Source: Croceivirga radicis
GTDB lineage: Bacteria > Bacteroidota > Bacteroidia > Flavobacteriales > Flavobacteriaceae
DNA: 64,000 bases
Reading direction: 5' to 3'
Assembly: GCF_002072105.2 (NCBI RefSeq)
Contig: NZ_MTBC01000006.1
Coordinates: 1 to 64,000 of the forward strand
Numbering within the stretch: the first letter of the stretch is position 1; every line of letters begins with the position of its first letter. Under the pieces are notes generated by a model. The model was not told where the DNA came from. It was given only the letters and a program-made list of their open reading frames with translations, and searched no databases. Of this stretch, positions 1 to 64,000 are shown in pieces. Made by a program: the position numbers and the translations under genes.

Positions 1-507
1 GGCTCCTTTGATGCCTCCAGTCCCGAAAGCCCTACGGCACACTTGCCACAAGACCATGAACCGGCCCTTCTGCCCTTCGTGGCCAAGATGCGGGAAGACC
101 TGTTGGAGTTCGACGAAAAACCAAGGCCCGTACAGATCCTAGACCAAAACGGCAAACTCCTTTTGGCCGGGGACAACCAAAGACGCTTTTTTGAGGCGGC
201 GTGGCTGCACAAGCATAACGGACGGTACTACTTCTCTTATAGTACCGGGGACACCCATTACATTTGCTATGCCATTGGGGACAGCCCTTACGGGCCGTTT
301 ACCTACGCCGGACGTATACTGGAACCCGTGGTGGGTTGGACGAGCCACCATTCCATTTGCCAGGTGGACGGACAGTGGTACCTATTCTACCATGACTCTA
401 GCTTATCCAAGGGGGTTACACACCTTAGGTCCGTGAAAATGGCGCCCATACAACACGACCCTGAAGGAAACATCAAAACCTTAAAACCCTATGGGGACTA
501 TAAATAA
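1..507 (+). CDS. GH43-family glycoside hydrolase, C-terminal part (5' end outside window)
   Basis: The frame is open from base 1, so this is the 3' end of a longer gene; an internal TTG at 43 is not a convincing start. The visible residues show the late-propeller features of GH43 enzymes: FFEAAWLHKHNGRYYFSYS, then a YGPFTYAG strand, then GWTSHHSICQVDGQWYLFYH, which ends the fifth blade. A glycan-cleaving (arabinosidase/xylosidase-type) role is inferred; substrate cannot be read from the fragment. About 57% of the first 120 bases are G or C, far above the A+T-rich genes that follow, which suggests a different origin or strong codon bias. Its last ~52 codons are copied twice downstream as gene remnants at 1771 and 3194. 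Confidence 0.75.
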   Translation, partial: GSFDASSPESPTAHLPQDHEPALLPFVAKMREDLLEFDEKPRPVQILDQNGKLLLAGDNQRRFFEAAWLHKHNGRYYFSYSTGDTHYICYAIGDSPYGPFTYAGRILEPVVGWTSHHSICQVDGQWYLFYHDSSLSKGVTHLRSVKMAPIQHDPEGNIKTLKPYGDYK

Positions 508-519
508 ATACTAAACCGT

Positions 520-575
520 GGCATTGGTTAATATTTTACAAGGTTTGAAGATATTTTCTATTTTTAACCAATGCC
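520..575 (+). promoter_or_regulatory. Inverted repeat enclosing the start codon, copy 1
   Basis: GGCATTGGTTAA at 520-531 is perfectly complemented by TTAACCAATGCC at 564-575, with 32 bases between. The ATG of the 318-residue gene (571-573) lies inside the right arm. In mRNA the arms could pair and hide the start codon; in DNA they could be two half-sites for a regulator. The loop carries AAGGTTTG (540-547), one base from the Bacteroidetes -7 box TAnnTTTG, but no well-placed -33 element was seen. Confidence 0.6.
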
Positions 576-1527
576 TAAAAACCCCGTACTTAGAGATGGA
601 CTAAAAGCCATGGCAATATTCTTGTTGCCTTTTTTATCCTATTTACATGTTTATAGTTCAAAAATCTATCATGAGTCTAATTTAATATCAACCCTATTTC
701 TTAACTATGGTGATTCTTTACATTTTGACTTTTGGGTATATTATAATTTAATACAAGTTCAAATTATCATCTCTCTTATAATTTGGCTCTATAACTGTAA
801 TGGTAAGATTCGTCTAGGGATAAAAACTATTCTTATTTGGCTGCTAATATCTGAAGTTGGACTCCTTTTAAATCTCAATTATTTTAATTCTGTAATTATT
901 AAATTTTTAGGCTTGACCCTTACTGTAATATATTTTTCTAAAGATGGACTATTAGCACTAAACAGTAAAAACTATTTCAACCTACTTCTTCTCGCACAAC
1001 CATTTTTGAACTTATCGACCATTTTTGTTCCAGAAAATTTGATTCAACTTGATTTACTCATATTAATTATTCCCAATTTTGGTTATGCCGATGTTGGTAT
1101 ATTTTTAAACACGATAGTTTTTAAATCCAACCTATTTATTATTTATTCCATATGGTTTTTAACAGAAAAACGGTGGTGGCGCTACGCCATACTTTCGCCA
1201 ATTCTTTTACTTGGAAACCAAGTGTATAACATTCTTTTTACCAAATCAAAAGCTATTGATGAAATAGAACCATACCAATCTGGTCCCTTTTTGCTAACAC
1301 TTTTAATAGTGCTTCTGCTTTTGGCAAAAGTAGCAGAGGACCAAGAAAAAATTAAGCAATTCTTGCAAAACCATTATAGAACTATAGAACATATGGTAGA
1401 GAATAGGTTTTCTAAAAGACAACAAACCATAGAAGACCATAAAAAATCAGTAAACAATAAGAAAACATTGAATAACGAGGAACTTATTGAACTAAGAGAA
1501 AAACTGGAAAACGAATTAAGAAAATAA
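571..1527 (+). CDS. Multi-pass membrane protein of unknown function, cassette copy 1
   Basis: I do not recognise this family. The 318 residues contain about seven or eight hydrophobic stretches (for example near 11-30, 63-75, 84-103, 107-123, 178-196, 206-222 and 240-253). A charged C-terminal tail of ~65 residues (254-318) looks helical or coiled-coil and probably lies in the cytoplasm. The motif FLTEKRWWRYAI, near 197-207, sits at a membrane boundary. Compared with copy 2, residues 1-36, 64-90 and the last third are nearly identical, while 37-63, 91-118 and 138-176 differ strongly. The stop codon is one base from the remnant of the convergent XRE gene. A+T content is high. An alternative start at Met14 would put the inverted repeat wholly upstream. 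No function can be assigned. Confidence 0.8.
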   Translation: MPKNPVLRDGLKAMAIFLLPFLSYLHVYSSKIYHESNLISTLFLNYGDSLHFDFWVYYNLIQVQIIISLIIWLYNCNGKIRLGIKTILIWLLISEVGLLLNLNYFNSVIIKFLGLTLTVIYFSKDGLLALNSKNYFNLLLLAQPFLNLSTIFVPENLIQLDLLILIIPNFGYADVGIFLNTIVFKSNLFIIYSIWFLTEKRWWRYAILSPILLLGNQVYNILFTKSKAIDEIEPYQSGPFLLTLLIVLLLLAKVAEDQEKIKQFLQNHYRTIEHMVENRFSKRQQTIEDHKKSVNNKKTLNNEELIELREKLENELRK

Positions 1528-1528
1528 A

Positions 1529-1731
1529 TTGTTCTTTATCGTTGTGCTTTGTATTTTCTGAACTACTTCATCCAAAAGCTTCCTAAGTTCCTTTTCTTGC
1601 CGTTCCTTAATTTTTGCTGTTACAATTCGCTCAATTTCAAGCGCTTTTCCCTTGGCAATTTATTGACCCGTATAGCTTCAATTTCCGGATTAAGCATTTA
1701 ACCTTCACCTGTTATTAACAATATTACTTTG
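1529..1731 (-). pseudogene. Remnant of XRE-type regulator 3' end, copy 1
   Basis: Aligns with the C-terminal coding part of the intact XRE gene at 4373-4575. The codon for Glu69 of the intact protein is TAA here. A one-base deletion occurs near the segment coding for the PREKELEI stretch, and the original stop codon TTA (minus strand) is TTG. The N-terminal DNA-binding half is absent. The ~40 bases that follow (1732-1770) are shared only with remnant 2. Confidence 0.75.
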
Positions 1732-1770
1732 AGTATTATCTGAGCTAGATGTAGAAACTAACCAACCGAC

Positions 1771-1928
1771 ACTCTATTTGCCAGGTGGACGGTCAGTGGT
1801 ACCTATTCTACCATGACGCTAGCTTATCCAAGGGGGTTACACACCTTAGGTCCGTGAAAATGGCTCCCATACAACACGATCCTGAAGGAAACATCAAAAC
1901 CTTAAAACCCTATGGGGACTATAAATAA
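1771..1928 (+). pseudogene. GH43 3' fragment, copy 2
   Basis: Repeats bases ~350-507 with few changes, including the final codons and the TAA, but has no upstream coding part. It supplies the leader of cassette copy 2. It is a duplication scar rather than a gene. Confidence 0.85.
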
Positions 1929-1940
1929 ATGCTAAACCGT

Positions 1941-1996
1941 GGCATTGGTTAATATTTTACAAGGTTTGAAGATATTTTCTATTTTTAACCAATGCC
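1941..1996 (+). promoter_or_regulatory. Inverted repeat enclosing the start codon, copy 2
   Basis: GGCATTGGTTAA (1941-1952) and TTAACCAATGCC (1985-1996) are unchanged from copy 1, and the ATG at 1992-1994 is again in the right arm. Confidence 0.6.
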
Positions 1997-2948
1997 AAAA
2001 AACCCCGTACTTAGAGATGGACTAAAAGCCATGGCAATATTCTTGTTGCCTTTTTTATCCTATTTACATGTTTATAGTTCAAAAATCTATCATGAGTCTA
2101 ATATAAGCCCCTTCTTGTTTTCCTTTTTTGGTGATTTTGACTTTTTTAACGCTTGGATGTATCTTAGCTTAATACGATTTCAAATTATCATCTCTCTTAT
2201 AATTTGGCTCTATAACTGTAACGGCAAGATTCATCTAGGGATAAAAACTATTCTAATTTGGATACTAATCTCTGAAATTGCATTAGTTTCTATTCTAAGT
2301 AAATCCAGTTATATAATCATTAAGTTTACAGGCATATTCCTCGCAATCATTTATTTTTCTAAAGATGGATTATTAGCACTAAACAGTAAAAACAATTCCA
2401 ATCTAATTCTTATTGCCCAACCTATTTTTAATTTGTTAACTCTTTTGGTACCAAAAAACTTGGGTCAACTTGATTTAGTTATTTTCACTATCCCCAGTTA
2501 TGGTTATTCCGAGGTTAGTATGTTTTTAAACACGATAGTTTTTAAATTCAATCTACTAATTATTTATTCCATATGGTTTTTAACAGAAAAACGATGGTGG
2601 CGCTATGCTATTATTTCACCCATTCTTTTATTGGGAAATCAAATATATAATATGCTTTTTGTAGAATCTGATGCCATTGATGAAATAGAACTATACCAAT
2701 CTGGACCCTTTTTGCTAACACTTTTAATAGTGCTTCTACTTTTGGCAAAAGTAGCAGATGACCAAGAAAAAATTAAGCAATTCTTGCAAAACCAATATAT
2801 AACTATAGAACATATGGTAGAGAATAGGTTTTCTAAAAAGCAACAAACCATAGAAGACCATAGAAAATCAGTAGACAACAAGAAAGCATTGAATAACGAG
2901 GAACTTATTGCACTAAGAAAAAAACTGGAAAACGAATTGAGAAAATAA
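1992..2948 (+). CDS. Multi-pass membrane protein of unknown function, cassette copy 2
   Basis: Paralogue of the 571 and 3415 genes, also 318 residues with no length change. Residues 1-37 match copy 1 exactly. The next segment (38-63) is the most divergent of the three copies: ISPFLFSFFGDFDFF here against LISTLFLNYGDSLHF in copy 1. The segment IIISLIIWLYNCNGKI and the C-terminal third are conserved again. The unbroken reading frame despite this divergence suggests the protein is kept under selection. The helical C-terminal tail and the RWWRYAI boundary motif are retained. The convergent neighbour is a dead XRE remnant. Function unknown. Confidence 0.8.
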   Translation: MPKNPVLRDGLKAMAIFLLPFLSYLHVYSSKIYHESNISPFLFSFFGDFDFFNAWMYLSLIRFQIIISLIIWLYNCNGKIHLGIKTILIWILISEIALVSILSKSSYIIIKFTGIFLAIIYFSKDGLLALNSKNNSNLILIAQPIFNLLTLLVPKNLGQLDLVIFTIPSYGYSEVSMFLNTIVFKFNLLIIYSIWFLTEKRWWRYAIISPILLLGNQIYNMLFVESDAIDEIELYQSGPFLLTLLIVLLLLAKVADDQEKIKQFLQNQYITIEHMVENRFSKKQQTIEDHRKSVDNKKALNNEELIALRKKLENELRK

Positions 2949-2949
2949 A

Positions 2950-3152
2950 TTACTCTTTTTCGTTTCGCTTCTTTATTTCCTTATTCACTTCTTTTAAGAG
3001 CTCCTTAAGTTCCTTTTCTTGTCGTTCCTTAATTTTTGCTGTTACAATTCGCTCAATTTCCAGCTCCTTTTCCCTTGGTAATTTATTGCCCGGTATAGCC
3101 TCAATTTCCGGATTAAGCATTTAACCTTCACCTGTTATTAACAATATTACTT
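2950..3152 (-). pseudogene. Remnant of XRE-type regulator 3' end, copy 2
   Basis: Corresponds to 4373-4575. It has the same TAA in place of the Glu69 codon as remnant 1 and the same foreign junction downstream, so remnants 1 and 2 descend from one already truncated copy. The one-base deletion of remnant 1 is absent, so the tail frame is still open. Confidence 0.75.
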
Positions 3153-3193
3153 TGAGTATAATTTGAGCTAGATGTAGAAACTAACCAACCGAC

Positions 3194-3351
3194 ACTCTAT
3201 TTGCAAGATGGACGGACAGTGGTACCTCTTCTACCATGACTCTAGCTTATCCAAGGGGGTTATACACCTTAGGTCCGTGAAAATGGCGTCCATACAACAC
3301 CATCCTGAAGGAAACATCAAAACCTTAAAACCATATGGGGACTATTAATAA
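3194..3351 (+). pseudogene. GH43 3' fragment, copy 3
   Basis: Third copy of the GH43 tail with more substitutions. GACTATTAA replaces GACTATAAATAA, so the frame would end one codon early. No start or upstream coding part. Confidence 0.8.
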
Positions 3352-3363
3352 ATGCTAAACCAT

Positions 3364-3419
3364 GGCATTGGTTAATATTCTAGAAGGTTTGAAGATATTT
3401 TCTATTTTTAACCAATGCT
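3364..3419 (+). promoter_or_regulatory. Inverted repeat enclosing the start codon, copy 3
   Basis: GGCATTGGTTAA (3364-3375) faces TTAACCAATGCT (3408-3419). The only change turns the outer G-C pair into a pair that is still G-U in RNA. The loop carries two other substitutions. The ATG at 3415-3417 is inside the arm. Confidence 0.6.
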
Positions 3420-4371
3420 TAAAAACCCCGTAATTAGAGATGGACTAAAAGCCTTGGCAATTTTCTTGTTGCCATTTTTATCCTATTTACATGTTTATAG
3501 TTCACAAATCTATCATGAGTCTAGATTAATATCAACCCTATTTTTTAACTATGGTGATTCTTTACATTTTAACGTTTGGGTATATTCTAATTTAATAGAA
3601 ATTCAAATTATCATCTCTCTCATAATTTGGCTCTATAACTGTAATGGCAAGATTCGTCTAGGGATAAAAATTATTCTTATTTGGATATTAATTTCTGAAA
3701 TTAAGCTCCTCTTAAATCTCAATGACTATAATTCAGCAATTGTTAAATTTTTAGGTGTATTTCTTACGGTATTTTATTTCTCTAAAGATGGACTATTAGC
3801 ACTAAACAGTAAAAATTATTTCAATCTAATTCTTATTGCCCTACCTATTTTAAACTTATTAACCTTTCTGGTTCCAGAAAATTTAAGCCAACTTGATTTA
3901 GTTATTTTTACTATCTCAAGTTATGGTTATAACGATGTTGGTATATTTTTAAATATGATAGTTTTTAAATTCAACCTACTAATTATTTATTCCATATGGT
4001 TTTTAACGGAGAAACGGTGGTGGCGCTACGCTATTCTTTCACCAATTCTTCTGATTGGAAACCAAATATACAATATCCTTTTTGTAGAATCTGATACCGT
4101 TGATGAAATAGAACTGTACCAATCTGGACCCTTTTTGCTAACACTTTTAATAGTGCTTCTACTTTTGGCAAAAGTAGCAGATGACCAAGAAAAAATTAAG
4201 AAATTCCTACAAAACCAATATAAAAATATAGAACAAATGGTAGAGAATAGGTTTTCTAAAAAGCAACAAGCCATAGAAGACCATAGAAAATCAGTAAACA
4301 ACAAGAAAGCTTTGAATAATGATGAACTTATAGCACTAAGAGAAAAACTGGAAAACGAATTGAGAAAATAA
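3415..4371 (+). CDS. Multi-pass membrane protein of unknown function, cassette copy 3
   Basis: Third 318-residue paralogue, next to the only intact XRE gene, so it is probably closest to the ancestral arrangement. Residues 38-63 resemble copy 1 (LISTLFFNYGDSLHF) rather than copy 2. Hydrophobic segments, the RWWRYAI motif and the charged tail ending in LREKLENELRK are conserved. Its TAA (4369-4371) is separated by one base from the stop codon of the convergent XRE gene, so transcripts from the two genes would collide or overlap. No enzymatic motif was seen. Confidence 0.8.
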   Translation: MLKNPVIRDGLKALAIFLLPFLSYLHVYSSQIYHESRLISTLFFNYGDSLHFNVWVYSNLIEIQIIISLIIWLYNCNGKIRLGIKIILIWILISEIKLLLNLNDYNSAIVKFLGVFLTVFYFSKDGLLALNSKNYFNLILIALPILNLLTFLVPENLSQLDLVIFTISSYGYNDVGIFLNMIVFKFNLLIIYSIWFLTEKRWWRYAILSPILLIGNQIYNILFVESDTVDEIELYQSGPFLLTLLIVLLLLAKVADDQEKIKKFLQNQYKNIEQMVENRFSKKQQAIEDHRKSVNNKKALNNDELIALREKLENELRK

Positions 4372-4372
4372 A

Positions 4373-4750
4373 TTACTCTTTTTCGTTTCGCTTTTTTATT
4401 TCCTTATTCACTTCCATCAAGAGCTCCTTAAGTTCCTTTTCTTGCCGTTCCTTAATTTTTGCTGTTACAATTCGCTCAATTTCCAGCTCCTTTTCCCTTG
4501 GTAATTTATTGACCCGTATAGCCTCAATTCCCGGATTAAGCATTTCACCTTCACCGGTTATTAACCATATTAAATTAAGCTGTGGGTAAGTTTTTACAAT
4601 GTTTTCGATAACATCACTACCAATAGATGCATGATTTTTTCTCATGCGAAGCGTATAACCATTACTAGCGCCAATGCTTAAATCGAACTGGCGCGCACTT
4701 AATCCTGCGTGTTCGATAAATTGCATTAAACGATCAATAGTTTTAATCAT
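4373..4750 (-). CDS. XRE-family helix-turn-helix transcriptional regulator
   Basis: 125 residues. Residues ~14-55 form a Cro/CI-like helix-turn-helix (AGLSARQFDLSIGASNGYTL), followed by the signature LIWLITGEGEML (60-71) common in small Bacteroidetes phage-type repressors. Residues ~85-125 are strongly charged and likely coiled-coil, perhaps for dimerisation. It is convergent with the third membrane-protein gene, and its 3' half was copied into the two upstream cassette junctions. A dyad ATAGT-N8-ACTAT at 4774-4791 lies just upstream and overlaps a TATATTTA -7-like box on this strand, which would suit autorepression. The target genes are not shown by the sequence. Confidence 0.8.
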   Translation of the reverse strand: MIKTIDRLMQFIEHAGLSARQFDLSIGASNGYTLRMRKNHASIGSDVIENIVKTYPQLNLIWLITGEGEMLNPGIEAIRVNKLPREKELEIERIVTAKIKERQEKELKELLMEVNKEIKKRNEKE

Positions 4751-4773
4751 AATGTAGTTTAAATAAGATTGAG

Positions 4774-4791
4774 ATAGTCTAAATATACTAT
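4774..4791 (-). promoter_or_regulatory. Possible operator/promoter of the XRE gene
   Basis: ATAGT (4774-4778) and ACTAT (4787-4791) form a dyad about 24 bases upstream of the XRE start. It covers TATATTTA on the minus strand, which matches 7 of 8 positions of the -7 box. No TTG is seen at the usual distance. Confidence 0.3.
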
Positions 4792-4887
4792 TTAACTAGC
4801 AATTTTCATGATTTTTGAGTTGATAATGGCCCAAAAAAATAACCTATAGAAATTTATTGTATAGATTTTTTTCTATATTTGAGATGT

Positions 4888-4966
4888 GAATGCTTTATAT
4901 AAGCTCCTAATCACAAACTATCACTGTAATGAAAAGGGTATGGATTTCATGCCCTTTTCTTTTTAT
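4888..4966 (+). ncRNA. Possible small transcript ending in a terminator
   Basis: TATATTTG at 4874-4881 is a perfect TAnnTTTG box, and an intrinsic terminator follows about 55-80 bases later. Frames in between stop at once (an ATG at 4884 is followed by TGA; another at 4889 gives six codons). The nearest upstream TTG is only 14 bases from the box, so the promoter is not ideal. It diverges from the XRE gene. I do not recognise an RNA family. Confidence 0.25.
4931..4966 (+). terminator. Intrinsic terminator-like hairpin
   Basis: GAAAAGGGTATG pairs with CATGCCCTTTTC (one G-U) around a 5-base loop and runs into CTTTTTAT. It has no gene directly upstream on this strand, which is why a small transcript is suggested. 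Confidence 0.55.
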
Positions 4967-5430
4967 AAAAACTTACTCATAAAAAGCTCAGGTTTAAAAA
5001 TACCTGCCAAAATCTGATATCCTTACAACCGATTACTTTCAATAGATTTAAGAGTAATTCAGAAAAATATAAGAAAAGTAGAAGGAGCATAAGTACATGC
5101 TCAAAATAAGGAATTCCAAGCTTAAGAATTTCAAGTCTTTGGGCTAACCAATAACTAATACAGATTTAGTAAAGTACATATAGGTGATTGAAAATACCAT
5201 CCCGGGAAGGAAGGTAAAAGAATAAAGTTGGTCTCCCCCAAGACTTTCTAAATACTATTTACCAACCCTCACCTAAATGGTTTAAGTATAAAAGCTGTTC
5301 CGTTTAACAGAACTGTTATAAAAACGACAAAAATACAACTATTAGTATATCGTATAAGGAAGAATACCCTTACTGCTACGAATAAGCAAAACTAATTTAG
5401 ATGAAATAAGTAAGCTATAGGCTAATTGGC

Positions 5431-6120
5431 CTATTTTAAACTACTAAAAACCTGTGCCAACTTGTACAAATCAGTGCGTTTTTTAGTTCCTAGTTTTTGG
5501 AATACCCGTTCCGCATGGTTTTTAACAGTTTTGTCTGAAATGAAAAGTAAATCCGCTATCTCTTTTCTAGATAGTTCTTTCCCCAATAAAAAAAACACTT
5601 CTTTTTCTCTTTTAGTGAGTCTGTTAAAACGTTCAAAATATGCCTCAAACAAAGAATCTACGCCAAATATACTATCAATCTTATCTGAAAAACTTTCAAC
5701 ATTTTGTGGAAATATCGAAACCGAAATCAATTGATCATCATTCAATATTCTGGTAGATGTAAATAAATGAAAAGGTTTATCGTCTTCTGAATGCTTCCAG
5801 TCTTGAATAAAAGGAATAATCTTATCTGTATCCCCATCGCTAATTTTTTCTACCAAACTAGGGTAAGTCACCTTTAAAGTAAAGTCACTTTGATGACGTT
5901 CATAAACCGCTGTTCCCAATTCCAACAACTCTTCCATGGAGTATCTAATCAGGTCTTGACCCTGTTTAGAAATATATTCCAAACTAAGATCATGAGTAGA
6001 ATTAACATGTAAAATCCCAGGAATTAATGCTGCAAGATCGTCCAAATCTAAAACGCCTTCGTTAATTAACTGGGTCAATTTAAATAACTGTTTGGTTTCC
6101 TTAAGAACCAATTTTTTCAT
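5431..6120 (-). CDS. LuxR-type (GerE) transcriptional regulator
   Basis: 229 residues from the ATG at 6120; the two codons before it begin with TTG. Residues ~165-225 form a GerE helix-turn-helix: LTKREKEVFFLLGKELSRKE, followed by the recognition helix SDKTVKNHAERVFQKLG. The N-terminal ~150 residues resemble the PAS-like sensory part found in Bacteroidetes LuxR-like proteins, but no receiver Asp pocket is evident. The promoter side has a TATCTTTG -7 box and a dyad (6215-6239). Neighbours do not reveal its regulon. Family assignment is firm; signal unknown. Confidence 0.85.
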   Translation of the reverse strand: MKKLVLKETKQLFKLTQLINEGVLDLDDLAALIPGILHVNSTHDLSLEYISKQGQDLIRYSMEELLELGTAVYERHQSDFTLKVTYPSLVEKISDGDTDKIIPFIQDWKHSEDDKPFHLFTSTRILNDDQLISVSIFPQNVESFSDKIDSIFGVDSLFEAYFERFNRLTKREKEVFFLLGKELSRKEIADLLFISDKTVKNHAERVFQKLGTKKRTDLYKLAQVFSSLK

Positions 6121-6214
6121 CCTCAATCATTTTATGGTTAGTGCAATGACGGTCGGTTGTATTTGATTGAAGGTTTACGGTATTTTAATGATCTGATTTT
6201 TTTTATAGCGATTG

Positions 6215-6239
6215 CAAAGATAAAATTTCAAATGAAATT
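6215..6239 (-). promoter_or_regulatory. -7 box and dyad upstream of the LuxR-type gene
   Basis: CAAAGATA (6215-6222) reads TATCTTTG on the minus strand, a perfect TAnnTTTG. Right upstream lies AATTTCA-AA-TGAAATT (6224-6239), a 7-bp dyad suited to a dimeric regulator. No good -33 TTG was found. Confidence 0.4.
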
Positions 6240-6296
6240 GAGACTTTATACTATATATTTAGCAGAAAGATTAGTTAAACAACATAAAATAATTGT

Positions 6297-7391
6297 TTAA
6301 CTACATTCATCTAGTAATTCTTGTGGCCTATATTTTTCTAAAAGTGCCATAAGCGCCTTTTCATTTGGCTGTAAGCCATTATCCGTAGGTTTTTGAAAGG
6401 CATCTACCATTTTGAAATATGTAAGAATAGCATCATTCAAATACACTTCTTTTATAAGTGGATGCACGTAATAATTCTTACACACATTTTTGGTATTGTT
6501 TAACTCTTTGGCAGCGGCGGCAACTGCATGTGACCAATTTTCTTCTTTCTTTTTCTGACTGTGTACTGTTGGCAATTGTTTTAAAAAATCAAAAACTATT
6601 AAACTAGCCGCCCATGTCCTAAAATCTTTTGCTGAGAAAATTGCCCCGCTTATGTTTTGAATATAGGCATTAACCATACCGCTGTCTATTTTTTGTTTCT
6701 CCCCATTTTCATCAAAATATTGAAACAATTCCCAGCCTGGAATTTCCTCGCATTGATTAACCAATTTGGCCAACTTTTTATTTTTAATGGTTATGTTATG
6801 CTCTTTTCCCCTCTTGCCAATAAAATTAAATTTGATTTTATCTTTAACTATTGACACATGCCTATTTCTTAACGTAGATAATCCGTAGGTCTTATTTTGT
6901 TTAGCGTAACAGGCATTTCCTACCCTAATATGGCTTTCTTCTAGAAGCCTAACAACCAATGCCAAAACTTTTTCCTTGCTCCAATTTTTTCTTTCTAAAT
7001 CTTCCTGGCTATGTTTTCTTATTTGAGGAAGCTTTTCTGCAAAGGCCAACATTTTATAGAACTTGGTTTGCTTTCTTAGCTTAAGCCATTTTTCATGATA
7101 CCTGTATTGTTTTCTTTTTTTGGCATCTCTGCCGGTGGCCTGTAAGTGCGCATTTTCAAGTTCTGCTATTCTTACCTGACTCCAAGCAGGAGGTAATACT
7201 AGCTTTTTAATTCTATCAAGTGTTTGTCTTTCTTTATAGGGAGTTTCACCTTTTAGGTAAACCGTAGTGTCTTTTATTTTTTTTCTGGTAATTGTTAATA
7301 TTTCTGGTGTGGTATATACCAAATTGTGCGCGTCTAAAACTTCTTCCGGGGCTTTGTAAAATTTAGCTACGTATGCATTTAAATCTTTCAT
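6297..7391 (-). CDS. DNA topoisomerase IB (poxvirus type)
   Basis: 364 residues from the ATG at 7391. Relaxes supercoils through a 3'-phosphotyrosine intermediate. The expected catalytic set is visible: Arg in EESHIRVGN, Lys in the TYGLSTLRNRHV hairpin region, Arg in SAKDFRTWAAS, and the nucleophilic Tyr in CKNYYVHPLI near the C-terminus. Length fits the bacterial TopIB family. The frame extends 20 codons further to 7451, but that extension reads through a terminator-like hairpin, so the internal Met was chosen. The flanking genes suggest a stress or housekeeping context, without an operon. Confidence 0.92.
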   Translation of the reverse strand: MKDLNAYVAKFYKAPEEVLDAHNLVYTTPEILTITRKKIKDTTVYLKGETPYKERQTLDRIKKLVLPPAWSQVRIAELENAHLQATGRDAKKRKQYRYHEKWLKLRKQTKFYKMLAFAEKLPQIRKHSQEDLERKNWSKEKVLALVVRLLEESHIRVGNACYAKQNKTYGLSTLRNRHVSIVKDKIKFNFIGKRGKEHNITIKNKKLAKLVNQCEEIPGWELFQYFDENGEKQKIDSGMVNAYIQNISGAIFSAKDFRTWAASLIVFDFLKQLPTVHSQKKKEENWSHAVAAAAKELNNTKNVCKNYYVHPLIKEVYLNDAILTYFKMVDAFQKPTDNGLQPNEKALMALLEKYRPQELLDECS

Positions 7392-7403
7392 TGTTAGAGC
7401 AAT

Positions 7404-7436
7404 TAAAAAAGAAAAAGGTCGTCCTGAGACAACCTT
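7404..7436 (-). terminator. Terminator-like hairpin upstream of topoisomerase IB
   Basis: On the minus strand AAGGTTGTC-TCAG-GACGACCTT (one mismatch) is followed by TTTCTTTTTT. It lies 13 bases before the topoisomerase start, so it ends a short upstream transcript or acts as a leader attenuator. Confidence 0.5.
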
Positions 7437-7683
7437 CTTCCCTACCACCACAATATATTTTGTGTCTTAACTATCGACTCTGCAAAGTAAAGCCTCGCAT
7501 TAAAATATAGTTAACCCATTTACGGCAACATGTAACTCTTTAAATAATTAGTAATCTAAATATCAACCTTTTATTTATTTAAATGCGTTCAACTTTAAAG
7601 TTATTAGGATAAAAGAATTTTAAGTTTTTAAGCAATTTTGAGATTGTAAACCACCACTTAAATCTAATAATAAGGGTATAAGA

Positions 7684-8145
7684 ATGAAGAAAGATATGGG
7701 CGTTTTAGCAACAGATAAGAATCAACTGATCTATATATATTCTGCACAATCAGATATTGGCAAAAAATTGTTGGCGTATGCCAAAAGCACGGATATGGCC
7801 ATGCGAGCAATTAACATAGACGAAGAAAAAATAGCTAATACCGTTTGGGCCGAAATCTCTGAAATGCTAGGCCTTGAGTTCTCTAAAATTTTTAGCACCA
7901 ACGTATTGTCAAATGATATGAAGGATTTTAAAAGTTCTGATGAGAACGACTGGCTTAAAATAGTACAGAATAATAGTGAAGTTCTACAAAAACCAATTGT
8001 TATACATGATACAACCGCCAAGGTGGTTGCTAATAGATATGACATAGGAAAGTTTTTTGAGGCAGATGGCGGCAATTTGGACAAATCACCAGATGCCATT
8101 AAAAACGCTAACCACACAGACACTACAGATAAAGAAGCATTTTAA
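7684..8145 (+). CDS. ArsC/Spx-like thioredoxin-fold protein
   Basis: 153 residues. The start (LIYIYSAQSDIGKKLLAYAK) and the late QKPIVIHDTTAKVV segment follow the arsenate reductase/Spx-like layout, in which a cis-Pro-type strand precedes the last helix. The catalytic cysteine found near residue 10-12 in true ArsC is replaced by Ser/Asp, so it is unlikely to be a reductase. A non-redox or regulatory role is possible. The tail (residues ~128-153) is polar and disordered-looking. It is followed 10 bases later by a hemerythrin-domain gene and is probably co-transcribed with it. Confidence 0.65.
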   Translation: MKKDMGVLATDKNQLIYIYSAQSDIGKKLLAYAKSTDMAMRAINIDEEKIANTVWAEISEMLGLEFSKIFSTNVLSNDMKDFKSSDENDWLKIVQNNSEVLQKPIVIHDTTAKVVANRYDIGKFFEADGGNLDKSPDAIKNANHTDTTDKEAF

Positions 8146-8155
8146 CACTTAAAAG

Positions 8156-8596
8156 ATGAAAATATTTGAAGCAATACGTAAAGATCATGATGTACAGCGT
8201 AAACTTTTAGAAGTTTTGGTAGATACCTCTGGCGATAGCAAGTCTAGAAGAGATGCCTTTAACACGTTAAAAAAAGAATTGGCAATACATGCAGATGGTG
8301 AAGAAAGACATTTTTATATACCATTGATGAAGGTAGATAAAACCCAAGACCATGCTAGACATGGGGTTGCCGAACATCATGAGATAGATGAGTTGGTAGA
8401 AAAGTTGGAAAAAACGGACTATAGTTCTTCTGCATGGCTAAAGTACGCTAAGGATTTACAAGAAAAAGTTACGCATCATCTTGCAGATGAAGAACACAGT
8501 TTTTTTCAACTAGCTGGTAAAGTGTTGCCAGAAAAAGAATTGACAGATTTAGCAAAAGAATACCAAACTTTTATTAGTGACAAAAGATCTTCCTGA
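8156..8596 (+). CDS. Hemerythrin HHE cation-binding domain protein
   Basis: 146 residues, cytoplasmic. The di-iron ligand pattern of the HHE family is visible: His in IRKDHDVQ, His/Glu in HADGEERHFY, His/Glu in VAEHHEIDELVE, and HH..DEEH in VTHHLADEEHSFF. Such proteins bind O2 or NO or respond to oxidative stress; the actual ligand is inferred only. The gene follows the Spx-like gene closely and is ended by a strong terminator at 8620. Confidence 0.85.
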   Translation: MKIFEAIRKDHDVQRKLLEVLVDTSGDSKSRRDAFNTLKKELAIHADGEERHFYIPLMKVDKTQDHARHGVAEHHEIDELVEKLEKTDYSSSAWLKYAKDLQEKVTHHLADEEHSFFQLAGKVLPEKELTDLAKEYQTFISDKRSS

Positions 8597-8619
8597 TAAA
8601 AAGAAAAAACAACTTACAA

Positions 8620-8645
8620 GGCTGCCAAATGGCGGTCTTTTTTTA
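8620..8645 (+). terminator. Intrinsic terminator after the hemerythrin gene
   Basis: GGCTGCC-AAAT-GGCGGTC pairs fully with two G-U pairs and runs directly into TTTTTTTATTT. Confidence 0.8.
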
Positions 8646-8805
8646 TTTAAAAACTTTCCGCTTTGGTCCAAAATAAATATTTGGAAAAGGTTTTTAGTAA
8701 AAAAATCCTACAAAACAGGTTTCCATTTATCTATAGTAAAATGAATTTCACCTGAAACTGCTTTCTCTTTAACCAAAAAGTAATCTTATTCCTACATTTC
8801 TAAGG

Positions 8806-8813
8806 TACATTTG
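8806..8813 (+). promoter_or_regulatory. -7 box of the histidine kinase gene
   Basis: TACATTTG matches TAnnTTTG and lies 63 bases before the start codon at 8877. The -33 position has no clear TTG. Confidence 0.35.
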
Positions 8814-8876
8814 TATCATAACCTACAAATAACTGCCAATGTTTTAGCATGTTCAAAACCTTAAAAGTCCCAAATT

Positions 8877-9785
8877 ATGATACCTAAAAATTTAAAATTA
8901 CACCGGCCCTATTTTATTACGGCTATAGCTGTGGTAGCAGCTGTTTGCGGTTTTGCTATTGCAGATATACTAGTAGATTGGAGCGTTTTCTGGCATGGTG
9001 TACTTGCTACCGCTATGATTTCCTTATGCATTACCATACCTATTGCATATAGCATGGACCATTTTGCAATGAAATATCGTAAACAAAATAAGGAACTTGA
9101 AAAGTTGAACGCGCTAAACAAAAAGTTATTTGCCCTTATATCCCATGACGTGCGGGCACCATTGAACAATCTAAAAACCTTAGTAGATCTATTTGTAAAT
9201 GGTGATATGGATATGGAAACCGCCCAAGTTTATTTTGGTCAGGTATCTGGAAAATTAGATAACCTAACGGAATTTTTAGATGGTTTACTGGATTGGTCCA
9301 AAAGACAGACCGAAGATGAACTGTTACAGAAGTCTAACTTTAGTACAGAAGCTACGATTATTCCAATAGTGGACTTACTTGATGAACAAGCTAAGGTAAA
9401 AAAGATATCAATTTATAAAGAAGGTACCAATGAAATTGTATTCGCAGACAAAAACAGCTATGAGTTTATCTTTAGAAACTTATTACATAATGCTATTAAA
9501 TTTACACCTGCTAATGGCTCCATCTACATTAACACCTATACCAAAAACGGTAAAGTCTATACCGCTATAAAAGATACCGGCCTAGGTATAGCCGATGCCG
9601 AAATAAGTAAAATATTGGATGGTACCAATTGGCATACAACCAATGGAACGGAAGATGAAAAAGGTAGTGGTTTTGGTATTAGAACTTGTTTCTATTATTT
9701 AAAACAAAATGGTGGTGCATTGGACATAAAAAGTAAGGTTGGCATGGGAACCATTATGACCTTTTCTATGCCGAGGGGAAAGTAA
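8877..9785 (+). CDS. Membrane sensor histidine kinase
   Basis: 302 residues. Two membrane helices (about 13-32 and 37-57) with almost no periplasmic loop are followed by a short coiled linker, a dimerisation/phosphoacceptor helix (FALISHDVRAPLNN, His ~90) and an HATPase domain with N-box NLLHNAIKFTP, G1 DTGLGIA and G2 GSGFGIRTC. All key kinase motifs are present. The minimal sensor suggests it senses the membrane or a partner protein. No response regulator is adjacent, so it is an orphan kinase here. Confidence 0.9.
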   Translation: MIPKNLKLHRPYFITAIAVVAAVCGFAIADILVDWSVFWHGVLATAMISLCITIPIAYSMDHFAMKYRKQNKELEKLNALNKKLFALISHDVRAPLNNLKTLVDLFVNGDMDMETAQVYFGQVSGKLDNLTEFLDGLLDWSKRQTEDELLQKSNFSTEATIIPIVDLLDEQAKVKKISIYKEGTNEIVFADKNSYEFIFRNLLHNAIKFTPANGSIYINTYTKNGKVYTAIKDTGLGIADAEISKILDGTNWHTTNGTEDEKGSGFGIRTCFYYLKQNGGALDIKSKVGMGTIMTFSMPRGK

Positions 9786-10091
9786 GCACAACGCTTACCA
9801 AAAATCAACATTAATCCCATTTTTAACTTTCTATAAAAGAATTTATAGAAAACACGAAGATTGTAGCATTTCTGCTTTCCGTATTCATTTTTTTTCTTGT
9901 AGGTCTAGTTTTAGGCCCATCTCTCCACCATTTACCCCGTTATTCCATTTAATTAAATTGGATTTTTTTCTCCCTGAATTACCGTTTTCTCCGGTATTAC
10001 TCATAAATAAAAGGCAATTTTTTATTATAATTTTACGTGTTATTTTTACATTTATAAAATTAACAGTAATTTCAATTAAAATATAATCTAA
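9786..10091. other. 306-base intergenic region before the glycan operon
   Basis: Contains a 10-bp A+T-rich inverted repeat (TTTCTATAAA / TTTATAGAAA, 9828-9851) with no U-run, and long T-rich stretches. No coding frame and no copy of the ATCGAT-centred operator were seen. The promoter of the downstream operon should lie here, but I cannot place it confidently. Confidence 0.5.
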
Positions 10092-15367
<5,276 letters not shown>

Positions 15368-15369
15368 GA

Positions 15370-16548
15370 ATGAACAGACTTATAAATACTTTGACCATTT
15401 GCTTCACCATGGTATGTTTACTCATCAATTGTAAACAACCCAACAAGGAAGCAGAGCGCTCATCTGAGGAGCAATTTAACGCTGAGAAAGAAAATGTCTT
15501 GGCTATAATTGACAAGGTAAATACCCATTGGCAAGATATGCACCCAAAACCTGCTAATGCGTTTTGGCATCCGGCGGCATACCACACAGGAAATATAGAA
15601 GCATATAAGATTACCAAAAACCTTGCTTTTTTAGAATACTCAAAAAAATGGGCCCAGCACAATGAGTGGAAAGGTGCCAAAGGTGTGGACAAATCTAAAT
15701 GGAAATATGATTATGGCGAAACCGATGACCACGTCCTGTTTGGCGATTGGCAAATTGCTTTCCAAACCTATGCGGACCTGTACACATTGGAAGGTAAGCA
15801 ACATCCAGAACGTATTGCAAGGGCCAAAGAAGTAATGGAATACCAAATGAGCACACCAAATAACGATTATTGGTGGTGGGCAGATGGACTTTATATGGTA
15901 ATGCCCGTAATGACAAAACTTTACAAAATAACCGATAACCCTACGTACTTGGAGAAACTAGAAACTTATCTACAATACGCAGATAGCATTATGTTAGATA
16001 AGGAAACAGGCCTATACTTTAGAGATGCCAAATACGTATTTCCAGAACATAAGAGTTTAAACGACAAAAAAGACTTTTGGGCACGTGGAGATGGATGGGT
16101 TTTTGCAGGTTATGCCAAAATTTTACAAGATTTACCAGAAGGGTCTGAGTTTAGAGAAAAAATAGTTGAAAAGTTCAAGAAAATGGCGGCATCCTTGGCC
16201 AAAGCCCAGCAACCAGAAGGTTATTGGACGCGAAGTATACTAGATCCAGAACATGCTCCAGGACCTGAAACTAGTGGCACCGCTTTCTTTACCTATGCCT
16301 ACTTTTGGGGTATAACCAATGGTATTCTTGATAAAGAAAGGTATACCCCTGTAGCTAAAAAAGCTTGGACATACCTATCTAAAACTGCACTGCAAGAAAA
16401 TGGTGCGGTAGGTTATGTACAACCTATTGGCGAGAGGGCCATACCTGGACAGGTAGTAGATAAAAATAGCACCTCTGATTTTGGAACAGGTGCCTTTTTA
16501 CTAGCCGCAAGTGCCTATTTTCAATATCTAGAAAACCTACAACAATAA
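15370..16548 (+). CDS. GH105/GH88-family unsaturated glucuronyl/galacturonyl hydrolase, lipoprotein
   Basis: 392 residues with a lipobox (CLLINC, Cys21). The (alpha/alpha)6 barrel family is shown by DNDYWWWADGLYMVMP-like and FWARGDGWVFAGYAKIL segments and by TSGTAFFTYAYFWGI. The Asp in WWADG and the RGDGW loop occupy the positions of the catalytic Asp pair. The family hydrates and opens terminal 4,5-unsaturated uronic acids released by lyases. It is more divergent from the two GH105 genes at 30264 and 31510 than those are from each other, so it may prefer another glycan such as rhamnogalacturonan. Membrane-anchored, with the polar tail facing the periplasm or surface. Confidence 0.8.
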   Translation: MNRLINTLTICFTMVCLLINCKQPNKEAERSSEEQFNAEKENVLAIIDKVNTHWQDMHPKPANAFWHPAAYHTGNIEAYKITKNLAFLEYSKKWAQHNEWKGAKGVDKSKWKYDYGETDDHVLFGDWQIAFQTYADLYTLEGKQHPERIARAKEVMEYQMSTPNNDYWWWADGLYMVMPVMTKLYKITDNPTYLEKLETYLQYADSIMLDKETGLYFRDAKYVFPEHKSLNDKKDFWARGDGWVFAGYAKILQDLPEGSEFREKIVEKFKKMAASLAKAQQPEGYWTRSILDPEHAPGPETSGTAFFTYAYFWGITNGILDKERYTPVAKKAWTYLSKTALQENGAVGYVQPIGERAIPGQVVDKNSTSDFGTGAFLLAASAYFQYLENLQQ

Positions 16549-16577
16549 AGTAGAATTAACTTATAAAGCAGCAAATT

Positions 16578-18599
16578 ATGGATAAAACCTTTTACTATCC
16601 ACTACTCTTTCTCTGTCTTTTTTTAACCGCAACAAACAATGGTATTTCTCAAGAAATACCTAAAAACGAGATGCCTTTGTTTACCGTTAAGAATCCAGAC
16701 ACTAGTTTAAGTCCGCTTACGGGAATGACCAAAAAACATTGGGAAGATGCTGCTCTGTATTTATTAGAAGGGGCTTTTAGTTATATCAATAACCTAGACG
16801 ACCCAATGCAATTTCCCAAATTACCGGGCAAAAGCTATCCGCAGAAAGATAGTCAAATACCAACAGAGAAATTAGAAGGTATTAGTAGAACGCTCTTTAT
16901 TGCTTCGCCATTATTACGCAAAAACCCAGATTTGGTAATCAACTCCATACCAGTGGCAAAATACTATAGGCATCAATTAGAACAACTTATTGATACTAAC
17001 AGCACAGCTTATATAAAACCAAGAAAACAAGATGGCGGCCCCAGCCAAAACTTAGTAGAGTATGGTGCTATGGCCATGTCTTTATTTATAGCTCCAGAAG
17101 TGTTGTGGGAACCATTACCACAAGTGTCCAAAGATAAATTGGCAGCCTCTATGTTAAGTTACGCAGATGGCCCAACGGTAGATAGCAACTGGAAATTCTT
17201 TAACATTTTTGTACTTAGTTTCTTTGATACCCAAGGTTATGATGTAAACAAAAAATTATTAGTAACGTATTTAGAAGATTCCCTTTTGGACTATAGGGGG
17301 CAAGGTTGGTATAATGATAGCCCTGCGTATGATTATTATAGTATGTGGGCATTTCAATTGTATGGCATAACATGGGCCAATTGGTACGGAGAAGAGCACT
17401 ATCCAGAATTGGCTCAAAAATTTAAGACCAACTATCAAGATATGCTGTACCATTATCCAAATATGTTTGCGGAAAATGGGCAAATGATGATGTGGGGCCG
17501 CAGTATTAGCTATCGCTTTGCTTCTGTTTCTCCATTTGCATTCGCATCTAGTTTAAGAGATGACACCATAAATTATGGTTGGTTACGGTATATCTCCTCT
17601 TCCACCTTGTTACAATTTTTAGAGCACCCGGCGTTTTTAAAAGATCGGGTGCCTACCTTAGGTTTTTATGACCATTTTGAACCGGCCGTACAGATTTATA
17701 GCGCAAGAGGGAGCGTATATTGGATGGGGAAATTGTTTTTTGGGCTATTGGTGCCAGACGATGACCCCTTTTGGACCGCAACTGAAAACAAACAACCTTG
17801 GAACAATTTAAATGACAATGCTGTTTACAACAAATTTCAAGAGGCTACCAATTTATTAATTACACAGTACCCTGCCATAGGCGGAACAGAAATGAGATCA
17901 TGGTGTCATGAAAAAAAAGCCAACGACTGGCAAAAGTTTCGTTCTAGTGAAAATTATAACAAACTAGCTTATCATTCTTTATTTCCTTGGCAAGCAGATG
18001 GTGAAAACGGTATCATTTCTATGAACTATACCTTTTTAAACTCTAATAAAGAATGGGAACCTTGGCGGCTATATACCTTTAAAAGCTACCATGAGGGAAT
18101 ATACCAACGAACGGCCCAATTAGAAACCAATGCAGAGGTAAAAATGGAGTTATCAGAAATACCACTACCCAATGGTGTTCTTAGAATAGATAAGCAATTA
18201 AGCACAGTACCTGTAAAAATGCGTTTTGGGCATTACGCCTTACCAGAACTTAACAAACCTATCAAAAAGACTACGCAAATAATTGATGGCCATAAGGTGG
18301 TTACTATTGATAATGGCAAATATCAGCTTGCTTTGGTAAATCTTTTAGGCTGGGATAAAATAGAAGTTTATAGAGCTAAAGGGTTACATCCAGAAGCAGA
18401 TTTTAGCGAGGTTATAAATGCAACGGACAACTATAATCCACAAGAAGAAAATGCTATTTATGCTTCTTTGCTGTTATGGAAAAATTCCGGAGAAAAATGG
18501 AGCCCAGACGAACTTTACCCTATTGAGTCTCTTAAGGTCTTGGAAAATAGAGTTACGGTAGTTTTAAAAGGTGGCAAGGTAAAAACGATTAATTATTAA
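16578..18599 (+). CDS. DUF2264-family protein, probable exported glycoside hydrolase
   Basis: 673 residues with a signal peptide (…NNGISQE). Residues ~45-430 match the DUF2264 alpha/alpha-barrel layout: EGISRTLFIASPLL, GGPSQNLVEYGAMA, DSNWKFFNIFVLSFF, WYNDSPAYDYYSMWAFQ and MMMWGRSISYRF. A beta-rich C-terminal half follows. From memory, some members are classed as GH154 exo-beta-glucuronidases from arabinogalactan degradation; that fit is tentative. Last gene of the plus-strand operon, 29 bases after GH105. Its final codons form one arm of a 13-bp inverted repeat that extends into the gap before the convergent SDR gene. Confidence 0.75.
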   Translation: MDKTFYYPLLFLCLFLTATNNGISQEIPKNEMPLFTVKNPDTSLSPLTGMTKKHWEDAALYLLEGAFSYINNLDDPMQFPKLPGKSYPQKDSQIPTEKLEGISRTLFIASPLLRKNPDLVINSIPVAKYYRHQLEQLIDTNSTAYIKPRKQDGGPSQNLVEYGAMAMSLFIAPEVLWEPLPQVSKDKLAASMLSYADGPTVDSNWKFFNIFVLSFFDTQGYDVNKKLLVTYLEDSLLDYRGQGWYNDSPAYDYYSMWAFQLYGITWANWYGEEHYPELAQKFKTNYQDMLYHYPNMFAENGQMMMWGRSISYRFASVSPFAFASSLRDDTINYGWLRYISSSTLLQFLEHPAFLKDRVPTLGFYDHFEPAVQIYSARGSVYWMGKLFFGLLVPDDDPFWTATENKQPWNNLNDNAVYNKFQEATNLLITQYPAIGGTEMRSWCHEKKANDWQKFRSSENYNKLAYHSLFPWQADGENGIISMNYTFLNSNKEWEPWRLYTFKSYHEGIYQRTAQLETNAEVKMELSEIPLPNGVLRIDKQLSTVPVKMRFGHYALPELNKPIKKTTQIIDGHKVVTIDNGKYQLALVNLLGWDKIEVYRAKGLHPEADFSEVINATDNYNPQEENAIYASLLLWKNSGEKWSPDELYPIESLKVLENRVTVVLKGGKVKTINY

Positions 18600-18614
18600 G
18601 GGTTTTTACCTTGC
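18574..18614. terminator. Inverted repeat between convergent operons
   Basis: GCAAGGTAAAAAC (18574-18586) and GTTTTTACCTTGC (18602-18614) are a perfect 13-bp inverted repeat around a 15-base loop containing the DUF2264 stop codon. The position between the ends of two converging operons suggests a bidirectional terminator, although the U-run is weak. Confidence 0.5.
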
Positions 18615-18624
18615 TAACATAATT

Positions 18625-19437
18625 TTAAACACCACTAAAAGCACTAAAACCACCATCTATTGGTAAAACTATACCTGTTACAAATTTAGAAGCGTCTGTG
18701 GCTAAATAATGTATAGCGCCATTAAGTTCATCAGCATCTCCAAATCTGCCCATTGGGGTATTGGTTATTATGGTATTACCACGTTGGGTATATGATCCAT
18801 CTTCATTTGTAAGTAAGCGCCTATTCTGGTTTCCAATAAAAAAACCAGGTGCAATTGCATTTACCCGTAATCCGTCTCCAAATTTCTTGGCTAATTCTAC
18901 TGCCATCCATTGCGTAAAGTTTTCCATGCCCGCCTTAGATGCCGAATAACCCACAACTCTGGTAATTGCCCTATCAGAGGCCATAGAGGAATAATTTATA
19001 ATACTGCCTTTTTTCTGTTTTGCCATTACCTCTCCAAAAACCATACTGGGCACAACGGTACCTGTTAAGTTAAGTTCTGTAACCGTATTAAAGTCTTCCA
19101 AAGACATATCAAAGACCGTTTTATCATCTGGTATGGTGGCTCCCGGCATATTACCACCTGCAACGTTCAATAAAACATCAATTTGTCCATAAACAGCCAA
19201 GACTTCGTCTTTTGCTTTAGAAACAGAGGTTTTATCCAATATATTGGCTACAAAACCATGGGCTACACCACCATTGGCTTCTATATCTTTGCACGCACTA
19301 TTTAATTTTTCTTGGTTACGACCAATCAAGGCGATTTTGGCACCATTCTGTGCTAAATAATTAGCAGCACTACCGCCCAAAACACCAGTACCACCGGTTA
19401 TAACTACAACTTTATCTTGTAAGGAAAATAAATTCAT
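18625..19437 (-). CDS. Short-chain dehydrogenase/reductase, probable sugar-acid oxidoreductase
   Basis: 270 residues, cytoplasmic. Cofactor motif TGGTGVLGG (~14-22), NVAGG (~91), catalytic Ser in INYSSMA and YSASK (Tyr/Lys). The insert after the nucleotide-binding half (GNMPGATIPDDKTVF) and the long C-terminal loop (PGFFIGNQNRRLLTNEDGS) resemble Bacteroidetes SDRs annotated as D-mannonate oxidoreductases, so a uronate or aldonate substrate is likely. It differs from the dedicated KduD at 50795. It is the last gene of the long minus-strand locus, 66 bases after the esterase. Confidence 0.75.
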   Translation of the reverse strand: MNLFSLQDKVVVITGGTGVLGGSAANYLAQNGAKIALIGRNQEKLNSACKDIEANGGVAHGFVANILDKTSVSKAKDEVLAVYGQIDVLLNVAGGNMPGATIPDDKTVFDMSLEDFNTVTELNLTGTVVPSMVFGEVMAKQKKGSIINYSSMASDRAITRVVGYSASKAGMENFTQWMAVELAKKFGDGLRVNAIAPGFFIGNQNRRLLTNEDGSYTQRGNTIITNTPMGRFGDADELNGAIHYLATDASKFVTGIVLPIDGGFSAFSGV

Positions 19438-19503
19438 TTCAATTGTTTTCTAAATTTCAATATTACAGCAATACGTGTAATAGCATATGCAATTTTATAT
19501 TTT

Positions 19504-20472
19504 CTATCGAAATACTTTTAGTAAAAATTGGTCAATTTGTTGCACTGTTTGATCAAACCAAGGTTTAAACAAGCAAAAAGCATGGGGGGCATTGTTAAAG
19601 CTTCGTATTTCCGTATAGGTACCATACCTTTTTAGCAATTTAACGTAATCGTCCCTGCCGGCGTGCATTCTGGTAACGGAGCTGTTTAAAAATAAGGTGG
19701 GTGGTGTATCTTTATCTACGTGCTGCAAGGGTGATGCTAATTTCCACAAAAACGGTTTTTCTTTTTTAGTATAGCCAAACCAATAGGTTGCGGCAGAAGT
19801 ACCATTTGTATCGTTGCCTTCACCTGATTCTGTATGCACAAAACTTAACGTACCATCAATATCTATTACCGCATTTACTTTTGTACTACTACCAATTGAA
19901 TTCTTTCTTTGGAATAAAGGGATATTTTGGGTAGTACCTAAAAAGGCTGCCAGTTCGCCCCCAGCGGAGAAACCCAGCACTGCAATTTTATCTGGATTAA
20001 TCTGGTATTTTTTTGCGTTGTTCCGTACCCACAGTAAGGCTGCTTTAGCATCTAAAACAGCAGCAGGGAACAAGGCTTCTGTAGAGAGTCTATATTCCGG
20101 TGTAAAACAGACGTAACCCTTGTTTGCCAATTGTTGGGCCAAAGGGTGGTGTTGGGTTTTGTTGCCCGAACGCCATCCACCACCATGAAAAATAATAATT
20201 GCTGCATTATCCGTTTTCAAGGTAGATGGGTGAAAAACATCCAATTTTAATTTACGATAACCTATAGTATCATAAATAATGTCATACTTCTCTGTGATGT
20301 TGGCCAACTGAAAAGGCTTTACCAATTTAATGTTCGAATGGGTTTTCCGCGTTTTTTCAAAAGCTATTTCATTGGTATACGAACTATCTGCAACGCCTGT
20401 AACCCCTACATAAGACTGGCCTTGCAACCCTCCAAATACCATACAGAAAAAAATTAATATAACTAGTTTCAC
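19504..20472 (-). CDS. Alpha/beta-hydrolase carbohydrate esterase, exported
   Basis: 322 residues with a GTG start at 20472 that gives a clean signal peptide (…GGLQGQS). The fold markers are the oxyanion motif HGGGWRSG, the nucleophile elbow GFSAGGE, and a late His in NAPHAFCLF. Xylan- and pectin-acetyl esterases share this layout, so removal of acetyl or similar ester groups from pectin is inferred. It starts 4 bases after the GH28 stop, so translation is probably coupled. Confidence 0.8.
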   Translation of the reverse strand: MKLVILIFFCMVFGGLQGQSYVGVTGVADSSYTNEIAFEKTRKTHSNIKLVKPFQLANITEKYDIIYDTIGYRKLKLDVFHPSTLKTDNAAIIIFHGGGWRSGNKTQHHPLAQQLANKGYVCFTPEYRLSTEALFPAAVLDAKAALLWVRNNAKKYQINPDKIAVLGFSAGGELAAFLGTTQNIPLFQRKNSIGSSTKVNAVIDIDGTLSFVHTESGEGNDTNGTSAATYWFGYTKKEKPFLWKLASPLQHVDKDTPPTLFLNSSVTRMHAGRDDYVKLLKRYGTYTEIRSFNNAPHAFCLFKPWFDQTVQQIDQFLLKVFR

Positions 20473-20476
20473 TTTT

Positions 20477-21838
20477 CTATTTTACAGCTGTTGGGGTACC
20501 CGCTCGTTTGCCAATTATTACTTCATTAAGATGAACATTTTTGGTATTGGTAAGGGTTAATCCGTTCGTTGCTTGTTTTACATGAATATCACTTAAGTAA
20601 ATATGGTGTGCTTTTTTTGTGGGATAACCTTCTATTACAATTGCGGTTTCCGTAGCCACCTCACAGGTTACATTAGAGATAAATATATCATTTAATTGTG
20701 ATGCATGTGCTCCGCTACCTTCTCCATGATAATTAGCCGTCATATAAATACAATCTTCCGTTTTTTGTAATTCTAACTGGTCTATATAAATAGACTTGAT
20801 GTAACCTCCCCTATCTGAATTGGTCTTAAAATACACACCTCGTTTTAAGTAACCAGACGCCATATTATCCACTACAAATACGTTTTTAACACCTGCAGAC
20901 ATTTCACTCCCAATAACGAGTGCATGTAAACCCTTGAAGCGATTGTTTCGTATCACAATGTTTTGAGATGGTGTTTCACTATTTGCCCTACCCTCAGTGT
21001 CTCTACCCGCTTTGATGGCAATATTATCATCACTATTGTTAAAATCTACATTTTCAATGAGTACGTTGTTTACATACTCTAAATCTATACCATCATTATT
21101 CTTATTGTGGGCATTAAAAGAAATTCCACGAATGGTTATTTCGTTAGAACGTAAAAAATGCGTGGTCCAAAAAGGGGAATCTTCAAAATGAACACCTTCT
21201 ATCAAAATATTCTTACAATCTATAAACTGCAGCAAATGCGGTCTTAATTTTGAATCTTTACCAAATTGTCTATTTGCAATTGGTTGCTCTTCATGATTCA
21301 TTTTTCTACTTAAAAGTTTATCTGCCTGTTCTTCTGCTTTAAAAGTTGACCAAACTTTACTACCCTCCCCGTCTATTACTCCCGCTCCTGTAATGGCAAT
21401 ATTTGTTTCATTTTTAGCGTAAATCAAAGGGCTGTAGTTGTATAAGAAAGTGCCTTCCCAACTAGTAAATACCATAGGTAAATATAATTCTGGCTTTGGA
21501 GCAAACCTAAGAACTGCTCCCTCCTGTAAATGCAGATTAACATGGCTTGGCAAATGTATAGGTCCGTTTATTTCATAAATCCCTTTACCTATGATCAACT
21601 TACCCCCATTTCTTTTTTTTAAATAGTTCAAGGCTTTTATTATGGCCTTTCTATCATCTTTTGCATCATTGGGCAGGGCTCCAAACTGCTGTAGTTCTAC
21701 GCTAATTTCTGGAATTTTAGGAAGCGTTATCTCTTTTGTTATTTTGGCAATTGCACTATCAGCAACAGACCTGTTTTGACCTAACGCCAAAACAGCGCTA
21801 AAAAGCGCAAACAAGCACATTAAAACAGTATTTCTCAT
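20477..21838 (-). CDS. GH28 polygalacturonase-family hydrolase
   Basis: 453 residues with a signal peptide (…AVLALGQ). N-terminal VELQQFGALPNDAKDDRKAI is the usual start of the right-handed beta-helix. Motifs are NNDGIDLE, NSDDNIAIKAGRD and HALVIGSEMSAG. Compared with the family pattern NTD / DD / GHG / RIK, the aspartates are kept, but GHG is read as GLH-A and RIK as VYFK. It may therefore act on a decorated or non-galacturonan end such as RG-I. Its stop is followed closely by the esterase, and its start overlaps the CE12 stop by one base. Confidence 0.88.
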   Translation of the reverse strand: MRNTVLMCLFALFSAVLALGQNRSVADSAIAKITKEITLPKIPEISVELQQFGALPNDAKDDRKAIIKALNYLKKRNGGKLIIGKGIYEINGPIHLPSHVNLHLQEGAVLRFAPKPELYLPMVFTSWEGTFLYNYSPLIYAKNETNIAITGAGVIDGEGSKVWSTFKAEEQADKLLSRKMNHEEQPIANRQFGKDSKLRPHLLQFIDCKNILIEGVHFEDSPFWTTHFLRSNEITIRGISFNAHNKNNDGIDLEYVNNVLIENVDFNNSDDNIAIKAGRDTEGRANSETPSQNIVIRNNRFKGLHALVIGSEMSAGVKNVFVVDNMASGYLKRGVYFKTNSDRGGYIKSIYIDQLELQKTEDCIYMTANYHGEGSGAHASQLNDIFISNVTCEVATETAIVIEGYPTKKAHHIYLSDIHVKQATNGLTLTNTKNVHLNEVIIGKRAGTPTAVK

Positions 21839-22581
21839 TATGGCTTTATGTATTTTTTTAAATCGATTTGCTGCTGTTCAATGACCTCTACCACCATTTT
21901 GGCAATCGCTGTTGCTCCCTTTTTAGATAAATGGGTGTTATCCTCTTTTCCGTTAGGGTAATACGGATGTTCCCCAGGCTTAAAATGCAGATGTAATTGC
22001 TTTGAGGCTTCAACCCCATAACTTATTTCCCAAGCTTCGGTTAATGTTTGTAAGTCGATTAATGGCACCTTTAATTCATTAGCTACCATACGTACTATCA
22101 ACGGATATTCGCCATGGGTATCTATCAACACACCAAATTCGTTAAAATTTCTCCTAACTATGGACGTAAATAAAATTGGATGGGCTCCTTGTGCCCTGGT
22201 TTCCAATACAAATCGAACTAAATTGGTTCTATAAGCCGTGTAGGGGTTGGTAAATCTGTCTGGGTCTTTAAACTTTTGATCGTTATGCCCAAATTGAATA
22301 AAGACATAATCTCCTGGTTGTAATTGGGTAACAATACTATCCCATCTACCTTCAGCAATAAAACTCTTTGTACTGCGGCCATTAACCGCTCTATTATCTA
22401 TTTGCACATCTGCTGTAAAAAATTGAGATAATACCTGTGCCCAACCATGTTCTGGGTTTTTATCCGGATTCTTCTTGTTAGACATTGTAGAATCGCCAAT
22501 AGTATAAATTGTTATTTCTTGTGCATTACTTTGTAAGCAATACAGGAATAGAACAATACAAAAAGCCTTAATCCAACTCAT
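21838..22581 (-). CDS. CE12-like SGNH rhamnogalacturonan acetylesterase, exported
   Basis: 247 residues with a signal peptide (…YCLQSNAQ). Block I is YTIGDSTMSNKK (nucleophile Ser), block III is QFGHNDQKF, and the catalytic Asp/His are in DNTHLSKKGA near the C-terminus. This matches rhamnogalacturonan acetylesterases of family CE12, which remove acetyl groups from pectin so that lyases and hydrolases can act. It overlaps the upstream PL10-CE8 gene by 14 bases and the downstream GH28 by one, so it belongs to the same transcript. Confidence 0.88.
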   Translation of the reverse strand: MSWIKAFCIVLFLYCLQSNAQEITIYTIGDSTMSNKKNPDKNPEHGWAQVLSQFFTADVQIDNRAVNGRSTKSFIAEGRWDSIVTQLQPGDYVFIQFGHNDQKFKDPDRFTNPYTAYRTNLVRFVLETRAQGAHPILFTSIVRRNFNEFGVLIDTHGEYPLIVRMVANELKVPLIDLQTLTEAWEISYGVEASKQLHLHFKPGEHPYYPNGKEDNTHLSKKGATAIAKMVVEVIEQQQIDLKKYIKP

Positions 22582-24589
22582 ACCATTTATTTTTAGCGTT
22601 TGTTTCGGTACCGCCTAAAACCACTTCTTTGGTGTAATCTAGTGCTTCTTTTGCTGATAGTTGATGCGACCAAGCTACCCGATTGGTTAAATGGGCACCT
22701 GCACCGGAAGAATTGTATTCCCCGTAAAATGTTGTTTTCTCAGCAGCTTTGTTAGACCAGTTATCCCAGCCTAAAGGCGATATATGGCCTTCCATATTAC
22801 AATCTATAAAGACGGTCTTTGCATGAGAGCGCCATGGCCTACCCAAGAAAACGTTTTGAACCCCCTCTGCCGCGGTTAACTTGCAAGACTTGAAAACAAA
22901 ACCAAAAGGAATTCCTTCTTGCGTTGAAGCCGCAGTGATGTAAGAATCCGATTTGCTGTGCAACGTACAATCTTGAAACCATACCGTAGCACTGCCAAAA
23001 ATAAAGTCTGTTGTACCTTCTATATAACAATTATTAAAATATACCTTGTGGTTGGTACCGGTTGTATAGACCGTATCTTGATTTCCCTTAAAATTACAAT
23101 TATGTAGCACTACCTGGTCTGCATTTACGGATAACGCTATTGCTTGCCCAACAGGACCGGCCGTATTTTCTACAGTTAAGTTTTTGGCAATAAATCCATC
23201 TCCCTCTACTAACAAGCTAGGTGTTTTAAATGTGCTGTTTCTACCCGTATTTACTTTAGAAAAATGATCATCATAACTTATTATCGTTTGGTCAACTCCA
23301 TCGCCTAAAAAACTAATTTTAGGATTCCACTCGTTAACGGTTACCTTTTCTGGATAAATCCCTTTTTTAATATGAATAAAAACCCGTTGGTAGGGAAATG
23401 CCTTTGCGCTATTAACAGCTTCCTGTATACTACTAAAATGCCCCATTCCATCTTGGGCTACCACCATATTATACAAGTCTGCAGTTGGGTCCTGCCTTTT
23501 ATCTAATAGCTTTTCTCGCCATTTTGGATATAAGTCCAATACAGCTTGTGGTTGGTCTGTGTACCAACGGTAACCATTCTGTCTTTCTTTACCTATTTCT
23601 TTTAAGCTTGCCTTTTTAATACCATCCCGATCGCAGAAGAAAGGGGTATTATCTTCTAAATCCATAAACCTACCCCACAATGGTTTGGCATTAGGCGATG
23701 TAAGCACTTGCTTTTCTATTACTTTACCATTTTCCCCATAAATTCTTTTGATTTCAACACCGTTTAATTGCGATTGTCTAAACCAAGCCACAACTCCTTC
23801 AATAGCTTTAACTACTTGCGGGCTTGGGTTTTCTAGCTGCATTAGCAAAAGTGCTATGGGGGCCGATTCTTTTCCGCTTAAACTAGGAAGTTCATAGGCA
23901 CGTGCTTTTGCGGGTTGTAAAGTTGCCACATCGTGTTGGGCACACCAGCCGGTTAACATACCCTTTTGTTTTACCTGGGTTTTTAAAATACAATTGACCC
24001 CCTTTTGGAATGCTAAAGCTACTTTCCCTCTTGTTATCGGTGCTAGCATTAAACTAGAAAAGGGCGCCTTATCTTGCATAATATCATAGAGTAATTGTAA
24101 TACATTACCCATTGCATCATCATTGTAAGTGATGTGCGAATAGTAGCCTTCCCTTAAAGGATAAAACTGTGGCCAACCCCCATTATCGTATTGGGCATTT
24201 AGCAAATATTGTAATCCGTTTAAAAAAGCATCTTTATGTACAGGAAAACGCTGCTGTTGATATATCTTGGCCAAAAATGTCATTTCTAAAAACGTTGCAC
24301 CATTATCTATGGTAGTTCCCGTTTTTTTTGTTTTGTCCTTTTTAAGTTGTGCTATTTCTTTAGGACTTAAGGGCTGGTGTATTTGCTTGTTCTTGGGCCA
24401 ACCGCCGTTCTCATTTTGGTACAACAGCACATTATTGGCAACCACTAACGCTTCTTCTGTGGCATACCAATTATCTGTTGATTTTAATACTAAATTCTCC
24501 CACGAATGGTCTAACTGTTGTGCTCTTAAACCTTGCAATAAGCTTAAAAGACAAAAGAGTGTTAATACTTGTTTTAGGTCTTTAATCAT
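22568..24589 (-). CDS. Pectate lyase (PL10) fused to pectin methylesterase (CE8)
   Basis: 673 residues with a signal peptide (…LQGLRAQ). Residues ~30-350 are a PL10 alpha-barrel: NENGGWPKNKQ, GTTIDNGAT, YDNGGWPQFYPLREGYYSHI, TYNDDAMGNVL and TGWCAQHD. After a linker, residues ~370-660 are a CE8 beta-helix with VAQDGMGHFSSIQEAV, GNQDTVYT, IEGTTDFIFG (catalytic Asp) and FLGRPWRSHA (Arg/Trp). One exported protein can thus remove methyl esters and then cleave the exposed polygalacturonate, leaving unsaturated ends for GH105 and KduI. It overlaps GH43 by 8 bases and CE12 by 14. Confidence 0.93.
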   Translation of the reverse strand: MIKDLKQVLTLFCLLSLLQGLRAQQLDHSWENLVLKSTDNWYATEEALVVANNVLLYQNENGGWPKNKQIHQPLSPKEIAQLKKDKTKKTGTTIDNGATFLEMTFLAKIYQQQRFPVHKDAFLNGLQYLLNAQYDNGGWPQFYPLREGYYSHITYNDDAMGNVLQLLYDIMQDKAPFSSLMLAPITRGKVALAFQKGVNCILKTQVKQKGMLTGWCAQHDVATLQPAKARAYELPSLSGKESAPIALLLMQLENPSPQVVKAIEGVVAWFRQSQLNGVEIKRIYGENGKVIEKQVLTSPNAKPLWGRFMDLEDNTPFFCDRDGIKKASLKEIGKERQNGYRWYTDQPQAVLDLYPKWREKLLDKRQDPTADLYNMVVAQDGMGHFSSIQEAVNSAKAFPYQRVFIHIKKGIYPEKVTVNEWNPKISFLGDGVDQTIISYDDHFSKVNTGRNSTFKTPSLLVEGDGFIAKNLTVENTAGPVGQAIALSVNADQVVLHNCNFKGNQDTVYTTGTNHKVYFNNCYIEGTTDFIFGSATVWFQDCTLHSKSDSYITAASTQEGIPFGFVFKSCKLTAAEGVQNVFLGRPWRSHAKTVFIDCNMEGHISPLGWDNWSNKAAEKTTFYGEYNSSGAGAHLTNRVAWSHQLSAKEALDYTKEVVLGGTETNAKNKWYELD

Positions 24590-26186
24590 TGGTAAAACGT
24601 ATATAGTCTATAGCTAAACTCCCAGAATCATTGGTTACACCCTCTCGCATAGCAAAGTATCCAATTTTTGCACCTATCCACTTACCTTCCTGTGCACTAA
24701 AAGAACCTCCTATTTGGTTAAACCGTTTACCATTTTCGCTTAAAAAAAATTGGCAAACGCCTCCGTTGTCAACTTGTATTTTTAAAAACAATTCACCTGA
24801 TTTTACGGCAATGGGTTTACTTAGTACTTCTTCTTCTCCTTGCTCAGCATCTGAACAGGTGGCAAGACGGGCAAATAATTTGTTATTTTCTTTGTACACT
24901 TTTAGATAAGCGTATTTTCTACCCATTATCAAAAATCCGAAATGCTCCCCATTCTCCCTAGCCGTAAAACTTACCTTGGTTGTAGCGGTAAATTTTTCTG
25001 CCGGCCATTTTTGTAAGAATAAAAATGGGATATCCCATAAAGATTCAGCATTGTCTGGCCTTGGTTTGCAAAAGAGTTTATAATGCCCATCTGAGGTAGG
25101 AAAACCCCATTTTAATTTAGGATTGGCATGCCATTGCCATTGCAAGCCTGTTGTAATGCCATTAAACTCATCAGAATCTGGCGGGGTTTTTATGGAATAT
25201 GTTGCACCCACGTTAGGTTTTGGATGTGTTTTTAACGGAACACCAATAGCATTACCTTGGTCTTTACCAATAATTGGCCAATCATTTTTCCATGTCATGG
25301 GTTGCAGATGCACTATGCGGCCATAGGCACCCTTGTCTTGAAAATGAACAAACCAGTCTTCTCCCGTAACTGTATCTACCCAAGCCCCTTGGTGCGGACC
25401 ATTAATAGTGGTATTGCCTTGCTCCAATACGGTTTTATATTCATAGGGGCCCCACACATTTTTAGACCTGAGCACCTCTTGCCAGCCGGTGGCTACGCCA
25501 CCAGCGGGAGCAAATAAATAATAATAGCCATTGCGTTTATAAAATTTAGGGCCTTCTATGGTAGGGTGGGTCTCATGCCCATCAAAAACCATTACATCAT
25601 CGTTTAGAACAGCTGTAGCATCGGGTTTCATAGAACAAACCATCAACATGCTTTTTATCTGGGCTCTACTTCCTGCAAAGGCATAAGCCAAATAGGCCTT
25701 ACCATCATCGTCCCAAAGGGGTGTGGGATCAATTAAACCTTTTCCTGGTTTTATAAGTAATGGTTTAGACCAATCATCTTCTGGATTTTTGGTCTTTATC
25801 ATGTAAATACCAAAATCTGGATCTGGATAAAAAATATAGTACTCCCCTTTATAATATCGAATACAAGGTGCCCACACCCCATTACCATGTTGGGGCACGT
25901 TAAATACCTCTAGGGGTACTTGCTCTTTTAAAGCATAGTTTACCAATTGCCAGTTTACCAAATCGTTAGAATGTAGAATAGGTAAACCGGGAACGCAATT
26001 AAAAGAAGATGCTGTCATGTAATAATCCTTACCAACTCTAACTACGTCTGGGTCAGAAAAATCAGAATGAAGTATAGGATTGGTGTAAGTACCATCTTCA
26101 TTGTCTGCCTGCCAAACTTTTGAATGCTGCTGAGCATATCCCACAAATACGAACAGCAAACAACCCAAAACACTATTTAATTTCAT
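24582..26186 (-). CDS. GH43 glycoside hydrolase with C-terminal beta-sandwich, exported
   Basis: 534 residues with a signal peptide (…VGYAQQ). Residues ~30-320 form the five-bladed propeller: NPILHSDFSDPDVVRVGKDY (Asp base), LIDPTPLWDDDGKAYLAY (Asp), and THPTIEGPKFYKRNGYYYLF (Glu acid). Residues ~335-530 resemble the concanavalin-like C-terminal domain of beta-xylosidase-type GH43 enzymes. Likely an exo-acting xylosidase or arabinofuranosidase for pectin side chains. It starts 2 bases after the stop of the DUF5060-type gene. Confidence 0.9.
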   Translation of the reverse strand: MKLNSVLGCLLFVFVGYAQQHSKVWQADNEDGTYTNPILHSDFSDPDVVRVGKDYYMTASSFNCVPGLPILHSNDLVNWQLVNYALKEQVPLEVFNVPQHGNGVWAPCIRYYKGEYYIFYPDPDFGIYMIKTKNPEDDWSKPLLIKPGKGLIDPTPLWDDDGKAYLAYAFAGSRAQIKSMLMVCSMKPDATAVLNDDVMVFDGHETHPTIEGPKFYKRNGYYYLFAPAGGVATGWQEVLRSKNVWGPYEYKTVLEQGNTTINGPHQGAWVDTVTGEDWFVHFQDKGAYGRIVHLQPMTWKNDWPIIGKDQGNAIGVPLKTHPKPNVGATYSIKTPPDSDEFNGITTGLQWQWHANPKLKWGFPTSDGHYKLFCKPRPDNAESLWDIPFLFLQKWPAEKFTATTKVSFTARENGEHFGFLIMGRKYAYLKVYKENNKLFARLATCSDAEQGEEEVLSKPIAVKSGELFLKIQVDNGGVCQFFLSENGKRFNQIGGSFSAQEGKWIGAKIGYFAMREGVTNDSGSLAIDYIRFTND

Positions 26187-26188
26187 CT

Positions 26189-27793
26189 TTATTTAATTGG
26201 TCTTAACCGAATAGCTAGGTACGGTTTTTTGGGTAACGTAATTTTTTTGTCGGCAACATCCTTCATACGGTAACGCCCGGCAGACGCGGTAACAAACCTT
26301 TCTGAAACTAGAGTTTGAGTACCATTGCTGGCATCTATAATTGTTGCTTCGTACTCAATTCCTTCTTTTAGCTTATCTAATTCACCATTTTTCTTGGGTA
26401 ACGAAAAAGCCCATTCACCCCTTTCTTGTTCTCCAAAATAAATTAGGTAGTCTCCCTTACCATTGGTTGCTGTTTCTATATCTCTACTTATATCTGCCAT
26501 GTGTAAAGGGCCTAAATCATCTGTTATCAACTCTTTCAGAAATTTTACCGCTTTCCAACTTTCGCCTTTTAGTTCGCCACCATTGGCCCATACAATATTG
26601 TCTGGGTCTCCAGAATCTATTACTTCTCCATGCGTTACGTATCCACCGGCTATAACCCCATTCCAAATTCTATGTGTTAATGCCTCACCACTTAATTGCC
26701 CCCATCTAGATGGCAAATTACCTTCATAACCAACCTCATCTAGAACTATTGGCTTTTTATAAACGCGCCTTAATGTAGCCGTACCAACGGAGTTTAACAC
26801 AGGAGCCTCGTCCTGTATACTCACATGGGTTAATTCTGGCATAGTGTAATCATAATAGACAGCTGTTGGTCCATGTATAGATATCAGATGATTGTAAGGA
26901 TCATTCTCCTTGGTAGTTTTAATTAAGGCATCCCAATCTTGTATACTTTTAGTATCTAAATATGCCCACTCATTGGCCAAAGACCACCACACGTTTTTAA
27001 AAGATGCTATTCTGGCTAACGTATATTCTAGATACTGCTTATCTACCGCTGCCGGCATCTGGTCAAAACCCCAAATACCCTCATCATAGGGGTGAAATAG
27101 AATTAAATCTGCCTGAATACCTAATGCATCTAATTCTAAAATACGTTCTTCTAACTGTTGAAAGAATACTGGATTAAAGTGCGAAAAATCCCAATTATAT
27201 ACTGTTTTACCCGCTTTATCTGTATGCGTATTCTTGAGTTTAAACGGATAGTGCTCTGGCAAAATCCCTGCAGTACCATATCGTTTGGGTAGCACGCACA
27301 TTCTAACTTTGTTAAACCCTGCTTTTTTAAGGTTTTTTAGGGTGATTTTTCTAAGCGAATCGGTCATATGGCTCCATGCATATAACGTAGTGCCAAACGG
27401 AAAATAATAGCCTCCATTTTTATATTTAAAATGAAAGGTATCTGCCACCTCTACTGGCCCATCTGTTATTGTGGTAGCCACGGTGCACTTAAACGAACCC
27501 GACTTTCCCCGCAACGCTTTTATATTTGAACTGGTTTTAAAGTACCAGTCTCCTGGCAATATGGGCATAAAACGAAGCTTATACGTATGGTTACCATCAT
27601 AAAACCCTTTTACAGTTAGGGTGGTATCTTTATGAATAAATGTTCCCGATAACGCTACTTCGGTAAAAGGATTGCCCGAATGCTCATAAGAAAAAGAGGC
27701 CTCAAAACGACTCCATTGTTCTATAGTTTGTGCCGTGATAGACAAGCTAAGCAGGTTAAAAAAGATGACCAAAAACGTTACATACTTTTTCAT
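26189..27793 (-). CDS. DUF5060-type putative glycoside hydrolase, exported
   Basis: 534 residues with a signal peptide (…LSITAQ). The N-terminal ~95 residues (IEQWSRFEASFSYEHSGNPF to GSFKCTV) resemble the DUF5060 beta-sandwich. Residues ~115-420 look like a TIM barrel: YYFPFGTTLYAWSHM, FNKVRMCVLPKRYG, WWSLANEWAYLD (Asn-Glu, acid/base-like) and KPIVLDEVGYEGN (Glu, nucleophile-like). A short C-terminal sandwich follows. Two Glu at strand ends 4 and 7 fit a clan GH-A retaining enzyme; apiosidase-like (GH140-related) is one possibility. It overlaps the adjacent Gfo/Idh/MocA gene by 4 bases. Confidence 0.75.
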   Translation of the reverse strand: MKKYVTFLVIFFNLLSLSITAQTIEQWSRFEASFSYEHSGNPFTEVALSGTFIHKDTTLTVKGFYDGNHTYKLRFMPILPGDWYFKTSSNIKALRGKSGSFKCTVATTITDGPVEVADTFHFKYKNGGYYFPFGTTLYAWSHMTDSLRKITLKNLKKAGFNKVRMCVLPKRYGTAGILPEHYPFKLKNTHTDKAGKTVYNWDFSHFNPVFFQQLEERILELDALGIQADLILFHPYDEGIWGFDQMPAAVDKQYLEYTLARIASFKNVWWSLANEWAYLDTKSIQDWDALIKTTKENDPYNHLISIHGPTAVYYDYTMPELTHVSIQDEAPVLNSVGTATLRRVYKKPIVLDEVGYEGNLPSRWGQLSGEALTHRIWNGVIAGGYVTHGEVIDSGDPDNIVWANGGELKGESWKAVKFLKELITDDLGPLHMADISRDIETATNGKGDYLIYFGEQERGEWAFSLPKKNGELDKLKEGIEYEATIIDASNGTQTLVSERFVTASAGRYRMKDVADKKITLPKKPYLAIRLRPIK

Positions 27794-28833
27794 AAAGACA
27801 CCATGCGTTTCTCGTTGATACTTTGGTAAGCTCGTTCAATTATTTCAATGCAATTCTTAGCTTCTTCTGCTTGTACGGGCAATGGTCCCTTAGACATGAT
27901 AGCATCATAGAGCTGGTCATAAAAATCCATACAGTTGCCCTTTTCGCTATAGATGTGCTTTTTTACGCTTTCACCTTCACTTATTGTGTGCAATACTCCT
28001 TGTTGGTCTACAGGTTCCTCTCCCCAATTTTTATCCAATGGAGAGACTCGTTTTTTTAATGCTGCTTCTTGAATATCTGCCCTGCTTTTAAGAAATGAGC
28101 CCTTGGTGCCGTGAATCACATATGCTGGCGTAGGCTCTTTTACAAAATAGCTAGACTTTAGTGCTACTCTAAAATGATTGTAAAATAGTTTTATATCAAA
28201 ATAATCAATGACCTTAGAGTTTGGCCTATAGCTATCTGCATCTGCAAACAATGCGTTGGGTTTTCCAAATAATTGTAATGCTTGATCAATTAAATGGGAG
28301 CCTAAATCGTAAATACTTCCTACGGCTGCGGTAGGTTCCTCTTTGTGCGTTTTGGCACTTAGAGCTGGTTCAAAACGGTCATAATGTATTTCTACATCCG
28401 TTATTTCCCCTAAAACTTTAGCATCAAGAATTTTCTTTACAGTTTTAAAATCACTGTCCCATCTACGATTATGAAAAACCGTAAGGTGTAGGTTTTTCTT
28501 ATTGGCTAGGGCCATTAAGGTTTCTGCTTGCTTTACAGTTGCCGTAAAAGGCTTTTCTACCACAACGTGCTTACCCGCTTCAAGCGCTTTTTTGGTATAG
28601 TCAAAATGCGTAATACTTGGAGTGTTCACCACTACAAGTTGTAACTGTTCATCTGATAAAAGCTCATCAAACGTGCGCACGGTATGGATATCTGAATATT
28701 GTTTTTCCGCTTCGTTTTTAGTGCGTTCCCAAACCGTACTTAATGTAAAATTAGGATTGGCGGCCAATAGGGGAGCATGAAAAACATACCCACTCATACC
28801 AAATGAACAAAGGGCTGTTTTTATTGGTTGCAT
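27790..28833 (-). CDS. Gfo/Idh/MocA-family oxidoreductase, cytoplasmic
   Basis: 347 residues, no signal peptide. N-terminal Rossmann half, FGMSGYVFHAPLLAANP in place of a strict GxGxxG, then VVNTPSITHFDYTKKALEAG and EKPFT, the conserved Lys-Pro pair. The second half has GSIYDLGSHLIDQALQLFG, the family's DxGxH active-site region. It resembles the sugar or inositol dehydrogenases of this family; substrate unknown. Encoded in the pectin locus between a Tat-exported relative and the DUF5060 gene, so it may oxidise or epimerise a minor pectin sugar inside the cell. Confidence 0.85.
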   Translation of the reverse strand: MQPIKTALCSFGMSGYVFHAPLLAANPNFTLSTVWERTKNEAEKQYSDIHTVRTFDELLSDEQLQLVVVNTPSITHFDYTKKALEAGKHVVVEKPFTATVKQAETLMALANKKNLHLTVFHNRRWDSDFKTVKKILDAKVLGEITDVEIHYDRFEPALSAKTHKEEPTAAVGSIYDLGSHLIDQALQLFGKPNALFADADSYRPNSKVIDYFDIKLFYNHFRVALKSSYFVKEPTPAYVIHGTKGSFLKSRADIQEAALKKRVSPLDKNWGEEPVDQQGVLHTISEGESVKKHIYSEKGNCMDFYDQLYDAIMSKGPLPVQAEEAKNCIEIIERAYQSINEKRMVSL

Positions 28834-28848
28834 CTTGCTAAGGTTTAA

Positions 28849-30246
28849 TTATTTTAAACGCTTTACGCTAGGCTCTAACGCTGTTAGCTCTGAAATTGCT
28901 ATTGGTTTACCGCTTTCAATACTTTTTCTGGCACCAATACCTATAAGTACAGACATGATACCGTCTCGGATACCAGCAGAACGATCATAGGGGTCTTTTT
29001 CGGTAGGTGTTTTAAATATCTTATCGTGTAAGCGCTTATCGCCACCACCGTGACCTCCCTTTTCTACAGGTACTTTTACCGTTTCAAAATCGCTCCACAA
29101 TTTATGTACTATTATACTTTCCGTTTTTGCTTCTTCCATAGCATTTTGGTCCATCTCTTTTGCGTGTAGCGCTTCTTGTGAAATAGCAGTATTTTGATGA
29201 TATGGTATATCTAAAGCGGCTTCTATACGCCCCTTGGTACCATTAAAGGCGATACGCCACCCTTCAAAGGGGGAATAAGTAGTTAACGAATAATTTACGG
29301 TGACGTTATTGGCATATTTTATTTGAGCAGACATTTTATCATAAATGTCAATTTCGTCCCTAAACAAACAGTTATCCCTAATGTAGCCATCAAAATTCTC
29401 ATTGGCCACATATAAATCCATCAATCTTTTATTTTTAGTGATGTCAAAGTGATATTCGCATTTATCCTTAAAAGAACAGTCTCGGCAATTAGCACCCCTA
29501 AAAGGCCCGTTTTTACCGTAATGCTCTAAATCCCCGTAGGCAAAAACCTCTTCTGGATCAGAATCTATCCACCAGTTCAACAAATCAAAATGGTGGGTGG
29601 ACTTATGCACCCAAAGTGACCCTCCTTTATTTACCAAACCGTGCCACCTTCTAAAATAAGAAGCGCCATGATATGTGTTTAAGTACCAGTGAAAATCTAC
29701 TGAGGTTATTTCACCAATAGTTCCAGAAGCAATCAATTCTTTAATCTTGGTACTGTAAGGGCTCCATCTGTAGTTAAAACCTACAATTAAAGAATTGCCC
29801 GAACTTTTCTCGGCATCTATAATTTGCTGTGCCTTATCTTCATCAGTAGTTAAGGGTTTTTCCGTAAGTACGTCTATGCCCGCCTTTAAGCCTTTTACGA
29901 TAAATTCGTGATGGGTAGCGTCTACCGTGGTTACTATTACCAAATCTGGTTTGGCATCTTTCAGCATTTGGTCAAAATCCAAAAACAATGGGCATTTGGT
30001 GCCTATGTATTCTTGTGCATAAGATAACCTCCCCTCATTAACATCGCACAGGCCAACAAATTCCAAAATATCTGAATACTCGTCTACCAGGCGTTTTCCC
30101 CAAAAACTTGTACCACGAATTCCCGTGCCTACCAAGGCTACTTTCAGTTTTTCTTTTTTACCAAATTCAAATACATTAATGGGAAATGCAGTTGTAGCCG
30201 CTAACATACTAACGGAGGTCAAAAATTTTCTTCTGGTCGTTTTCAT
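28849..30246 (-). CDS. Tat-exported Gfo/Idh/MocA-family protein
   Basis: 465 residues. The start MKTTRRKFLTSVSMLAATT is a twin-arginine signal, implying export in a folded state with its dinucleotide. GTGIRGTSFWGKRL, TTVDATHHEFIVKGLKAG and LTEKPLTTD mark the nucleotide-binding half; GGSLWVHKSTHHFDLLNWW is the active-site region. A cysteine group CRDCSFKDKC (~245-255) may bind a metal. Exported members of this superfamily include GH109 enzymes that use NAD for hydrolysis by elimination, so a glycosidase role is possible but not shown. Confidence 0.82.
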   Translation of the reverse strand: MKTTRRKFLTSVSMLAATTAFPINVFEFGKKEKLKVALVGTGIRGTSFWGKRLVDEYSDILEFVGLCDVNEGRLSYAQEYIGTKCPLFLDFDQMLKDAKPDLVIVTTVDATHHEFIVKGLKAGIDVLTEKPLTTDEDKAQQIIDAEKSSGNSLIVGFNYRWSPYSTKIKELIASGTIGEITSVDFHWYLNTYHGASYFRRWHGLVNKGGSLWVHKSTHHFDLLNWWIDSDPEEVFAYGDLEHYGKNGPFRGANCRDCSFKDKCEYHFDITKNKRLMDLYVANENFDGYIRDNCLFRDEIDIYDKMSAQIKYANNVTVNYSLTTYSPFEGWRIAFNGTKGRIEAALDIPYHQNTAISQEALHAKEMDQNAMEEAKTESIIVHKLWSDFETVKVPVEKGGHGGGDKRLHDKIFKTPTEKDPYDRSAGIRDGIMSVLIGIGARKSIESGKPIAISELTALEPSVKRLK

Positions 30247-30263
30247 GGTTTAAGTTTTTGCTG

Positions 30264-31499
30264 TTATTTATTTAGTTCTAAGGCCGCAAACATAAACGGG
30301 CCTGTACCTTTTGGATCATTGGAACGTATTATTTCGTTAATGTAATAGTCAAAGCTACCGTCTCTGTAAGGATCGCCACCCAAACCGGCCACGCCACAAC
30401 ATTTATTTAGGTTTACTACCCCATTTTCTTCTACGGATATAAATTGATCTAGTATACCTTGCCATCCTTTTTCTGCATAAGCCATGAATGATTTATCCAA
30501 ATACCCCTTGTTTACCCCTTTTGCCAAAGTATAGGTAAACATTGCGGTACCTGTGGCTTCTAAATAATTACCTTCTCTTTCTGGCATATTTAATACTTGA
30601 TACCAAGTGCCCGTTTGATCTTGATATTTAATTATAGCTTCCGCATAGCCCTTTAGGTAAGAAACCAACCTTTCATATCCAGCATGTTCTTTTGGAAAAT
30701 GATCTAGAATATCTACCAACGCCATACCGTACCATCCCATTCCCCTGGACCAAAAATTTTGCGAAAGCCCTGTTTTGGCATCTGCCCAACGTTGTTCCCT
30801 ACTCTCGTCCCAACCATGAAAATATAATCCTGTTTTGGGGTCTTTGTTGTATTTTTCTATTAAATCGAATTGCAGTATAATTTTATCCAAAACCTTTTTT
30901 TGTGCTTCTCCATCCATAAATGTTAAGGCATACTTGGTATGGAAAGGTTCTGCCATAAAAACACCATCTAACCACATTTGGTAGGGATAACGCTTCTTAT
31001 GCCAATACCCACCTTCTGAAGTAGTAGGTTGGTCTACTAATTGCGCATGTAAGGTATCCATGGCTTTTTTAAAGCGTTGCTCGCCGGTCTTATCAAATAA
31101 GTATAAAGTTGCATCGCCAGATTTAATCATATCAAGATTGTAATTGCCGATTTTATATGTATTAATTGAGCCATCCTCATTAATCATACGATTACCATAA
31201 TCATAGATGTAATTGTAAAGCGAGGAATCTGGATATTTTTCAATGACCCTTGAAATGGCCTGCAAAACCAAACCATTGGTATAACTCCACCTTGGCTCTT
31301 TTTGAAAATCTAACAACGTTGGATCTGGAAAACGGTGCATTTCTGAAAGCGCCATACGCTGAGACCATTTTAAGTCTGTTGGCACTACTTGTTCTTTAGT
31401 CTCATTATTAGAGGCTGTATCTTCCCTTTTGGTTTCTTTACAACCTATGGTTAAACTAAGAACCAAAATGGATAAGCAAGTCTTTATTAAATTATTCAT
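30264..31499 (-). CDS. GH105 unsaturated rhamnogalacturonyl hydrolase, lipoprotein (paralogue 1)
   Basis: 411 residues from the ATG at 31499 (a TTG codon precedes it). Lipobox LTIGC, Cys20, followed by KETKRED, a charged tail of the type linked with surface export in Flavobacteriia. Barrel motifs: YPYQMWLDGVFMAEPF (catalytic-type Asp), NFWSRGMGWYGMALVD, YLEATGTAMFTYTLAKG and CCGVAGLGGDPYRDGSFDYY. It takes unsaturated uronic acids from the ends of lyase products. It starts 10 bases after its paralogue and is ~50% similar by eye. Confidence 0.9.
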   Translation of the reverse strand: MNNLIKTCLSILVLSLTIGCKETKREDTASNNETKEQVVPTDLKWSQRMALSEMHRFPDPTLLDFQKEPRWSYTNGLVLQAISRVIEKYPDSSLYNYIYDYGNRMINEDGSINTYKIGNYNLDMIKSGDATLYLFDKTGEQRFKKAMDTLHAQLVDQPTTSEGGYWHKKRYPYQMWLDGVFMAEPFHTKYALTFMDGEAQKKVLDKIILQFDLIEKYNKDPKTGLYFHGWDESREQRWADAKTGLSQNFWSRGMGWYGMALVDILDHFPKEHAGYERLVSYLKGYAEAIIKYQDQTGTWYQVLNMPEREGNYLEATGTAMFTYTLAKGVNKGYLDKSFMAYAEKGWQGILDQFISVEENGVVNLNKCCGVAGLGGDPYRDGSFDYYINEIIRSNDPKGTGPFMFAALELNK

Positions 31500-31509
31500 C
31501 AATCGTGTT

Positions 31510-32730
31510 TTATCTGTTTAGTTGATTTGCAGCTAGTATAAAAGGACCTGTACCATGCAGGTTATTGGTCACTACAGGTTCACTCATATAATATTCAAAA
31601 GAGCCATCCCTGTACGGATTGCCTCCAAGACCAGCGCTCTTACATACTTTGTTTATATTAACCAGACCATTTGGCTCTACAGTTATGAACTCTTTTACAA
31701 TGCCATCAAAAATGGTATTGGCAATGGTTAGATATTCTTTGGATAAGTACCCTTTTTGAGACCCTTTTGCAAAGGCATAAGCAAACATGCACGTACCAGA
31801 AGACTCCAAATAATTACCTGATTTATCTGGTAAGTTTGGAACTTGATACCAAACCCCTTTATCGTCTTGAAATTTTAAGATGGCCGCTGAAAGCTGTACT
31901 AGTTGCTGCTCTAAAACCGGTTTTTTGGGATGGTTAGTAGGGAAAAAATCCAATACGTCTACCAACGCCATAACATACCAACCAAGGGATCGTGACCAAA
32001 AATTGGGTGATTTTCCAGTAGTTTTATCCGCCCAGGCCATTTGTTTGCTCTCGTCCCATGCATGAAACAATAGACCTGTTTTCGCATCATAGGTTTTCTC
32101 CCAAATTAGTTCAAATTGATGCGCAATATCATCTAGTTTATCTCCTTCTTCAAAAACCGTGTTGTATTGTGCATAAAAGGGAGCCCCCATGTATAAGCCA
32201 TCTAGCCACATTTGATTAGGATAAATTTTCTTATGCCAAAATCCGTTTGATGGTGTTCTAGGGTGCCCTATAAGTTGTGTCCTTAATTGGTCTAGAGCCT
32301 TTTTGTAGCGAACATCTTTGGTTTTATTGTATAACCAGAACAACATTTTACCAGAGTTGATCATATCTATGTTATACTCTTTCATTTCATAACCATAGAT
32401 CATACCGGTAGAATCAATAATAGCTTCCGCATAGTCTTGGATATATCCTAAATATGTATCGTCTTGGGTTCTTTTATACAACTGCTCATAGGCTGTACAT
32501 AAAAGACCAATTTTATAGTTCCATTTTGGTATTGAATCATTTTCTGTTTGCCAAGCTTTTGGATTGCGCTGCATTATGGATAATGCCATACGTTCTGACC
32601 ATGGCAATTCTTGAGACACTAAAACTTTTGATTCGTCCCTAGCCGCTAACGTTTCTTTTTTTACATCTTTACATGCAATTACAAGCAAAAATGCAATTGT
32701 TAAAAATGGTATGTTTTTAAACAAATTCAA
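31510..32730 (-). CDS. GH105 unsaturated rhamnogalacturonyl hydrolase, lipoprotein (paralogue 2)
   Basis: 406 residues. No ATG is available; TTG at 32730 gives a full lipoprotein signal (LLVIAC, Cys20), so it is the likely start, one base after the cupin stop. Motifs parallel paralogue 1: YPNQMWLDGLYMGAPF, NFWSRSLGWYVMALVD, YLESSGTCMFAYAFAKG and AGLGGNPYRDGSFEYY. The main active-site change is RGMGW to RSLGW, which could alter the preferred oligosaccharide. Tandem duplication of GH105 in one operon suggests division between homogalacturonan and RG-I products. Confidence 0.9.
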   Translation of the reverse strand: MNLFKNIPFLTIAFLLVIACKDVKKETLAARDESKVLVSQELPWSERMALSIMQRNPKAWQTENDSIPKWNYKIGLLCTAYEQLYKRTQDDTYLGYIQDYAEAIIDSTGMIYGYEMKEYNIDMINSGKMLFWLYNKTKDVRYKKALDQLRTQLIGHPRTPSNGFWHKKIYPNQMWLDGLYMGAPFYAQYNTVFEEGDKLDDIAHQFELIWEKTYDAKTGLLFHAWDESKQMAWADKTTGKSPNFWSRSLGWYVMALVDVLDFFPTNHPKKPVLEQQLVQLSAAILKFQDDKGVWYQVPNLPDKSGNYLESSGTCMFAYAFAKGSQKGYLSKEYLTIANTIFDGIVKEFITVEPNGLVNINKVCKSAGLGGNPYRDGSFEYYMSEPVVTNNLHGTGPFILAANQLNR

Positions 32731-32731
32731 T

Positions 32732-33145
32732 TTATTCTTCTGTTTTTGGGTATTTCTGTAAGACCAAATATTTTAATTCTTCTTCGCCTGCATTTGCAAT
32801 ACCATGCATGGACCAAGAAGGGCAGTACAAGCTGGTTAAAGGCCCAACAATGCGTTCTTCTCCGTTTAGATAAAATTTGGCCTTACCCTCTAGAATAAAG
32901 AAAAATTCATCTTGTATGTGTTTATGTGGCGCATGCGTAAATAGTCCAGGCTTAACAACACTCATTTTAATGGTGCGCCCGTCCAATTCTTCTTTAGACA
33001 AAAACCAATATTGATACCCTACCTTGGTCTTTTGAACACTATCTATATCAAATGAGTTTATGGCATCTTCAATAGGTATTTGTCCATTTTGACCGTAAGT
33101 AATAAAGGATATTAAAATGATAAAGAAAAACAGTAACCTTTTCAT
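32732..33145 (-). CDS. Exported single-domain cupin, possible KdgF-like protein
   Basis: 137 residues with a signal peptide (…FITYGQ). A single cupin barrel with metal motif HAPHKHIQDEFFFILEG and a second His in PSWSMHGIANAG. KdgF, a small cupin, speeds linearisation of 4,5-unsaturated galacturonate. A similar step could be run here outside the cytoplasm, next to two GH105 enzymes that release exactly that product. KdgF proper is cytoplasmic, so the exported form would be unusual. Lies 4 bases after the DUF4861-like gene. Confidence 0.65.
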   Translation of the reverse strand: MKRLLFFFIILISFITYGQNGQIPIEDAINSFDIDSVQKTKVGYQYWFLSKEELDGRTIKMSVVKPGLFTHAPHKHIQDEFFFILEGKAKFYLNGEERIVGPLTSLYCPSWSMHGIANAGEEELKYLVLQKYPKTEE

Positions 33146-33149
33146 GGTA

Positions 33150-34139
33150 TTATCCGTTTAATTTAGCTAACTCCTCTTCTAAATACGTTTTAAAGTCAGC
33201 CTCATTGGTAATACCGTCTTTTTCTTTAACCCAAGCAGCCCCAAAATAATAGGTAACCCCTTCTGTGGTTGGTTTAAAGTGAATCAAGTGATCGTAGAAT
33301 CCGTCTACAATGGCATTCACTTCGCTCTTTTTGTAAAAAATTACCATTCCCAATTCATCGGGAACTAAAGTTTGTTCTCCGTAGGTGGCTATATAAGCCC
33401 AATCACCCTCACCATCACTTTTAATTAGCGAAACATCATCAAACTTAACAATACCTGTAACCAAGCCATTTAACGCTGTTGATGGTTGCAAAGTAGCTCT
33501 TGTTAGTCTAGAATCTGGTGCTATTTCCAATCTTACTTGTAGGTCTGTTTTTGCATCGGCAACTTCCCAACCTTTATAAAGTATAGCTACCCCAGAACTT
33601 GAATCACCGTTAAAAACCTTAGCATAGGTACTATCCACTTTTTGAAAATGATATACGCTATCTTTTACCAATTGACCATAAGAACCAATACCCAGAGCTT
33701 TACCAACTTTCAAAATATCTTGCCCCCATGGTTGTTCTTCGTGATAAGAATCGAAATTATCTTGACCCACTTGATCTAAGATCATTTGGTCTGTAACCTT
33801 TCCAAAAATGTCTATTGCGTTTCTCCAATCTAAATATAACCTGTAGCCAACTTTGGAACTTTCCCAACCAGGACCTTCGTAACGTAAATACCACGAATGA
33901 TCTGTATGCTGCTGTGGTACCCAAAGTTCCTCTACATTCTTAAAAGAAGTACCGCCTTCATAAACTCGCCCTTTCCATTCTCCCCCTTCTGCTGTAGAGA
34001 GCTCTGCATACGTAGCCCCCTTTTGAGTAACAACTTGATCAGCAACTGGCTCCTGATCTATGGTCTCTTTCTTTTCTTGGTTTTTACAAGAAAATAGAAC
34101 AAGAGTGGCCAATAAACTACTTACTATTATTTTTTTCAT
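33150..34139 (-). CDS. DUF4861-like lipoprotein of unknown function
   Basis: 329 residues with a lipobox (LVLFSC, Cys18) and a KNQEKKE tail suited to surface export. The body is beta-rich: WYLRYEGPGWESSKVGYRLYLDWRNAIDIFG-type strands, then WGQDILKVGKALGIGSYGQL, and YYFGAAWVKE late. I believe it matches DUF4861, a family frequent in pectin loci, whose fold suggests carbohydrate binding or mutarotase-like action; this is from memory. First gene after SusD, separated by a strong hairpin. Confidence 0.6.
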   Translation of the reverse strand: MKKIIVSSLLATLVLFSCKNQEKKETIDQEPVADQVVTQKGATYAELSTAEGGEWKGRVYEGGTSFKNVEELWVPQQHTDHSWYLRYEGPGWESSKVGYRLYLDWRNAIDIFGKVTDQMILDQVGQDNFDSYHEEQPWGQDILKVGKALGIGSYGQLVKDSVYHFQKVDSTYAKVFNGDSSSGVAILYKGWEVADAKTDLQVRLEIAPDSRLTRATLQPSTALNGLVTGIVKFDDVSLIKSDGEGDWAYIATYGEQTLVPDELGMVIFYKKSEVNAIVDGFYDHLIHFKPTTEGVTYYFGAAWVKEKDGITNEADFKTYLEEELAKLNG

Positions 34140-34176
34140 ATTGATATAGGTTGATAAATTTTCCTTTTAAGATAAG

Positions 34177-34206
34177 AAAAGGCTTAGTACTAGTACCAAG
34201 CCTTTT
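34177..34206 (-). terminator. Intercistronic hairpin after susD
   Basis: AAAAGGCTT and AAGCCTTTT bracket a further 4-bp stem (one internal mismatch), a 14-position stem in all. On the minus strand it is followed by CTTATC rather than a long U-run. It could be a leaky terminator or mRNA-stabilising stem that raises susC/susD levels over downstream genes. Confidence 0.6.
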
Positions 34207-34269
34207 ACTCCTAACTAACTCAAAACAATTTTATAAATGAATACAAAACTACTTTCATGTGAACTTCTC

Positions 34270-35892
34270 TTAATTATACGCTGGATTTTGAGGGAAGTTC
34301 TTATTTTGATTAAGATCCAAAGCGGCTTGCGGTATGGGTCTTAATATTTTTAATTCGCCATTGGCACCGTTAAAATTAGCTTCGTTGACCAGTGGGTGGT
34401 GTGCCGAGGCACGCTCTACCAATTTGCCAGTTCTTTTTAAATCAAACCATCTGTGGTACTCTCCAAATAATTCTCTACCTCTTTCATCTAAAATAAAATC
34501 GATATCAAATTCTGCTAATGCGGCATCAGCTACTCCTGCTCTTTGCCTTACCGTATTTAAACGTTGCAATCCCGTAGCAGCATCGCCGGCCTGTAAGTAA
34601 GCCTCTGCAGCAATTAAATAGGTTTCGCCCAATCTAGATAAGACAATATCCCTGGTACTAGAAGACCTGCCATAAGGAGCCTCTGGGTCATCAAACTTTT
34701 TAAGTGGTATGGTCTCCCAATCCCCACTAACTACTTGCGCGTAAGTTGACTCATATGGATGGTATTCAAAATCTTCTGTTTGTATTATAGAATTTACATA
34801 AGCCGTACTGTCTGCTGGTGTAAACCAGTAAGGTTCGTAAAAATCCCTTACTGCCTCTCCTGTTAAATCATCTGTTGTGTGCTCTAAATAATAAGGATTG
34901 TAAACTTCGTTCATAAAACTGCCCTCATAACGCTCGTCTTCTGGAGTAAACAAACGCAATGCAAAATCTGTTGCCAAAAGGGTATACGTTTTAGCAGGTG
35001 CTTGACCCGCAACTTCGTTACCTCCCATATACGGCCCAAAAAATGCACCTTGCTCATTACCTAAATCAGTAGGGTTTGCACTTACGGAACCAGCAGAGTA
35101 TCTAACTGAAAAAAGAACCTCTTCGTTTAGTTGGTTGGTGTAATCCCACAATTCGTCAAAACTTAAATTTAAACCCTGTCCGGCAATAGCGTCATCGGCA
35201 TAAGAAGCAGCCACATCAAAATCAGTAGCAGGACCAAAAGACTCATAACCTCTAGTTAGGTGAACTTTGGCAAGTAAATGCTGTACCGCTTTTTGTGTAA
35301 CCCTACCATTATAGTCTCCTGTTCCAACATTGTTCAAGGCCTCTTCTAGGTCTTGAATAATCAAGGCGTATACATCTTCTGCAGAATCTCTATCAAACTC
35401 TAATTCTGGGGTATTAATTACCTCTGTGATAATAGGTACGCCCCCATACGTTTGCACTAGAAGAAAATAGGCGTTAGCCCTTAGGTATTTTACCTCTGCC
35501 ACACGTTCTGTAAGTGTTGCGGTCTGCTCAGTAATATCTGCATAAAACAACGCTGTATTTGCCAATCTAATGGCTTTGTAAGCCGCATTATAAATTAAAT
35601 CTACATCTTCTGAAGCGGAATTTAATTCTGTATACTGACTAAGACCCAGTGGTTCTGCAGCTCTACCGCTACCCTCTGCATATAAATCTGTTCCCGCACA
35701 ATATACATAAGGAGCCGATCCATACAATTCTCTTAAAACAGCATAATTAGTGTTTATTAAACTTTCATAACCATCTGCAGTTATGTATATGGATTCTGCA
35801 GTTGCAAAACCCCTGTTGTCTACCTCTAATGTATCTTCACAAGATGTGAAAACTATTAGGGCCAATACTATAGTGAATAATACTTTTTTCAT
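34270..35892 (-). CDS. susD: SusD/RagB-family glycan-binding outer-membrane lipoprotein
   Basis: 540 residues from the ATG at 35892; the frame is open to 35919 but the internal Met gives a proper lipobox (VFTSC, Cys18). N-terminal and TPR-like parts are typical: YLRANAYFLLVQTYGGVPII, AVQHLLAKVHLTRGY, LGETYLIAAEAYLQAGDAATGLQRLNTVRQRAG-type repeats and GRELFGEYHRWFDLKRTGKL near the C-terminus. It caps the SusC channel and binds oligosaccharides, here most likely pectic. It starts 13 bases after the SusC stop. Confidence 0.95.
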   Translation of the reverse strand: MKKVLFTIVLALIVFTSCEDTLEVDNRGFATAESIYITADGYESLINTNYAVLRELYGSAPYVYCAGTDLYAEGSGRAAEPLGLSQYTELNSASEDVDLIYNAAYKAIRLANTALFYADITEQTATLTERVAEVKYLRANAYFLLVQTYGGVPIITEVINTPELEFDRDSAEDVYALIIQDLEEALNNVGTGDYNGRVTQKAVQHLLAKVHLTRGYESFGPATDFDVAASYADDAIAGQGLNLSFDELWDYTNQLNEEVLFSVRYSAGSVSANPTDLGNEQGAFFGPYMGGNEVAGQAPAKTYTLLATDFALRLFTPEDERYEGSFMNEVYNPYYLEHTTDDLTGEAVRDFYEPYWFTPADSTAYVNSIIQTEDFEYHPYESTYAQVVSGDWETIPLKKFDDPEAPYGRSSSTRDIVLSRLGETYLIAAEAYLQAGDAATGLQRLNTVRQRAGVADAALAEFDIDFILDERGRELFGEYHRWFDLKRTGKLVERASAHHPLVNEANFNGANGELKILRPIPQAALDLNQNKNFPQNPAYN

Positions 35893-35905
35893 GATTGATA
35901 GTGCT

Positions 35906-38900
35906 TTACAATTTAACATTTAACCCTAATTGGTATGTAATAGCTGCTACACGCCCTACACCTAAACTTGCACTTGCCGTTTCTGGATCGTAACCCATGT
36001 AATCTGTAAATACAAATGGATCAAGAACGTTTGCATAGACTTTTAAACCTTTCAAATTCAACTTGTCTAAAACTTGACTTGGAAAGTTATAGGCTAAAGA
36101 GATGTTCTTTACTTTTATAAAAGATGCATCTGCATAATAACCTACTTGTTGTCTTCTCCAAAAATCGCCCTGATTTCTAGGCTGTGGATATTCGTTAGAA
36201 AATTGAGCTGGAACCCCCGCACCATTTTCTGGAACGTACCATGAAATATTTGCTTTTTGTCTACCTCTATCCCTAGTATCTGTAAAGTTTGCCAACCAAG
36301 GACTATAGGTAAATATTCCTTGATTAGTTATTGCAGAGGCAGATAACGTAACATTTCCTACTCTTAAACTAGTAAATAAACTCCCAATCCAATCTGGATC
36401 AACAGAACCCAAGATTACTCGGTCGTTTTCTGGATCAATTTGGCCATCCCCATTAATGTCCTTAACCTTTGCCTGGCCTTCTCTTTGTCCAAATGCCGCA
36501 GCATCTTCACCAGCTTGCCAAATTCCATCAAAAACATAATTGTAATTAGAGCGGTTTCCATTTTCACCTCTAACACCAATAGACTCCCCTATAAAAAGTC
36601 CATTACCTATATCATCTTCCTCTGTTTGGCCATTAATAGACTCAATAGAGTTGTTATTATTGGTATATGTTAGGGTAACATCCCAAGAAACCTTATCTGT
36701 GTTAATAATTTTGGTGTTCAATAAAGCTTCAACTCCTTTATTTCTAATAGAACTGGCGTTATCCAATATACCATCAGTAACCCCAACCTCTACTGGAAGT
36801 AGTCTACCAAAAATAACATCTTCTGACAGCCTATTATAAAAATCTACGCTACCATTGATTCTATTGTTGGCAAAACCAAAATCCAAACCAATATTGTATT
36901 CTTTTGTTTTTTCCCAAGTTAAGTTTGAATTAGCCAAAGCTGTAGCGCTAAATCCATTCACCGCCTCATCAAAATCATAGAACAATTGCTCGTTTAAGAT
37001 ATTCAAAGTTGGGTAAGGAAAAGTTCTTCTATTAAATGCATTATTACCTGTAAAACCATAACTGGCCCTTAGTTTTAAATTGGAGATAGCACTGTTTTCT
37101 CCAATAAAATCTTCGTTAGAAATACGCCACGCCAAAGCTGCAGAAGGGAAAGAATCCCACTTATTATCATCGCTAAAAAGCGAGTAACCATCCCATCTAT
37201 TAGATAGGGTTAAGAAATATTTGCCCTTATAATCATAATTTAACCTAAGTGCATAAGAAGATAATTTTTCTGCCAAGAATCCCGTACCTAAATTAAAAGT
37301 AGACTGTGGTCCTGAATCCAAATCATAGATACCACTTTCAAACGATAAATTTCTTGCAGAAGCAAAACTAGATTCTATTTGCTCAGAAAATAAACTCTGT
37401 AGGATTAAGAATTTAAAATTATGATCTTCATTAAAGGTCTTGGTTATATCTATTTGATTGTCCCAAGTATAATTAAATGTAGACCTGCGCTCTACATCTG
37501 CTAATGGCTGGCTACCGTTGCTTCTACCCTCATTGGTTAAGACTCCCCATGACCTACCCCTTCTTCTGTTATCAAACCCAGAAGAAAAACTAGACCTAAA
37601 AGACAACCAATCCGTGAAATTGTATTGCATAAAAACACTACCAACCACATTCCATCTTTTTAATTCGTCTGAAGAATTAGCTATCTGCAATAATGGATTG
37701 TATGTACTAGTTTTATTTATTGCAAAGTTACCTTCTGTTGGAAATACCAATTTACCCGGTTGCTCAAATAATTCGTCCGTTTCATTACCATTATCATCTA
37801 TGGCAAATGGACTTAAAAATGGATTTAAACGAAACGCCTCTTGCATAGCGCTGCTACTACCTCGTTCGTTTACAAACTGGGTTATGGTAAGGTTGGCCCC
37901 AAAAGAAAACTTATCATTAACAGAATGGGTAAGACCTGTTTTTAAGGTATACTTATCCAATTCTTCATTTAACACATTACCCGTTTCATGCTGGTAACCT
38001 AAACCTAAATTATAAGCCACACCATTTTCTGAACGACCATTTATGTTCACGTAGTTGTTTTGCTGAATACCACTTTTTAATACCGCATCGTACCAATCAT
38101 AAGTTTGGTTGTTATCAAAACGCTCTCTTAATACCGAATTAGAACCTCCAATAACCGTACTTTCTAAACGTTCTGGCGTAATCCCCATAGGGTCATTACC
38201 ACCATCAATGGTAGCCAAATACGCAGAATTATGATAGTACTGCCACGTTGGACCATCCATCAACTCAGGTAAACGAGCGGTTTCTTTAATACCAATAAAG
38301 GAATCAAAGCTTACATTAAAACCACCTTTAGCAGTGGTTCCACTTTTAGTAGTTACAATAACAACCCCATTTGCACCCCTAGACCCATATATTGCGGTAG
38401 AGGAAGCATCTTTTAAAATATCTATCTGCGCAATATCTTGCGGATTCAAAAAATCAATATCATCAACAGGAGCACCATCCACAACAAAAAGTGGATTACC
38501 ATCATCCAAGAAAGATGCCTGGCCTCTAATTTGAATACTGAAACCATCCCCAACTCGCCCTGAGTTAGAAGAGATTTGAACACCGGCAATATTACCCTGT
38601 ACAGATTCTAAAGGATCCGTAAAATTACGCTCAGTCAATGATTCTGAATCCACACTGGCTACTGCCCCGGTTAAATCTGACTTCTTTACGGAACCGTAAC
38701 CTACAATTACTACCTCATCCAAGGCTTGTAAATCTTCTGCCAAAGAAACATTTACCGTACTTCTACCTCCCACAGAGACCTCTTTAGTAGCAAAACCAAT
38801 ATAGCTGATTACCAATGTGGCATTATCCGTGGTTAGCTTAAGTGAATAGTTTCCGTCAAAATCTGTAGTGGTACCATTAGTAGTACCTTTTTCTACAACA

Positions 38901-39064
38901 TTAACCCCTGGCAAAGGATCGTTTAAAGCACTATCTGTAACCGTACCGGTAACTGTAGCACCTTGTTGCGCATATGTCATTCCTGAACTCAGAAACAACC
39001 CGAAGAGCAACAATAACAATGCCCATCTAGCGCTTTTTAATTTGAAAGTTCTAGCTTTCCTCAT
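35906..39064 (-). CDS. susC: SusC/RagA-family TonB-dependent glycan importer
   Basis: 1052 residues with a signal peptide (…GMTYAQQ). A carboxypeptidase-D-like domain (~37-110, VTGTVTDSALNDPLPGVNVV) is followed by a TonB-box region (DEVVIVGYG), a plug (IRGQASFLDDGNPLFVVDG, GANGVVIVTTKSG) and the beta-barrel, ending in a C-terminal strand ITYQLGLNVKL. There is no N-terminal anti-sigma-interacting extension, so control by an ECF sigma pair is unlikely; the LacI operator upstream of the operon fits better. Imports pectic oligosaccharides in partnership with SusD. Confidence 0.95.
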   Translation of the reverse strand: MRKARTFKLKSARWALLLLLFGLFLSSGMTYAQQGATVTGTVTDSALNDPLPGVNVVEKGTTNGTTTDFDGNYSLKLTTDNATLVISYIGFATKEVSVGGRSTVNVSLAEDLQALDEVVIVGYGSVKKSDLTGAVASVDSESLTERNFTDPLESVQGNIAGVQISSNSGRVGDGFSIQIRGQASFLDDGNPLFVVDGAPVDDIDFLNPQDIAQIDILKDASSTAIYGSRGANGVVIVTTKSGTTAKGGFNVSFDSFIGIKETARLPELMDGPTWQYYHNSAYLATIDGGNDPMGITPERLESTVIGGSNSVLRERFDNNQTYDWYDAVLKSGIQQNNYVNINGRSENGVAYNLGLGYQHETGNVLNEELDKYTLKTGLTHSVNDKFSFGANLTITQFVNERGSSSAMQEAFRLNPFLSPFAIDDNGNETDELFEQPGKLVFPTEGNFAINKTSTYNPLLQIANSSDELKRWNVVGSVFMQYNFTDWLSFRSSFSSGFDNRRRGRSWGVLTNEGRSNGSQPLADVERRSTFNYTWDNQIDITKTFNEDHNFKFLILQSLFSEQIESSFASARNLSFESGIYDLDSGPQSTFNLGTGFLAEKLSSYALRLNYDYKGKYFLTLSNRWDGYSLFSDDNKWDSFPSAALAWRISNEDFIGENSAISNLKLRASYGFTGNNAFNRRTFPYPTLNILNEQLFYDFDEAVNGFSATALANSNLTWEKTKEYNIGLDFGFANNRINGSVDFYNRLSEDVIFGRLLPVEVGVTDGILDNASSIRNKGVEALLNTKIINTDKVSWDVTLTYTNNNNSIESINGQTEEDDIGNGLFIGESIGVRGENGNRSNYNYVFDGIWQAGEDAAAFGQREGQAKVKDINGDGQIDPENDRVILGSVDPDWIGSLFTSLRVGNVTLSASAITNQGIFTYSPWLANFTDTRDRGRQKANISWYVPENGAGVPAQFSNEYPQPRNQGDFWRRQQVGYYADASFIKVKNISLAYNFPSQVLDKLNLKGLKVYANVLDPFVFTDYMGYDPETASASLGVGRVAAITYQLGLNVKL

Positions 39065-39097
39065 AACTTAATTTGCATTTTAGTTTAGTTAATTTTT

Positions 39098-40531
39098 CTA
39101 GTTTTGAATTAATTCACCATTTATTGTTGTGTTTATAAATTCCAAATTTTGAATTCCTGAAAGCGAATAGATTGAATCTACTTTTTTGATGGTTACATTT
39201 TTCAGGAACACGTTTTTTACCGGAGACTCCTCATATCCATTTACAAGGACCCCGTACTTACCACCATTATCTACCGCTATATTTTCTAGATATACATTGG
39301 ATACTTTGGGCATAAAACCCCCTTTTTGCACCCCATAAATACCATAGTGTAGATTAATTTTTAAAACCGCTTCTTTCACCTGCCCTACGTTAATATTTCT
39401 TACGTAGACATTCTCTACAAAACCACCCCGCTTGGTATTGGTTTTTATTCTAATGGCCCTATCTAGATTAGGGCTATCCATTTGACAATTTTGAACGAAC
39501 ACATTGCGTACTCCTGCAGAGATTTCACTCCCCATGACCACGCCCCCGTGCCCATCTATCATTTTACAATCTTCCACCACTATATTTTCACTTGGAATAT
39601 TTACCCTTCTACCATCTTCATTTCTTCCAGATTTTATGGCAATACAATCATCCCCAGTATTAAATACACAGTTTTTAATCCACACATTTTTAGCATACTC
39701 AGGATCACACCCGTCATTATTTGGCCCATGACTGTCTACAGTAATACCATCTACAACCACGTTGTTGGATTTAATTGGATGTACCACCCAAAAGGGCGCA
39801 TTAATTATGGTTACATCCTTGATCAACACATTTTCACAACCAAAAGGCTCTATAAATGTTGGTCTTAAAAACTCACCCATTCCAAAAATACGGTCTGCCA
39901 CAGGCACCCCTTTCTCTGACATATCTTCCTTGAGTTTTTTTAAAGAAGAATGTTGTTTGGGATCACCTTCTACCCAACCATATTTTGTGTTTCCACACCA
40001 CGGCCACCAGTTTTCATTGTTAGCCTGACCGTTTAAAACGCCTTTGCCCGTAATGGCAATATTCTTTTTATCCTTTGCATAAATCAATGGGGAAAAGTTC
40101 ATTAGCTCCGTACCCTCATAAGAAGTATGTACCAGCGGGAATAAACTTTTATCTGTAGTAAAAAGAACTTCTGCACCCTCTCCAATTTCAAGGTTTACAT
40201 TATCCAACAGATGTATAGGGCCAGTTACATATTTGCCAGCAGGCAAAACAACCTTACCGCCTCCAGCAGCATTACATGCTTTAATAGCTTCTGCAATGGC
40301 TTCTGTATTCAAAACCGACCCATCTGCCACAGCACCATAATCCATTACATTAAATTCTTGATTCTTGAATTTTGGCAATTGAATGTTTGCTACAATTGAA
40401 TCTCTTTTTGCCCAATTGACAGCCCAATCATCAACTGCTGTTTTCTTTTCCGCACAAGAAAAAAACAACAAAACAGCCGTTAACACCATTAAACCTGTAC
40501 GCTTTCTGCCAAACATGGAAATATCAATCAT
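39098..40531 (-). CDS. GH28 polygalacturonase, lipoprotein; first gene of the pectin operon
   Basis: 477 residues from the ATG at 40531 (another ATG at 40516 also gives a good signal; the longer frame to 40558 runs through the operator). Lipobox LLFFSC. The beta-helix has the full family motif set: NNDGCDPE, TGDDCIAIKSGR, DGHGGVVMGSEISAG and RAIRIKTN, so it should hydrolyse alpha-1,4-galacturonan. The TSS inferred from the promoter lies ~20 bases upstream, inside a LacI-type palindrome. SusC follows 33 bases after the stop. Confidence 0.93.
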   Translation of the reverse strand: MIDISMFGRKRTGLMVLTAVLLFFSCAEKKTAVDDWAVNWAKRDSIVANIQLPKFKNQEFNVMDYGAVADGSVLNTEAIAEAIKACNAAGGGKVVLPAGKYVTGPIHLLDNVNLEIGEGAEVLFTTDKSLFPLVHTSYEGTELMNFSPLIYAKDKKNIAITGKGVLNGQANNENWWPWCGNTKYGWVEGDPKQHSSLKKLKEDMSEKGVPVADRIFGMGEFLRPTFIEPFGCENVLIKDVTIINAPFWVVHPIKSNNVVVDGITVDSHGPNNDGCDPEYAKNVWIKNCVFNTGDDCIAIKSGRNEDGRRVNIPSENIVVEDCKMIDGHGGVVMGSEISAGVRNVFVQNCQMDSPNLDRAIRIKTNTKRGGFVENVYVRNINVGQVKEAVLKINLHYGIYGVQKGGFMPKVSNVYLENIAVDNGGKYGVLVNGYEESPVKNVFLKNVTIKKVDSIYSLSGIQNLEFINTTINGELIQN

Positions 40532-40540
40532 TTTTATATA

Positions 40541-40586
40541 ATGTAATCGATTACACAATTCTACTAATATTTTCTTAACAGACCAA
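40541..40586 (-). promoter_or_regulatory. Promoter and LacI-type operator of the pectin operon
   Basis: Minus strand: TTG (40584-40586), 20 bases, TAGAATTG (40556-40563; 7 of 8 matches to TAnnTTTG), then the palindrome TGTAATCGATTACA (40542-40555). The operator directly abuts the -7 box and covers the expected start site, which suits steric repression. Confidence 0.75.
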
Positions 40587-40726
40587 AAAAATGTTTAGAT
40601 TAGCTATTAATTTAACAAAATAAAGGTCTAAAATATCATTTATTATAAAAATGACTGGCTATTAATTGTTATTTCCATACCTATAAATTAACAAATGTAT
40701 TTTTTAACTATAGTTATTTCTATTTT

Positions 40727-40742
40727 ACGTAATCGATAACAC
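40727..40742 (+). promoter_or_regulatory. Degenerate LacI-type operator before the regulator gene
   Basis: ACGTAATCGATAACAC differs from the symmetric operator at two of the inner 14 positions. It lies 50 bases before the lacI-family start codon, suggesting weak autoregulation. TATTTTAC (40721-40728) is a poor -7 candidate next to it. Confidence 0.6.
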
Positions 40743-40791
40743 AATTATAATTATCCACGTAGAATAGGTTAAATTATTCTATTTTTACCGC

Positions 40792-41811
40792 ATGAAGGGA
40801 AAACCGACTATTTATGACATTGCCAAGAAACTAAACATAACTGCAGCTACCGTTTCTAGAGCCCTGAACAACAATCCAAGAATAAGCCAAGCAACCAAAG
40901 AACTTGTTTTAAAGACAGCAAAGGACATGAATTATGAGCCAAACAAACTGGCTCTTGCCCTTAAGAAAGGTAAAAGCAATAACATTGGCGTTGTGGTTCC
41001 TTATATAAATAGAAACTTTTTCTCGTCCGTTATTCGGGGCATAGAAGAAGAACTTTTCCCAAAGGGCTATAATGTAATTATTAGTCAGACCCACGAATCT
41101 GCAGAAAGAGAGGTAGATATCATAAATAATTTGCTAAATGCACAGGTAGAAGGTATCATTATCTCCTTGGCCAAATTCACTAAGAATACCAAGCATTTTG
41201 AACAAGTGCTCAAGAAAAATATTCCGCTCATTTTCTTTGACCGTTACCAAGAAATGGGTGGTGTTAGTTCTGTAACTATTGATGATTACCAAGGAAGTTA
41301 TGACGCAACCATCCATTTGATCGAACAAGGTTGTGACCGCATTGCACATTTAACCGTAGACCCTACACTATCTATTTATAAACATCGTTTAGAAGGTTAC
41401 CAACAAGCCCTTATAGACCATTCTATACCGTTTAGGGAAGAATTGGTTGTAAAACTTAAAAGCGATATGGAAGAAGGTAAACGGGTTGCAGAGAACCTTA
41501 TGGCCCTGGAGAATCCGCCAAATGCCATTTTTTCAACATCAGACTATGGGGCACTAGGCGCCATAAAGTGGCTACAAACTAATGGCTATAAAGTTCCAGA
41601 AGATGTTTGCGTAGTTGGGTTTAGTAACGAACCTTTTACGCAATTTCTAGACCTTTCTATGAGCTCTGTAGACCAAGTTCCTTTAGAAATGGGCAAAATG
41701 GCCGCCCAAGTATTTTTAGAGCAAGTAAATGATGGAAACAATGTTAAAATTGAAAAGAAGGTAGTGCTCTCTCCTTCCTTAATTATTAGACAGTCTTCTA
41801 CCAAGAAATAG
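40792..41811 (+). CDS. LacI-family transcriptional regulator of the pectin/galacturonate genes
   Basis: 339 residues. N-terminal HTH TIYDIAKKLNITAATVSRAL (recognition helix TVSRALNNNP) and hinge helix YEPNKLALALKKG, then a periplasmic-binding-like sensor domain (GVVVPYINRNFFSSV, FFDRYQEMGGVSSVTIDDYQ, FSTSDYGALGAIKWL, VGFSNEPF). The effector is unknown; a uronate or KDG-type intermediate is likely. It stands between the two minus-strand operons, and matching palindromes precede both and its own gene. Its stop lies 2 bases from the convergent uxaA stop. Confidence 0.93.
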   Translation: MKGKPTIYDIAKKLNITAATVSRALNNNPRISQATKELVLKTAKDMNYEPNKLALALKKGKSNNIGVVVPYINRNFFSSVIRGIEEELFPKGYNVIISQTHESAEREVDIINNLLNAQVEGIIISLAKFTKNTKHFEQVLKKNIPLIFFDRYQEMGGVSSVTIDDYQGSYDATIHLIEQGCDRIAHLTVDPTLSIYKHRLEGYQQALIDHSIPFREELVVKLKSDMEEGKRVAENLMALENPPNAIFSTSDYGALGAIKWLQTNGYKVPEDVCVVGFSNEPFTQFLDLSMSSVDQVPLEMGKMAAQVFLEQVNDGNNVKIEKKVVLSPSLIIRQSSTKK

Positions 41812-41813
41812 TC

Positions 41814-43421
41814 TTAAAGAGAGACCCCTCTTTTCCAAGGAATAAAATCGTCTTGGTTCAGCTGATCTGCCTTAGAAACAAGTTTGCCACTGGCCACATC
41901 AATAATATAATCTAACAATATAGATGCCATTTCCGGAATGGTCTTCTCTCCTCGAATCACCGCTCCGGTATCCACATCAATAATATCAGACATTTTTTCC
42001 GCCAATTCAGTATTAGAAGAAACTTTGATTACAGGCGCAATTGGATTACCTGTTGGGGTTCCTAATCCGGTGGTAAAAACAACCATATTGGCCCCAGAAC
42101 CAACCATGCCTGTTGTACTCTCTACATCATTGCCTGGTGTACACAATAAATTAAGGCCAGGTTTGGTTACATATTCTGCATAATCCAATACCGCCGTTAT
42201 GGGCGAGGTGCCTCCCTTTTTTGCAGCGCCAGCAGATTTCATTGCATCTGTTATTAAACCGTCTTTTATATTACCTGGCGAGGGGTTCATATCAAAACCA
42301 GAACCAGCATCTACCACAGACTGTTCATAAGCCTGCATTAGGGTTAAAAATTTCTTGGCATCTTCCTCGTTTACACACCTATTTACCAGTTCTTGTTCTA
42401 CACCACAAAGCTCTGGAAACTCTGAAAGAATTGGCGAACCGCCTAGAGCCGCTAAAATATCTGAAACGTAACCAAGTGTAGGGTTAGCAGAAATACCAGA
42501 AAAACCATCTGAACCACCACATTCCAAACCTAATTTTAATTTTGATAAGGGGGCTGGTTTTCGTTCTATTTCATTGGCCTTTTTTATGGATAAAAAGGAA
42601 TCTTTAATAGTGGTATTAAGCATTTGCTCAACCGTTCCCATCTGCTGCTGCTCGTAAATAAGCACCGGTTTTTTAAAATCCGTATTTATTGCGTTTAACG
42701 CATCTTTAAATATTTGAATCTGCAAGTTTTGACAACCTAGACTTAAAACCGTAGCGCCTGCAACGTTTGGGTTGTTTACATACCCTGCCAACAGTTTAGC
42801 TAATAACTCAGAATCTTGACGAATACCACCACAACCTCCCTGGTGGGTTATAAACTTGACCTTAATATTATCAAAAATAGACTTGCGCTTTGCCTGCGGC
42901 TGGGCAGCTTCCGCGTTTCCGCTAATTAACCCTCGGAGCAACTGTCTTTGTTCACTTACCTCATCTATATACAACTCCTTTTCAAAGACCTCTTTTAACC
43001 GTTCTATATTCTTGTTTTCGCAGAATACCAATGGAAAAAACAACCAAATATTTTCTGTGCCAACCTGACCATCTGGCCTATGATAACCTAAAAACGTTCT
43101 GTCTTGGTAGCCAGAAACATCTGGGGCGGTCCATGAATAGTCTGCCGTTTTTCCGGTGGTTTGGGCACTAGTATGTTTTACATTCTCTGTAGACAAAAGA
43201 CCTCCTTTAGGAATAGCGCTGATAGCCTTACCAACTAGAACACCGTACATGATTATTTTACCACCAATAGGTATTTGTTCTAAAGCAATTTTATGCTTTG
43301 CCTTAACTGCTTCAACAATTGTTATCTTTTCTTCGTTAAGCGTAACCAACTCTCCTTCTGTTAGAGAGGTTAATGCCACCGCTACATTATCTTCTGCTTG
43401 AACTTTGATGATTTTTTGCAT
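41814..43421 (-). CDS. uxaA: Altronate dehydratase
   Basis: 535 residues, cytoplasmic. N-terminal SAF-type domain (~1-85, DNVAVALTSLTEGELVTL) is joined to the large dehydratase domain with HQGGCGGIRQDSELLAKLL, VLSLGCQNLQIQIF, GLECGGSDGFSGISANPTLG and CTPGNDVESTTGMVGSGAN. Converts D-altronate to 2-keto-3-deoxygluconate. Length is that of the fused UxaA form (~500 residues). Last gene of the galacturonate operon, 19 bases after uxaB. Confidence 0.95.
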   Translation of the reverse strand: MQKIIKVQAEDNVAVALTSLTEGELVTLNEEKITIVEAVKAKHKIALEQIPIGGKIIMYGVLVGKAISAIPKGGLLSTENVKHTSAQTTGKTADYSWTAPDVSGYQDRTFLGYHRPDGQVGTENIWLFFPLVFCENKNIERLKEVFEKELYIDEVSEQRQLLRGLISGNAEAAQPQAKRKSIFDNIKVKFITHQGGCGGIRQDSELLAKLLAGYVNNPNVAGATVLSLGCQNLQIQIFKDALNAINTDFKKPVLIYEQQQMGTVEQMLNTTIKDSFLSIKKANEIERKPAPLSKLKLGLECGGSDGFSGISANPTLGYVSDILAALGGSPILSEFPELCGVEQELVNRCVNEEDAKKFLTLMQAYEQSVVDAGSGFDMNPSPGNIKDGLITDAMKSAGAAKKGGTSPITAVLDYAEYVTKPGLNLLCTPGNDVESTTGMVGSGANMVVFTTGLGTPTGNPIAPVIKVSSNTELAEKMSDIIDVDTGAVIRGEKTIPEMASILLDYIIDVASGKLVSKADQLNQDDFIPWKRGVSL

Positions 43422-43440
43422 AACAAGGCTTTTCTATATT

Positions 43441-44877
43441 TTAAACGAATGCTTTGTATCCCTGCTCTACCCCATGTTCTTCTATTAACATTAGGGCTTT
43501 TATAACTTCGTTTTTAAGGCCCGGAATCTTAGTTAAGTCGGTATCCCAAAATGAAGTATTGGCCAATACTTCTTGAACCAAGGCTTCTATACTTAAATTA
43601 TTCCAAAGCTGCTTAAACGTATCCATGAGTACAGCGTCATCATTGACTGGTAGTTGTTCACCTTTCCAACTACCTTTATAAAAACGAAGCAGACAAGCAA
43701 ATGCAAAAGTTAGGTTTTTAGGCAGTTTACCCTTCGCTTCAAAATATGCCAACAGACTAGGTAAAACCCTTACCTTGAATTTTGAGATAGAGTTAAGCGC
43801 AATACTGGCCAATTGGTGTTTAATAAATGGATTTCTAAATCGGTCTAAAACCGCTTCAGCAAACGCTTCCAACTCTTCTTTGGGCAGGTCTAAAGTTGGT
43901 ATTATCTCCTCAAAAATAGTAGCTTTTACAAACCTGCCAGTAAAATCATTATCTACGGTTTGCTTTACCGTTTCATTACCATAAAGTAATGAAAATGGCA
44001 CCATACTCGTGTGTGCGCCATTCAATATGCGTACCTTTCTGGTTCTATACGGCTGCATATCCGCTACAATTTTTACGTCTAGTTTAGTACCTGCAAAAGG
44101 CAACTTTTTCTTTAAAGCCTCACCACCCTCAATAACCCATAGAAAAAACACCTCTGAAGTTACAATTAGATTATCCTTATAAGCCAATTGTTCTTGGTAA
44201 GCATCGATATCGTCTTTAGGGTATCCTGGCACAATACGATCTACCAAGGTGTTATGAAAACTATTTGCTTCTAAAACCCAATTTTTAAACCCCTCATCCA
44301 AATTCCATAAATCAATATATTTCAGCATCACCTCTTTAAGGGTATCTGCATTATAATTTATTAATTCACAAGGAATTACCACCAATCCTTTATCTATTGC
44401 ACCGTTAAAGAACTGGTATCTATGATACAATAATTGTGTTAGCTTGGCAGGAAACGAATTTGGTGGTTGCATATCCAAAGCATCGCCAGCATCAAAAGCA
44501 ATTCCTGCTTCCGTAGTGTTAGAAATTATAAATTCTAAAGTTGCTTCTTGAGCTAAAGCCAAGTAAGACTGATGGTCTTTGTAAGGGTCTATAGCTGTAA
44601 CTATGGAATCTATTAAGTGCTTTTCTTCTATTTCTTGACCAGAAACTACGCCTTTAGAAAATAAAGTATAAAGACCATCTTGATCATTAAGCATAGAAAC
44701 CAAACCACGATCTATGGGTTGTACAACGGCTACACCCGCATTAAAATCTTTTTCAAGGTTCAATAACTGAATAGCATAGTCTACAAAGGCTCTTAAGAAA
44801 TTACCTTCACCAAACTGCACAACTTTAATCGGCCTTTTTGGCAAGGCCGAAACGTTCTTTCTATTTAACAATTCCAT
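43441..44877 (-). CDS. uxaB: Tagaturonate reductase (altronate oxidoreductase)
   Basis: 478 residues. Mannitol-dehydrogenase superfamily: N-terminal VQFGEGNFLRAFVDYAIQLL (nucleotide site), KVRILNGAHTSMVPFSLLYG (substrate-side Asn-Gly-Ala-His) and a helical C-terminal domain (DRFRNPFIKHQLASIALNS). NAD(H)-dependent reduction of D-tagaturonate to D-altronate. The neighbours uxaA and uxaC favour UxaB over a fructuronate or mannitol enzyme. Starts 9 bases after the TRAP large permease gene. Confidence 0.92.
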   Translation of the reverse strand: MELLNRKNVSALPKRPIKVVQFGEGNFLRAFVDYAIQLLNLEKDFNAGVAVVQPIDRGLVSMLNDQDGLYTLFSKGVVSGQEIEEKHLIDSIVTAIDPYKDHQSYLALAQEATLEFIISNTTEAGIAFDAGDALDMQPPNSFPAKLTQLLYHRYQFFNGAIDKGLVVIPCELINYNADTLKEVMLKYIDLWNLDEGFKNWVLEANSFHNTLVDRIVPGYPKDDIDAYQEQLAYKDNLIVTSEVFFLWVIEGGEALKKKLPFAGTKLDVKIVADMQPYRTRKVRILNGAHTSMVPFSLLYGNETVKQTVDNDFTGRFVKATIFEEIIPTLDLPKEELEAFAEAVLDRFRNPFIKHQLASIALNSISKFKVRVLPSLLAYFEAKGKLPKNLTFAFACLLRFYKGSWKGEQLPVNDDAVLMDTFKQLWNNLSIEALVQEVLANTSFWDTDLTKIPGLKNEVIKALMLIEEHGVEQGYKAFV

Positions 44878-44886
44878 ATTCTAATT

Positions 44887-46185
44887 TTAAACGCCAAACA
44901 CTTTTGGCAACCAAAGGGTTAACTGCGGAAAATAAGTCACTAAAAACAAAGCCAATATCATTGCCAAAAACAAAGGAATTAACGGCTTCACTACTTTTTC
45001 TATGGTTGTATTGGCAATACCTACCCCAACAAAGAGAACAGAACCTACTGGGGGTGTACAGAGCCCAATACATAAGTTTAATACCATAACAATTCCAAAC
45101 TGAATGGGATCCATTCCTAATTTGGTGACAATTGGTAAAAAAATCGGGGTAAATATTAGCACGGCAGGGGTCATATCCATAAATATGCCTACACATAATA
45201 GTAGAAGGTTAATAATCAATAAGATTACAATAGGATTATCACTTAACCCCAAAAGGGTAGTACTAATATCTTGCGGAATATTTTCATAAGACATTACCCA
45301 AGACATACTCATTGAGGCACCAATTAAAAGCATAACGATTGCTGTGGTAGCAGAGGAATCTAGCAATATTTCCGGTAAATCTTTAAACTTTATTTCTTTG
45401 TAAATAAACCCTAACACCAAGCAGTACAGCACCGCGATCGCCGACGCTTCCGTAGCGGTAAATATTCCAGATACAATACCTCCTATAACTACTACCAATA
45501 AAAGCAAGCTTGGAAATGCATCTACAAAAGCCTTACCTACCTCTTTTATACTGCTCCTTTTACCTGTTTTATAGCCTTTCTTTTTTGCCCAGAAAGCAGC
45601 CACAACCATAAGAAATAGACCAGTTAGAATACCTGGTATATATCCTGCCAAAAACAGCGCTGCGATAGATACACCGCCACTGGCCAGTGAATATACAATA
45701 AGCACGTTACTAGGTGGAATTACCAAACCTGTTGTACTAGAGGTTATATTAACAGCCGCGCCAAATTCTTTAGAATAACCTTCCTTTTCCATTTCTGGTC
45801 CTAAAATACTACCCATAGCGGATGCGGAGGCCATGGCAGAGCCTGCAATGGCACCCATTAACATGGCCGCAATTACGTTAATCAATGCCAACCCGCCGGG
45901 GAAAGCACCAACCAAGGTTTTGGCAAATGCTATAAGCCTATGCGCTACGCCACCCTTATTCATAAGTTGCCCTGAGAGCACAAAGAAGGGTATGGCCAAA
46001 AGGGCAAAGCTATCCAAACCAGTTGCCATTCGTTGGGCTACTGTTGTTACCGCAGGTAAAAATGGAATGCTTACCAACATGGTTAAAACGGATGACATGG
46101 CAATACTCCATGCAACTGGGGTTCCTATAGATAGGAAAAAAATAAAGCTGATCACCAGCACCAATACGGGAATATATTCTGCCAT
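44887..46185 (-). CDS. TRAP transporter large permease (DctM-type)
   Basis: 432 residues with about 12 hydrophobic helices. Family motifs include SFALLAIPFFVLSGQLMNKG, AFPGGLALINVIAAMLMGAI and the late GSVLFVGVGIANTTIEKV. It forms the sodium-coupled import channel with the small permease; cargo inferred from the operon is galacturonate or a related uronate. It begins one base after the small-subunit stop. Confidence 0.93.
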   Translation of the reverse strand: MAEYIPVLVLVISFIFFLSIGTPVAWSIAMSSVLTMLVSIPFLPAVTTVAQRMATGLDSFALLAIPFFVLSGQLMNKGGVAHRLIAFAKTLVGAFPGGLALINVIAAMLMGAIAGSAMASASAMGSILGPEMEKEGYSKEFGAAVNITSSTTGLVIPPSNVLIVYSLASGGVSIAALFLAGYIPGILTGLFLMVVAAFWAKKKGYKTGKRSSIKEVGKAFVDAFPSLLLLVVVIGGIVSGIFTATEASAIAVLYCLVLGFIYKEIKFKDLPEILLDSSATTAIVMLLIGASMSMSWVMSYENIPQDISTTLLGLSDNPIVILLIINLLLLCVGIFMDMTPAVLIFTPIFLPIVTKLGMDPIQFGIVMVLNLCIGLCTPPVGSVLFVGVGIANTTIEKVVKPLIPLFLAMILALFLVTYFPQLTLWLPKVFGV

Positions 46186-46186
46186 C

Positions 46187-46642
46187 TTAGTTTTTTAGTA
46201 AATCGTTCAGTTTGTAATAAATAATAAGTAGACCACTTAATGGAATTACCATGTAGACCAATGCCAAGGGAATCTGTAAGGCAGGAGATTTTTGACCTAG
46301 TAAGTAACTAATGTAAACCAATCTACAACCGCCTATGACCATTGCAAAAAACGCAAAGAGAATTATTAAGATGTAAACCAAAGCTTTTATTTTTCTTTGG
46401 GTACCCTCACTAGCTTTGGAGGGCAAAACATCTATGGCTACGTGCATTTTTCTACCAGAAACGTAGGCTGCTCCTAAAACACCTACCCAAATCATCAAAT
46501 AACGCGCCAACTCATCTGTAAAAGAACTTGGCTCCCCTACCAAGTACCTACTTGCAACTTGCCAAAGTACATTTATCACCATTACTCCCATAATAAGAGC
46601 TAACAGTTTACCTAAAATCTGGTCTATTTTGTTGCGTACCAT
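46187..46642 (-). CDS. TRAP transporter small permease (DctQ-type)
   Basis: 151 residues with four membrane helices; ELARYLMIWVGVLGAAYVSG and KMHVAIDVL are the family's central motif. It joins the large permease in the inner membrane. Its start overlaps the stop of the binding-protein gene by one base. Confidence 0.92.
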   Translation of the reverse strand: MVRNKIDQILGKLLALIMGVMVINVLWQVASRYLVGEPSSFTDELARYLMIWVGVLGAAYVSGRKMHVAIDVLPSKASEGTQRKIKALVYILIILFAFFAMVIGGCRLVYISYLLGQKSPALQIPLALVYMVIPLSGLLIIYYKLNDLLKN

Positions 46643-47613
46643 TATTCTGTTTGCTTGATTTTGGTAATTAAATCATAAAGTTCGGGCTGATCTTTATATG
46701 CATCATAAATGCCTTCTACTTTATCCATAAATGGATTTTTTTCTGGCCTGATTACTTCAACACCAGCTGCTTTAACGGCATCTAATGCTTCTTGCTCAGA
46801 TGCCGCCCATAACTCTCTTTGTACCGAAACGGATTTTTGCACCGCTTCTTTTACCCAGCCCTTTTCTTGTTCCGTTAAATTATTCCAGGCCTGTGTGCCC
46901 ATAACCAAAACATCTGGCAGGGTTGTATGTTCGTCTAACGCATAATATTTACACACTTCGTAATGCCTAGACAAATAGAAACTTGGTGGGTTGTTTTCTG
47001 CACCGTCTACCACTCCTTGTTGCAGTGAGGTGTACAATTCTCCCCAAGAAATTGGAGTTGGAGAACCTCCAAGGCTCCTTACCATGTCCATTGCGGTTAC
47101 ACTTTCCATCACCCTAATTTTCATGCCCTCTAAATCCGTTGGTTGCGCAACAGGTCTTTCTTTGGTATAAAAACTCCTACTTCCGGCATCATAATAAGCA
47201 AGTCCCTTAAGCCAATATTGTTGGCCTTCATCTAACAATTGCTGCCCTATAGGCCCATCTAAAACAGTAAAAGAATGCTGCCTATCCCTAAAAATAAAAG
47301 GTAAACCCAGCACTTTCATTTTTGGCGCAAAATTTTCCATTACCCCAACAGAAACCTTGGTCATATCCAAGCTTCCTATTTGTAAAAGTTCCAGGTTTTC
47401 CCGTTCTGTTCCTAATTGTTGACTGGGATAAATCTGTACTTCCATTTTACCACCAGAAATCTCTTTTAGATCCTGCCCCATCTGTACCATTGCCTTGTGC
47501 ACGGAATGATTCACATCTAAACCATGTGCAAGCTTTAGCACTTTAACGTCCTCTTGGCCACAACTGGCCAAAAGAAGCACAAGCATTAGGATTTTTATAT
47601 ACTTAAGGTTCAC
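46642..47613 (-). CDS. TRAP solute-binding lipoprotein (DctP-type)
   Basis: 323 residues with a GTG start at 47613; lipobox LLLASC, Cys18. Core motifs: KLAHGLDVNHSVHKA, YPSQQLGTERENLELLQIGS, GMKIRVMESVTAMDMVRSLG with the carboxylate-binding Arg, and TSLQQGVVDGAENNPPSFY. It binds an acidic sugar and passes it to the permease. Lipid anchoring differs from classical soluble DctP proteins. Starts 2 bases after eda. Confidence 0.92.
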   Translation of the reverse strand: MNLKYIKILMLVLLLASCGQEDVKVLKLAHGLDVNHSVHKAMVQMGQDLKEISGGKMEVQIYPSQQLGTERENLELLQIGSLDMTKVSVGVMENFAPKMKVLGLPFIFRDRQHSFTVLDGPIGQQLLDEGQQYWLKGLAYYDAGSRSFYTKERPVAQPTDLEGMKIRVMESVTAMDMVRSLGGSPTPISWGELYTSLQQGVVDGAENNPPSFYLSRHYEVCKYYALDEHTTLPDVLVMGTQAWNNLTEQEKGWVKEAVQKSVSVQRELWAASEQEALDAVKAAGVEVIRPEKNPFMDKVEGIYDAYKDQPELYDLITKIKQTE

Positions 47614-47615
47614 AA

Positions 47616-48287
47616 CTAAGTGTTTCTAATTTCTTTTATAAGTGCCAAGGTTTCCTTTACCTTTTGGGTCAGCCCCGTATAATCCTTATTGGCCAAAACG
47701 GCTTTAGATATCAATTGGGATCCCATACCTACACAGGTTACTCCAGCACCAAACCAACCTTTTAAATTTTCTGGATCCGTACTTACACCGCCAGTTGGCA
47801 TAATACTGGTCCATGGTTGCGGCCCCTTTATGGCCTTTACAAATCCGGGACCATAGGTACTCCCTGGAAATAGTTTAATTACCTCAACACCCAGCTCTTC
47901 TGCACGGTTTATTTCGGTTAAACTACCACAACCGGGAGCATACATGATTTTTCTTCGATTACAGGTAATTGCAATATCTTCTCTAAGCGATGGCGTTACA
48001 ATAAAGTTTGCCCCCATTTGGATGAACAGACTAGCAGCAGCAGCATCTGTTATAGAACCCACCCCCATAATCATTCCCGGTAATTCCGCTAATGCATATT
48101 TGTTCAACGCTGAGAAAACTTCAAAAGCAAAATCGCCCCTAGCTGTAAATTCCAACAATCTGGCCCCACCATCATAACAAGCCTTTAAAACTTGTTTGCC
48201 CAACTCAATATCTGGATGATAAAACAAGGGAACCATACCGGTTTCGCTCATAGTGTTGGCCACTTCTATTCTTGTATATTCTGCCAT
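47616..48287 (-). CDS. eda: KDPG/KHG aldolase
   Basis: 223 residues. Class I aldolase TIM barrel: LLEFTARGDFAF (general-base Glu), GVGSITDAAAASLFIQMGAN, and VIKLFPGSTYGPGFVKAIKG with the Schiff-base Lys in IKLFPGS; GGVS phosphate loop near 185. Splits 2-keto-3-deoxy-6-phosphogluconate into pyruvate and glyceraldehyde 3-phosphate, the end of the pathway encoded here. Lies 24 bases after kdgK. Confidence 0.94.
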   Translation of the reverse strand: MAEYTRIEVANTMSETGMVPLFYHPDIELGKQVLKACYDGGARLLEFTARGDFAFEVFSALNKYALAELPGMIMGVGSITDAAAASLFIQMGANFIVTPSLREDIAITCNRRKIMYAPGCGSLTEINRAEELGVEVIKLFPGSTYGPGFVKAIKGPQPWTSIMPTGGVSTDPENLKGWFGAGVTCVGMGSQLISKAVLANKDYTGLTQKVKETLALIKEIRNT

Positions 48288-48311
48288 TTTTACAATCAGA
48301 AATTAAATTAA

Positions 48312-49352
48312 TTATCTAGAAACTCTACCTGATGCATCACCACCCATTAGTTTCTCTACTTCCTCTATGGTAGCCAAGTTAGCATCACCTTTAATGGTAT
48401 GTTTTAAGCAAGAAGCAGCTACAGCAAAATCCAAAGCTTTTTGGTCATCATTGGGCCAGGTCATTAACCCGTAAATTAAGCCACCCATAAAAGAATCACC
48501 ACCACCTACGCGGTCTACAATATGGGTTATTTGATATTCTCTAGACTTAAATAGTTTTTCACCATCATAAAGTACACCAGCCCACGTATTGTGGGATGCT
48601 GAAAGTGAACCTCTTAAAGTTGTTATTACTTTTTTGGCATTTGGAAATTTCTTGGTCATTTGCTTGCATACAGATAAAAATGCTTCTGCTTTTACATGCT
48701 CTCCCTGGGTTGTAATGTCCAAGCCTTCTGGTTTAATACCAAAGTGCTTTTCGGCATCTTCCTCATTACCTAATACAATATCGCAATATGATGTAAGCTC
48801 CGTCATTATAGCTTCCCTATCACCACCATATTTCCAAAGTTTGGCCCTGTAGTTTAAATCCGTAGAAATGGTAACGCCCATTTCTTTTGCTACCTTAACC
48901 GCTTCAATACAGGCATCTGCCGCACCTTGAGATATTGCTGGTGTAATACCCGTCCAATGAAACCAGTCTGCATCTTTAAACACTGATTTCCAATCTACCA
49001 TTCCAGGTTTTATTTCGGCCATTGCAGAGTGCGCACGATCATAAACCACCTTGCTACCTCTAGATACAGCACCGGTCTCTAAAAAGTAAATTCCTAAACG
49101 GTCACCACCAAATACTATATGATCGGTACCTACGTTGCGCTTACGCATTTCCATTAGGGCGCAATCGCCAATATCGTTTTTAGGCAAACGGGTAACAAAA
49201 TCTACGTCTAGCCCATAATTGGCCAAGGATACCGCCACATTGGACTCTCCACCACCATAGACCACATCAAAACTATTGGTCTGGGAAAATCTTAAAAATC
49301 CCGGAGGTGCAAGCCTTAACATTATCTCTCCAAAGGTTACTATTTTTTTCAT
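48312..49352 (-). CDS. kdgK: 2-keto-3-deoxygluconate kinase (PfkB family)
   Basis: 346 residues. TFGEIMLRLAPPG at the start, VYGGGESNVAVSLANYG for the sugar site, and DRVGGGDSFMGGLIYG as the C-terminal signature with the catalytic Asp. DLNYRAKLW lies mid-protein. Phosphorylates KDG to KDPG. Next to eda in the order expected for uronate catabolism. Confidence 0.94.
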   Translation of the reverse strand: MKKIVTFGEIMLRLAPPGFLRFSQTNSFDVVYGGGESNVAVSLANYGLDVDFVTRLPKNDIGDCALMEMRKRNVGTDHIVFGGDRLGIYFLETGAVSRGSKVVYDRAHSAMAEIKPGMVDWKSVFKDADWFHWTGITPAISQGAADACIEAVKVAKEMGVTISTDLNYRAKLWKYGGDREAIMTELTSYCDIVLGNEEDAEKHFGIKPEGLDITTQGEHVKAEAFLSVCKQMTKKFPNAKKVITTLRGSLSASHNTWAGVLYDGEKLFKSREYQITHIVDRVGGGDSFMGGLIYGLMTWPNDDQKALDFAVAASCLKHTIKGDANLATIEEVEKLMGGDASGRVSR

Positions 49353-49381
49353 TCTTGTATTTTGTTTGTTTAGGTTGTTAG

Positions 49382-50785
49382 TTAAAATTCAAAGTAATTT
49401 TTGGCATTGGTATAGCAAATGTCTTTTACCATGTTACCAACTAAATCCATATCTTTTGGTAATTCTCCCAATTGCATTTCCGTGCCTAGTAGATTGCACA
49501 AAATTCTTCTAAAATATTCGTGCCTAGGAAAAGACATAAAGCTTCTAGAGTCGGTTAGCATTCCTACAAAACAGCTTAGCAACCCCATATTTGACAGGGC
49601 ATTTATCTGTTTTTCCATTCCGTCTTTTTGGTCTAGAAACCACCAACCAGAACCCCATTGCATCTTACCCCTAACCTTACCATCATTGAAATTACCTATC
49701 ATAGTCGCAAATATTTCATTATCTGCAGGGTTTAAATTGTACAAGATGGTCTTTGCCAATTTGTCTTTAGTATCTAAGGCATCTAGAAAACGAGATAAAT
49801 TATGGGCCTGTGAATAATCCCCAATAGAATCCCAACCAGTATCTGGACCAAGAACCTTGTTCATTCTAGTATTGTTGTTACGCATGGCACCAAGGTGAAA
49901 CTGTTGCACCCAGCCGCGCAAATGGTATTGTTCTCCCAAGAACAACAACAGTGCAGTTTGGAATTTTTCATCCTCCTCCAAACTCACTAGGCTACCACCT
50001 CTTCTTTTTTGGAATATAGCTTCTATCTCAGTATTGGTGGCGTAGCTGAAGGGCACGTAATTTAATCCATGATCACACAATCTACAACCGTTTTCATGGA
50101 AATATTCTAATCTAGAAACCAACGCATCACAAAGTGCTTTGTACGAATCTATATTGGCATTACACACCGCCTCTAATTGGTTCAAATAGTCGTTATACGT
50201 TGGTGTGTTGATTAAAATAGCTTTATCTGGCCTAAATGCCGTACTCATGGTGGTTTTGGCCCCAGAATCCTTTAATTGCTGGTGATATTCCAAAGAATCC
50301 AATGGGTCTTCCGTTGTACAAACCACCTCAACGTTCATTTTATTTAAAAGCCCCTGAACACTGTAGTCTTTGGTTTTTAGTTTGTCTGATGTTGCTGTAT
50401 AAATAGAAGCAGCTGATTCTGTATTTAGTAACTGGTCTATATCAAAATAGCGTTTCAGTTCTAAATGCGTCCAATGGTAGAGCGGATTTCGTAATGTAGC
50501 GGGAACTGTTTTTGCCCAGGCCGCAAATTTTTCTTTATCAGATGCACTGCCCGTAATATACTTTTCATCTACACCATTAGTACGCATTGCACGCCATTTG
50601 TAATGGTCGCCATTTATCCACACCTTAGTAATATTTTCAAAAACAGTATTTGCTGCAATATCCTTTGGTGGCAAATGGCAGTGATAATCAATTATGGGCT
50701 GTGGCGCCGCATAGGTATGGTATAGCTCTTCTGCGTACTTATTCTGCAACAGAAAACTATCTGTTATAAAGTTTGTTGTTGACAT
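49382..50785 (-). CDS. uxaC: Uronate (galacturonate/glucuronate) isomerase
   Basis: 467 residues, amidohydrolase-fold. Metal His pair in DYHCHLPPKDIA, W-K motif NGDHYKWRAMRTNGVDE, DPLDSLEYH, CDHGLNYVPF and LTDSRSFMSFPRHEYFRRI at the C-terminus are hallmarks of UxaC. Converts D-galacturonate to D-tagaturonate. Typical family length. 9 bases after kduD. Confidence 0.95.
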   Translation of the reverse strand: MSTTNFITDSFLLQNKYAEELYHTYAAPQPIIDYHCHLPPKDIAANTVFENITKVWINGDHYKWRAMRTNGVDEKYITGSASDKEKFAAWAKTVPATLRNPLYHWTHLELKRYFDIDQLLNTESAASIYTATSDKLKTKDYSVQGLLNKMNVEVVCTTEDPLDSLEYHQQLKDSGAKTTMSTAFRPDKAILINTPTYNDYLNQLEAVCNANIDSYKALCDALVSRLEYFHENGCRLCDHGLNYVPFSYATNTEIEAIFQKRRGGSLVSLEEDEKFQTALLLFLGEQYHLRGWVQQFHLGAMRNNNTRMNKVLGPDTGWDSIGDYSQAHNLSRFLDALDTKDKLAKTILYNLNPADNEIFATMIGNFNDGKVRGKMQWGSGWWFLDQKDGMEKQINALSNMGLLSCFVGMLTDSRSFMSFPRHEYFRRILCNLLGTEMQLGELPKDMDLVGNMVKDICYTNAKNYFEF

Positions 50786-50794
50786 AGTTGTTGT

Positions 50795-51550
50795 TTATCT
50801 ACCCATCCAGCCGCCATCTACGGTTAAGATGGAACCGCTCATGTAATTACTTGCTTCTGAAGCCAAAAAAACAATTGGCCCTTTAAAATCTTTAGGCTCT
50901 CCCCAACGTCCTGCTGGTATTCTGGCTAATATAGAACTGCTTCTATCCTCATCTTCCCTTAATGCCTGTGTGTTATCCGTTGCTATATAACCAGGGGCAA
51001 TTGCATTTACCTGAACCCCCTTGCCTGCCCATTCATTAGACAAGGCCATGGTTAATTGCCCTATAGCTCCTTTTGATGCCGCGTAACCCGGCACGGTAAT
51101 ACCACCTTGGAAAGTTAATAAAGAAGCAGTGAAAATTATTTTACCGCTACCTCTTTTGACCATTTCCTTACCTAGCTCCCTGCTTAGTACAAACTGGGAG
51201 TTTAGGTTTACCTCTATTACCTTATCCCAGTATTCATCTGGGTGTTCCGCTGCTGGCTTTCTTAAAATGGTACCGGCATTGTTTACCAAAATATCTACTA
51301 CAGGATTTTCGGACTTTACCTTTTCTATGAAATCATAAAGAGATTTTCTATTAGAAAAGTCGCACTGGTAAGCTTTAAAACTGCGACCAATCTCTTCTAT
51401 ACGCTGCCCTATTTTAGAACCACTCAATTCTAAGCTGGCGGAAACACCAATAATGTTGGCACCTGCTTCTGCAAGTGCTTCGGCCATTGCAAAACCAATT
51501 CCTCTTTTACATCCGGTAACCAACGCTGTTTTTCCTTCTAGACCAAACAT
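50795..51550 (-). CDS. kduD: 2-deoxy-D-gluconate/5-keto-uronate reductase (KduD)
   Basis: 251 residues. SDR with TGCKRGIGFAMA cofactor loop, NNAGT, Ser in FTASLLT, YAASK and the usual end SGSILTVDGGWMGR. Reduces 2,5-diketo-3-deoxygluconate to KDG. 4 bases after kduI, so co-transcribed and probably coupled. Confidence 0.95.
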   Translation of the reverse strand: MFGLEGKTALVTGCKRGIGFAMAEALAEAGANIIGVSASLELSGSKIGQRIEEIGRSFKAYQCDFSNRKSLYDFIEKVKSENPVVDILVNNAGTILRKPAAEHPDEYWDKVIEVNLNSQFVLSRELGKEMVKRGSGKIIFTASLLTFQGGITVPGYAASKGAIGQLTMALSNEWAGKGVQVNAIAPGYIATDNTQALREDEDRSSSILARIPAGRWGEPKDFKGPIVFLASEASNYMSGSILTVDGGWMGR

Positions 51551-51554
51551 ATGC

Positions 51555-52385
51555 TTATCTTAATTGGTTAGGAGAACAGGTATCCATATCGCCATAATCC
51601 AAATTTTCACCAGCCATACCCCAGATAAAAGAATAATTAGTAGTTCCCGACCCAGAGTGTATAGACCATTCTGGCGACAAAACAGCTTGGTTATTTTCTA
51701 AAAAGATATGTCTAGTATGTTGGGGTTGCCCCATAAAATGACAAACCGTTTGCCCCTCTTCCACGTCAAAATAGAAATACGCTTCCATGCGTCTTTCATG
51801 TGTATGTGCTGGCATGGTATTCCAGACATTACCCTCTACCAATTCGGTAATACCCATTTGTAACTGGCAGGTCTCTACAATACTATTTACAATTAGCTTA
51901 TTTAATATTCTTTTGTTCGCGTATTTAGCATCGCCTAGATTTATTACTTCTGCATTTTCTTTACCCACCTTCTTTGTTGGGAAACTCTTATGCGCAGGGG
52001 CAGAATTTATATAAAACAATGCTTCTGAACCTCCTTTAAATAATACTTCTTTAGCTCCTTTACCCACGTAAAGTGCTTCTTTTTTATCAAGCTCGTACAC
52101 GGTACCATCTACAGAAACTTGCCCTTTACCACCAACATTTACAATGCCTAACTCTCTACGGTCCAAAAAGTTTTCAGATTTTAAATAGGGTATGGTTTCT
52201 AGCACCACATCTTTACTTCTTGGTTTTGCACCACCCACAATGTACCTATCATACATAGAATAGGTAAGGTTGATGCAATCATCCTCAAAAAGATTATCCA
52301 TTAAAAAATGTTTTCTTAACTCTTCTGTACCGTAAGCTCTGGCATCCTCAGGATGAGAGGCATATCTAAATTCGTGTTTTGTCAT
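51555..52385 (-). CDS. kduI: 5-keto-4-deoxyuronate isomerase
   Basis: 276 residues, close to the family norm of ~278. Metal ligands are seen in MPAHTHERRMEAYFYF (His, His, Glu) and SPEWSIHSGSGT (His). Converts 5-keto-4-deoxyuronate, from lyase and GH105 products, to 2,5-diketo-3-deoxygluconate. First gene of the uronate operon; the promoter with a LacI-type operator ends 16 bases upstream of its start. Confidence 0.96.
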   Translation of the reverse strand: MTKHEFRYASHPEDARAYGTEELRKHFLMDNLFEDDCINLTYSMYDRYIVGGAKPRSKDVVLETIPYLKSENFLDRRELGIVNVGGKGQVSVDGTVYELDKKEALYVGKGAKEVLFKGGSEALFYINSAPAHKSFPTKKVGKENAEVINLGDAKYANKRILNKLIVNSIVETCQLQMGITELVEGNVWNTMPAHTHERRMEAYFYFDVEEGQTVCHFMGQPQHTRHIFLENNQAVLSPEWSIHSGSGTTNYSFIWGMAGENLDYGDMDTCSPNQLR

Positions 52386-52400
52386 TTTTATGGTTTATCT

Positions 52401-52445
52401 GTGTAATCGATTACACAAATATAAATTAAAAATGAAATTCAGCAA
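52401..52445 (-). promoter_or_regulatory. Consensus promoter and LacI-type operator of the uronate operon
   Basis: Minus strand: TTG (52443-52445), exactly 19 bases, TATATTTG (52416-52423), a full match to the Bacteroidetes consensus. It is followed at once by the 16-bp palindrome GTGTAATCGATTACAC (52401-52416), centred near the expected start site. The arrangement is the same as at 40541-40563. Confidence 0.85.
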
Positions 52446-52575
52446 GAAAATATCCTAATAATTAATAAAAACGTAATGTGGCTACTGCAATTTTGTGGTT
52501 ATCTAAACGATTTTGACACAAAAAGACTTATAATAGCGCAATTGCGTAACAAAAAGAAGATAAGTTACGTAAAGG

Positions 52576-52758
52576 TTATTGCCCCAGTTCTATTGCCCTG
52601 AAGCTAGTTAATTCCGAGGCTGAAAAAGTAGCTGTTATTTCTATAGGATTACAACACACCTCACAATCTTCTACATAGGTTTGTGTAACAACACTTTGAT
52701 CTAAAAGCATAGATATTTCTTCCCAACAATATGGACATTGAAAAAAATGCTCTTCCAT
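52576..52758 (-). CDS. Small CPxC-type zinc-ribbon protein
   Basis: 60 residues. CPYC near residue 8 and CEVCC near residue 33 form a probable zinc site, and the spacing matches small bacterial 'CPXCG motif' proteins of unknown role. It starts 9 bases after the TolC-like stop and so probably ends the efflux operon. Confidence 0.75.
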   Translation of the reverse strand: MEEHFFQCPYCWEEISMLLDQSVVTQTYVEDCEVCCNPIEITATFSASELTSFRAIELGQ

Positions 52759-52767
52759 CTAAATCTG

Positions 52768-54147
52768 TTAATATTGAATGTTAAGTAATTGCCCTGTTAA
52801 TTGAAGTAATTGTAGCTCTGCAAGCTTGGCATTATACTTGGCCAAGTTCTTACTAGTTTGTGCATTAAGCAAGTTTATTTGCGCCTGTCTTAGTTCTACA
52901 GATGTAATTTGCCCTAACTTATAACGTTCACTACTGCGATCAAAATTGTTGGTGGCAGTAATTACATTTTGCTCTTGTAAACGGTACACCTTAAGTCTAT
53001 TCTCATAGTCGCCCTTTGCATTGGCAATATCCCTCTTAACCTCTAACAAGACTTGTTCTTTTTGAACCTCCTGATTTTCAAGAGCTAATTTTGCATTCTT
53101 ATTATTGGTAATACCACTTCCTCCATCAAATAAATTCCAAGTTAAATTTATACCAGCAGAAACCCCCGTGCTTGTATTAGAAGCTAAAAAGTTGGTTGCA
53201 GGGAAGTTTCCTTCGTTCCAACCATAACTACCCGTTAAACCCACGGTTGGCAAATAGACACTTCTTGAAGCTTTTAAGTTGTAATCTGAAATGGAAATGT
53301 TGCTATTGGCCAAAAGCAATCTAATATTATTGACCTCCGCTTCTTTAACATACGTTTCTAAATCTAAGGGCGAAACAAAAGTCACCGTGGTATCTACATT
53401 AAAAGTACGTTCCATGTCTTGGTTAACCACTATATTTAAATCACGAAGGGTATTCGCCAACAATTGCTTTTCATTCATTAAGTTAATACTATCATTAACC
53501 AAATCTACCTGCGCGTTAAGCACCTCTAACTTATTTACTTGGCCATATTCAAAACTGTACTCTGCCCTTTTTAAACGGTCTTGTGTATTTGCTTTGGTCT
53601 CTGTTAATACGCCCACATTTTCCGTTATCCTAGCCACCTCAAAATAAACCGTGAATAACTGGATTATTGAATTTTCAATTGTTTGTCTAGCTTGTAAATC
53701 GCTCAAATTATATTCTTCTTTGAGGCGTTTAAGGTTATACCACCTTCCCAAACCATCAAACAAAGTGTACCCCAAGTTAAGTGCCGCACTATATCTTTTA
53801 GTTTCCGCCCCATCTACCTCTCTTACAGAACCATCTTGAAAGGTAGCCTCTTGATCGTTAATGTCTAAAGAACCGCTACCTGTAGCCGTAAGCGTTGGTA
53901 AATATCCCGTATTTAAAGCACTCTTATTGTTTTTGGCAATCTCTTTGTTGTTTTCTGCAATTTTAATACCTAGGTTATTCTCTAGCGTGAGCTTTACTGC
54001 TTCTTCTTTGCTTAAAAATTCTTCTTGTGCATTAACCAAGGTGCAAATTAGTACTAGGGAAACAAACAATGTTTTTGCCCCTATAAACTGCTGCAACCGC
54101 AACGCAAATAAAAATATAAACATACTATAGCCTTTGGTCTTATTCAT
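52768..54147 (-). CDS. TolC-family outer-membrane efflux channel
   Basis: 459 residues from the ATG at 54147, which overlaps the RND pump stop by 8 bases; the frame is open to 54183. Signal peptide ends near LICTLVNAQEE. Two repeated coiled-coil/beta halves are seen: LTLENNLGIKIAENN, LNLGYTLFDGLGRWYN, then SAGINLTWNLFDGGSGITN and NNFDRSSERYKLGQITSVEL. It forms the exit duct of the tripartite pump. Confidence 0.93.
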   Translation of the reverse strand: MNKTKGYSMFIFLFALRLQQFIGAKTLFVSLVLICTLVNAQEEFLSKEEAVKLTLENNLGIKIAENNKEIAKNNKSALNTGYLPTLTATGSGSLDINDQEATFQDGSVREVDGAETKRYSAALNLGYTLFDGLGRWYNLKRLKEEYNLSDLQARQTIENSIIQLFTVYFEVARITENVGVLTETKANTQDRLKRAEYSFEYGQVNKLEVLNAQVDLVNDSINLMNEKQLLANTLRDLNIVVNQDMERTFNVDTTVTFVSPLDLETYVKEAEVNNIRLLLANSNISISDYNLKASRSVYLPTVGLTGSYGWNEGNFPATNFLASNTSTGVSAGINLTWNLFDGGSGITNNKNAKLALENQEVQKEQVLLEVKRDIANAKGDYENRLKVYRLQEQNVITATNNFDRSSERYKLGQITSVELRQAQINLLNAQTSKNLAKYNAKLAELQLLQLTGQLLNIQY

Positions 54148-57100
54148 GATTATGTTCTTCTTGCTCCTTAATTGCACGCTCAACTTCTTCTTTGCTTATT
54201 TTATTTCCTGTTCTAAGCCATTTAGCACCCACTTTAACCTCATTGCTGAAAGAAAGGAAAATAGGCAGCATCACCAAGGTAAGTATGGTAGCGAAACCTA
54301 TACCATAGGCTATGGATATTGCCATTGGTTTTAAAAATTGTGCTTGCCTGCTCTTCTCTAATAATAGTGGCGCTAGACCTGCTATAGTAGTTACCGAGGT
54401 TAAAAATATTGCCCTAAATCTTGATTTACCCGCCTCGTACAATGCATCATCATACTTCATACCTTCTTTAAGGTTACTATTAAATTTACCTATCAACACC
54501 AGACCATCATTTACCATAATACCTATTAAGGCAATAATACCTAACATGGATAATAAATTCACGGCAAAATCATGGATAAAATGCCCCCAAGCAACAGCAG
54601 TTAAGCTAAACGGAATCAATAAGATTAATAACAGTGGCTGACTAAAACTACGAAAGGTAAACGCAATAGTTATGTAGATTAAAAACAATACAATTGGACC
54701 AACATAATTAAGAGAATCCGTTAACTTGTTGCGTTCCCTGCTTTGCCCCTCATAAGATGCGGTCACCGTTGGATATTTAGATTGGATTTCTGGCATTATT
54801 TCGCCTTTTATCCAGCTCATTATATCTGGGGCACTTGTGTTTTTTGCGTCTTTTAAATCTGCACTTACTTGAATTTCTCTTTGCCCATCCAAGTGGTTTA
54901 TTGCTACATCGCCACGAGCTATGGTATAGGTAGCTATTTCTTTTAAAGGCACCCTAGAACCAGAAGGGGTAACTATGCGCATTTCGTCCAATTGGTTTAT
55001 AGATTCTCTATTTTGGCGATCGTAACGGACCCACACCCTAATCTCATCTTGCCCTCTTTGAAAACGCTGGGCCTGCACGCCAAAAAATCCAGCTCTAACC
55101 TGACTCATTATGGTTCTTAAATCCAAACCTAACAAATACGCATTGTCTTTAAGTTGTAATTGTATTTCTTTAATCCCTGCGGGATCATTATCACTAACAT
55201 CTTTTAAGAGTGCGTTTTCTTCCAATGCGGTTTTTAGTTCTCTTTTAGACGCTTTAAGCTCCTCAATATTGTTACCCAATAAAGAAACTGAAACCGGACT
55301 ACCACCAAAATTACCGCCTGAACCGTATATTAAACTTTCCACTCCAATAACTGGGCCTACAAGTTCCCTTAGTCTATTAGATACCATATCAGAAACTATT
55401 GCATCTGGCCGTTCCTCTCCTGGCAATAAATTGATTTCTAAACTAGCGGTAGAAGTTCCAGGACCTAACTTCTTGATCATATTCACATAGAGCTCTTTAC
55501 CTTCTCCCTTTAAATACTCAGCTGTTAATTCTTGGTTTACGATTATTGCCTTATCCTGGATCAAAGAAATGATGCTATCCGTAACTTTTTCATTGGTTCC
55601 ATTGGGCATTTGCAAGCTAATAGTTACCCGATCACTGGCCACCCTTGGAAAGAATGAGGTTTTTATAATACCACCACCCATAGAACCAAAGGTTAATGCT
55701 AGGGCAAGGATAAAAAATGAAAAGGTTAAAAAACGATATTCTAAAGCAAAATTAAGCGTTGGCGCATAGAGCTTATCTCGCATCCAGGACATGGCACGGT
55801 CTCCCATCCTATTAATTTCTCGCAACTTGGAGAAAAATTTACCTGCTGCGGTTCTAGGTTCTTTATTTTGTTTGCTCAAGGCCTTGGAATGGGCCAAGTG
55901 AGCCGGTAAAATTACCAAAGCCTCTACAAGAGAAACCACCAAGGTTAAAATAACGATGACAGAAACCTCACTAAAAAACTCTCCAATCCTTCCTTCTAAG
56001 TAAAGAAATACAGAAAAAGCCAAAATAGTGGTTATTATAGCAGATACTATGGGTGGAATCACCTCCAAGGTACCATCTAATGCCGCTTGTACCGGTTTTT
56101 TCCCTTTTTCATAATGCTGGTATATATTTTCGGCTATTACAATACCATCATCTACCAAAATTCCAATTACAATAATCATCCCGAACAAGGACAATACGTT
56201 GATCGTTACATTAAATAATGGAGCAAATATGAACATACCCAAAAAGGCAATTGGCAAACCAAAAGCTACCCAAAAAGCCAATCTTGTATTTAAGAACAAA
56301 GACAAGAATATCAGCACCAAAATCATTCCCATAATTGCATTCTCCGTAAGCAATTGGGTTCTTTGGTTTAATGTTTTAGAACGATCATCTACAACGTTTA
56401 GCTCTACATTATTGTACTTTTGGTTAAAGTCTTCTACATATTCTTTAACTTGATCTGCAGCTCCAATTAAATCTTCTGTATTGGTACTGGTTATAGAAAC
56501 GGTAACAGATAAATTTCCATTGTAATATGAGGCATTGGGTGTTTCTGAAAAACGATCTCTAATAGTAGCCACGTCTTTTAATCTAATGGTTCTACCACTT
56601 ACATCTGCCCTAACAATTACGTTGCTCAACTCATCTCCATAATACGAACGATTATTTGCTCGAATCAAATACTCTTCCTCGTCTGTTTTAATATTACCAC
56701 CGGTTACCAAAATATTGGCATTGGCAACAGCCTGCGAAACTTCTGTAAACGAAATGTTATAAGCCAATAGGTCTGCCTCATTAACTGCAATTTCTATCTC
56801 TTCATCTGGATAGCCCGAAATTTCAATTTGAGAAATACCATCCAAGGCCCTCAAATCATTTTCAATTTGTCTGCCTATTTGTTTTAAGACCGATAAGGAA
56901 ATATTATCACCGCTAACCGCAAAACTTATAGTTTGCCTTACCGCTTCTAATTTGGCAACAACAAGTGGCTCCATACCTGTAGGAAATGTGGGCACCCGAT
57001 CAACGGCATTCTTTACCTCTAGAAGCATAAAGTCTATATCATAACCCTTTTCTATTTCTACGTTAATAGAACCAGAGTTTTCTCTAGAGGTAGAGGTTAC

Positions 57101-57340
57101 ACGATCAACGCCTTGTAGCCCTTTTAGATTATCTTCTATCTTAAGTACCACACCTTCTTCTATCTCTTGTGGAGAGGCACCTGGGTAAGTAATGGTTATA
57201 AGTACATTTTTAGAATCTGCTAGTGGAAAAAAAGAGGAATTAAGGGATAACATACCCACAACACCAAAAACCACAAAAGCAATTATTACCACATTTACGG
57301 CAACATGGTACTTAATAAAGTATTCTATTATTTTTTTCAT
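54140..57340 (-). CDS. RND-family efflux pump, inner-membrane subunit
   Basis: 1066 residues, 12 predicted helices with two large periplasmic loops. N-terminal amphipathic helix then VGMLSLNSSFFPLADSKNVL; GMIIVIGILVDDGIVIAENI carries the acidic pair in helix 4; GIIALIGIMVNDGLVLIGKF is the matching helix 10. Drug/metabolite export is inferred; the small N-terminal loop pattern and PGASPQEIE resemble AcrB-type HAE pumps. Its start overlaps the adaptor stop by one base. Confidence 0.94.
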   Translation of the reverse strand: MKKIIEYFIKYHVAVNVVIIAFVVFGVVGMLSLNSSFFPLADSKNVLITITYPGASPQEIEEGVVLKIEDNLKGLQGVDRVTSTSRENSGSINVEIEKGYDIDFMLLEVKNAVDRVPTFPTGMEPLVVAKLEAVRQTISFAVSGDNISLSVLKQIGRQIENDLRALDGISQIEISGYPDEEIEIAVNEADLLAYNISFTEVSQAVANANILVTGGNIKTDEEEYLIRANNRSYYGDELSNVIVRADVSGRTIRLKDVATIRDRFSETPNASYYNGNLSVTVSITSTNTEDLIGAADQVKEYVEDFNQKYNNVELNVVDDRSKTLNQRTQLLTENAIMGMILVLIFLSLFLNTRLAFWVAFGLPIAFLGMFIFAPLFNVTINVLSLFGMIIVIGILVDDGIVIAENIYQHYEKGKKPVQAALDGTLEVIPPIVSAIITTILAFSVFLYLEGRIGEFFSEVSVIVILTLVVSLVEALVILPAHLAHSKALSKQNKEPRTAAGKFFSKLREINRMGDRAMSWMRDKLYAPTLNFALEYRFLTFSFFILALALTFGSMGGGIIKTSFFPRVASDRVTISLQMPNGTNEKVTDSIISLIQDKAIIVNQELTAEYLKGEGKELYVNMIKKLGPGTSTASLEINLLPGEERPDAIVSDMVSNRLRELVGPVIGVESLIYGSGGNFGGSPVSVSLLGNNIEELKASKRELKTALEENALLKDVSDNDPAGIKEIQLQLKDNAYLLGLDLRTIMSQVRAGFFGVQAQRFQRGQDEIRVWVRYDRQNRESINQLDEMRIVTPSGSRVPLKEIATYTIARGDVAINHLDGQREIQVSADLKDAKNTSAPDIMSWIKGEIMPEIQSKYPTVTASYEGQSRERNKLTDSLNYVGPIVLFLIYITIAFTFRSFSQPLLLILLIPFSLTAVAWGHFIHDFAVNLLSMLGIIALIGIMVNDGLVLIGKFNSNLKEGMKYDDALYEAGKSRFRAIFLTSVTTIAGLAPLLLEKSRQAQFLKPMAISIAYGIGFATILTLVMLPIFLSFSNEVKVGAKWLRTGNKISKEEVERAIKEQEEHNHE

Positions 57341-58470
57341 TACTTGCCGGTTTCTGTTGGTTCTTCAAACACCTTTACCAACATACCTGCATATGCCCCT
57401 ATTATAGGTTTGGAAACAATTGTAGTACCATCGGGCACATCTTTAAGGACAACCTTTTTATCAGAATAATAAACGGGTGTTACATCTAACAAATCCAAAA
57501 TGGAATCTTTTACTACAAAAATTTTGTCGTTTTGGGTTAGCAAAGACCGATCTACCTCTATGGCCTTGGTTACGGTTTCTCCCGATAAAGCAGCTTCTAA
57601 ATATTGCCCTTCCCTTAAGTTATCTCCAGAAACCTCTATAAAACTGGTAATGGTCTGGGAGGTTTGATCCACCCGTCCGTTTACACGTATTACCTTACCC
57701 GTATATTCTTGACTCTTGTCTAAATTGAACAATTTAACGGACTTACCTACCGATAAAAAATCTGCAAAGGTTTTGCTTACGGCAACTTCTAATTCATAAA
57801 CCCCTGTTTTTATAAACTCGCCTAACTTTTGACCAGAGCGTACTAGTGTACCTTCCGTAACCAAGGTTTCTGTTAAAATACCTGTAAAGGGTGCTGAAAT
57901 GGTGTATTTAGATAAACGTTGCTCTAAATTCTTAACGTTGTAGTAGCTACCGAAAATTCCCCTACCGGTAATAAAGAATTTTTCCTTCTCTGAATCTACT
58001 TTTGGCAATTCTGGAGTAGCCTTTTCTAAATCGAAATTGGACAAATAAGTTTGCCATTTGGCAAAATGTTCCGGATAATCTAATTGTAAATCTGGCATTA
58101 TAGATGTAAGCAGATTATAAAACTCACTTTTAGCAGATTGTACGCTGGCATAATATTCAGAAGCATCTATTCTTATTAAGGTTTGCCCTGCATTATATTC
58201 CTGTCCTGTTTTAAAAGGTTTAGTTCCTTTTCTAAATACCCCTTGAACCTCTGCATAGAGTTCTACCCTATCTTTGGCAACCAAATTTCCGTTAGCGGGA
58301 ACCGTTACTGGCACCTCTCCATTTTTTACGGTATCTACAAAAACTGTTTTGACTACTTTCTGGGGGGCAGGTCTTCTATCTTGTTTACTGTCTATAATTT
58401 TATTGGCAAAAAAGATGGCGCCAATAATAATGATAATCCCCAAAACAATAGAGATAATTGTACGTTGCAT
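57340..58470 (-). CDS. RND efflux periplasmic adaptor (membrane fusion protein)
   Basis: 376 residues. N-terminal anchor helix (IISIVLGIIIIIGAIFFAN), lipoyl-like halves VPANGNLVAKDRVELYAEV and YTISAPFTGILTETLV around a helical hairpin, then the beta-barrel (AVSKTFADFLSVGKSVKLF). It links the pump and the TolC-like channel. First gene of the operon; a TAGCTTTG box lies 23 bases upstream. Confidence 0.93.
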   Translation of the reverse strand: MQRTIISIVLGIIIIIGAIFFANKIIDSKQDRRPAPQKVVKTVFVDTVKNGEVPVTVPANGNLVAKDRVELYAEVQGVFRKGTKPFKTGQEYNAGQTLIRIDASEYYASVQSAKSEFYNLLTSIMPDLQLDYPEHFAKWQTYLSNFDLEKATPELPKVDSEKEKFFITGRGIFGSYYNVKNLEQRLSKYTISAPFTGILTETLVTEGTLVRSGQKLGEFIKTGVYELEVAVSKTFADFLSVGKSVKLFNLDKSQEYTGKVIRVNGRVDQTSQTITSFIEVSGDNLREGQYLEAALSGETVTKAIEVDRSLLTQNDKIFVVKDSILDLLDVTPVYYSDKKVVLKDVPDGTTIVSKPIIGAYAGMLVKVFEEPTETGK

Positions 58471-58492
58471 TAGTTTGGTATTTGTTAAAAAG

Positions 58493-58522
58493 CAAAGCTA
58501 TTGCTAACAGCGGGTAAGACAG
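58493..58522 (-). promoter_or_regulatory. Promoter of the efflux operon
   Basis: Minus strand: CTG (58520-58522), 19 bases, TAGCTTTG (58493-58500). The -7 box is a perfect match and the -33 box matches 2 of 3 positions, with ideal spacing. Confidence 0.55.
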
Positions 58523-58562
58523 GTTAAAAAATTCATAAAAAGTTAACACCTGATAATTTCAC

Positions 58563-58592
58563 AAAAAAAAGGGGGCACACCTCTGCACCCCC
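58563..58592 (-). terminator. Intrinsic terminator after the LRR gene
   Basis: Minus strand: GGGGGTGC-AGAGGT-GTGCCCCC (five G-C pairs, two G-U and one C-G) followed by eight T. It isolates the LRR gene from the efflux operon. Confidence 0.85.
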
Positions 58593-58619
58593 GAACCAAA
58601 CAAACTAAAGTATAACTAA

Positions 58620-59507
58620 CTACTTATTATCATCTACAAACTTGGTATCTGCCATTCTTGTTGGCAATGTTTGTACATCTAAATTTTTATAAGGTGATAA
58701 ATCCTTGCTATCCGTATCAAAAACCAAAAAATGCTTGGTATTCATAGCTTCTAAACCGGTGTATGCATTGAATTTATTATTCTGTATTTGTAAAATTTTA
58801 AGATTGCTTAGTTGGGCAAATTCCGCAGGTATCTCTCCAGCTAAATCGTTATTGGCCAAAACTAATTCTTGTAGTTTAACCAATTTACCTAAATCTGCAG
58901 GTAAACTACCTTCTAGATTATTTTCAAATAAACCCAACTTAACCAGTTTAGTTAAATTTCCAAAACCACTAGGGATGCTACCACGAAGATTATTACTAGA
59001 AAGGTTTAGTATTTTTAATTGCTTTAGTTGTGCAATACTTTCTGGTATTTCGCCACTTAAAAAATTATTGAACATAGAAAGCTCCACCAAATTTGTAAGA
59101 TTACCTACCTCTTTTGGAAGTGCCCCTTTTATTCTATTCATTTCTAACTTTAAAACTCGTAATTCCTTTAAAGAAGTTAATTCTTTTGGTAAGACACCCG
59201 TTAGGTTGTTAAATGCAAGGTTTAAATGTTTTAAATGGGCTAAATTTCCAATGCTATTTGGAATTGTACCTTTTAAATTGTTGTTAAACAATTTTAAACC
59301 TACCACATGCCCATCTTTTAAGAAAACCCCTTTCCAAGTAGCAATGGGAGCTTCTAAATCCCAAGGCGTTATCCATTCTTTACCATTGGTTTGTTGGTAA
59401 AAATCTATTAAAGCCGATTTTTCTTCCTTAGTAATGGTATTAGCAATACTTGCTACAGGTACTAATGCAATACTTAGTAAAAGAAATAAAGTTTTGGCTA
59501 TTTTCAT
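58620..59507 (-). CDS. Exported leucine-rich-repeat protein of plant-like type
   Basis: 295 residues with a signal peptide (…PVASIANT). A cap like plant LRR N-termini (EKSALIDFYQQTNGKEWITP, ATWKGVFLKDGHVVGLKLFN) is followed by about eight 23-24-residue repeats of the form LxxLxxLxLxxNxLxGxIPxxxx (~75-260). The repeat type matches plant receptor LRRs and is also known in bacteria. It has no membrane anchor or type IX C-terminal domain that I can see. Probably a protein- or glycan-binding surface. Monocistronic, with its own terminator. Confidence 0.88.
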   Translation of the reverse strand: MKIAKTLFLLLSIALVPVASIANTITKEEKSALIDFYQQTNGKEWITPWDLEAPIATWKGVFLKDGHVVGLKLFNNNLKGTIPNSIGNLAHLKHLNLAFNNLTGVLPKELTSLKELRVLKLEMNRIKGALPKEVGNLTNLVELSMFNNFLSGEIPESIAQLKQLKILNLSSNNLRGSIPSGFGNLTKLVKLGLFENNLEGSLPADLGKLVKLQELVLANNDLAGEIPAEFAQLSNLKILQIQNNKFNAYTGLEAMNTKHFLVFDTDSKDLSPYKNLDVQTLPTRMADTKFVDDNK

Positions 59508-59656
59508 GTTGGTATGGTTTAATTCATAAGAATTGTCCTACAAATTAAATGTAAGTATTCCGCCCCAACAAATTAAATCGTTAAACAGCTTCTCTATTGT
59601 TGTAAAAACGTGCTTTTAAGTGGCAAAAAGAGTAAAACCTGTTGTGAAAGGATTTT

Positions 59657-61564
59657 TTAGCTTTCCAATTCTAAGGAGACGTTTTCCCATTCTAACATAC
59701 TATCTTCCAGTTTTTTCTTACAACCATTGTACTTGTCGAAAAAATCAGTTTTAGCTATAGTTTCATCGTAATTCATAAGAAGTTCCTGATCATAATCTGC
59801 TATTTGCTGCTCTAACTTTGAAATTTCTTTTTCTAAAGCACTTAATTTATTCTTTAGGGATTTAATCTTTTTTTGCCGCTTATAATCCAATGCCCCAGAA
59901 TCTGTTTTAACTTTTTCGGGAATTGATTCCTCTTTTTTCTCTATAGCTCTGAAGTCTTCTACGTTACGTTGTTCAAGATAATAATCTATATCTCCTAGGT
60001 ACTGTTTTATATTACCGTCTTTGAATTCATAGACCGTATCCGTTAAACCTTGAAGAAAATCTCTATCGTGAGAAACCAGTATCAATGTACCCTCAAACTG
60101 CTGCAAGGCTTGTTTAAGTACATTTTTTGATTTAATGTCTAAATGGTTGGTAGGCTCATCCATAACCAGAACATTAAAAGGCTGTAGCAAAAGCTTGGCC
60201 AAAGCCAATCTGTTTCTTTCTCCTCCAGATAGTACCTTAACTTGCTTTTCCACATCGTCTCCACCAAACAAAAAAGACCCCAGTATATCTCTAACCTTTG
60301 CTCTATTTGATTCATTGGCGGCATCTATCATGGTATCTAAAATGGTCTTATTACCATCTAGATATTCTGCCTGGTTTTGCGCAAAATAACCCAGTTCTAC
60401 ATTATGCCCCAATTTTAGGTTTCCGGTATAATCTAACTCGTCTACTATAATTTTAGCCAAGGTTGTTTTACCCTGACCGTTTTGACCCACAAAGGCCACC
60501 TTACTCCCACGCTCTACCATTAAATCTACCCGTTCTAGTACTTTTTTAGCACCATAACTTTTCCCTAGTTGGGTTATTTCCAAAACCACCTTTCCTGGTT
60601 GCTTAGAAATGGGAAATCTTAGGTTCATTACGCTATTATCGTCTTGATCTACTTCTATACGTTCAATCTTGTCCAATTTTTTAATCAAAGATTGCGCCAT
60701 AGAGGCCTTACTAGACTTGGCCCTGAACTTTTCTATTAAACGCTCTGCCTGTTGTATCTCTCGCTCTTGATTCTTTTGGGCATTTAGCTGTTGTTCTTTA
60801 ATTTCTGAACGCAAGGTTAAGTATTGCGTATAGGGCTTGTTAAAATCATAAATTCTACCCAGGGAAATTTCTATGGTCCTGTTGGTTACGTTATCCAAAA
60901 ACATTTTATCGTGAGAGACAATTACTACCGCACCAACATAGTTTTTTAAAAAACTTTCTAACCAAAGAATAGATTCTATGTCCAAATGGTTGGTAGGCTC
61001 ATCTAAAAGCAAAATATCGTTGTTTTGAAGTAGAAGTTTTGCTAATTCTATTCGCATACGCCATCCCCCAGAAAAAGTTTCGGTTTGCTTTTCAAAATCC
61101 TCTCTCTTAAAGCCAAGTCCTTGTAAAACCTTCTCTGTATCTCCTTGGTAATTATACCCGCCTAAAATTTCATATCTGTGGGTATAATCATTTAGATCTA
61201 TCATTAACTGGTTGTACCCTTCACTTTCGTAATCTGTACGCTCTGCCAATTGCGTATTTATAGATTCTAGCTTTTGCTCAACCAACTTTATTTCTTCAAA
61301 CGCTTGGTAAGATTCTTCTAAAACCGTTCTACCCTGTTCAAAGTCTATATCTTGTTTTAAAAACCCAATTTTTATCTCTTTATCCGTAGCAATAGTACCC
61401 TCGTCCAAAGGCATCTCTTTTGCTAACAGTTTTAACATGGTAGATTTACCAGCTCCGTTTTTCCCAATTAACCCCACCTTGTCGCCAGGACTAAGTTTAA
61501 AGGTTATTTCATTAAATAAATATTCGCCGCCAAAAGAAACGGATAGGTTGTGTACGTTAAGCAT
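59657..61564 (-). CDS. ABC-F family ATPase (Uup-like)
   Basis: 635 residues, two ATPase domains in one chain and no membrane segment. Walker A GKNGAGKSTML and GQNGQGKTTLAK; signatures FSGGWRMRIELA and LSGGERNRLALA; both Walker B end in DEPTNHLD. The linker (~240-300) has the P-site tRNA-interacting-type helices, and the C-terminal ~85 residues form the coiled coil of the Uup branch. Acts at the ribosome or in DNA-associated repair; the exact role is not readable. Divergent from the DUF983 gene. Confidence 0.93.
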   Translation of the reverse strand: MLNVHNLSVSFGGEYLFNEITFKLSPGDKVGLIGKNGAGKSTMLKLLAKEMPLDEGTIATDKEIKIGFLKQDIDFEQGRTVLEESYQAFEEIKLVEQKLESINTQLAERTDYESEGYNQLMIDLNDYTHRYEILGGYNYQGDTEKVLQGLGFKREDFEKQTETFSGGWRMRIELAKLLLQNNDILLLDEPTNHLDIESILWLESFLKNYVGAVVIVSHDKMFLDNVTNRTIEISLGRIYDFNKPYTQYLTLRSEIKEQQLNAQKNQEREIQQAERLIEKFRAKSSKASMAQSLIKKLDKIERIEVDQDDNSVMNLRFPISKQPGKVVLEITQLGKSYGAKKVLERVDLMVERGSKVAFVGQNGQGKTTLAKIIVDELDYTGNLKLGHNVELGYFAQNQAEYLDGNKTILDTMIDAANESNRAKVRDILGSFLFGGDDVEKQVKVLSGGERNRLALAKLLLQPFNVLVMDEPTNHLDIKSKNVLKQALQQFEGTLILVSHDRDFLQGLTDTVYEFKDGNIKQYLGDIDYYLEQRNVEDFRAIEKKEESIPEKVKTDSGALDYKRQKKIKSLKNKLSALEKEISKLEQQIADYDQELLMNYDETIAKTDFFDKYNGCKKKLEDSMLEWENVSLELES

Positions 61565-61623
61565 GTTTTGTGATAAATGTTACAATCTTTGGATATTAGA
61601 TTTTTTATCTTTGATTCAAAGAA

Positions 61624-62037
61624 ATGCAAATGTTAAAAAAAGGCACTAAAATCTACAGCATTTTAACAGGAAGTTGCCCAAAATGCCACAATGAAAGCAT
61701 GTACGAAAACAAAAATCCATACGCTTTGGGCGATTTGTTCAAAATGCATGAACGTTGTTCTCATTGTAATACCAAATATAAAATAGAGCCCTCCTTTTTT
61801 TATGGCGCTATGTATGTAAGTTATGCCGTTGGCGTTGCTTTTGCCGTAGCTGCATTTGTAGTTAGTAATTTATTTTTCGGCGCCAACCTAATTAACACCT
61901 TTATTAGCATTATTGCAACCTTGGTAGTTTTTATGCCCATAATTATGAGGTTGTCTAGAAACATTTGGATTAACTTTTTTATCTCATACGACCCAAGTTC
62001 TGCCAAGCAAAAAAACAACAATCAAGTAACGGCCTAG
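61624..62037 (+). CDS. DUF983-family small membrane protein with zinc ribbon
   Basis: 137 residues. Two CxxC pairs, CPKCHNES and CSHCNTKYKI, and two membrane helices (~60-80, ~85-105). The motif EPSFFYGAMYVSYAVG is typical of DUF983. A TATCTTTG box at 61607-61614 is so close that the mRNA may be nearly leaderless, favouring the ATG at 61630. Its TAG shares the palindrome CTAG (62034-62037) with the convergent FAD-oxidoreductase stop. Confidence 0.85.
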   Translation: MQMLKKGTKIYSILTGSCPKCHNESMYENKNPYALGDLFKMHERCSHCNTKYKIEPSFFYGAMYVSYAVGVAFAVAAFVVSNLFFGANLINTFISIIATLVVFMPIIMRLSRNIWINFFISYDPSSAKQKNNNQVTA

Positions 62038-63089
62038 TTCACAAAATACTTCTTAGAAAAACGAGCAATATCTATTTCTGGATTCAAACTTGATTGTTTA
62101 TAGATGAGATCAAATAATTGCTGCGATGCGTAGGGAGCCAATAATACACCCCTAGACCCAAAACCATTCAAAACATACATATTATTAAACTTGGGATGGC
62201 TACCAACCAAAGGCCTACGATCGGTAACCGTAGGGCGAATTCCTGCTACATGGTCTACTACTTCAAATTCTGAAGTTAAAAACATACGCAACTTGGTGAT
62301 TAATTCTTCCTTTGCCGCTTCTGTAGGCGCATTTGTTTTATCTTTCCATTTATAGGTGGCACCAACCCGGTAATAATCCCCACCCAAGGGAATAATAAAA
62401 CATGAGGATTTTATGACTGACTCTTCTTTCAAATTAGGCGCTTTAATAGTTAACAATTCGCCTTTAGTTCCATTTAAGGGCAAATAATTGAAAAAAGGAT
62501 TCTTTTTTAGTCCAAATCCTTCTGCAAAGATTATCTTTTTATAGTTAGTTCCCTTAAATTCAAATGCATCTGCTTTTATCTGGAGCGCATTATAATCAAA
62601 AGTAGCTCTTGATATACAATTTAAATCTTCTAAATAACTAGTATACGCTTGTTGCAAGTTAGCCGTATCAATCTTTCCTGTTTTTAAAACCTCCCCAAAT
62701 CCCTTATCTGCAGCAATACCTTCATTTCTATTTTTATGAATTTGATTATTTAAGAGTTGTTTTAATCTTGGTCTATCTGCAGCCTCGAACCACAAATTCT
62801 GTTCTTCAATACTAGCAAATCTTCTAAGTACTTTTAGTTTATCATCTATAGCAATGTTAAGCTTTTCTTCTATAGCTTGATAAAATGGAACAGCTTGTGC
62901 TAATTGAGTGTCTGCATTCCATGCCAAGGTAAACCGTTTAAGTATAACTGGATTGTACAAACCACCGGCTACTTTGGAGGAGGTTTGAGAACCATTTTCG
63001 TATACGTCAAAAGTTTTACCTTCAGCTAACAAACGCTCGCACATGGCAATACCTGCCAATCCTAAACCTACCAACAACACATCTTTCAT
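62034..63089 (-). CDS. FAD-dependent oxidoreductase (DAO/MnmC-C-like)
   Basis: 351 residues from the ATG at 63089. The frame is open to 63149 but would read through a strong terminator, so the shorter start is chosen. N-terminal dinucleotide-binding loop VGLGLAGIAMCERLL; mid-protein IFAEGFG; C-terminal GIRPTVTDRRPLVG and NGFGSRGVLLAPYAS are the DAO-family FAD contacts. It likely oxidises an amino acid or modified base; substrate unknown. In many Flavobacteriia it sits directly after gldN, as here. Confidence 0.88.
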   Translation of the reverse strand: MKDVLLVGLGLAGIAMCERLLAEGKTFDVYENGSQTSSKVAGGLYNPVILKRFTLAWNADTQLAQAVPFYQAIEEKLNIAIDDKLKVLRRFASIEEQNLWFEAADRPRLKQLLNNQIHKNRNEGIAADKGFGEVLKTGKIDTANLQQAYTSYLEDLNCISRATFDYNALQIKADAFEFKGTNYKKIIFAEGFGLKKNPFFNYLPLNGTKGELLTIKAPNLKEESVIKSSCFIIPLGGDYYRVGATYKWKDKTNAPTEAAKEELITKLRMFLTSEFEVVDHVAGIRPTVTDRRPLVGSHPKFNNMYVLNGFGSRGVLLAPYASQQLFDLIYKQSSLNPEIDIARFSKKYFVN

Positions 63090-63117
63090 AGCTGCAAATT
63101 TACAGTAGCTACGATTA

Positions 63118-63155
63118 GAAAAAGAAAAACGCCTTGGTAAAATTACCAAGGCGTT
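63118..63155 (-). terminator. Intrinsic terminator after gldN
   Basis: AACGCCTTGGTAA and TTACCAAGGCGTT (63128-63155) form a near-perfect 13-bp palindrome. On the minus strand a TTTTTCTTTTTC tract follows. It lies between the gldN stop and the FAD-oxidoreductase start. Confidence 0.85.
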
Positions 63156-63185
63156 CTGTTTTGTTGAATTGGAAATATCTATGGA

Positions 63186-64000
63186 CTAGTATGCCCACAT
63201 ATCCTGTTCCCTATCTCGGATAGTCTCCTTGATTCTGTTAGCTTCTAACAGTTGAAACAGTGCATTGTCAAAAACGTAATCATCAATCTCACGGTCTCCA
63301 TGTACGTTGTCTTCCTTATAAATAACCCCATTAAACCTTCTTGCGTTTAGCAACATATCAAAAGATATAGGTTGTGCAGAGTTCCTATTATTAAAGACCT
63401 TGGCTTTGTGTAAGATTTGTCTAGCACTTGGATACCAAACCCAGAACAATTCTACTTTGTTCTCATTTGGGTCTACAGACTCATCGTCCACGAAGTTAAC
63501 GTCTGGAGCAACAGGAGCTATACCCAATAAACGGTATTTTAGCTCGCCCTGGCGCTTATCAAAGTACCAGATTCCTTTTATACGATACTCCTCAATATCT
63601 GCAGCGTCTAGTTCTCTCCTGTTGATGTACTCTTGAGAAACTTCCTCACCAGCATTTAATTGTTCGTAACCGTAATCTGTTGTATCTACTTTCTTTAAAG
63701 TTGCTTCTAGATCTCCTAGACCGTCTAACTTTTCAGTAAAGTAAGAATCCGCATAAATATCTGTTAACTTACCATTTTTAATGTTCTTGATTAGAACATG
63801 GTATAAAGACCTTCTGTCTGACCCAATACCTACGGTATCTGTTGGGTAATACAAAGGAAAGTTAACACGCTCATCTAAATCTATAACCTCCCATACTGTT
63901 TTGGACCAAAGGATATCCCTATCATCCACATAACCATATTCCAAAGGCTCATCATTGTCTTGAGCAATCTGCTCCTCGGTCTTCTTACCTATTTCTTCTG
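63186..64000 (-). CDS. gldN: Gliding motility/type IX secretion protein GldN, C-terminal part
   Basis: The frame stays open to the window edge, so the N-terminus lies outside; a TTG at 63944 is not a real start. About 271 residues are visible, most of the family's ~290-300. Recognisable features are DILWSKTVWEVIDLDERVNFPLYYPTD, IGSDRRSLYHVL and the tail DREQDMWAY, with FWVWYPSARQILHK in the middle. GldN works with GldK/L/M in the periplasmic ring and motor of gliding and type IX secretion. Downstream of it is the strong terminator at 63118. Confidence 0.9.
   Translation of the reverse strand, partial: EEIGKKTEEQIAQDNDEPLEYGYVDDRDILWSKTVWEVIDLDERVNFPLYYPTDTVGIGSDRRSLYHVLIKNIKNGKLTDIYADSYFTEKLDGLGDLEATLKKVDTTDYGYEQLNAGEEVSQEYINRRELDAADIEEYRIKGIWYFDKRQGELKYRLLGIAPVAPDVNFVDDESVDPNENKVELFWVWYPSARQILHKAKVFNNRNSAQPISFDMLLNARRFNGVIYKEDNVHGDREIDDYVFDNALFQLLEANRIKETIRDREQDMWAY

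Follow-up and report, generated by a model that had tools for sequence, protein, structure and literature searches.

A tandem array of variable membrane proteins paired with a phage-type repressor in Croceivirga radicis suggests a self-protection or sensing system

Three copies of a membrane-protein gene at a contig end

The window analysed here, 64,000 nucleotides of the Croceivirga radicis genome, is the start of contig C17, and the array described below may extend to the left beyond it. The window opens with the 3′ part of a GH43 gene (1-507, forward strand; Pfam GH43, E 1.2e-9), the 5′ end of which lies beyond the contig start, and the last ~160 nt of this gene recur downstream (repeat D1). 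Three intact open reading frames of 318 codons each follow on the forward strand, copies A (571-1527), B (1992-2948) and C (3415-4371) of a gene that we call M. The list of open reading frames and the 300-nt repeat families give them a spacing of 1421/1423 nt, and the tandem triplication reported in the initial annotation is thus confirmed. Between the copies recur, as had also been noted there and as the repeat comparison bears out, pieces of the neighbouring genes: fragments of the 3′ end of an XRE gene on the reverse strand (1528-1733, repeats D5 and D6; 2949-3156, covering XRE profile positions 58-127 with one internal stop), then a junction filler of ~35 nt (1734-1768 and 3157-3191, near-matches with few differences when compared by eye), then GH43 tail fragments on the forward strand (1769-1928 and 3192-3350). 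The intact XRE gene, encoding a phage-type repressor of 125 aa (4373-4750, reverse strand), is convergent to copy C, with 1 nt between the stops. Because both junctions share the same filler, the second extra copy of M most likely arose via homologous recombination. Contig C18 opens with another GH43 tail, the fourth, which shares 98% identity with 380-500. The genome holds no further copy of M, its sole match being a single-unit relative of 24% identity (C15:89877). The neighbours up to 9.8 kb are open reading frames that we take to be of GH43, LuxR-type, topoisomerase-like and kinase-like proteins; no phage genes were seen among them, which over this stretch places the array outside any prophage lysogeny module.

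Upstream of copy A lies a 12-nt inverted repeat (520-531/564-575, forward strand), whose 3′ arm spans the start codon. It is the same at copy B and has two mismatches at the arm end at copy C, and the RNA of 512-600 folds with -20.5 kcal/mol (z -2.8).

M is a two-unit protein outside the recognised families

M reached the cut-off of no profile in Pfam, NCBIfam, PADLOC or PHROGs and gave no significant structural match by Foldseek, in agreement with the earlier statement that it belongs to no recognised family; nor did we find a paper on it among the open-licence PMC literature. AlphaFold models eight membrane-length helices followed by a long cytosolic tail (~256-318 in copy A, where eight transmembrane helices were predicted), and the helices form a four-helix unit that is present twice. 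A family match of some kind was found in 274 of the 397 genomes sampled from the family. The single-unit relative is widespread and lies near alanine dehydrogenase, which suggests an older, different role. The comparison of copy number in related genomes, proposed as a check in the initial annotation, revealed that tandem arrays of M recur in several lineages, the isolate Flavobacterium sp. ASW18X having three copies, and 3 of 10 arrays were monophyletic in a tree of the M body. Frame disruption in relatives had been named as evidence that would speak against selection: one relative (L059) carries a copy split by an insertion, while the three frames of the window are intact.

Copies diverge in the predicted outer loops and exchange sequence

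The initial annotation argued for selection on the extra copies from intact frames between decayed flanks. This argument does not hold, as the flanking scraps are less diverged than the M genes: identity among the repeats is 93-97% for the GH43 tail with the intergenic DNA and 87-94% for the XRE tail scraps, and within M it drops to as little as 52% in 60-nt windows. Synonymous divergence between A and B is about 41/100 in the gene interior and 6/159 in the GH43 scraps (p 4e-14). Selection itself is backed by the recurrence of arrays and by the dN/dS between the three copies, which had been suggested as a check and came to 0.28-0.38 (dN<dS, Fisher p 3e-7 to 5e-11). Positive selection was considered and rejected, dN/dS being below 1 over the whole gene in all three pairs. 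Since this holds in every pair, and since the gene interior has diverged further than the neutral scraps that separate the copies, we attribute the variation of M to recombination. Judged from their DNA, the copies are mosaics, and recombination between them is indicated by a maximum chi-square of 36.3 (permutation maximum 23.7 in 5000). Variable positions make up 53/110 of the predicted outer loops and 26/137 of the inner parts, where the loops include membrane flanks because the hydropathy threshold was our own choice, made after the variable regions had been seen. In codons 36-60, copies A and C differ by six nonsynonymous and no synonymous changes.

In 7 of 11 arrays, at least one copy pair combines an older body with a tail that has been homogenised; in six arrays, for at least one copy pair each, tail dS is 0.34-0.96 and body dS ranges from 1.8 to saturated. 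Tails were not homogenised in the other 4 of 11 arrays and in several pairs of the remaining ones.

The repressor accompanies M in bacteria and in phages

Residues 1-72 of the XRE protein are 41.7% identical to the regulator of Cellulophaga phage Ingeline (E 7e-11; profile match E 7.3e-23), and by these matches its HTH is taken to be homologous to phage repressors. Among relatives, the XRE gene is convergent after the last M in 25 of 26 loci with the two-unit (long) form, at gaps of -18 to +244 nt; the 26th (L054) is cut by a contig end. A search from the XRE side found M opposite in 36 of 40 fetched loci, two of the other four being contig ends, in a survey that set aside the 24 of 68 genomes with weaker XRE matches only. 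Even with a species marker accounted for, XRE co-varies with the M body (partial Mantel 0.47, 0/2000 permutations, 32 loci). Co-evolution of the M tail with XRE was not supported: once the M body was accounted for, co-variation of the M tail with the XRE tail was absent (r 0.002, p 0.48).

A one-unit M convergent to a repressor-type gene occurs in one isolated phage, Ingeline, whose temperate life style was inferred by its authors, and in three viral contigs. In Ingeline, an integrase gene is accompanied by an M of 168 aa, a tail-like open reading frame of 67 aa and a convergent regulator, so that this phage homologue lies between integrase and repressor; the contigs (L202, L204 and L205) carry M, a small open reading frame and a convergent HTH gene. 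Against an M-tail profile the small open reading frames scored 27.1 bits (Ingeline) and 22.7 bits (L205), with a shuffle maximum of 11.7. The M protein of the window itself had no phage or plasmid match, and phage structural genes were not seen among the open reading frames listed around bacterial M-XRE pairs, those lists rather than a systematic prophage search being what was inspected.

A DNA box precedes the repressor gene and some exporter operons

The box TAGAAAATA (TAGA-N6-TCTA) stands 19 nt before copy A (552-560, reverse strand) and recurs before copies B (1973-1981) and C (3396-3404); six further occurrences lie elsewhere within the window. It is enriched upstream of XRE, where it was counted in 17/25 cases, compared with 10/37 for long M, 0/64 for short M and 7/389 for other open reading frames. 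In 28 independent loci the counts were 14/29 for XRE, 1/150 for other open reading frames and 0/41 for M, and with one mismatch allowed M (15/41) was close to other open reading frames (48/150). Of the ten exact boxes before M, nine belong to the window and to three genomes of the Croceivirga group and one to L115; the exact box before M is thus almost confined to one genus group.

Beyond XRE, an exporter with HlyD was found in at least 8 of the 26 named loci, and in 4 of 10 exporter regions HlyD is preceded by the exact box at a distance of 27-36 nt. The exporter of L058 scores above the TIGR01193 (bacteriocin_ABC) cut-off, and L055 has a CPBP-like protease beyond XRE. Small double-glycine peptides follow the exporter in several loci; the six that were scored all fell below the curated cut-offs. 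In the remaining named loci no exporter was found beyond XRE, and ten of those keep a small HTH gene only. Neither the window locus nor L052 has an exporter within the stretch examined, and the C39 exporter of the genome is encoded at another site, where neither M nor XRE is among the adjoining open reading frames. The array of the window is an orphan, with no adjoining exporter.

Immunity, sensing or phage exclusion

An array of M beside a phage-type switch, found also in phages and beside peptide-export genes, points to a self-protection or sensing system whose parts vary. The initial annotation had read the locus as an immunity, exclusion or surface-variation system; the phage-like XRE, the phage versions of M, the exporter linkage and the recurrent arrays lend some support to this putative function. 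The reading that we tentatively favour, at somewhat short of even chances, is that membrane proteins for immunity or sensing form an array coupled to a repressor, with a logic like that of SdpI/SdpR. M would be a polytopic protein of the inner membrane that serves recognition and is coupled to the neighbouring XRE, with variable loops facing outward and a helical tail inward. XRE would bind TAGA-N6-TCTA-type boxes and thereby repress its own gene, as well as the M genes in this genus group and the peptide-exporter operon where present. On engaging a ligand at its outer face, most likely a small peptide with an antibacterial or signalling role, M might protect the membrane, and its tail might relieve repression by XRE, so that immunity would rise when the threat is present, as in SdpI/SdpR. 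More copies with different outer faces would widen the range of recognition, and recombination would hold the inner tail alike across copies. In favour of this reading we counted the XRE pairing, the box counts, the exporter linkage, the outer-loop variation, the tail homogenisation and the co-variation of XRE with the M body; against it, the near-confinement of the exact box before M to a genus group, the further boxes elsewhere in the window, the null result for tail and XRE, the loci without exporter, the separate site of the genome's own C39 exporter, the sub-cut-off peptides, the non-homogenised tails and the older, different role suggested by the single-unit relative.

The main rival, which we consider unlikely, is superinfection exclusion or lysogeny control, where M, tail and repressor would be a module of phage immunity regions and the bacterial arrays would be domesticated forms that block phages at the membrane. 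The gene order in Ingeline, L202, L204 and L205 and the small open reading frames matching the M-tail profile fit this, as does the known exclusion gene ltp, which sits in a lysogeny module (excerpts of PMC3952083). However, the arrays of the window and of Flavobacterium sp. ASW18X adjoin metabolic genes, no phage structural genes were seen among the open reading frames listed near the bacterial pairs, the window protein lacks a phage or plasmid match, and a box placed ahead of exporter operons is easier to explain by peptides than by phages. A sensor of the envelope or of peptide signals (e.g., quorum sensing or membrane stress) with no immunity role, the copies differing in input and XRE being the output, would suit the widespread single-unit relative, the family match in 274/397 genomes and the box before XRE and some exporters; yet outer loops that diversify and arrays that expand repeatedly are commoner among conflict genes, for which tandem T7SS immunity paralogues are a precedent (excerpts of PMC9484751), and we regard such a sensor as about as unlikely as phage exclusion. 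Very improbable is neutral or dosage-driven amplification of an ordinary membrane protein: unequal crossing-over would be expected to leave the shared junction filler, and the split copy of L059 is compatible with it, but the dN/dS of 0.28-0.38 (p down to 5e-11), the interior synonymous divergence exceeding that of the GH43 scraps (A-B, p 4e-14) and arrays in several lineages, 3/10 monophyletic in the body tree, argue against it. A broader proposal, rather doubtful at present, is an undescribed three-part module of outward-variable membrane receptor, detachable cytosolic tail and phage-type repressor. It would be shared by phages of flavobacteria and loci of the bacteriocin type, and on chromosomes it would have grown into receptor arrays that recombine. 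Such a module would couple a repressor switch to the membrane, with recombination creating new outer specificities for one common inner output.

Comparison with known systems

Marine flavobacteria play a major part in algal blooms, yet to our knowledge both their peptide weapons and their defences against phages are poorly known. The favoured immunity or sensing reading would give a testable function to an unnamed membrane family matched in 274/397 sampled genomes of the family, related repressors link phage immunity regions with peptide-antagonism loci, and the mosaic DNA lets outer variation and inner homogenisation be read directly. SdpR is of the ArsR type, whereas XRE has a phage-type HTH and M forms variable arrays; the SdpI family was absent from the Pfam matches of the three window copies (E up to 5) and of relatives (E up to 1). 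The likeness lies in a polytopic membrane protein with a small putative repressor and, in some relatives, a candidate peptide operon nearby: in Bacillus subtilis, SdpI and its autorepressor SdpR adjoin a secreted toxic-peptide operon (excerpts of PMC1626106). The T7SS genes esaG and tipC likewise stand in rows of paralogues that differ from one another, share conserved and variable blocks and recombine between copies, and for the membrane-protein family tsaI little recombination was found (both from excerpts of PMC9484751). Like recombining immunity paralogues, M consists of non-identical tandem copies that recombine with each other; it differs in being another protein, from Bacteroidota, with a repressor partner and no T7SS. 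The product of ltp of phage TP-J34 is membrane-associated and encoded in a temperate-phage lysogeny module (excerpts of PMC3952083), in which it resembles the M of Ingeline. Ltp is a lipoprotein, whereas M is polytopic, its bacterial arrays are chromosomal and exclusion by M is putative. Double-glycine class II bacteriocin loci resemble those of relatives, with a C39 ABC exporter, HlyD and small GG peptides beyond XRE, but the exporter set was not found at the window locus and M has no match to a known immunity family.

A candidate small RNA divergent from the repressor gene

Upstream of XRE, a dyad TAGATTTTTTTCTA overlaps a -7-like element TATATTTG (4862-4875, forward strand). The dyad region TATAGATTTTTTTCTATATTT is identical in ASW18X, where the following base differs. 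A candidate small RNA, divergent from XRE (4886-4965, forward strand), ends at an intrinsic terminator with its stem at 4931-4959. Its Rfam score of 28.1 bits for DapZ is below the gathering score of 56. The fold z is -4.8, and that of its counterpart in L052 is -4.7; of 99 genomes, two (G000 and G010) contain the core motif.

Conservation of the membrane protein-repressor pair

The window lies at the start of contig C17 of a 3.6 Mb genome and carries three copies of the membrane protein M of 318 codons each (A, B and C), which start at 571, 1992 and 3415 with spacings of 1421 and 1423 nucleotides. The pair of M and the convergent phage-type repressor gene (XRE) is conserved and has phage counterparts. 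Intact long M (317 aa or more) was found at 26 loci among 66 named loci and the window, representing 24 genomes, as L063 and L109 share an assembly and so do L085 and L113. XRE is convergent after the last M copy in 25 of these 26 loci, while L054 stops at a contig end; the gap between the two genes is -18 to +44 nt, except in L117 (114) and L101 (244). XRE itself matched at 1e-10 in 68 of 397 family genomes, with at least 46 stretches at E 1e-41 or better, six of them already known to have M opposite. The other 40 were retrieved (12 coincide with named loci and 28 are independent), and M was opposite XRE in 36, with an unusual length in three (L168, L175, L188). Two of the remaining four are contig ends (L172, L179), and L180 and L183 lack M. 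At L183 (6053-7881) three XRE-type genes stand in tandem with no long M next to them, the opposite of an M array. A class-level search at 1e-20 (295 genomes, at least eight of the own family) gave only the own genome among the matches listed.

The M profile matched at 1e-3 in 274 of the 397 family genomes, with many single-unit relatives among the matches listed. Copy number, to which the initial annotation had pointed, is one to three two-unit copies in 7 of 11 genus-group genomes (G000-G010, including Flavobacterium sp. ASW18X, G010, and the Croceivirga assemblies G005, G006 and G008), and arrays elsewhere reach four fused genes (L169, L181). Other forms are a fused gene of ~400 aa, two separate one-unit genes (L187, L190-L193, L195) and four such genes (L194). 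In an uncultured Croceitalea assembly (L059, 4680-6549) an M copy is split by an insertion that codes, judged by eye, for a transposase-like protein.

Structure of M and its single-unit relatives

Averaged hydropathy of 15 sequences predicts eight membrane segments with positive-inside loops. The AlphaFold model (mean pLDDT 89.7, pTM 0.81) has a final helix from residue 233 to 296, reaching into the tail. The basic unit is four helices; this core domain occurs alone in ~180-aa proteins and twice in ~400-aa proteins. The 318-345-aa form has a diverged N-half that aligns with the single units (hhalign probability 98.6, E 4.8e-16). The initial annotation recognised no family for M, and profile and structure searches left this unchanged, as no family passed its cut-off and no fold matched significantly. 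A ~180-aa single-unit relative, under every Pfam cut-off, is encoded at L047 3959-4501 and in other family genomes; single-unit relatives in the inspected loci lie near genes that we take to be alanine dehydrogenase, tsaE and PorX. Another, of ~172 aa, is found in L064, L089 and L103 (M 5911-6441), near presumably mutS-like genes and ~0.8-1.5 kb from a different HTH gene.

In the arrays, the predicted outward parts of M are more variable than the inward parts. Among the three window copies, 53 of 110 residues vary in outer loops, 26 of 137 in inner loops and tail, and 13 of 71 in membrane cores; outer versus inner gives an odds ratio of 4.0 (p 1.3e-6), with sites non-independent owing to recombination and loop limits set by hand.

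Origin and mosaicism of the array

The DNA between copies consists of GH43 tails and tails of the convergent XRE gene. As the ~35-nt filler is nearly alike at both junctions, the simplest history would be a single illegitimate event, with homologous amplification afterwards. Contig C18 also begins with a GH43 3′ tail, the fourth (L036 1-121; 98% identity to window 380-500), and the genes after it are different ones; possibly the GH43 region is repeated and interrupted the assembly.

The initial annotation also argued for selection on extra copies from intact frames beside decayed flanks, a contrast that has to be corrected: between A and B, 6 of 159 positions differ in the GH43 scraps, where drift should be free, versus ~41 of 100 synonymous sites in codons 91-240 (p 4e-14). 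Since simple duplication implies equal age of all parts, either diverged sequence was exchanged into the interior or the flanks became homogenised. The dN/dS values between copies, which the annotation had proposed as a check, are 0.38, 0.28 and 0.31, with dN significantly below dS (Fisher p 3e-7 to 5e-11). Synonymous divergence is highly uneven along M, at 0.05-0.15 in codons 1-35, 0.0 (A-C) and 0.84-0.90 (pairs with B) in codons 36-60, 0.11-0.17 in codons 61-90, 0.39-1.30 in codons 91-240 and 0.09-0.23 in codons 241-318. The closest pair shifts from A and B (to codon 35) to A and C (codons 36-60) and B and C (codons 200-240). The maximum chi-square was 36.3 versus a permutation maximum of 23.7 (5000 permutations), and third-position differences were clustered beyond 5000 of 5000 simulations.

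The tails of at least one copy pair are homogenised in 7 of 11 arrays, the window included. In the N-part tree of the Croceivirga-group arrays copies pair across species (supports 0.93-0.97), while in the tail tree two L058 copies (0.97) and two L054 copies (0.94) pair within their genome and the third L054 copy groups with L056. At least one pair in each of L052, L054, L056, L058, L181 and L189 has a tail dS of 0.34-0.96 and a body dS of 1.8 to saturated; other pairs of L054, L058 and L181 are without homogenisation, and it was not seen in L053, L158 (the same as L076), L169 and L194. Arrays are monophyletic in 3 of 10 cases in the body tree and 7 of 10 in the tail tree, with weak support in some (0.57 L058, 0.79 L169). 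Co-variation of the tail with XRE did not exceed that of the M body.

DNA box, exporter and candidate small RNA

The box TAGAAAATA is enriched before the repressor gene, and in some species a bacteriocin-type exporter is encoded alongside. The exact box lies within 150 nt upstream of 17 of 25 XRE genes, 10 of 37 long M, 0 of 64 short M and 7 of 389 other ORFs (shuffle means 0.2-0.6). The ten M cases comprise the three window copies (19 nt before each ATG), six in L054, L056 and L058, and one in L115; as nine of them belong to the window and L054, L056 and L058, the M box is mainly a trait of one genus group. The whole window holds the box nine times versus 2.3 expected, and by itself the box therefore lacks specificity. 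Among the 28 independent loci, it precedes 14 of 29 XRE genes, 0 of 41 M opposite XRE (many being internal array genes), 0 of 21 core M and 1 of 150 others; the corresponding counts for XRE, M and others are 13/29, 4/41 and 5/150 for the dyad TAGA-N6-TCTA, and 25/29, 15/41 and 48/150 with one mismatch.

Beyond XRE, an HlyD and C39 exporter operon is present in 8 of the 26 long-form loci (L053, L055, L056, L058, L061, L076, L079, L101), usually together with an HTH protein of ~103 aa; the L056 exporter frame has 225 codons only. The HTH gene stands alone in 10 further loci, and L054, L085, L109 and L113 have under 1 kb or no DNA there. Among the 40 XRE loci the exporter occurs in seven (L157, L158, L160, L161, L167, L170, L172) and the HTH gene only in 12. 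The L058 exporter exceeds the TIGR01193 cut-off; none of six peptides tested passed a cut-off (best PF10439, E 1.6e-5, and TIGR03949, E 3.4e-4). In ten XRE-HlyD regions, the exact box lies 27-36 nt before HlyD in four (L055, L056, L058, L061), a one-mismatch box, of a kind frequent by chance, 27-65 nt before it in L053, L079, L049 and L158, and no box near it in L101 and L172. Contig C16 of the own genome (L196, 7202-12303) encodes a separate C39 exporter, an HlyD-like ORF and a cysteine-rich double-glycine peptide of 62 aa; the ORFs listed next to them include neither M nor XRE.

Beyond XRE in the window, the dyad overlaps a TATATTTG element, and the short stretch after it ends in an intrinsic terminator; ASW18X (L052) retains the dyad, and its strong terminator-like hairpin differs in sequence. 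A candidate small RNA divergent from XRE (window 4862-4970, L052 5278-5400) has an identical dyad and a conserved ATCACAAnCTATCACT in both, with differing terminator hairpin sequences, and the motif is found in 2 of 99 genomes. A 12-nt inverted repeat at 520-575, also present before B and C, has its right arm over the M start codon and may form an RNA hairpin that covers the start, or serve as a DNA site.

Possible function and phage counterparts

We infer that XRE binds the box and that M recognises an extracytoplasmic ligand, whose binding would relieve XRE repression and protect the cell. In the literature examined, SdpI/SdpR (PMC1626106) comes closest in mechanism and the recombining T7SS immunity strings (PMC9484751) in evolutionary pattern, both likenesses for which we claim no membership; the membrane family of the latter study, tsaI, shows little recombination according to the same text (PMC9484751).

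The strongest rival is phage exclusion by M, because of Cellulophaga phage Ingeline, which encodes a single-unit M relative (45% identity to L202) between an integrase and a convergent HTH regulator, and which the text of its description terms potentially temperate on the basis of integrase and LuxR (PMC8776804). The IMG/VR contigs L202, L204 and L205 likewise combine M with a small ORF and an HTH gene in convergent orientation. For the 318-aa protein of the window, searches of phage and plasmid collections gave no match. The small ORFs scored against the M-tail profile at 27.1 bits in Ingeline and 22.7 in L205 (1000 shuffles, maximum 11.7), and at 15.2 in L202 and 14.6 and 11.1 in L204 (1500 shuffles, maximum 10.3). 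The L204 regulator did not match the XRE profile; those of Ingeline (E 7e-23), L202 (2e-15) and L205 (4e-14) did. In the Ingeline record (L203), 8004-8510 is one open frame of 168 codons, annotated there as two hypothetical proteins.
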